Under the pieces are notes generated by a model. That model saw only the letters and a list, made by a program, of their open reading frames with translations, did no database searches and had not been told where the DNA came from. DNA of 27,604 nucleotides from positions 1 through 27,604 of the IMG/VR virus record IMGVR_UViG_3300025276_000171. One strand, written 5' to 3'. This DNA is from a virus. Below, piece by piece: positions 1-27,604 of the stretch. The translations under genes were made by a program, and so were the position numbers. Positions within the stretch are counted from its first letter, which is position 1, and every line of letters begins with the position of its first letter.

Positions 1-48
1 AATCTTGTACGTAATCTTGTACGTAATCTTGTACGTAATCTTGTACGT
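1..48. repeat. Four perfect tandem copies of a 12-bp unit at the window edge
   Basis: The 12-mer AATCTTGTACGT is repeated four times without a mismatch, ending two bases before the stop codon of the small gene at 51-314. Each junction contains the self-complementary hexamer TACGTA. The array starts at base 1, so more copies may lie outside the window. It could be an iteron-like protein-binding array, part of a terminal or replication region, or a place where assembly broke because of the repeat. On the minus strand it is open in all three frames, so a coding repeat in a following gene cannot be excluded. Confidence 0.9.
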
Positions 49-50
49 CC

Positions 51-314
51 TTATGCTGCCGCCTCCAATTCGCTGGCAAATCTTGCCCCATGCTCTGCCC
101 ACTCCCTTAGTGACAGGTGGTTTAACTGCTCAACGTGGACCGGCTGAGTACCCCACAGGGCAAACTTTGGACGGTCATCCCCGTGCATCAAAGGGTGTGT
201 GTCGTAGACGAATGCAAAGTAGACAGGTCGCCCACAGTAGGTGCTTTTGTGGAGCTTCAGGTATGGACACCCAATGGCCTTAAGTATCTGGTTGCTGGTT
301 ATACGTTTACTCAT
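51..314 (-). CDS. Small hypothetical protein downstream of RNA polymerase
   Basis: This is an 87-residue protein that I do not recognise. The ATG at 314 is preceded by a good ribosome binding site (AAAGGATG), and the gene starts 15 bases after the RNA polymerase stop, so it is probably co-transcribed with it. The sequence is mixed in character, with aromatic residues in the middle (YFAFVY), several histidines and an alanine-rich acidic helix at the C terminus. No membrane segment, signal peptide or cysteine cluster is visible. Small proteins made just after a phage polymerase are often host-takeover or early regulatory proteins, but nothing in the sequence shows that here. The 12-bp tandem repeats begin immediately after its stop. 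Confidence 0.7.
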   Translation of the reverse strand: MSKRITSNQILKAIGCPYLKLHKSTYCGRPVYFAFVYDTHPLMHGDDRPKFALWGTQPVHVEQLNHLSLREWAEHGARFASELEAAA

Positions 315-329
315 GGTTCATCCTTTCCG

Positions 330-3029
330 TTAACTGAAGCAGTACTCACTGCTAAGGACACTAGAGACATCTAGTGATCCCTTAGGTGGAACCTTAGCCA
401 AATCCATGTCGGGATTAGCCAGGCGCGCCCTGCATTCCTTCTCGAAGTCAGACAGGACACAGGTGCCCTCGTAGATGTCGACCAAAGACGCCCTGATGCA
501 GTGGTAGAAACTCCAAGTATCAGCACCCAAGGTGCCAAATGAGTCATGGATCATAAAGAAGTCTTCTACACCGGCCTCAAGTCCCGATAGGATGGCTTGA
601 CACATGTGCCCGGAATCCAGTGAGTGAACCCAGTTTGCTGCTATAGACGACCTGCTTTTGCGTGTGTCAAAGACGTTAGTGTCTTGCTGTACATTGACCC
701 TGGTCTCCTTCAGGATCTTAGCTTCCCGGTCATACAGAAAGATCCGAGCTCTCTCCGCTTTGTCCTTGGTGTACCTGGCAACACATGGAAAGTCACTGGG
801 GCTCCTCCAGCGTACACTCTTGCCCTCTCTGGCCAGCGCATCAGCATAGCTCTGTAGGAACACCATGCCGTCTTTTACGCTCTCCAGGGTTTCACTGATG
901 ACAGAATAGTTGATTGACGCTAAGGACCGCGCATGATTGGCCTGAGACTTCTCGTCACCAAAGGGGTGATTAGACATCTCGTTGTAGTTTACCTGTTTCT
1001 GGAGGGGATGCATTAGGTCCTCAATGATCTGGTCACCCATCCCACGTTGTACCGAGTTGTAGCCAAAGGTCATGGTATTTCTCTTGACAGTCTTCCTTGT
1101 GATGCCCCAGTCCAGCCAAGCCTTTGCCTCAGGTGTGTCCTCAATCTTCAGGCGATCAGTGACGGCATCGGCGACGATCTGGTAGACATCCTGACACTGC
1201 TGGCTTGGGACTAAATTAACCATAGCAGCATCGTGTTGGTTCTTGAGGGCCAGTGCGTAGTGTTGTGTGCCACTGTTGGTTCCGTCCAAAGATATTGGCA
1301 GATGGCACACATAGTCTGGCCCCTCTGTCAGCATCTTTTGGTATTCCCAACAAGCAGCCAAGAACTGCATAGGCTTGTCTGCCTTAGTCCAGGTATCGTA
1401 GGTTGCCTGGTAGTCATTGGCACAGGCCAAGATCATCTCTTCGTTGTCCATGACCCACTGGATGCGGTCCTCCAAAGACTTTTTAGACACTTTGTCGAAG
1501 TCGCCTACGTTGGCCAATTGGATCATAAGCCAACCCTGGGCTGTTTCATCCAGTTTCTTACCCCTAGCAAACATGAAGGTGGCTTTGATGTGGTCATCTC
1601 TGTGGTATTGGTAATGACTGACCGGATACATGCGGCCCCTGAAATCAAAAGACCAACCAAGCCAGAACTGATCAAACGACGATAGGTAGTCTATAATCTT
1701 TAGATCTTCTTGGAGGACACAGACGTTGGTCACAGCCTCACGCTTCTTGGTATGCCACTGCTTTCGGTCCCTTCTGACCTGCCTAATGTATTCCTCAGAG
1801 TGCTCACTAGGGTTTTCGGGGTGTGGGGTTTGCTCTGGTGGATCTAGGTCAGGAAAACCTTCATATCGTTTACCTTCATCACGGACCCACTTGATGACCT
1901 CAACGACCTTAGTGTTGACCTTCAAAGGTGTCGCCTGGAGTGCGTTAATGGCTCTGATATAGTCCGGGATGCCCTTTAGGAAATCATGCTTCACAGCGCG
2001 TCTCTGCTCTGCTGTGGACTTCCTGACCAGGGGGGTAAGAGCACCTAAGATTTCGTCTTGGTAGACACCCGTGTCGAAGGATGTCCAAGGTTTAGGTGGT
2101 ACGACAAGTGGCATAAACATAGGAGATGCCCAGCTGTCACTAAAGGCCCTGTCTCTCACGGCAATCTCAGCAGTTGGGGTTAAGCTGATGTGTCTTCTGG
2201 TGTTGTGCTTAATGGCCCTGCCTGCCCACTCAGCGTTATTCTCAGTTGTGACCAAGAATATGTCACAGGCCTCTAGGATTGCGTTGATTATAGGTGAAGC
2301 AATCGAGGCCTTAGCTTTTGATGACCACTTGTCTTTGGTAAACCCAGCCGACTTGGCGATATGACGTACAGCCCTAAATCTGTAGGTTTCACTAGAGTGG
2401 TCCTTAGTCACCTGTTTGACCAGGCGAGTGTATAGGTCCTTGTCATAGAGCTTGAGCTCTTTAGCCCAACTTTCGTTCTCTACTCTAGAACCTATGCTGA
2501 CTAAAGTGGCACCGTAGGTAGATCCATTAATGACAGCATCATAACAACAGTTCAGACCTAAGTAGGCTAGGGTAAGGTGGTCCTGGTCCTTTAGTTCATC
2601 ATACCAGAACGACTTCTTACCCTGGCCACTTTTGAACCTGGTCTCGTCGTTTGAAATGTACTGTTTGATTACTTCAGCGACTTTGGGAAGTGCGTCTGCG
2701 ATTATAACGTGAGCGGCTTCCTGAGAACTGCCCTTTAGTTTTGCCTGTCTTGCCTCATATCGTTCATGACCCTTTTGGACCATCTGGGCCTCTAGGGCCT
2801 CTTGTTCTTCTAGTGTTGTCTTTCGCCCGTACCCATCAGAGGTACTTTTGTCGCGCTGGTTCTGAGTTTTGGTCGAATGAATTTCCGGTGGACCGTTTGG
2901 CTTATGACGCCAGCTTGTTACAGTCTGACCATAAAAGCCGCTGCTGTACTGCGATGATCCTTCTTGTGCATCATGTGATATGGTTGGCTTTAAGCCTATG
3001 CCCTTGGTGCCTCTGCTTTCTTCAGTCAT
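330..3029 (-). CDS. T7-type single-subunit DNA-directed RNA polymerase
   Basis: This 899-residue protein is close in length to T7 RNA polymerase (883). It would transcribe phage genes from phage-specific promoters in the host cytoplasm. The palm and fingers motifs are all present: DFRGRMYP near residue 462; motif A LDGTNSGTQH with catalytic Asp582 (T7 Asp537); the TRKTVKRNTMTFGY block with Lys649 and Tyr657 (T7 Lys631 and Tyr639); and IHDSFGT with His828 and Asp829 (T7 His811 and Asp812). The C terminus ends in an aromatic tail (YCFS) like the T7 FAFA end. About 100 N-terminal residues are polar and look less conserved. The ATG at 3029 has a GGGAG ribosome binding site about ten bases upstream. 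The 322-bp gap before it holds two promoter candidates. An integrase lies immediately upstream, as in integrase-bearing T7-like marine podoviruses. The gene looks intact. Confidence 0.98.
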   Translation of the reverse strand: MTEESRGTKGIGLKPTISHDAQEGSSQYSSGFYGQTVTSWRHKPNGPPEIHSTKTQNQRDKSTSDGYGRKTTLEEQEALEAQMVQKGHERYEARQAKLKGSSQEAAHVIIADALPKVAEVIKQYISNDETRFKSGQGKKSFWYDELKDQDHLTLAYLGLNCCYDAVINGSTYGATLVSIGSRVENESWAKELKLYDKDLYTRLVKQVTKDHSSETYRFRAVRHIAKSAGFTKDKWSSKAKASIASPIINAILEACDIFLVTTENNAEWAGRAIKHNTRRHISLTPTAEIAVRDRAFSDSWASPMFMPLVVPPKPWTSFDTGVYQDEILGALTPLVRKSTAEQRRAVKHDFLKGIPDYIRAINALQATPLKVNTKVVEVIKWVRDEGKRYEGFPDLDPPEQTPHPENPSEHSEEYIRQVRRDRKQWHTKKREAVTNVCVLQEDLKIIDYLSSFDQFWLGWSFDFRGRMYPVSHYQYHRDDHIKATFMFARGKKLDETAQGWLMIQLANVGDFDKVSKKSLEDRIQWVMDNEEMILACANDYQATYDTWTKADKPMQFLAACWEYQKMLTEGPDYVCHLPISLDGTNSGTQHYALALKNQHDAAMVNLVPSQQCQDVYQIVADAVTDRLKIEDTPEAKAWLDWGITRKTVKRNTMTFGYNSVQRGMGDQIIEDLMHPLQKQVNYNEMSNHPFGDEKSQANHARSLASINYSVISETLESVKDGMVFLQSYADALAREGKSVRWRSPSDFPCVARYTKDKAERARIFLYDREAKILKETRVNVQQDTNVFDTRKSRSSIAANWVHSLDSGHMCQAILSGLEAGVEDFFMIHDSFGTLGADTWSFYHCIRASLVDIYEGTCVLSDFEKECRARLANPDMDLAKVPPKGSLDVSSVLSSEYCFS

Positions 3030-3078
3030 TATGTATTCTCCCGTTTTACTAACCCGCGTGGAAACTAAAGTACTCTAG

Positions 3079-3103
3079 GTTGTATCTAGAGGGGTCTCTT
3101 AGT
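3079..3103 (-). promoter_or_regulatory. Candidate phage RNA polymerase promoter, copy 2 (upstream of RNAP)
   Basis: On the minus strand this 25-bp element matches the element at 5452-5476 at 19 of 25 ungapped positions, sharing the block AAGAGACC followed by CT, TA and a terminal AAC. Its length equals that of T7-family promoters, and it lies 50 bases upstream of the polymerase ATG. The inverted repeat CTCTAG-N7-CTAGAG overlaps its downstream half and could be an operator or a hairpin near the transcript start. Function is inferred from recurrence and position only. Confidence 0.5.
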
Positions 3104-3252
3104 CAGGCCATTGTTTTTACTGTGTTTTAAATATGGGCTTTTAACTCTATTCTGGCACTAAACGGGGGACGGGGGTGGGTAGCTACTAGAACAGTTTCTC
3201 CGGGAAAGATTAACCACCCCGAGACTACGACCCAGTGCTTGGCCGTAGGCGT

Positions 3253-3282
3253 ATTGTATTTGTGTTTTGGCTAACATGTCAC
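3253..3282 (-). promoter_or_regulatory. Candidate host sigma70 promoter for RNA polymerase
   Basis: On the minus strand there is a -35-like GTGACA (3277-3282, five of six to TTGACA), an 18-bp spacer, and a -10-like TACAAT (3253-3258, five of six to TATAAT). It points at the RNA polymerase gene and would give a leader of roughly 215 bases. A phage polymerase gene needs a first round of host transcription, so a host promoter here makes sense. Matches of this quality also arise by chance. Confidence 0.4.
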
Positions 3283-3351
3283 ACATGATTCTCAGCAAAT
3301 GACAAACTGATGGTAGAGTCAAACGCGGCATACAATTGTGTACATTATATT

Positions 3352-4236
3352 TCATGAAGAGTAGACCCGAGCCATGTTGTCGTTGATGTCTGCCGCCTTT
3401 TCGTAATCAATGTGGACGTATTTAGAAGTCGTCTTTGGGTCTCTGTGGCCCATGACCTCCATGACCATGAAGTGATTTACATTTAAGTCATTCACAAGCG
3501 CGCTACAGTATGTATGCCTGGTGGTGTGGAAACAAACCTGCTTGTCACCTTTGAACACAGTGCGGCGCATCTCCTCCAATTCTGCATAAAACTGCTTATG
3601 TAGCCAATAGCTATTAGGATCCATGTCCAGTACTTCTAAAGCATTGCGCGCGTCCTCGTTGATTGAAACCTTTCGGTCATCACCATTCTTCGTGTCCACC
3701 AGGTTGACATACAGGCGCCCCTTCTCGGTACTGAAGCTGTCCGGTTCAATCGACTTGATCTCACCCAGCCGCATGCCAGTGTTTAGCCCTATCGTAAAAT
3801 AGTGTCTCATCCAGCTGATGTCATCGCCGATGTAGGTGCCCCGGCACTTTCTGTACCTTTTTCGCAGCACTGAGTTGTCGAAGAACTTATAGATCTGACC
3901 AATCTCAGATGGTGTAAACGTCCGCACCCGTCCACTCTTGACTTTGTGGCACTTACCCAGCTTTGGTAATTGGTCACTGGCCAGGACACCATATTCCACT
4001 GCATGTGAGTAGAGGGCGCCCAGGGCAGCCTTGTAGTGATTGCATGTGTTCAATTTCAAGCCGCGCTCTTCTTGTAACCAGAAGTCAAAGTCGATGAAAT
4101 CCACCGCTTTCACTTGGTCTAGCTCCTGGTTGCCAGCAAAAGATATAAAGAGATTGATCTTGGCCCGGCTCTCAGACAAATGCTTATCTCGCCAGATCCG
4201 GTGGGCATGGGTGTTCAGGAAATCAGAGATCTTCAT
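3352..4236 (-). CDS. int: Tyrosine-family site-specific integrase
   Basis: This 294-residue tyrosine recombinase would catalyse recombination between attP and the bacterial attB. The N-terminal half (about residues 1-100) is a SAM-like core-binding domain. The catalytic domain carries the full set of residues: Arg156 in NTGMRLGEI, a candidate Lys183 in the beta-hairpin, His237 and Arg240 in HTTRHTY, His264 in MGHRD, and the nucleophile Tyr273 in SKYVHID. The gene looks intact. Its ATG at 4236 overlaps the stop of the HNH gene (ATGA) and has AAGGAGG upstream, so it is translationally coupled to it. A tRNA-derived attP core lies about 1.1 kb upstream. Its first 18 bases are identical to the first 18 bases of the HNH gene. 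Confidence 0.97.
   Translation of the reverse strand: MKISDFLNTHAHRIWRDKHLSESRAKINLFISFAGNQELDQVKAVDFIDFDFWLQEERGLKLNTCNHYKAALGALYSHAVEYGVLASDQLPKLGKCHKVKSGRVRTFTPSEIGQIYKFFDNSVLRKRYRKCRGTYIGDDISWMRHYFTIGLNTGMRLGEIKSIEPDSFSTEKGRLYVNLVDTKNGDDRKVSINEDARNALEVLDMDPNSYWLHKQFYAELEEMRRTVFKGDKQVCFHTTRHTYCSALVNDLNVNHFMVMEVMGHRDPKTTSKYVHIDYEKAADINDNMARVYSS
4219..4236 (-). repeat. 18-bp direct repeat, copy at the start of int
   Basis: ATGAAGATCTCTGATTTC forms the first six codons of the integrase (MKISDF) and is identical to the first six codons of the HNH gene at 5037-5054. A GGAGG plus CAGC block precedes the ATG in both copies with slightly different spacing. The two copies bracket the HNH gene. Confidence 0.95.
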
Positions 4237-5054
4237 GCTGCCACCTCCTTAGTCTGATTAAGGAAGTTACTGGCAAGGCTCCTGATAGACAGGAATTCTT
4301 CTAGGGATAGGTCAAATGAAAACTTAGTATATGCACCAGTCACGCATGTTGAGGTAGAAGCCCCTATATTGCGCCGAAAGCTGCCTTCTTTGTAAAACAT
4401 ACTGAAGAGACACCCAAAATCAGGTGATGGCCATGTTTTAGTGGCGTCTAATCTGGATTCTATACCGCACTCAGCCCAGAAACTTAGGGATATCTTTTTG
4501 GTTTTTATACTATGCCCAATTCTAAACCCTGTGTATTCTCCAGGTTTGCCACGCAATGAGTCTTGTCCATGTTTTTCTTCCACGAAGCCGTGTTTGATCA
4601 GGGCATCTACCAGTGAAACGTATCTTCCTAACTCTTCAAGACCACCAAGGAAGCGCCAGCCATTTCCTATTAGTATACAGGGGTCGTGAAACTTCTTTTG
4701 TATCTTTGGATTAAAGATTTCTTTTGTTTTCTTTAACTTAGAGACTTCATGGGTAGCAGCTGCTACCTTTGCTTCTATCCTCTGTACTTTACGGGCGGCT
4801 AGACTAAGTAATAACCCTTCATACATTTCTGGGAGCGGTGAAGCCGACTTCCTACGGTTGCACGAATGACATGACACACAGAGGTTTTCTAGTTCACAGG
4901 TCCCCCCCTTTGCGTGAGCAACTATATGATCTATTTCAAAGGTATCTACTGGCTTCTCACAGTAGGCACATCTGTTACCCCAAGCAGCTGCTATAGCTAA
5001 ACGCTCAGTCTGCGGGATAAACCGACGATTGCCGGTGAAATCAGAGATCTTCAT
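4233..5054 (-). CDS. HNH endonuclease, probable homing-type mobile gene
   Basis: This 273-residue protein begins at the ATG at 5054, preceded by GGAGG. An in-frame start 15 codons further upstream lies inside the preceding gene and is less likely. Residues 26-70 form a classic zinc-bound HNH domain: Cys29-x2-Cys32, the Asp42-His43 pair in EIDHIVAHAKGG, Asn57 in ENL, Cys62-x2-Cys65 followed by Asn66 and Lys69. His43 would be the general base. The remaining 200 residues have a basic helical stretch (about 75-120) and a lower-similarity C-terminal region, perhaps for DNA recognition; I do not recognise that part. Its first six residues (MKISDF) are the same as those of the integrase and are encoded by identical DNA. 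Its stop overlaps the integrase start. This suggests insertion directly in front of int without breaking it. Confidence 0.93.
   Translation of the reverse strand: MKISDFTGNRRFIPQTERLAIAAAWGNRCAYCEKPVDTFEIDHIVAHAKGGTCELENLCVSCHSCNRRKSASPLPEMYEGLLLSLAARKVQRIEAKVAAATHEVSKLKKTKEIFNPKIQKKFHDPCILIGNGWRFLGGLEELGRYVSLVDALIKHGFVEEKHGQDSLRGKPGEYTGFRIGHSIKTKKISLSFWAECGIESRLDATKTWPSPDFGCLFSMFYKEGSFRRNIGASTSTCVTGAYTKFSFDLSLEEFLSIRSLASNFLNQTKEVAA
5037..5054 (-). repeat. 18-bp direct repeat, copy at the start of the HNH gene
   Basis: This is identical to 4219-4236. The stop codon of the 78-residue upstream gene lies inside it (5041-5043). The same upstream frame, read at the int copy, also ends in the residues EDL and a stop, as if the end of the small gene had been duplicated together with the start of int. 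Confidence 0.95.
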
Positions 5055-5277
5055 TGTGCTGCCTCCGAGGTCCGGGCATTGACCGTCCACGCCAGTCAAA
5101 CCGATACCCCCCGACCATGGCCTGAGCTAGGTTAAGCAAAGCGTCTTCTTGGTTCTGGGAGCTTGCGGCACGGGCGAGATGCCCAACGCTACTGTAGAAG
5201 GCTGGGAGATTACCGGCGTCAATGTGACCCTGAGCAACCTGTAGTGCTTTCAATTGTACTTTTGTCATCTTTGTCAT
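5041..5277 (-). CDS. Small hypothetical protein, first gene of the integration operon
   Basis: This is a 78-residue protein that I do not recognise. The ATG at 5277 has GGAG seven bases upstream. It overlaps the HNH gene start by 14 bases. The first 55 residues look helical and alanine- and glutamine-rich, and the last 20 are basic (RFDWRGRSMPGPRR), which would suit nucleic-acid binding. It sits between attP and int, where an excisionase or directionality factor is often found, but no helix-turn-helix or winged-helix motif is clear, so that role is only a possibility. The end of this gene (residues NEDL and stop) is encoded by the 18-bp repeat shared with the start of int. Confidence 0.65.
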   Translation of the reverse strand: MTKMTKVQLKALQVAQGHIDAGNLPAFYSSVGHLARAASSQNQEDALLNLAQAMVGGYRFDWRGRSMPGPRRQHNEDL

Positions 5278-5329
5278 CTTCAGTCTCCAACTTTAAGTTA
5301 GGACCGATGGAATCCGATGATCGTTTGTG

Positions 5330-5392
5330 TGGTAGCGGTACAGGGACTTGAACCCCGGACACGCGGATTATGATTCCGCTGCTCTAACCAAC
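5330..5392 (-). other. attP: attP core: 3' fragment of a tRNA-Met(CAT)-like gene
   Basis: On the minus strand this 63-base segment reads as the last four-fifths of a tRNA: the D-loop end GTTGGTTAGAGC; an anticodon arm GCGGA-ATCATAA-TCCGC with anticodon CAT; a T arm CGGGG-TTCAAGT-CCCTG; the 3' acceptor strand TACCGCT; a discriminator A; and an encoded CCA. The 5' acceptor strand and the 5' D stem are missing, so it cannot be a working tRNA gene. Phages that integrate at tRNA genes carry exactly such a 3' piece, which rebuilds the host gene after recombination. The anticodon arm looks like an alphaproteobacterial elongator tRNA-Met. The exact crossover boundaries cannot be set without the host sequence. 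Confidence 0.85.
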
Positions 5393-5451
5393 GATTATTG
5401 GGTCATCGATCGTACCCCCCTTTTAGACAACGGACCCCAAAAGCACAAGAT

Positions 5452-5476
5452 GTTTTCTATATAGAGGTCTCTTGGT
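5452..5476 (-). promoter_or_regulatory. Candidate phage RNA polymerase promoter, copy 1 (upstream of attP and int operon)
   Basis: This 25-bp element shares 19 of 25 positions with 3079-3103. Its core on the minus strand is AAGAGACCTCTATATAG, loosely reminiscent of the GAC...TATAG pattern of T7 and SP6 promoters. It lies just after the terminator of the lysis operon and about 60 bases before the attP core, pointing at the 78-residue gene, HNH and int. The AT-rich TATATA could alternatively serve as a host -10 element, but no -35 at the right distance is evident. Confidence 0.5.
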
Positions 5477-5488
5477 ATTCCGAGGTTG

Positions 5489-5521
5489 AAAAAACACCGA
5501 TCACTTCCGATGTGACCGATG
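5489..5521 (-). terminator. Intrinsic terminator after the lysis genes
   Basis: In the minus-strand transcript, CAUCGGUCAC pairs with GUGAUCGGUG as a 10-bp stem with two G-U wobbles and a 7-base loop, followed directly by six U. It begins ten bases after the endolysin stop codon. This closes the late operon and insulates it from the integration region. Confidence 0.85.
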
Positions 5522-5530
5522 TTTCTAAAG

Positions 5531-6046
5531 TTAGACTTCTGCCATCTTGAGAGCAGCCATGCGTGTTTCTGCGTTGCGCCTGAGCCACCCACGGCCAAAA
5601 GTGTCGAAGGTCTTCAGTCGCCTGTAGAAGGCCTCACGCTCGGCTGTGTACTGCTCGATGATGACCGATGAATTCATCTTGGAAACTGCGCCCAATGTCT
5701 GACTACCAATTCCACCATCCTGTGTGACACCGGCGACCTTCTGGAGCATCTTAGCTCCCCTGCCCACACCACCGTTCACACAGAGATCAAAGACCGCGAA
5801 ATCAACGCCAGATTGTAGGTCATCACACCGCGCTCGATCCCAGTAGTTCTTCTTGTAGATGGGGGTAACATCAGCCACCGTAAGTGACTTCATCTCATCC
5901 TCAGTGATAGGACGATCCATCCAGTCCTCGTAGACAGCTTGGGTGACACCAAGGTTCGTGCGGCCACCGGGGTCGCTGGGGTGGTTCACATAGCCGCCTT
6001 CGTGGTGGAGGATCATCTTTAGTGATTTCTCAAAGTTATCTTTCAT
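5531..6046 (-). CDS. Endolysin, GH108-type lysozyme
   Basis: This 171-residue muramidase-type endolysin would cleave host peptidoglycan at lysis. The N terminus has the family signature HHEGGYVNHPSDPGG, with Glu16 as the expected catalytic acid, followed by TNLGVTQ. The YWDRARCD and VDFAVFDLCVNGG stretches fit the rest of the catalytic fold, and the C-terminal 60 residues match the peptidoglycan-binding part usual in this family. No signal peptide or membrane anchor is visible, so release would depend on a holin. The ATG at 6046 overlaps the stop of the 3TM holin gene (ATGA) and is likely translationally coupled to it. It is the last gene before the terminator. Confidence 0.95.
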   Translation of the reverse strand: MKDNFEKSLKMILHHEGGYVNHPSDPGGRTNLGVTQAVYEDWMDRPITEDEMKSLTVADVTPIYKKNYWDRARCDDLQSGVDFAVFDLCVNGGVGRGAKMLQKVAGVTQDGGIGSQTLGAVSKMNSSVIIEQYTAEREAFYRRLKTFDTFGRGWLRRNAETRMAALKMAEV

Positions 6047-6384
6047 CGCTTAAATCCCTTGAGTGTTCTAATGCCAAAGCTGGCCGCTATGGAGGCATAC
6101 ATTCCAGCCTGCACCCACGCGGGGCAGTTCTGAAGATTAGTAAATCCTTCTGCCATGGTGTCTTGTAGGCTAGGAATAAAATTAGCAGCGAGAATAAAAA
6201 CAAAGACCACAGTCCAAAGTTCATCTTTCCAGCTGTGATTTGAGGCTTCAATTGCAGATTGCTCCCAAGAGATCTCACCTGTGGCGATCTTCATCTTTGT
6301 TTCAGCTTCAGCAGCCTTGACCTTGGCCTTACCGTCCATAAAGCTGGTCGCTAGTCCTACGGCACTTGTGAGTATACTAAGCAT
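6043..6384 (-). CDS. Holin, 3TM gene-transfer-agent-release type
   Basis: This 113-residue membrane protein has three hydrophobic stretches: a weak one at the N terminus (LSILTSAVGLATSFM), LWTVVFVFILAANFIPSL at about 55-73, and MYASIAASFGI near 93-103. An amphipathic, charged segment (KVKAAEAETKMKIATGEISW) follows the first. The pattern and the SWKDELWTVVF stretch match the GTA-holin 3TM family known from rhodobacterial gene transfer agents and phages. It would permeabilise the inner membrane so that the endolysin can reach the wall. Its ATG has AAAGGT upstream, lies inside the end of the preceding gene, and its stop overlaps the endolysin start. Confidence 0.88.
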   Translation of the reverse strand: MLSILTSAVGLATSFMDGKAKVKAAEAETKMKIATGEISWEQSAIEASNHSWKDELWTVVFVFILAANFIPSLQDTMAEGFTNLQNCPAWVQAGMYASIAASFGIRTLKGFKR

Positions 6385-6616
6385 CGTTATTTACCTTTGG
6401 TTTGGGGACATCCTTGGTGTTGCCCAGCGCAAAGTAAGCACCAACCAAAGCACTAAGGGAGCCGTACATCATCATGATCTGAGCGGAGGCGGCATTCATC
6501 CGCGCTGGGTCAATGATTGTTGCTGCGGTTGTGACGACCATCATGGCCAGCGCACACCAGCACATCATGCGGCGGTTGACTTGGTACGACTTCTTGTCGG
6601 GGACCATCTCATTCAT
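6377..6616 (-). CDS. Small two-helix membrane protein, possible second holin
   Basis: This 79-residue protein has two predicted membrane helices, about residues 17-35 (MMCWCALAMMVVTTAATII) and 47-64 (MMMYGSLSALVGAYFAL), with a short hydrophilic turn and a charged tail. It has a strong ribosome binding site (AGGAGG) before the ATG at 6616 and overlaps the 3TM holin gene by eight bases. The size, topology and place next to a holin and an endolysin suggest a holin or antiholin. This is an inference, since no family is recognised with certainty. Confidence 0.8.
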   Translation of the reverse strand: MNEMVPDKKSYQVNRRMMCWCALAMMVVTTAATIIDPARMNAASAQIMMMYGSLSALVGAYFALGNTKDVPKPKVNNDA

Positions 6617-6634
6617 GTGAGACCTCCTATTTGT

Positions 6635-7081
6635 TTAAAACTTGATGAAGCCCAAGTGCCAAAGATATGCACCGCCAGATCCTAGGACAGTCAGGAGGAA
6701 GCCAATGATCATGATGCCTGACAGGATCATCTCTTTGCGTTCTTCAGCTTTTAAGGATGCGAGCCGCTGGGCCTCTTTGCGCTCCAACCTGATCTCGCGC
6801 CTAATCGAAAGTAGTTCTTGGTAGGCTGAGTAACCCCGAGTGTTCGTGATGAGTTCCTTGAGTTGCTCTTCGGCGTCTGCCGCCTTCTGCTTGAGCATAA
6901 AGGTGTCCATGGCCTCTTCGTTTGCACTGGCAAATATTGAGGACTTCTTCTTCTGGTGATTTTGGTTTGCGCTGTCGATAGAGTCAAAGAAACTACTGAT
7001 TTCCTTTGTCATGGAGTACAATTGTTTACCGGCGGATAGGCCACCTTTGACGACTGCAAAAGCGGTCAGGGGATCAATCAT
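6635..7081 (-). CDS. Membrane-anchored coiled-coil protein in the lysis region
   Basis: This 148-residue protein has a helical, lysine- and glutamate-rich body (about 20-118) with coiled-coil character and one C-terminal transmembrane helix (MIIGFLLTVLGSGGAYLW, about 124-142). With a C-terminal anchor most of the protein would face the cytoplasm. That is the opposite of a classical inner-membrane spanin, so I do not call it one. The ATG at 7081 has a G-rich site (GGGGG) upstream. Its neighbours are membrane and lysis genes. The specific function is unknown. Confidence 0.8.
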   Translation of the reverse strand: MIDPLTAFAVVKGGLSAGKQLYSMTKEISSFFDSIDSANQNHQKKKSSIFASANEEAMDTFMLKQKAADAEEQLKELITNTRGYSAYQELLSIRREIRLERKEAQRLASLKAEERKEMILSGIMIIGFLLTVLGSGGAYLWHLGFIKF

Positions 7082-7094
7082 AGGGCCCCCTTTT

Positions 7095-7358
7095 CTATTG
7101 GTTTACCATCTTGGAAACACTAGTTCTGATGTGTTCAATGTTTGCATCTATGCGAGCCATAGAAATTGCTAGTGTTTGGACACTTGCTTCAACCTTCTGC
7201 ATTCTCATGTTGAATTCAGCGATGTCTTGGGAGTTGCTCTGAATGTCTGCCATCATCATTGAGACTGTCCAGATAATTGCGGCTGCTTGTGTGATGAGAC
7301 CAAGTAAAAGAGTGGCGGGGACACTTTTGGATATGTGCCAACCGTCTTGGTCTTTCAT
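7095..7358 (-). CDS. Small membrane protein with N-terminal anchor and coiled coil, possible spanin-like subunit
   Basis: This 87-residue protein has one hydrophobic helix at about residues 14-36 (PATLLLGLITQAAAIIWTVS) followed by about 50 residues with heptad-like hydrophobic spacing and no strong charge clusters. An N-in anchor with an outer coiled coil is the layout of an inner-membrane spanin, but also of several other small phage membrane proteins. No partner lipoprotein with a lipobox is visible nearby. The ATG at 7358 overlaps the stop of the upstream gene (TAATG) and lacks a clear ribosome binding site, so translation is probably coupled. Confidence 0.8.
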   Translation of the reverse strand: MKDQDGWHISKSVPATLLLGLITQAAAIIWTVSMMMADIQSNSQDIAEFNMRMQKVEASVQTLAISMARIDANIEHIRTSVSKMVNQ

Positions 7359-7882
7359 TAGGGTGCTACAGGCCAGTCATCTTCAGACAGATTTGGCCAT
7401 GCGTCTGCATCGCTAAGTCCACGCAACTCTTGACGGTAGGTAGCCCAAGCTGTCTTGACTTCATTGGTCAGTGGACTGTCGTTCATCTGGGTCCAATCAC
7501 TAGCCTCAAGCAGCTTGTTGCGTGACGTGCGGTTGCTCTCAGCTACCTTAGCGTCAAGACCAGCCTGATAGGCAGCTTCATGTTGAGCCTTGGTGGTAGT
7601 AGTTTCTACCCCATCGTCATCTGTCTCAGTGGTGTCAGCAAACATATCCCGTGCAACGTACTTCTCAACCCAATTGCCGTTGCTGTCTTGCTCTACACCG
7701 TCACGGGTAGAGGTCTGATACTGTGTAGTGGTAGCCGCTGGGCTGCGTAGGACTGCATCAAGGTCAAGTGCATCCAGTGTTGCTGCTTGCCATACACGAG
7801 GTAGTGAAGTGCTGGGGTTAGCTGAACGCCATTGCCCCTGTGTCTTTACTTCGCCAGTAGTTCTGTTTCTGTATTCACTCAT
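7358..7882 (-). CDS. Tail fibre/tail assembly chaperone-like protein
   Basis: This 174-residue protein ends with a stretch typical of phage tail assembly chaperones found downstream of fibre genes: an LLEASDWTQMNDSPL segment (about 123-137), then WATYRQELRGL (about 146-156) and a WP-rich tail. The N-terminal part begins with an RNRTTGEV segment and continues with polar, threonine-rich sequence. It lies directly after the largest fibre gene, the usual place for such a chaperone. It would act in the cytoplasm on fibre trimerisation or attachment. The start at 7882 has AAAGGAT upstream. The family assignment rests on the C terminus. Confidence 0.75.
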   Translation of the reverse strand: MSEYRNRTTGEVKTQGQWRSANPSTSLPRVWQAATLDALDLDAVLRSPAATTTQYQTSTRDGVEQDSNGNWVEKYVARDMFADTTETDDDGVETTTTKAQHEAAYQAGLDAKVAESNRTSRNKLLEASDWTQMNDSPLTNEVKTAWATYRQELRGLSDADAWPNLSEDDWPVAP

Positions 7883-7909
7883 AAGATTGATCCTTTCAGA
7901 TGAGTTTGA

Positions 7910-9925
7910 TTATGCGATTGCGTAGAATATGTGAGTATCGCCCACCCCATTTATATGAGTACCATTGCCTGCTACCTTGAATCCCGAAGATAGAGGGTCT
8001 ATGTCTACAGCAGTGCTTGTTCGTTCAGAGTAATCACGACTAGGCAACAGATAAGGATCACTTGTTGAGGAAGTAACCCCTCTGACACTATCAAATAATA
8101 TCCAATGCTCTGTCTCATTTACGTTCTTAATTAGGACAAACCTAGCACCTGACGTAAAACCGCAATCAATGTTTATATCATTACCTGTTCCAATGTAGCT
8201 TCCCACCTTCGACACACCGGGTGCGCTTGCGAATAGGTAGGCTATGTAGGTGCGTCCTGACGGGTAATTAACCTCACTATTTGCACCTACAGTAAAAACA
8301 TCCGCAGTTGGTGTCGTACCATTCCAGAAGTTCTCTGTGGCAGTAACGTTTGAGCCGTTCAAGCGGAGGCTCTTAGTATTGCCAATATCTTTGTGATACA
8401 CAGCCCAAGGCGTTGCACCAGACCTACTTTTCACCCACATCATCTCAGGGGGCACACCAAGCACGCCATGGCTTACGGTTCTTGCCGATCCCGTACCCGA
8501 GTAAGCAACCGCATCAAAATAGCCCGGCGCACGCTTCCACATATAAGTAACGACATCTGTGTTTAGTGTTCCAGTGCTAGTCACATGCTTCCAACCATGC
8601 ATAGTATCCCAGATAGGGTTGCCAACAACGGCTTCAGCTGTATCAGCATTAGAGAACATTCGGCCGGTACCTGTAAGCCTAGAACGGACATCATGGTTAC
8701 CACCACTGCTACGAAAACCTGAGAACCAACTCATATCTACAGGAAACCCTGAGTAGTAGACTACACCATTGGCATTGGCTTGGCTGCTACGAGAGTTATC
8801 CAGTGCAAAAACCTTAGTCGGATCAGTAGCCACAGCTAGTGGACCACGTCTTATCGCCATGTAGATGTATTTTTGCCCCGAAATGCTCCACCCATGGGCA
8901 TTCCCAACGGTAAAACCCGTGGGGGTTACTGCTACCCTTTGAAATTGACCAGCGCCTGGCTCTGCATTAGTAGTATTTGCTGAAAGATTTTGCGACCCAT
9001 TGTCGTGGAAGGGTCCAGCCTCAAAGGCACGCATAGTGTCTACCAGCTGCCAATCATTATCTCCAACAGTTGCTGTGGATGATTTTATCAACAACCACTG
9101 AGGTTCAAACCCTACGTCAATATCTTGGTATGCACCAGTCCCAGTATAAGAGCCACACTTGATAATATCTTGGTCACCATCAGGTCCGAACTCACCGTCA
9201 TTATTGTTGTGTGCGAAGACGTAGGCGACAAATGTACCACCATCGGCGTTAACTGAGTTATTAGCCCCGACAGTAAAGACAGAATCTGTAGGAGCTGTGT
9301 CATTCCAGATTACACCACCACCTGTCCCAGCTTGGTCTGTTGCATTTAGAGTTAAATAATAGTCTTCTGGTGCTGTTGCGTTAGAACCTCTATGATAAAC
9401 CCTCCAAGCGCCTGTAGAATCAGTTCTTTTAACTATAATCATGCCGGGAACTGACCCAAGATTATGGCTCACAGTTCTAATAACATTTGTACCCGTATAG
9501 GTAACCACATCAAAGAACTTAGGGGCCTTCCGCCATGTCCAAGAGACGTAGTCTTGACCCGAAGCATTGTACACTCCCGCTGAATAACCGAGAGATGTGC
9601 TGCCGAACTTGTAACCATCACTGTTGAAAGAGCTTATGACGGCCGCAGTAACATCTGTATGACCAACCGTTGTATTAGTGTGCAAGTATCGTCCAGTGCC
9701 GCTTGCGGTATCCCCGATTGTGTTGTTATAAGTGTTTGTGCGACTTTTAGTCCAAACCATCCCACCTTCAGTAAGGTCAATACCATTCACAATGGTTTGT
9801 TCAACATCAGTACCAGTACCAGTATACAAATAAGTGCTGAAAACATCATCAATATCAAGGCCACCACCACCACCAGCGGCGGCAGTACCAGCGGAACTCA
9901 GTAGCATCTTTTTCTTAGTAGCCAT
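7910..9925 (-). CDS. Large tail fibre or receptor-binding protein with repeated modules
   Basis: This 671-residue protein starts with a short basic segment and a poly-glycine hinge (about residues 15-22). It then carries repeated modules of a kind common in marine phage fibres. Each module has a W-K/R-A-P-x-F/Y-FD-V/A-V lead, an RTVSH-G-x-P turn, an 'I-V-K' or 'W-V-K' strand, WxVYH, and later a VFTVGAN-x-VN and a 'YIAYLFA'-like strand. Full copies are at about 130-240 and 465-580, with partial related copies at 255-300 and after 580. The modules resemble the DUF7483-type repeat. It is likely the adhesive part of the fibre. The ATG at 9925 has AAGGAG upstream. Its neighbours are other fibre genes and an assembly chaperone. 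Confidence 0.85.
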   Translation of the reverse strand: MATKKKMLLSSAGTAAAGGGGGLDIDDVFSTYLYTGTGTDVEQTIVNGIDLTEGGMVWTKSRTNTYNNTIGDTASGTGRYLHTNTTVGHTDVTAAVISSFNSDGYKFGSTSLGYSAGVYNASGQDYVSWTWRKAPKFFDVVTYTGTNVIRTVSHNLGSVPGMIIVKRTDSTGAWRVYHRGSNATAPEDYYLTLNATDQAGTGGGVIWNDTAPTDSVFTVGANNSVNADGGTFVAYVFAHNNNDGEFGPDGDQDIIKCGSYTGTGAYQDIDVGFEPQWLLIKSSTATVGDNDWQLVDTMRAFEAGPFHDNGSQNLSANTTNAEPGAGQFQRVAVTPTGFTVGNAHGWSISGQKYIYMAIRRGPLAVATDPTKVFALDNSRSSQANANGVVYYSGFPVDMSWFSGFRSSGGNHDVRSRLTGTGRMFSNADTAEAVVGNPIWDTMHGWKHVTSTGTLNTDVVTYMWKRAPGYFDAVAYSGTGSARTVSHGVLGVPPEMMWVKSRSGATPWAVYHKDIGNTKSLRLNGSNVTATENFWNGTTPTADVFTVGANSEVNYPSGRTYIAYLFASAPGVSKVGSYIGTGNDINIDCGFTSGARFVLIKNVNETEHWILFDSVRGVTSSTSDPYLLPSRDYSERTSTAVDIDPLSSGFKVAGNGTHINGVGDTHIFYAIA

Positions 9926-9937
9926 TGTGTAAGCTCC

Positions 9938-10867
9938 TTATCCTAATGCCAGCGCAGCCGTGAAGCCGTACCAGTTGGTGCCACCGTCACGGGTAGTGAA
10001 CACGAAGATGTCTTTCGCACTAGCAGTAGCTGTCAGGGTAGGAGCAGTAGCGCTGGGCCAGTCAACGCTTGAGGGCCATGTAACTGCGAAGCCAGATGCA
10101 CCGCTGTCTTGGATGATCTCAATGCTGAACGTGTAAGCTGTGCCAGATGCGGGTGGGTTGCTGAAGGTGAACGTGGTGTTTTCCGTGAGTACATGGCTGA
10201 ACGAGTTACCAGCATGGCAGTTGACTGTGGTAGCGTTGCTAGATGATGTGACTGCGGCATAAGTCTCATTGTAGCTGGCAGCTATAAGTTCGCCTGTAAC
10301 GGTACCTCCAGCCTTTGGAAGCGCAGCGTTGGCTGTTGTTGTTGTGCTAGTTAGAACAGCATCCCGTGTGGCAATGGCTACCCCATCGAAAGTACTGTTG
10401 GTTGTTATAGCGCCCGTGACGGCACCACCAGCCTTTGGAAGTGCGGCATTTGCTGTAGTTGTGGCAGTAGTTAAATCTGCATCATTAGCCAGCGGAACCC
10501 ACGCATTGCTATGTGCAAAGTAACCCTTACCTGTGCCATGAACGTGGGCAAACATGCCATGGTATGTACCTGCATTAGGCAAATCACCTGTCGTAGAATA
10601 CATGTTAGCAAATAAAACCTTGTTGCCATTACCATCTATGTCACCGCTCATGGTGCCACCAGCTTTTGGTAGTGCGTTTGCAGCAACTGTTCCTTGAGCA
10701 GCCGTGGCGTAAGCAGTCGCCGCTGTAGTGGCTGCTGTGCCAAGACCAGCGATCTTAGAGACAGCAATAGCCGCATCAGATGCAATGTCTACGTTTACGA
10801 TTGTGCCATCTGTTATCTCAGAGGATGTTATGTTCTGTGGTGCTGGTGGATTACCAATATAAGCCAT
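9938..10867 (-). CDS. Tail fibre protein with LPKAGG repeats
   Basis: This 309-residue protein has three copies of an ALPKAGG(T/A)(M/V)(S/T)G motif (about residues 66, 143 and 184), the short repeat seen in T4-like and other trimeric tail fibres. It starts with a conserved-looking fibre N terminus (AYIGNPPAPQNI), probably the virion attachment end. The middle contains aromatic and glycine-rich strands, and the C-terminal 90 residues (NCHAGNSFSHVLTENTTFTF onward) form a beta-rich domain of a type often found in phage fibres. Its last residues (ALALG) resemble those of the collagen-like protein (AIALG). The ATG has AGGAGG upstream. The role is structural, in host attachment. Confidence 0.85.
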   Translation of the reverse strand: MAYIGNPPAPQNITSSEITDGTIVNVDIASDAAIAVSKIAGLGTAATTAATAYATAAQGTVAANALPKAGGTMSGDIDGNGNKVLFANMYSTTGDLPNAGTYHGMFAHVHGTGKGYFAHSNAWVPLANDADLTTATTTANAALPKAGGAVTGAITTNSTFDGVAIATRDAVLTSTTTTANAALPKAGGTVTGELIAASYNETYAAVTSSSNATTVNCHAGNSFSHVLTENTTFTFSNPPASGTAYTFSIEIIQDSGASGFAVTWPSSVDWPSATAPTLTATASAKDIFVFTTRDGGTNWYGFTAALALG

Positions 10868-10879
10868 TCCTGTGCCCTC

Positions 10880-11212
10880 CTACGATTGCTCTAAAACGGA
10901 CACAATTACGTCTGCCGATGAGGCTGCGCTGCTTGTGACTTTGATGATGTCTGTAGTCTCAAGAACTACCTTCTGATCTCCGCCGATGGGGACCAGTGCG
11001 CCCCCAGCAGGAACAGCAGCACCCTTCACTAGAAACACACTGGCAGAGGCTGAAGTGTCTGTGACTTCTACATCTACCGTGATGCTAGAGGCTGTGCGGT
11101 TCGCAACGGTTAAGCCGATGCAGGTTGTGGTTGTTGCTGACGGGACTGTGTAGACACTGGTCTGGCCTGTGCCTACCGCTGCGCTCACAGCATTCTTAAA
11201 TGTGTTAGCCAT
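10880..11212 (-). CDS. Small beta-rich virion-type protein
   Basis: This 110-residue protein is rich in threonine, serine, valine and alanine, with an alternating hydrophobic pattern that suggests a beta sandwich. The N terminus MANTFKNAV is followed by a series of short strands, and there are no cysteines apart from one at about residue 31. It lies between a collagen-like protein and an LPKAGG-repeat fibre, with a good AAGGA site before the ATG. Proteins of this form and position are common in marine podoviruses and are usually called structural or hypothetical. It may be a fibre decoration or an adaptor. I cannot name a family. Confidence 0.75.
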   Translation of the reverse strand: MANTFKNAVSAAVGTGQTSVYTVPSATTTTCIGLTVANRTASSITVDVEVTDTSASASVFLVKGAAVPAGGALVPIGGDQKVVLETTDIIKVTSSAASSADVIVSVLEQS

Positions 11213-11226
11213 TCTTTAATTCCTTG

Positions 11227-11799
11227 TCATCCTAGGGCAATAGCCATGGAAATTGGGTCATCTATTCTGGCAAAGTTTGTGTCTATGCCAAGGTTTGCCC
11301 TAGCCGTTGCAGCGTTCGCCACATCAGAAAGGTTGCTAGCTGCTAGTAGGTCTCCAGTACCAGAACCAGCGGGACCCTGAGGACCTGTGGGTCCTGTTGC
11401 TCCAGTATTTCCTGTGCCACCTTGAGATCCCGTAGGTCCCGTCGATCCAGTATTCCCGGTAGGACCTGTTGGTCCTGTTGGTCCAGTAGGGCCAGCTACA
11501 GTACTATTTGCTCCCGTAGGTCCAGTAGGCCCAGTGGGTCCAGTAATGCTCGCACCCTGAGGACCTGTTGGGCCGGGCGGTACAGTAAGTACCCCCGTTG
11601 AACTGTTATAGACCACGGAAGAGCCAGTAGATCCTGCGGCAATTGTTAGCTCCGTGAGTGCGTTTTTATGTCCTAACGCTTCGGTAGCGGAAGACGCCGC
11701 TGCTACTGCTGACGAAGCCGCTGCATTCTTGCTGTCTTCAATTGCATTGACGTTTGTGGCATCCTGTGAAGAGCCAGTGTAAAATGATGATGATGCCAT
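11227..11799 (-). CDS. Collagen-like tail fibre protein
   Basis: This 190-residue protein has about 70 residues of Gly-X-Y triplets (roughly 75-148), mostly GPT, GAT, GNT and GPQ, interrupted twice near the start. Threonine-rich Y positions are typical of bacterial and phage collagen-like proteins, where threonine replaces hydroxyproline. The N terminus ([22 protein letters not shown]) looks like a virion-binding segment with a short alanine-rich coiled coil. The C terminus ([21 protein letters not shown]) is a motif shared by many fibre proteins. It would form a trimeric rod. The ATG at 11799 follows GAGG. The repeated DNA also makes this region prone to length variation. Confidence 0.88.
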
Positions 11800-11807
11800 G
11801 GTTTACC

Positions 11808-12422
11808 TCAATCCGAATATGTAGAAGTTGGGCGCATCACTTGTGACATCCCTGAGGTCTCAGCCTGATTAGCTTGATCTTGTAACTCCAAAAGGAACTG
11901 ATTTGATTTGGCGTCAAACAGCGGTCCACGCTCGTCAAAGAAGTAATCAGAGGCATAGCTGAGAGCCGTGTAGGTCAGTAAATCTGATGCAATATTGGTT
12001 ATCGTATTGGTTGAACTGTCCGAAGTTAAATCATCGAACTCTCCGTAGTAATTTAGGAATATTGTCCCAGAGGCAGGCTTTGGTGAGACCTTGATAAGCT
12101 CACGCTCTCTGCTGAATGTGGTTGGATTTCCAACAGTACCAATCTTTAAAGCAGCGGCCATCGCGTGCAAAGGAACTCGCAGAAGGGAGACACCATCGTA
12201 CTGGATGTCTATTATCTCGATCAGGTTTGATGGGATTACTACTTCTGAAATAGCACTACCAGAGCTCAGTGTGTACGCCTGCTGTTTTTCCATGGATGGT
12301 ATACGCAGTACACGCTGTATCCGTGTCAGACCTTGATCGACGAAGGTATCGGCCAAAGCATCAGTGCAGTCGCTGCGGTTGAGTAGAGCTTTAAAGTGGC
12401 TCCTGATTTGACCTTTGTTCAT
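11808..12422 (-). CDS. Head-tail adaptor-like protein
   Basis: This 204-residue protein has the layout of a phage adaptor/connector. It has an N-terminal helical part (residues 1-45, MNKGQIRSHFKALLNRSD then FVDQGLTRIQRVLRIPSME), a beta-rich central part with VVIPSNLIEIIDIQYDG and LNYYGEFDDL, and C-terminal helices with LTYTALSYASDYFFDERG. That ordering matches adaptor proteins that bind under the portal in podoviruses with SU10- or P22-like heads. It is encoded after capsid genes and directly before the fibre genes, consistent with a neck position. The assignment is by overall pattern rather than a catalytic motif. Confidence 0.75.
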   Translation of the reverse strand: MNKGQIRSHFKALLNRSDCTDALADTFVDQGLTRIQRVLRIPSMEKQQAYTLSSGSAISEVVIPSNLIEIIDIQYDGVSLLRVPLHAMAAALKIGTVGNPTTFSRERELIKVSPKPASGTIFLNYYGEFDDLTSDSSTNTITNIASDLLTYTALSYASDYFFDERGPLFDAKSNQFLLELQDQANQAETSGMSQVMRPTSTYSD

Positions 12423-12581
12423 TTAGGCGGTCCTTTTTTTAGGCTTTGGCTTTGGCTTTTTTGCGGTCAGTGCAGCCTTTGTGAAAGCAGCATTAGTGGG
12501 GGCTCCGGTGGCACCTTTCTTTCGCATAGGCTTACCGGCAGCGCGCTTGGCGTGGATATTTGCGTACAGACCATTACCCAT
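12423..12581 (-). CDS. Short lysine-rich basic protein of 52 residues
   Basis: A 53-codon frame runs from the ATG at 12581 (ribosome binding site AAAGGAT) to a TAA that abuts the next gene. The protein begins MGNGLYANIHAKRAAGK, has a KPMRKKGATGAPTN segment, and ends in a KPKPKPKKR tail. Very short proteins with the start 'GLYANI(H/N)AKR' and a Lys-rich tail are common beside capsid genes in marine podoviruses. The strong positive charge suggests DNA or capsid-interior binding, but the role is unknown. It is tightly packed between its neighbours, with gaps of two bases or fewer. Confidence 0.85.
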   Translation of the reverse strand: MGNGLYANIHAKRAAGKPMRKKGATGAPTNAAFTKAALTAKKPKPKPKKRTA

Positions 12582-12583
12582 TG

Positions 12584-12901
12584 TTAGATCCTTTTGTCTG
12601 TGGTGATGAATGCGTCCAGGCTCTGCTCACGGAGGCGCTTGATGATGGCTTTGCCACTTTCCTCGTAGATATTAAAACCTTCTCTGGTCCACTGTTCGAT
12701 CACCGCTGTTGGAATGGATGCTACACGCATCATGTCGCCGATTGGCGCCTTGGCGCTGTCGTGCTTGGCGTCCTTTAGGTCGTCCAGGAATGCCTGGGAT
12801 ATATTCTGACTATGCTTTGCAAATAGGTTGCCTGACTGTTCAATGAAGTCAGTTGCTACTCCCGCCAGCTGAGTGGCAGTGCTTTTAGTATCTGGGGTCA
12901 T
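12584..12901 (-). CDS. Small helical protein downstream of the major capsid gene
   Basis: This 105-residue protein uses the ATG at 12901. A longer frame begins 16 codons upstream, but those codons fall in the hairpin region and are low-complexity. The sequence is helical, with a phasin-like N-terminal half (TQLAGVATDFIEQSGNLF) and a conserved-looking C-terminal half (MRVASIPTAVIEQWTREGFNIYEES, then LREQSLDAFITTDKR). Proteins with this C-terminal pattern occur beside capsid genes in many podoviruses. A head-completion or minor capsid role is plausible but not shown. Confidence 0.75.
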   Translation of the reverse strand: MTPDTKSTATQLAGVATDFIEQSGNLFAKHSQNISQAFLDDLKDAKHDSAKAPIGDMMRVASIPTAVIEQWTREGFNIYEESGKAIIKRLREQSLDAFITTDKRI

Positions 12902-12933
12902 GTTGGATGTCTCTTTGGGAGGGGGGATAAGGT

Positions 12934-12991
12934 GGGGCCGCCCAAGCACCCAGGTAAGGAGAGCAAAACCCCTAGGTAAACGGACGGCCCC
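12934..12991 (-). terminator. GC-rich hairpin after the major capsid gene (terminator- or attenuator-like)
   Basis: Nine bases after the capsid stop, the minus-strand transcript can form a 10-bp stem: GGGGCCGUCC (12982-12991) with GGGCGGCCCC (12934-12943), including one U-G pair. The loop is 38 bases and itself contains two direct copies of a TTACCT-GGG motif. No U-tract follows, so it is not a standard intrinsic terminator. The position matches that of T7 T-phi after gene 10. It could attenuate phage polymerase, protect the capsid mRNA 3' end or be a processing site. Confidence 0.6.
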
Positions 12992-13000
12992 TACACTGGC

Positions 13001-13885
13001 CTATGACAGGCCGGTGATCTTCACTGAGTCACCAAAGTTGGTGTGCTTACAGCTATATTCGCCGATGACGTAATGACGATCTGAGTCACCAGTCTTGGCC
13101 AAAAGTGTGCGCGTGAATGGACGCAAGACACACTGTTTAAACATCGACGGGTCGATCAATAGAGCGACTGATGTAAGCATGTGGCGGTTGAGAACCACCT
13201 TGTATTCGCCAAATGGGCTGACATACAGATCCACCACGTTTACCAAGGTTTTACCCTGGGCGATCTCACGGTTACGACCAGATGCTGCGCTGAAGCCAGC
13301 GACAATAGTAGAGTCGGCAGGTTTCACCATGAACACGCTTGGAGAACTGCCATTGGTGAACGCTGTTTGACCAGCTGTCAGCAATTTCGCTTCTGTAAGC
13401 GGGTCCGTAGCATTGGAACCTGCGTCTACAGCAGTAGAGATCTGGTTGATCAGCGATGTCATCTTACGCGCTGTAGAAGCGTTGCCGACGACAGTGGCCT
13501 GTGCCACACCTACATATGCGTGTTCTAGGTCACGCTTGATGCTCTTGAGTGTACGGCCCAACTGGTATGCTGTTTCCTTAGCTCGGCCGTGAGTACGAAC
13601 CGAATCCGAGGTTGCCGAAATTGAGAACGACTCGCCCAGGATCTGGGTTGTATTGGTCCGCTCTGTAACGTCTGACAGTGTCACATCAGAAGCGTCGGCG
13701 CCCTCGACTTTCGCATTCACACCGGCAGCACGTAAGCTGTCTTCTAAGAATGAGAAGGTGCGAGCAGAAACCTTTTCAGACTTCATCATAGAAGTCATCG
13801 GTGTATCTGTAGGGGTTATGTCCATAATTATGTCTGAAACGTCTTCAGCCATGCCTACAGAGTTGTATGTAGTAAATAGTGCCAT
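13001..13885 (-). CDS. Major capsid protein, SU10/DUF5309-like
   Basis: This 294-residue capsid protein would form the icosahedral shell with an HK97-type fold. The family pattern is clear: an N-terminal NSVGMAEDVSDIIMDITPTDTPM (about residues 8-30), then FLEDSLRAAG, a VEGADA turn, an ERTNTTQI(L)GESFSIS strand (about 72-89), and KETAYQLGRTLKSIKRDLEHA (about 104-123), which matches the long spine helix region. The C-terminal part ends in strands around HYVIGEYSCKHTNFGDSVKI. The start at 13885 has AAGG upstream. It lies directly after the scaffold-like gene, in the usual order. A GC-rich hairpin follows its stop. Confidence 0.92.
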   Translation of the reverse strand: MALFTTYNSVGMAEDVSDIIMDITPTDTPMTSMMKSEKVSARTFSFLEDSLRAAGVNAKVEGADASDVTLSDVTERTNTTQILGESFSISATSDSVRTHGRAKETAYQLGRTLKSIKRDLEHAYVGVAQATVVGNASTARKMTSLINQISTAVDAGSNATDPLTEAKLLTAGQTAFTNGSSPSVFMVKPADSTIVAGFSAASGRNREIAQGKTLVNVVDLYVSPFGEYKVVLNRHMLTSVALLIDPSMFKQCVLRPFTRTLLAKTGDSDRHYVIGEYSCKHTNFGDSVKITGLS

Positions 13886-13913
13886 GTTATTAGTACCTTA
13901 GAGTTAGATGGGA

Positions 13914-14966
13914 TTATTCTTCCCAACGGCTCATCAGGGCATCAGCAATATCATCGAGGTCGCCGGTCGCGCTTGGGTTATTCCTAATTCTCTTTGCCGT
14001 TTGCTCACGCTTGCGGGTTGATGAATCAGTTTGAGAAGGCGGGGCCTTCTTGGACCGGAGTACTTTACCTTTGGATGTTTTGACCTTCATAGCCTTCGCT
14101 TTCTTTGTTGAGGCGGTTGCTTTGGTTTGGTCATACATCCGTGCTTTGTTTAGAAGCATGATGACGTTTGGATCGACGTATTGATCGACCTGCTCTTTTG
14201 GGAGACCTACTGAGACAGCATAATCACGGATATTGTTGTACATTTCATTGTCCCAACCAGGCACGTTCTCCTGAAGTGTTTTTATGCACTCTTGGGCTGC
14301 CTGCTGTTGTTGGGCTTGGAACTGCTTCTGAGTTTCCTGGTAAAAGCTGTTTGACTCTTCCTGGATAAACTTCAGATCCGTTTCTGCTTCTTTAGCTTCA
14401 CGGCGGAGTGCCGCAAAGTCTTCGACCGACATCGACCGGCTGGCAACTAGCATGTCTAGTTCTGCATACGGTTTGTTTCGGGCCTCGGCTCTCTCTAAAA
14501 GCTTCCTATAGCTGAAGTCCGTCCGGGCTAAGGCATCATCTGCCTCTTTTCGTTTGGAAGCTACTTCTTGAGACTTTCTCGTTAAAGATGCTTCTTGACC
14601 ATAAAGTCGCTTGAGATCTTTTAGGGATGCCTGTTTGGTGTCACCGTCAACTGTGATTTCAATGAGACTGTCGTCTGACAACTCGACCTCATCGAGGTCT
14701 CCATCGTCTTCTGTGGTCTCATCATCGTCATCGTCTTCAGTGTCCTCGACAGGGTCCTCATCGGATCCTTCATCTTCCTGGTCGTCGTCATCTTCGTCAA
14801 TATCATCCGTGGCCTCTTCTGTCTCGTCAGGTGCCTCGTCTGTCGCCTCTAGGTCCTCATCTTCAGATAGGTTCTCACCGTCTGACCAGCGGTCTAGGAT
14901 GGCATCTGCCGCATCATCGATATCATCGTATGTGGCTGAAGGGGTAGCGTTAAGGACGTTACTCAT
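13914..14966 (-). CDS. Capsid scaffolding-like protein with very acidic N-terminal region
   Basis: This 350-residue protein uses the ATG at 14966, which has GAGGAG upstream and overlaps the preceding gene; a longer frame starts 16 codons earlier inside that gene. Residues 30-100 are almost entirely Asp, Glu, Ser and Thr. About 115-235 are charged helices and a Gln-rich coil, then a helical domain, and the tail (about 285-330) is Lys/Arg-rich. This charge layout and the place just upstream of the capsid gene fit a scaffolding protein, whose basic C terminus binds the capsid protein. A short motif occurs at both ends: PSAT-DDI-D-A-ADA-I-RW near residue 9 and PSAT-DDI-ADA-RW at the extreme C terminus. 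Confidence 0.85.
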   Translation of the reverse strand: MSNVLNATPSATYDDIDDAADAILDRWSDGENLSEDEDLEATDEAPDETEEATDDIDEDDDDQEDEGSDEDPVEDTEDDDDDETTEDDGDLDEVELSDDSLIEITVDGDTKQASLKDLKRLYGQEASLTRKSQEVASKRKEADDALARTDFSYRKLLERAEARNKPYAELDMLVASRSMSVEDFAALRREAKEAETDLKFIQEESNSFYQETQKQFQAQQQQAAQECIKTLQENVPGWDNEMYNNIRDYAVSVGLPKEQVDQYVDPNVIMLLNKARMYDQTKATASTKKAKAMKVKTSKGKVLRSKKAPPSQTDSSTRKREQTAKRIRNNPSATGDLDDIADALMSRWEE

Positions 14967-15231
14967 GGTCCTGCTCCTCTTGGCGGGTGTCGCCTTTTGC
15001 AAGTATCTCATCACGGATGGACACCTGTTGTTTCAGTGTATCAACCACGTCGACTAGGGCTCGATAGTGGCTGTATGCTTGCTCTCGTTCCTTAGCCTGC
15101 GTGGGCTGAGTGTTGACGAAAGTCTGGAAGGAGCGCTCGACCAGGCCGTTTATAACCTGGTTGAACGCGGGTTGTGACAAGACGGCCTCTGCCGCCTCGC
15201 CAGTTTCGATCAGTTGCTCTTCTTGGTTCAT
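14959..15231 (-). CDS. Small helical protein between portal and scaffold
   Basis: This 90-residue protein has the pattern AEAVLSQPAFNQVINGLVERSFQTF at about residues 14-38 and REQAYSHYRALVDVVDTLKQQV further on. It resembles a family of small helical proteins with 'L-x-N/Q-PAF' and 'R...Y...KALD-LK' motifs that many tailed phages encode between portal and capsid genes. The function of that family is not known to me; a role in head assembly is likely from context. It starts at 15231 behind an AAGAGAG site and overlaps the scaffold gene by eight bases. Confidence 0.8.
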   Translation of the reverse strand: MNQEEQLIETGEAAEAVLSQPAFNQVINGLVERSFQTFVNTQPTQAKEREQAYSHYRALVDVVDTLKQQVSIRDEILAKGDTRQEEQDHE

Positions 15232-15254
15232 GCTGCTCTCTTGGTTGGGTGGGC

Positions 15255-17282
15255 CTAGCCCGTTGGTGACGCGATCCCTCGAACATCATCAGCATTCCGT
15301 AGGATCTCAAGTTCTGCCCTATCGGTTGCTGTCTTGTGTTCCAGTTGGGCCTCTTTGAGGTCAATGGAATCGGATTGTATTGCGAAGCCGCGTTCAGCCT
15401 TGGTACGCTCTAGTTCTAGTTTAAGCTGTGCGATCTGTGCGTCCGTTTGCTGTTTAAGCTCCGCAATCTGGGTTTGCCTCTCCTGGAGTTCCAGCTGCTT
15501 TTGCTGCATCTGCATAGCCATCTCTTGTGCCTGGTCAGGCTGAGGTGGGGGCAGTTGGTCCGGGGGTGTCAGGTAGTCAGCAACATTCTTGATGCCGTTG
15601 TTTTCCATGACATGAGACATTAATTTGAATTGGTTCTGTGGTTGATACATCGTAGCCAAGGTTGGGTCCTGGGACATCAATGTGTGGAGGGCTAGGTACT
15701 TCTGAGCCTCTTCTACTTGTTCTCCGTAGCCCAGGTGCATTTCGACAGTGACATCGCGCTTGGAGCCCCATTGTGACGGGGAGACAGCTACATAATCACC
15801 GGCTAATTCTACGATCTTCTCATCTGGTTCATTCTCGATGACGAGACGGTAGATCATCTGATACAGTGGCTTCAGGAACCCTGTGGCAAAGTTTCGGGCA
15901 ATGATCTTTTGGCGCTGCTGTGACATGGTCGCCAGCTGCTCAACCATAGCGGCTGAATTCTGTTTACTTAGGGCATCCTTGTTCAAACCCTGGCTGAGAC
16001 GTGAGACGCCGGTGGTGTCCTCTTTGTCTTCATCTAGGAGCTGTAGCGTCTGGAACACAAAGGGGTTCAGGGACGCCTGTGGCATAGGTGAGATAGCATC
16101 AGGTCGGGTCACATTCAGGATACCACCAACGCGGTTGTCTATTAGCTCCTTCGGGTTTGTTAAACCACCTTTGACTACCATGTATCTTGGATTGTTGGTG
16201 ATCATGGTGTGGTCCAGGATTGACCGTGTCAGGACTGTCCTGGCGTTCTGGATTGGTATGACCTTAGATCCAAAGTTGTTACCAAAGAAGGCATGTGGGA
16301 TCGGTAGTGGGACAAAGGCCACAAAGGGCCGGTGGTTTGTCTTCTCCATCTCCAAGAGGACGTTGCCGGCCTTTACCAGGCGATACAGTTCTGCGACCCC
16401 TGTGCCGTCAGGATCGATCATCATGTAGCTTTCGTACACAGTGACCTGGCGAACCTGATCTTGGTATCCCTTTACGTTAAATCCACGATCGTTTCCGATC
16501 TCTTCGTGGCGCGCCAGGACCTCTGGGTCTGTCTCCATGTCAACGTCTGAGTGGTCACTAATCTTCTCGATCTTCTTCTCGTCATAGCCCATCTCTCGGA
16601 GCTCTGAGATCGTCTTGCTCGTGCGGTGAGCACAGAATAGCACTGACTCCAAATCACGCGCCTGTGGTTCAATGATGAATTCTTCAGGTGCAATACTTTC
16701 TATGCACACTTTGCTGGCATCCGTAGTCACCCGCAACTCACCACTAAAGAGACCAAAGTCTTCTACCAGTTCCTCAATCTCGACGTTGTCCTGGACCAGG
16801 ATCTGGTCGAGTTCTTCCTCCGTGATGTCTGTGACCTCTTCCAGGTGGCTCTCGTCGCCGTAGTAGTAAAATACTTTGGCAATACCGGCCCTGGCCACTA
16901 GGCCATCGTGGATCACGGACTGCATGACCTCAAATAGGTTGTTCTGGCGGTTGGCTACATAATCACAGTACTCAGTGGCAACATCTGCAACCTGTTGATC
17001 GTCAGCGTTCTGGGGTGCAAAGCGAACAGTCTTGTAGCCGGTGCTGAAAGTCTCCAACAAGGCCGCCTTCATGCTCTCCACTGTGTCATAGACATCCATT
17101 GACACATACTTTGAATTACCATCGTGCGCTGGGCGCGGGAGTGTTGCGTTGTAATAGTCGATAACACGTTTGCGCTCGCGACTGATCTGGCTGTCGTAAA
17201 AGCCAATGCTGCGGCGGATATTGTCATCTAAGATGGAGACAATCTTGTCGTCGTCTAGCTTTTTATACTGCTTTTTTATCAT
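15255..17282 (-). CDS. Portal (head-tail connector) protein
   Basis: This 675-residue protein forms the dodecameric portal through which DNA is packaged and ejected. The ATG at 17282 follows the terminase stop closely; longer frames run back into the terminase gene. The N-terminal part has RKRVIDYYNATLPRP and SKYVSMDVYDTVESMKAAL (about 35-75), followed by the wing and stem regions with the HRTSKTISELREMGY and NPFVFQTLQLLDEDKEDTTGVSRLSQGL segments typical of P22/SU10-like portals. The last 100 residues are a long Gln/Glu/Lys-rich coiled coil (about 565-660), consistent with a barrel helix. No strong ribosome binding site precedes the start, suggesting coupling with the terminase gene. Confidence 0.92.
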   Translation of the reverse strand: MIKKQYKKLDDDKIVSILDDNIRRSIGFYDSQISRERKRVIDYYNATLPRPAHDGNSKYVSMDVYDTVESMKAALLETFSTGYKTVRFAPQNADDQQVADVATEYCDYVANRQNNLFEVMQSVIHDGLVARAGIAKVFYYYGDESHLEEVTDITEEELDQILVQDNVEIEELVEDFGLFSGELRVTTDASKVCIESIAPEEFIIEPQARDLESVLFCAHRTSKTISELREMGYDEKKIEKISDHSDVDMETDPEVLARHEEIGNDRGFNVKGYQDQVRQVTVYESYMMIDPDGTGVAELYRLVKAGNVLLEMEKTNHRPFVAFVPLPIPHAFFGNNFGSKVIPIQNARTVLTRSILDHTMITNNPRYMVVKGGLTNPKELIDNRVGGILNVTRPDAISPMPQASLNPFVFQTLQLLDEDKEDTTGVSRLSQGLNKDALSKQNSAAMVEQLATMSQQRQKIIARNFATGFLKPLYQMIYRLVIENEPDEKIVELAGDYVAVSPSQWGSKRDVTVEMHLGYGEQVEEAQKYLALHTLMSQDPTLATMYQPQNQFKLMSHVMENNGIKNVADYLTPPDQLPPPQPDQAQEMAMQMQQKQLELQERQTQIAELKQQTDAQIAQLKLELERTKAERGFAIQSDSIDLKEAQLEHKTATDRAELEILRNADDVRGIASPTG

Positions 17283-17286
17283 ATGA

Positions 17287-18858
17287 TCAGACCATTTCGA
17301 TATAGTAGTCATCTGTTGACTGTATTGGTTCCCACGCGCCTTCATGGATGTGGTTGGCAAGAGCGAGGCTCATGACGCAATCGTCAAAACAACCTGCCTC
17401 AGCCTCCATGCCACCGCTTTGTGTGACAATGTAGGTGAGCATCTCGCGGATCGTTGTTTTGTCATTAAGTTCTATTTCGCCCTCTCGGACGCAGGCCCGG
17501 AGCTCATCGATAATCAAAGGTTTAGTCTTGGAAGTTGTTGTAAAACCCAACTTGAGGGTCTCTCTCTCCGTCAACTTGTCCACCTGGATCTCGGTATAAA
17601 AGTGGGGGTAGGCCATGTCTTTCCCGAGCCTCGTACAGGTCAGGATCCCGTGGCTGTTGTTCTCCACAATTATGAAAGCCATGTTGAAGAACTCACCAAG
17701 TTTATAAAGAACAGTGGCAAAGTAATCTGGGTGAACTCGGGCACGATAAGTTGCGACCTGGCGTTTCTTACTGTCGAGGACCTGTGCAACACTGTAGTCG
17801 CCACCTCGGACGCCCATGGCGACATCAGCGCCAATCGTGTACTGTTCGCCGGGGTCTATTGTCTTGTAGAGAGTAAGCTCACCGCGTACATTCTCTAGCC
17901 ACTCATCACCCTCTAGTGCCAGGCGCTTCTTAGGCTCTTCGCAGGTAGTCAGACTTTCCTGTAGGCCCTCGGGGTTAAACACAGGTCGTCCGGTCGTCAG
18001 GAAGGCTTCTTCTGGCTCGGCTGGGTACTCTTGTCGTGTTAAATCTATGCCGTTCTGTGCAACCTTGCGACGGCGGAACATTAGTTGCTCGTTGTCTAGG
18101 TCATACTTCTCACAAAGTTCTTCTTCCTCGGGAGTTCTCTCAAAGTTCTCTGAGACTGGCTCACGATACTCAGGATCAATGTACCAGGGAATAAACACCG
18201 GCACATATCCATTGGTGCCATCAACAGCGCCTTTCCAGAGGTCATAAAAGATGCCACTAACGCCGTTAGCCGTGCTTTCGACAAAGATGGCAGTGCCATT
18301 CTTGTTAGGCACAGCTTGTGTCATACCGTTCCAGTTCTCCAGAGCGGTGGACTTCTGCCAGAAGGCAAGCTCAGAGGCGTGGACATGGGTGAGAGTTTCA
18401 CCCCGGCCAATGCTTTCACCGCCAGCTGTCGCGACGACGTATGAGCTATCTAGGACATCGAAGGTGAGCTCTCGGCGACTTGAGTATTTGGTGTGGGGCT
18501 TGAGTAGCTCAGGGCAGTTGTCATGATACCGTTTGGTCATGTCAAAGAGCGCCCTGGTGCTGTCTGAGTGGTGGGTGACCACCATAGCTTTGCAGGCTTT
18601 GCGCTGGGACACACTGAAGTACAGATAGCCACCAACGTGGGTAGAAAGACCCTGCTGTCGAGCCTTTAGGATAATGATGCGGACCTTACCCTCAGTAGCC
18701 ATCTGTTTATCCACGGCATCCTGGAGGATGACCTGGGCTGGCTTCAGTTTGAGGGGCTGGATGTCACCATCTTTGGTACGGATCTTTAGTGCAGACTGAC
18801 TGTAGAAATCAAAGTCGTCGTACAGTCGTTTTCGTACCTGTTTAAGTCTCTTGTCCAT
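17287..18858 (-). CDS. terL: Terminase large subunit (packaging ATPase and nuclease)
   Basis: This 523-residue protein powers DNA packaging into the prohead and cuts concatemers. The ATPase domain carries a variant Walker A ILKARQQGLST (about 63-73), a Walker B LTHVHASELAFW with Glu163 (about 156-167), and the coupling motif ESTANG (194-199). The nuclease domain has the three expected acidic residues: Asp345 in IGADVAMG, Glu399 in IIVEN and Asp492/493 in DDCVMSLAL. Length and motifs are complete. The gene overlaps the small-subunit gene by 17 bases and ends five bases before the portal start, so the three are co-translated. The variant Walker A is common in phage terminases. Confidence 0.96.
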   Translation of the reverse strand: MDKRLKQVRKRLYDDFDFYSQSALKIRTKDGDIQPLKLKPAQVILQDAVDKQMATEGKVRIIILKARQQGLSTHVGGYLYFSVSQRKACKAMVVTHHSDSTRALFDMTKRYHDNCPELLKPHTKYSSRRELTFDVLDSSYVVATAGGESIGRGETLTHVHASELAFWQKSTALENWNGMTQAVPNKNGTAIFVESTANGVSGIFYDLWKGAVDGTNGYVPVFIPWYIDPEYREPVSENFERTPEEEELCEKYDLDNEQLMFRRRKVAQNGIDLTRQEYPAEPEEAFLTTGRPVFNPEGLQESLTTCEEPKKRLALEGDEWLENVRGELTLYKTIDPGEQYTIGADVAMGVRGGDYSVAQVLDSKKRQVATYRARVHPDYFATVLYKLGEFFNMAFIIVENNSHGILTCTRLGKDMAYPHFYTEIQVDKLTERETLKLGFTTTSKTKPLIIDELRACVREGEIELNDKTTIREMLTYIVTQSGGMEAEAGCFDDCVMSLALANHIHEGAWEPIQSTDDYYIEMV

Positions 18859-19207
18859 CGGTTTGCTCTTCTTCAGTGTCTGCTACTAAGAGCGACTCCA
18901 GGAATTGCTCGGCTTTACCGATAGTGACTTCGGATTTAGCAGCGGGTTTGGTTTTAGTGAAATCCAGGACCATACGGGCGGCTGTGAGCCGGTCCCTGTT
19001 TTGGCCAGGTTCGCGCATGATCTCGACGGCAGCTTTGAGAGCCTCGATTGCATACACGTCGTCAATTTCGTTTTCGTTTGCCATGATCTTAACGATCCTT
19101 TCAGCGTCTAGTTTGGCCTGTTTGCGGATGGGTGCAATTTGCTTGGCTGTGTAGCCATCAGGGGTCCCCTGGGGGCGGCCACCCTTATTCTTTCTTGTTG
19201 CCAGCAT
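18842..19207 (-). CDS. Terminase small subunit-like protein
   Basis: The frame is open from an ATG at 19342 (166 residues), but I favour the ATG at 19207 (121 residues) because the upstream 158 bases are also used by the preceding gene in another frame and have atypical codons in this one. The protein has a basic start (KNKGGRPQGTPDGY), helices with KQIAPIRKQAKLDAERIVKI and IDDVYAIEALKAAVEIMREP, and an acidic C terminus. The GGRP start, the helical middle and the place directly before terL fit a DNA-recognising terminase small subunit. No family motif is decisive. Confidence 0.75.
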   Translation of the reverse strand: MLATRKNKGGRPQGTPDGYTAKQIAPIRKQAKLDAERIVKIMANENEIDDVYAIEALKAAVEIMREPGQNRDRLTAARMVLDFTKTKPAAKSEVTIGKAEQFLESLLVADTEEEQTDGQET

Positions 19208-19532
19208 TAGACGGAACTTGGCTCGTCCCTCGGGTGTTTTGTGCTGTAGAGCCAGTGGGTTTATGCTTGGGTCCCTGGCTTGGTTTGGGTTTTTGGGGGG
19301 CCTTGGTGCCTTTACTCGGGGATGATGTGGTGCTCCTCCCATTATTCGTACTCACAATGCTGGTTAATATTGACAGGGTAAGACGTGAATTGGGACAGAA
19401 CATCTGATCAGGTAGGACCCGTCCAATCTCCGTTATGATCACCTCGCGCTGGGCGGGGGTCAGGAGCGTTGACGTGGTCACGGCCTCTATTGCCTGGAGT
19501 ATTGGGACCAGGTCTATGGCAGTCTTATGCAT
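19185..19532 (-). CDS. Small protein with Pro/Lys/Ser/Thr-rich tail, first gene after the terminator
   Basis: This 115-residue protein begins at the ATG at 19532, which has GGAGAG at ideal spacing; a TTG five codons upstream is unlikely. Residues 1-65 look folded and helical (DLVPILQAIEAVTTSTLLTPAQREVIITEIGRVL is the core). The remaining 50 are a low-complexity linker (SKGTKAPQKPKPSQGPKHKP). It overlaps the terminase small-subunit frame. A +1 frameshift in the overlap could join the two into one longer protein, which I cannot exclude. I do not recognise its function; the place suggests packaging. Confidence 0.7.
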   Translation of the reverse strand: MHKTAIDLVPILQAIEAVTTSTLLTPAQREVIITEIGRVLPDQMFCPNSRLTLSILTSIVSTNNGRSTTSSPSKGTKAPQKPKPSQGPKHKPTGSTAQNTRGTSQVPSNAGNKKE

Positions 19533-19545
19533 TATTTTGCTCTCC

Positions 19546-19575
19546 AAAAGAAAAGAGGCCCCCGGAGGGACCTCT
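19546..19575 (-). terminator. Intrinsic terminator between the giant virion gene and the packaging genes
   Basis: In the minus-strand transcript AGAGGUCCC pairs with GGGGCCUCU (nine pairs, one U-G) around a UCCG tetraloop, followed by UUUCUUUU. It begins eight bases after the stop of the 1871-residue gene and ends just before the ribosome binding site of the next gene. It is a textbook rho-independent structure. Its place in the middle of the late genes implies either separate transcription units or partial read-through. Confidence 0.88.
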
Positions 19576-19583
19576 GTTTGTTC

Positions 19584-22500
19584 TTATGCGGTTAGGGCGC
19601 CCATACCTTGGGGCGGGGGTGACAAGGCACCAGGAGGCATCTGCATTTGTTGCTTTTCCTCCTCCTCTTCAGCCAAACCTTGGGCCAACATGGCCATGAC
19701 TGTCGCAATTACGACGGCCATTGGGTGGCTGTAGAACTTCACCTTGTTGTTACCGGCGTTGTTGAACTGTTGGCGGACCAGGGCAGCTGTCTTGGGCATA
19801 ACAGCCTTAGCCAGCTTGGGATTGATCAGGTAGATCAAGACGGGATCAACAGCCAACTCGCGTACACCCTGCATATAGTCGGTGTAGTAGTCAGAGTTTG
19901 CCTGGCGCCTGTCCATACCGGCGGCAGCATCTGCTTGGGACATAAGTCCAGCATCAACCTCCTTCTGATAATAGTCCTTCCAATCCCTGAGACTTTCCAT
20001 CAACGAGCGGACACCACGCAACGCACTGCGCTGGGCAGGGTCATTGGTTGTGTAGGCATCCACGTTTAGCTGGAGGTTATCAATCTCAGACATGATGTCA
20101 GGGTCGCCAGCACCCTCTAATAGGGGTCTCAAAGCACTTCCAGAAAAGGATCCATCTGGTGCTCTGTCTATCTGACCAGTCACTGGATTGGTGAACGCAG
20201 TGTCATTGGCCTGGGATCCGTTGAGATCCAGAGGTCCAAGGGTCATACCATGGGCGATCTCATGGATCACATTAGAGAGTGCCTCGATGCCACTTACTCT
20301 ACTACCGTTGTCTAGGAGAGCGCCTGGGTTGAGACCAAAGACGGTCCCTTCGGCACCTTTGCCACCGTCAGCTGGACCCTTTAAGTAAAAGGAGGCCTCT
20401 ACATCTCGGTCGGCGTTCTTGTCTATAGCGTATCTGGACGCAAATGCCTCACCCTGGCTGTCAAATAGGCGGACAGTGATGCCAAGAGTTTGAGCCAGGC
20501 CTAGTGCCTGATCTAACGTCTGAATACCATCCTCATACTTAGTTCCACGTTTGCCCACCTGGAAAGGCACCTTCGCCTCGGGGACAAACCGCTTGACCGC
20601 TGTGAGAGCTACTCTTGAGAGAGTAGGCCCTTTGGTGGTGGGTCCAAGTTCGGCATCGGACCTGGGTGCTCGTCCACCAGTATTCCTAGGGGGGTTGAGG
20701 ATGTTGGCGAGGATGCTGTTGTCGGCTGTTGCCTGAGATTCATCAGGCCCTGTATAAAGTCCCCCATCTTGTCCTTCGGGACCTGGGATATTATTGATGG
20801 CTCCGCTTCGCTCTGATGCGGGGAGTGCTTCTTCAATTTGCTCATTTGTTATTCCTTCCTTTGTGGCAAGCATCTTAGCCGCATCGAGGTAGTCGTTGTC
20901 AGACCCTCGACCTGGCGCTACACCACCTTTTCTGAATAATTGCTTCTCTGGATACCACATAAGCGCCTGGAAGTCAGCTGTCGATATATTAATACCAATA
21001 TTACTTAGTTTTGACAGTGCCTCTTTAGTAACTTGGCGCATGTATGACCGTTCACCAGCATTTTTAGGTTGAGCCTGTAGTTGTGGCACCAGGTTTTTAA
21101 CCATTGTACCTGTAGACTTAAATAACTGAGGCTTTGGTGGTTTAGCTTTAGGGTTTTGTTTCTTGGATTTACGGAAAAACGCCTGATATCTCTTGTCTAG
21201 CTTAGACACAAAGTCATCTAAGGTTGCGTCATTCTTTAGGTCTGACTTTTTGAGACCCATATCAGACATTGTCTCTTTAATCAGTTGTTTCCCAAAGACA
21301 TCAGCAGACTTTAGTTCGGCTCTTATTGTTGACCTGTTTTTATCTAAATCCTTCAGGTCTTCAAAAGCACGTCCATTGAGACGGTTCCACATACGCATCC
21401 ACCATATATCCATTGTCAGTGGGTCATAGTTACCTCTGATGTTTTGGTAGAAACCTTGGCCAATCTTAGGGCCTACAATGTAAGACCCTTTGACCATTTC
21501 AGTTGCACCCTCAGATGAGGGAACAGTGATATTCGTACCATACTGACTGTTGAACTGTCCGATATATTTAGTCAAATCACTGACGGTAAAATCGGAGTCC
21601 AGGAAGTCACGCATTGGTACATTCTGACCGGAATCCTGGTAAGCGTTCAAGAATGAGAAGGCATCAACCATAGCTTGGTTGCGTTCCCCACCTTTAATCC
21701 ATGTGTCTGTAGGCATACGGCCAGTATCCATAAACTCACGGAAAACCGACATTGCGTATTCAAAGTTGTCCGCGACAGCCTGACCGTTGGATGTCACAGC
21801 CAAGGCATAATCAAAAGCAGCCTCATTTTCAGGCGATTGAGTAACCCTGGGATCTACAAGGGAAACAACTGACTTTGCAGCTTTCAGCTTACGGTCATAC
21901 CAACCTATAGCATTACTATCAGAGTTTAGTGCATTTGCAGCCTCTGTAGCCATGAGACGTGAGATCTGATCAATGTTCTCAGGTGTCTGTTCAAAAGGTG
22001 TAGTTCTACCTGTAGCCTTCTGCCACCGATCTTGCAGTACTTGGGCAAACTCAACTAAGGTGCGTTTTTGTGTAGGTTTATATGTCCCGCCTTTCATTTC
22101 AGATAACTCTTCTGGGCTCGGCATGATGGTCATATTAGTGGCATCCAAGTCCGCATCAGAAACCTGGAGTGGGTTGTTTACCTGATTGAGTGCGGGGCCT
22201 GATGGCATCTCGGGGACACTTGGCGGTGTAGGCATCTCAGGTGCACTGCGGCTGTCATCAGACATAGGTGCCGAGCTTGAAGGACCGTATTTCTCCATGG
22301 CTGCTTTAAACCGGCGGTCATTTTCAGCTGTATCTTGGCGGTCTGCGATAGGGGAGGTCCGCTGTGTATCCTGGGCTTGCTCTAGGACACTTGGTGCCGG
22401 TGCAGTCTCAGCATTGACGACAGGTTCCCCCTGTATGGCCTCCTGAGTGGCCTGGGCCTGTGCTAACATTGACGGTTTGCGCTTTTGCTGGCGGCGAACC

Positions 22501-25199
22501 CGATCGACGTAGGGCTTATAGAACTTGTCCACGTTCTCCTGGGTAACACCCTCATCAAGGAGCATCTGTTGGACTTCTTCCATGACCTCTAGGGGCATAT
22601 TCTCAGTCTGTACGGCCTCTAGTGCCACATAGAGGGAATTTGCTTCATCCTCGAGCATCGTAGGCGTCAGGTTGCCACCTGGGCGGTTTGTAGCCTGGCG
22701 GTTCTGGAGATCTAGGGTGTCTAGGACCTGTTCCTGAAGTTTCAGGGCTGTGTCCCGGTTTGCCTGGATGCCAGCCTGGTAGTTCTCGGACGTGGTTGTC
22801 TGGTTGCCATTGACCGTAGGCTGCGCCGGTGCTGCTGTGTCAACATTGGGCGCTGTAGGGGCCTGGGGCTGTGTGGGGGCTGCGTCCATATTAGGTGCAT
22901 TGCCCATCTGGATTGCTCTGGCTTGGGCCAAAGGTTGGTCTGGGAGGCTAGTACGCTTAACGCTACTGCCGCCGTCCATGGGACTTGCGTCTAGGTGGTT
23001 GTTCACCAGGTTGACCAGCTGGGTTAGAGCCCGGATTGGCTTCTGTTCGCCATTGATACCAGCCTGGGCGTCATCAAGGACCTTGTTGATAGCAACATCT
23101 TCAGGTTTCTTGCTGTCCGCTGGGTGCTTCAGGCGCAATTCGGAGACCACTGTTTGTAGCTCTTCTGTTGGGATGCCTGTGCCGACCGCGATTGTGCCCA
23201 GGGGGCTGCCGTCTGTGGCGTTGCCTGTCATACCTGCGAGGGTGCTAACGATGTTGGCGTCTTCTGCCTCTTGGGCTGCCTTGGCTGCGGCATCGTCAGC
23301 CTTGGCTTGTTCTGCCTGCTGTTTCTCCAGGGCTGCGTCTGCGATCAGGGATCGACCCGTGGGCCTATCCTGGCCGGTGAGCTTCTCGAGCTTCTTAACA
23401 AAGCGATTAACTTTAGAGCGGCGACCTGTGACTGCGTCTAGCGCGCGACCACCTAAAACAATGCCTGCTGTAGCGGGAATACCAAATTGTGTAGCACCGG
23501 CAACACCGCCCAGGACGTTCAGACCACGGTAGATGTTAAAACCACCACCACCGTCATTCTGAAGTGGGTTTAGGAAGTCAGTGAACTGGCTGATGCCGCC
23601 CTTGGTGCCATCTGCAAATAGATCTGTAAGGACATTACCCTGGGCAAATAGATTACTCAGTTGCTGCGCTTCCATACTTTCGGCACCCAAAAGACGTGTC
23701 ATCGCCTGGGCGTTCTCATCAGTAACTTTAGATTTGACCTTGTTCTTGCCTTGGCGGACGGCTGTGGTTGCTGCGGCGTAGTCCTCAAGTAGTTGATCTA
23801 AGGTCTCTGCGTTTTTAGGGCTCAGTCGCTTTCTGACGCCGGGCGCGCCAACGATAGCCTTTACCTGGCCAGAGATCTGCTCATGTGCTGCCTCTAGGGT
23901 CTGCTTTGCGGCACCCTGGGTGGTTACGTCCTTGAGGTTGAGACCTTCAGCATCTGAGATTGAACGTAAGAGGCGCGCTAGATCTGATGCGGCTGCTTTA
24001 TACTTGCCATCTTCTTTATTATATCGCCTTTGCCAAAGAGAGTTACCGGCGACCAGGGCTTCTGGAGCGGCAGATACACCACCGGCGAGGGCTTCTGTGA
24101 CTGTGTCTTTGACGCTAAAGTCATCACCGACCGCCTTGGTGGCAAGTGCTTCTCCCCCACCCTCGGTTCCCATCTGAACCGCAACCTGCCGGGTAAGGCT
24201 TTTCTTAAAGAACTCACGCGCAACAAGGCCCTGGCCTGCAAAGTCGGCTGCCGCAATTACAACACCACGGGTAACGCCTCGAGAATTCGCTTCATCCATC
24301 AACTTTGGGTCTTTAAACATCTTTCGGACGGCACCCTGGTCCGAGAGGTCAATGCCATTCTCTTCTAGGAAACTAGCAACTTCATTGCCGTACTCTCTGG
24401 CAAAACCACCAGACCCCATGACAATGGCACCGGCTTTAGGTGATCTGGTTAATAGAGAGGTTGTCAGACCTGCCACAATCTGAGCGCCGCTTTCAGCTGC
24501 TGTCTCACCTATAAACTCTACGAAACCTACAGGGTCATTTGTTACTGTACTAAGCCAACCCTTCCAGGTGTCTGGGGCATTGGCTAATTCTTCGGCATAT
24601 ATACCACCCTGAACACCCCTTGGGATTGCTGCGGCTTCGTCTTGTAAATCACCGGCGTATTTGGCGTTAGTTTTGACACGCCGAACCATGCTGTCTAAAT
24701 CTTCCTGTGACTTCGATGTTACATTCTCGGCGTTTTTGAGTCGCTTATCTAAGGTCAGGAGGTAATTAACCTTTTCTCCTGGTTTGAGATTGTACCTGTC
24801 CTGTAGCGCATCAACACTGCGACGCCCCTCTAGGGTGTTTACGTCCAGGTTGACGCTTCTACCCGCCATGGCCTCTAAGGGCACACGGGTTTTCATTAGC
24901 TCATCGTAAGCCAGGGCGTTGACACCACCTGGCCTCTGTAGCTGGTCAGCGTCTTGCAATTTCTGGATGTCAGCCATGGCTAAGGCCGTTGGTGCGGCTG
25001 CATACGTCTGGATAGCGCCACGCTTCAAAGCCCGACCAATAGATACACCTTCTGGGTTGACCTCGGGTTGAGGGGCTGCGGTAGTTGGGGTAGTTGTAGG
25101 ACTGTAGTTTGCTTTGGCAAAAGCCATTGCGCCCTCACGGTCAGGCCCACTCACGGTTTTGATTTGCCCGTCAGGCATTCTGATCTTAAAGTCTGGCAT
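19584..25199 (-). CDS. Giant internal virion protein with zinc-metallopeptidase motif
   Basis: This 1871-residue protein is the largest in the window and takes up a fifth of it. It starts MPDFKIRMPDGQIKTVSG, followed by a membrane-active-looking region (about 215-275, with FIGETAAESGAQIVAGLTTS) and a glycine/alanine-rich hydrophobic hairpin near 555-595. A long Gln/Ala/Pro-rich linker fills 630-1010. A folded block at about 1060-1460 includes GNYDPLTMDIWWMRMWNRL. Near the C terminus lies NVIHEIAHGMTLG, an HExxH zinc site at 1646-1650, with a candidate third ligand Glu1781 in ELAVDPVLIYLINP. A final hydrophobic stretch (about 1827-1842) precedes a Gln/Met/Pro-rich tail. Giant proteins of this kind act as ejected internal proteins in podoviruses. 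The peptidase could open the wall or process partners; no substrate is known. Confidence 0.9.
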   Translation of the reverse strand: MPDFKIRMPDGQIKTVSGPDREGAMAFAKANYSPTTTPTTAAPQPEVNPEGVSIGRALKRGAIQTYAAAPTALAMADIQKLQDADQLQRPGGVNALAYDELMKTRVPLEAMAGRSVNLDVNTLEGRRSVDALQDRYNLKPGEKVNYLLTLDKRLKNAENVTSKSQEDLDSMVRRVKTNAKYAGDLQDEAAAIPRGVQGGIYAEELANAPDTWKGWLSTVTNDPVGFVEFIGETAAESGAQIVAGLTTSLLTRSPKAGAIVMGSGGFAREYGNEVASFLEENGIDLSDQGAVRKMFKDPKLMDEANSRGVTRGVVIAAADFAGQGLVAREFFKKSLTRQVAVQMGTEGGGEALATKAVGDDFSVKDTVTEALAGGVSAAPEALVAGNSLWQRRYNKEDGKYKAAASDLARLLRSISDAEGLNLKDVTTQGAAKQTLEAAHEQISGQVKAIVGAPGVRKRLSPKNAETLDQLLEDYAAATTAVRQGKNKVKSKVTDENAQAMTRLLGAESMEAQQLSNLFAQGNVLTDLFADGTKGGISQFTDFLNPLQNDGGGGFNIYRGLNVLGGVAGATQFGIPATAGIVLGGRALDAVTGRRSKVNRFVKKLEKLTGQDRPTGRSLIADAALEKQQAEQAKADDAAAKAAQEAEDANIVSTLAGMTGNATDGSPLGTIAVGTGIPTEELQTVVSELRLKHPADSKKPEDVAINKVLDDAQAGINGEQKPIRALTQLVNLVNNHLDASPMDGGSSVKRTSLPDQPLAQARAIQMGNAPNMDAAPTQPQAPTAPNVDTAAPAQPTVNGNQTTTSENYQAGIQANRDTALKLQEQVLDTLDLQNRQATNRPGGNLTPTMLEDEANSLYVALEAVQTENMPLEVMEEVQQMLLDEGVTQENVDKFYKPYVDRVRRQQKRKPSMLAQAQATQEAIQGEPVVNAETAPAPSVLEQAQDTQRTSPIADRQDTAENDRRFKAAMEKYGPSSSAPMSDDSRSAPEMPTPPSVPEMPSGPALNQVNNPLQVSDADLDATNMTIMPSPEELSEMKGGTYKPTQKRTLVEFAQVLQDRWQKATGRTTPFEQTPENIDQISRLMATEAANALNSDSNAIGWYDRKLKAAKSVVSLVDPRVTQSPENEAAFDYALAVTSNGQAVADNFEYAMSVFREFMDTGRMPTDTWIKGGERNQAMVDAFSFLNAYQDSGQNVPMRDFLDSDFTVSDLTKYIGQFNSQYGTNITVPSSEGATEMVKGSYIVGPKIGQGFYQNIRGNYDPLTMDIWWMRMWNRLNGRAFEDLKDLDKNRSTIRAELKSADVFGKQLIKETMSDMGLKKSDLKNDATLDDFVSKLDKRYQAFFRKSKKQNPKAKPPKPQLFKSTGTMVKNLVPQLQAQPKNAGERSYMRQVTKEALSKLSNIGINISTADFQALMWYPEKQLFRKGGVAPGRGSDNDYLDAAKMLATKEGITNEQIEEALPASERSGAINNIPGPEGQDGGLYTGPDESQATADNSILANILNPPRNTGGRAPRSDAELGPTTKGPTLSRVALTAVKRFVPEAKVPFQVGKRGTKYEDGIQTLDQALGLAQTLGITVRLFDSQGEAFASRYAIDKNADRDVEASFYLKGPADGGKGAEGTVFGLNPGALLDNGSRVSGIEALSNVIHEIAHGMTLGPLDLNGSQANDTAFTNPVTGQIDRAPDGSFSGSALRPLLEGAGDPDIMSEIDNLQLNVDAYTTNDPAQRSALRGVRSLMESLRDWKDYYQKEVDAGLMSQADAAAGMDRRQANSDYYTDYMQGVRELAVDPVLIYLINPKLAKAVMPKTAALVRQQFNNAGNNKVKFYSHPMAVVIATVMAMLAQGLAEEEEEKQQMQMPPGALSPPPQGMGALTA

Positions 25200-25217
25200 G
25201 TGAAATCCTAGTGTGAG

Positions 25218-26132
25218 TTAGTCTACGAAGGAGAAGTCGCCAGGTGTAGGCGTTTGGCCTGGACCAAAGTTACTTGTGGTTCCATCTGAGTATGTACCAG
25301 TGACACTGCCGCCGTTCATGTTCACGTTCATAACTCGTATGGCCTCGGCATAGTCTTGGACCCACCTACGCCAGATATCTTCCCCAGCAATCCAAGGGGG
25401 CTGTGCTGAACTAAAGATAGCCATTTCTTTCTCAGAGATAGCACCCTTAGTCTGAGCAACGTAAGACAGCGTATTGTCTACTCTGAGGGATGCAATCTTG
25501 AGCCTTATATTCTCGCGCTCATTGCCCGTAATTTGATCCCATGGGCGCTTGAGGTAGCTACCCAGACCGACGACGCCATCGTGATCGTCGAAACCCTGTA
25601 AGACCGCCATCGCTGTCCGATACTTTGCAGCGGCTACAGCGTTTTCTCCCGTCAGATTTGTGTCAGGCTTATTAGCCTTAGCATTAGCAGAAGCCTGGGC
25701 ATCCATACGTCTCTGGAGCTCGACCCTACGGGCCTCCTCGAGAGCTTGGGCTTCTGCCTCAGCCTGGCGGTTGTAGTCCATGATGTTGCCATACTCTTGG
25801 CCGGCAGCTGCCATGCCTGCGTTTAGGCCGTTACCCTGCTGGGCACCCATGGCTGAACCCATGCGTATCATGCCCTCGCCCATCATGTTGATCTTCTGGG
25901 GATCCATTGAATTAGGCATCCGATAGGATCCCCTGGCGTTGCCAGTCTGGAGGGCTGGTCGGGGGTTATTTGGTTGGTTTGGGTCCATGAGGACTGGCTG
26001 TCCCTGGTTGTAGGGAATACCGGATAAGGTGTTTGAGCCCATCTGGAGTGCTGGAGCATCTTGGTGTGTTCTGCCTGGCATTATACTGCCGTCCGGCATT
26101 GTGTGTGTGAGTGCTGAATTTGGGTATGCCAT
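25218..26132 (-). CDS. Probable internal virion / DNA-ejection protein, helical
   Basis: This 304-residue protein has a low-complexity N-terminal 120 residues rich in Gly, Met, Asn, Pro and Gln. A long charged helix follows (NRQAEAEAQALEEARRVELQRRMDAQASA, about 120-150), then a folded part with AVLQGFDDHDGVVGLGSYLKRPWDQITG and SLRVDNTLSYVAQTKGAISEKEMAIF (about 185-265). The last segment pattern, 'TKGAISEKEM..F', resembles proteins of podovirus ejection machineries. The gene sits between another ejection-like protein and the giant virion protein, 18 bases from the latter, with GGAGG before the ATG. The function is inferred from context. Confidence 0.75.
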   Translation of the reverse strand: MAYPNSALTHTMPDGSIMPGRTHQDAPALQMGSNTLSGIPYNQGQPVLMDPNQPNNPRPALQTGNARGSYRMPNSMDPQKINMMGEGMIRMGSAMGAQQGNGLNAGMAAAGQEYGNIMDYNRQAEAEAQALEEARRVELQRRMDAQASANAKANKPDTNLTGENAVAAAKYRTAMAVLQGFDDHDGVVGLGSYLKRPWDQITGNERENIRLKIASLRVDNTLSYVAQTKGAISEKEMAIFSSAQPPWIAGEDIWRRWVQDYAEAIRVMNVNMNGGSVTGTYSDGTTSNFGPGQTPTPGDFSFVD

Positions 26133-26144
26133 ATTATATACCTC

Positions 26145-27200
26145 CTATGCCATTCCGAAGGGGCGCGATGGTGGGACATCTCTGCGCGTAGGGGCAGTAT
26201 CGTTTTGAGGGAAATACTGATTTGCAAATCCAAAGCCCTGCATAGCACCAGACATAGCGCCCTGGGTGCCACTGTAGTTGTTAGGTTGGACAGTCGGGCT
26301 CGTAGGGGCCTGACCCAACATTCCAGCTTGGTAGTTTAGGCGCTGGTTCATCTCAAAGTCTCGTTGGCGCTCAAAGGCTGCCTGCTGATCAATGAGGTTG
26401 GCTTGTTCATAACCTTGCAGTGAGTTACCGGCGTTCATGCCAAAGTTAGCACCCTCACCCAGAGTGTTCATGCCGGTGGTGTAAGCATTAGCGATACCCT
26501 GGTTTGCATTGCCAGCATTGGTCAAAGCGTTTGCCTGGTCACTGAACTGAGTGTTCTGTTGGTTGAGGGACTGGGTGCGTAAGCTGTCCATAACCTGGGA
26601 ACTGACATCAGCGCGTCGGTCATCAAAGGCTCGGTTGGCTACGGCATCAGCTACGCCAGCGCGGCTGGAGTTTGTGTTACCTGAGTTACTCGCTGCTAGG
26701 TCGATGCCTGTCAGAGTATTCTCTTGTAGGTTACGCCGATCGTCGCGCATTGCAGCTGCGACCAGGGGATTCATATTGTTCATTGCGTACTGGTTAGCAG
26801 CACCCATGCGATCGTTCTGGGCGTCCTGGGATAAACCCTGGAACTGGTTATACAGCTGGTTAGAGTTGGCGCCAAAACCGGAGTTGGCATTCATCATGCC
26901 CATACCAGAGTTCTGCATGCCCATACCGTAGTTGCCCATGTTGGTCGCAGTGCCAGTCTGGAACGGGTTGGTGCCTGCTAAGGTTTGACCACCGTAGGCA
27001 CCTTGGCCTAGTGCGGTGTTGAGGGCACCTTGGCCTCCCGCGAGGTTAGCGTCGACATATGGTTTGTATTGATTGAAGCCAGCCATTGATGCTGCGGTTG
27101 AATTGTCTTGTGCCCTGGCTTGCTCGCTTGCACCCTTTTTGCCCAGTACGCCACCAATCACGGATGCGCCTATTTGTGCAGTAAACGGATCAATACCCAT
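26145..27200 (-). CDS. Probable internal virion / DNA-ejection protein, Asn/Gln/Gly-rich
   Basis: This 351-residue protein starts with a short amphipathic, glycine-rich segment (TAQIGASVIGGVLGKKGASEQ) and is then dominated by Asn, Gln, Gly, Ala and Met repeats (about 50-150). A conserved-looking middle (about 143-200) has NPLVAAAMRDDRRNLQENTL, GNTNSSRAGVADAVANRAFDDRR. That middle pattern is shared by many tailed-phage proteins placed before internal or ejection proteins. A membrane-active N terminus followed by helices fits a protein that leaves the virion with DNA. The ATG at 27200 follows CGGAGT. The exact function is not known. Confidence 0.78.
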   Translation of the reverse strand: MGIDPFTAQIGASVIGGVLGKKGASEQARAQDNSTAASMAGFNQYKPYVDANLAGGQGALNTALGQGAYGGQTLAGTNPFQTGTATNMGNYGMGMQNSGMGMMNANSGFGANSNQLYNQFQGLSQDAQNDRMGAANQYAMNNMNPLVAAAMRDDRRNLQENTLTGIDLAASNSGNTNSSRAGVADAVANRAFDDRRADVSSQVMDSLRTQSLNQQNTQFSDQANALTNAGNANQGIANAYTTGMNTLGEGANFGMNAGNSLQGYEQANLIDQQAAFERQRDFEMNQRLNYQAGMLGQAPTSPTVQPNNYSGTQGAMSGAMQGFGFANQYFPQNDTAPTRRDVPPSRPFGMA

Positions 27201-27204
27201 TTTG

Positions 27205-27495
27205 TTACTCCGATTTCTTTATTTGATAGAGGTGTCTAATGAGGCCCCCTTCGCATGGGACATCTTCCATATGCGTGAAGCCAAAAAGTCTTAAGAATTT
27301 GTGGTGCTTGTGGTCATCATGAGCACTCAATGTGTAAAACTCTTGTGTGTCCGATAGCTCTAGTAGGTTACTAAAGTCGGTGTGTAGCCTACGTTTGAGG
27401 GCTGCTGACCACTTAGTGTAAATATCACAATGTATATACGTTAGCCCTCTACATTGCTCTAGTGACACCGTGTACTTGCCAGTGCGACTAATCAC
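27205..27495 (-). CDS. Small GNAT-like protein, possible internal core protein
   Basis: This protein has about 96 residues if it starts at the GTG at 27495 (AGGG upstream); a TTG at 27525 would add ten residues but overlaps the upstream gene and lacks a ribosome binding site. It contains HKHHKFLRLFGFTHMEDV and a closing GGLIRHLYQI strand, which is the typical second half of a GNAT acetyltransferase fold. The layout is like T7 gp13, which also resembles a short GNAT protein. The acetyl-CoA loop is not clearly present, so catalytic activity is doubtful. It lies directly before the ejection-protein genes. Confidence 0.6.
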   Translation of the reverse strand: MISRTGKYTVSLEQCRGLTYIHCDIYTKWSAALKRRLHTDFSNLLELSDTQEFYTLSAHDDHKHHKFLRLFGFTHMEDVPCEGGLIRHLYQIKKSE

Positions 27496-27509
27496 GGGAA
27501 CCCTATGGC

Positions 27510-27604
27510 TCAAACAGCCACCCAAGCTGTGCCATTGTAGACAACTAGCCCCTGTGTCCCATTGCTTAGTGGGTTCCAGGGAGACACAGCATAGCGAACC
27601 ATGC
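27510..27604 (-). CDS. C-terminal end of a larger virion or tail gene, cut by the window edge
   Basis: An open frame enters from the window edge and ends at a TGA at 27510-27512, giving about 31 residues such as RYAVSPWNPLS and GLVVYNGTAWVAV. The ending 'VVYNGTAWV' is the type of beta-strand end seen in phage tail or fibre proteins. An ATG lies at 27602 and could be internal. It is followed by the GNAT-like gene with a short gap. The product cannot be identified from this piece; a tail tubular or connector protein is a reasonable guess from gene order. Confidence 0.6.
   Translation of the reverse strand, partial: MVRYAVSPWNPLSNGTQGLVVYNGTAWVAV

Follow-up and report, generated by a model that had tools for sequence, protein, structure and literature searches.

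Gene Order and Features of the attP Region

The window analyzed here, a linear IMG/VR phage record of 27,604 bases, derives from an uncultured marine phage, and its minus strand carries a stretch leading from an endolysin gene to an RNA polymerase gene. Read along that strand, the endolysin gene is followed by a terminator, a 25-nt promoter-like element (phiA), a tRNA-like core, a 78-aa ORF, an HNH endonuclease gene, the integrase gene (int) and the RNA polymerase gene (RNAP). From the terminator onward this order had been described in a sequence-only reading of the window, and it was confirmed from the sequence. Two features were absent from that reading, namely a second element (phiB) before RNAP, and a sigma70-like pair between phiA and the core. 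The features are, by position in the window:

330-3029, minus strand: RNAP, T7-type single-subunit RNA polymerase (Pfam/PHROGs)
3079-3103, minus strand: phiB, second promoter-like element, 50 nt upstream of the RNAP start, 19/25 identical to phiA
3352-4236, minus strand: int, tyrosine integrase (Pfam/PHROGs)
4233-5054, minus strand: HNH endonuclease gene (Pfam/PHROGs)
5041-5277, minus strand: 78-aa ORF, the first gene past the core, kept in the nearest relatives; three-helix model, no DNA-binding fold recognized
5303-5320, minus strand: CATCGG repeats next to the core, on its int side, positioned by sequence
5330-5392, minus strand: attP core, 63 nt identical to the 3′ part of tRNA-Met(CAT), CCA included
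5420-5448, minus strand: weak sigma70-like pair, TTGTGC-17-TAAAAG, between phiA and the core (p ~0.5 alone)
5452-5476, minus strand: phiA, phage-type promoter-like element upstream of attP and reading towards int, defined by its copy at 3079-3103, by shuffles and by relatives
5489-5521, minus strand: intrinsic terminator after the endolysin gene; the stem holds ACATCGG repeats
5531-6046, minus strand: endolysin gene, GH108 (Pfam/PHROGs)

RNAP adjoins int as in Autographiviridae-like (T7-type) temperate phages, and the structural genes have no close kinship to T7-like phages: the major capsid protein is of SU10 type (Pfam, PHROGs), with best matches in uncultured or LUZ24-like phages, and the best isolate match of TerL is roseophage CRP-7, at 38.7%. 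The best isolate matches of RNAP and int reach only ~29% and ~25% identity, respectively. The phage belongs to an uncultured lineage, and its genes suggest a temperate podovirus group with a T7-type RNAP and an SU10-type capsid, the hosts of which are probably Planktomarina or close Roseobacter relatives. Scans of the window with ARAGORN and Rfam revealed no tRNA and no curated RNA; the sole weak Rfam match, mir-465, was below the gathering threshold, lies in the RNAP coding region and was rejected as a chance match.

Another contig, L002, comes from the same phage: it is 100% identical over 5.1 kb, and extends beyond the window end, where more similar elements directly follow RNAP. Positions 1-48 of the window, at the contig end, consist of four perfect copies of a 12-bp tandem unit, AATCTTGTACGT. 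Fewer copies are present in L002, followed by a terminator and by SSB, endonuclease and primase-helicase genes, and the window end is therefore probably an assembly break. Apart from the identical L002, no relative has a match to the HNH gene, the start region of which repeats that of int (87% over 30 nt, 4219-4248 versus 5037-5066); on both grounds the gene is likely to be a recent insertion between the 78-aa ORF and int.

Promoter-Like Elements, Terminator and Repeats

A search of both strands of the window found a single near copy of phiA, which is phiB, on the same strand. A match of 19/25 was reached by 2 of 300 shuffles of the window, and by none of 5000 shuffles of the gap between int and RNAP. 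The position and repetition of the two elements fit promoters of the phage's own polymerase, as far as sequence can indicate.

The terminator upstream of phiA forms a strong hairpin (-18.4 kcal/mol, z -5.2) followed by T6, and a GATCGGTGTTTTTT terminator is common to the leaders of relatives. Further CATCGG repeats occur inside its stem (5507-5522), so that the core is flanked by both sets. The repeats at 5303-5320 and 5507-5522 are possible arm sites of the integrase; if so, recombination and termination would be coupled.

The leaders of most relatives contain TTG and, ~17 nt further on, TAT, at a fixed place between the element and the core. The pair is stronger in relatives, several of which have TATACT at the same position. 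Scores for single sequences are weak (p from <0.01 to 0.6), with the pair of the window among the weakest, and it is regarded only as a conserved candidate promoter beside the core. A simple scan of the window found no sigma70-like promoter between the core and the 78-aa ORF.

The Core and the Host tRNA Gene

The core is non-coding and precedes the 78-aa ORF. When the 60-nt tRNA part was compared with one genome per species (84,980 species), exact matches were found in two genomes only, both Planktomarina MAGs, and both within complete tRNA-Met(CAT) genes. With the flanks aligned, identity covers exactly 63 nt, 5330-5392, and ends on both sides, in agreement with the limits first assigned to the core. 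In both Planktomarina genomes another integrase gene was observed ~110 nt behind the same tRNA-Met (L015 4193-5071, L016 3619-5211); it is intact in L016 and shorter in L015. The Planktomarina tRNA-Met gene is thus an occupied integration hotspot. Integration into tRNA-Met(CAT) has been demonstrated for the cultured RCA roseobacter phage CRP-3, whose core lies at the tRNA 3′ end (PMC6918029), and the site was therefore already known for this host group. CRP-3 is otherwise an HMO-2011-type phage with a different genome, in which no T7-type RNAP is annotated in the 12 kb around int. No prophage of the window phage was found in the Planktomarina or Rhodobacteraceae genomes searched.

Conservation of the Layout among Relatives

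The central 23 nt of the tRNA-Met fragment are contained in 104 IMG/VR contigs, among which no tRNA-Met-type attR was recognized. Besides the window, 32 loci match in core, int and RNAP, and the three are codirectional in 32/32. Together with the window, these loci form 19 groups at 90% identity, 18 with a free attP and one integrated. In 10 of the 18 free groups, the core is preceded at 82-106 nt by an element of the ACTAAGRGACCCC class on the coding strand; a further 6/18 carry an element of differing sequence (three of them recognized by resemblance only), and none was found upstream of the core in the remaining 2/18. RNAP is immediately preceded by a phiB copy in each of the 13 groups of the ACTAAGRGACCCC class, the integrated locus included, and most groups of this class whose contig reaches far enough also have a copy after RNAP. 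The position weight matrix used to score the elements was trained on the very sequences scored, and its scores are therefore descriptive.

The same order, with another promoter sequence, was found in 11 distant phages (L003-L013), the integrases of which are ~31% identical; several of these contigs nearly duplicate one another and do not count as independent. They contain a terminator, the motif TGTCCACCC[AT]TATACA (exact in all), a core corresponding to the 5′ half of tRNA-Tyr/Phe, and int. In near-complete contigs, GTCCACCCNT occurs four times, always on the int strand: one copy precedes the core, one lies on each side of RNAP, and one is late. Since their core is a tRNA 5′ half on the strand opposite to int, the attachment site has been replaced in these phages and the surrounding leader kept.

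Integrated Relatives

Integrated junctions are known from relatives with 28-38% integrase identity. The contig L069 carries a complete tRNA-Met, a 71-aa ORF, int, a copy of the element (phiB) and RNAP, all in one direction. Over its first 104 nt, which include the DNA before the tRNA, it matches a Rhodobacteraceae genome (G189) without a difference, and divergence starts one base after CCA. L069 is a natural host-phage junction.

The second example is a prophage in genome G618, which is 77% identical to the window in TerL, 61% in portal, 57% in MCP and 55% in endolysin, and whose core is a tRNA 5′ half rather than a 3′ half. It is bounded by 50-bp direct repeats (the 5′ part of tRNA-Lys) 39,868 bp apart, which define a 39.9-kb prophage. 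Its int is at the prophage end that adjoins the upstream, host-promoter side. The phage leader lies at the opposite end, pointing outward and reading through a complete tRNA-Lys. No promoter element was recognizable in the G618 leader, and its sigma70-like matches are weak. Three CCACGACTGCCAACCTA repeats precede RNAP (G618:C1:423093-423382), and CCACGACTGCCAACCTA may represent a third class of promoter sequence in the same phage family. Single copies of CCACGACTGCCAACCTA were also observed after RNAP and 13 kb further on. Given the absence of phiA from the G618 phage, as well as from two of the 18 free groups, phiA is not essential to the family.

The sequence-only reading had predicted that crossover in the core would bring the host tRNA and its promoter in front of a codirectional int and RNAP, and would leave the promoter-side leader at the far prophage end, facing outward. 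The first arrangement was seen in both L069 and G618, where int lies on the host-promoter side, and the second in the G618 prophage. The further proposal, that integration rewires transcription of the int-RNAP operon, was borne out in its topology and in the exchange of the leader of int, but not for RNAP, which keeps phiB. That the operon as a whole loses its phage promoter is ruled out: the element stays with RNAP in the layout of the window, in the integrated L069, and in G618, there as three copies. A terminator-like stem with a T-run after the core was found in none of the window, L069 and G618; L069 has one T-run after the core, without a stable stem.

Search for a Repressor

Pfam, PHROGs and a fold comparison of the 78-aa ORF revealed no recognizable repressor for the window phage, and to that extent the earlier statement that no repressor gene is visible holds. 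The 78-aa ORF was rejected as a candidate, with a low-confidence three-helix model, no family match and no significant fold match. No MarR-like gene was recognized in the int region of the window. A winged helix-turn-helix (MarR-like) frame between int and RNAP was read from the translations of three relatives (L058, L079 and L098), and other members of the family may therefore use a MarR-like regulator.

Comparison with Known Systems

Circularization of ICEclc in Pseudomonas brings the promoter Pcirc upstream of int. The intB13 transcript was assigned to this outward-facing promoter (Table 1 of PMC2892462; PMC9286271). The window resembles ICEclc, judged by position, in having a promoter element across att from int that faces int in the free form only, and separation of this kind upon integration was seen in L069 and G618. 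ICEclc differs in being an integrative element rather than a phage, with a constitutive host-type promoter and no phage polymerase behind int, whereas the element of the window is a putative RNAP-dependent promoter. In KplE1 intS and the 'STI' elements, int also lies downstream of a tRNA in the same direction, with a leader overlapping attL (PMC2951348). The KplE1 int promoter, however, is on the int side, inside attL, whereas the recognizable elements of the window lie across the core.

In BPs-like mycobacteriophages, location of attP in the repressor gene couples integration to immunity (PMC4557955). The window phage may be analogous, in that the position of attP would make integration change a regulatory outcome; in BPs, however, attP truncates the repressor gene, whereas the core of the window is non-coding and no repressor was recognized. 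The T7-like phage LUZ100 encodes an integrase, accompanied by a MarR-like gene, and has a phage promoter immediately before RNAP (PMC10134795). It shares with the window phage the position of int, ahead of a T7-type RNAP, and a phage promoter (putative in the window) that immediately precedes RNAP. They differ in that LUZ100 int is co-transcribed with the MarR-like gene from a host promoter, in that RNAP identity is ~28%, and in the SU10-type capsid module of the window. As S-TIP37 shows, integration of a T7-like phage need not result in stable lysogeny (PMC8776855), a precedent that calls for caution with the window phage too. The tRNA-then-int arrangement and a promoter across att from int were thus already known; what is new here is a variant of this layout with a T7-type polymerase.

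Proposed Control Module and Alternatives

The best overall explanation, to which a probability of about 0.65 is assigned, is that phiA, the core, int, phiB and RNAP form an attP control module in which promoters are exchanged upon integration. Since the core lies between the phage promoter and int, insertion swaps the promoter upstream of int for the host tRNA gene; since RNAP keeps its own copy, the swap mainly concerns int and the leader genes. Both elements would be recognized by the phage RNAP. In the free form, phiA, perhaps with the weak host-type promoter beside it, would drive the leader ORFs and int. In the prophage, this supply would be cut, and int and low-level RNAP would rely on read-through from the tRNA promoter or on an unseen promoter. 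RNAP, once made, would still amplify itself from phiB, so that integration alone would not silence it. From the layout we infer that integration may act as a 'switch' of expression.

The evidence is about evenly balanced on whether this is ordinary tRNA-integration geometry devoid of regulatory meaning, with the element as just one of several phage promoters, the first past the late terminator. Tyrosine integrases that use tRNA 3′ ends usually come to lie behind the tRNA and codirectional with it, and tRNA followed by a codirectional int is the commonest tRNA-linked class (736 of 1273 tRNA-int pairs; PMC2951348). The arrangement itself is not special; its features were found here, in that the core of the window is part of a host tRNA and int lies behind the restored tRNA in L069. 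The integrase behind the same tRNA-Met in the Planktomarina MAGs, and the retention of an element by RNAP, agree with such a view. What it leaves unaccounted for is that an element is kept between terminator and core, near the core, in 16/18 groups and in the 11 distant phages, and this position may plausibly be under selection.

It is doubtful that int is autoregulated at attL in the manner of KplE1 intS, with the integrase binding arm sites over its own promoter and the promoter exchange being incidental. CATCGG repeats do flank the core and overlap the terminator stem, and tRNA-then-int elements are predicted to be autoregulated, as was shown for several (PMC2951348). However, the arm sites are putative, and in the window the simple scan of the interval between core and 78-aa ORF yielded no sigma70-like promoter. 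Similar doubt attaches to the proposal that the host tRNA, rather than int, is what the host-type promoter next to the core transcribes, in a leader inherited from ancestors with 5′-half cores. Phages with such cores must supply a promoter for the restored tRNA, and in the G618 prophage the phage leader is immediately followed by a complete tRNA-Lys; however, the sigma70-like matches of that leader are weak, the tRNA half points the opposite way in the 11 distant phages, and with tRNA-Met 3′-end cores the host promoter stays with the tRNA, as in L069. Finally, it is unlikely that integration is an outright off-switch in repressor-less phages, moving both phage-type and host-type leader promoters away from int and RNAP; int and the first rounds of RNAP would be left on weak tRNA read-through, and lysogeny would therefore be stable until stray RNAP fired phiB, with excision reconnecting the leader.

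The control module favored above bears on the question of how a self-amplifying T7-type RNAP is kept quiet in temperate phages that lack a recognized repressor. The layout of promoter, attP, int, promoter and RNAP is common to many marine phages, for which natural integrated cases exist, and repressor-independent, position-based control thereby becomes testable in cultivable Roseobacter or SAR116 hosts.
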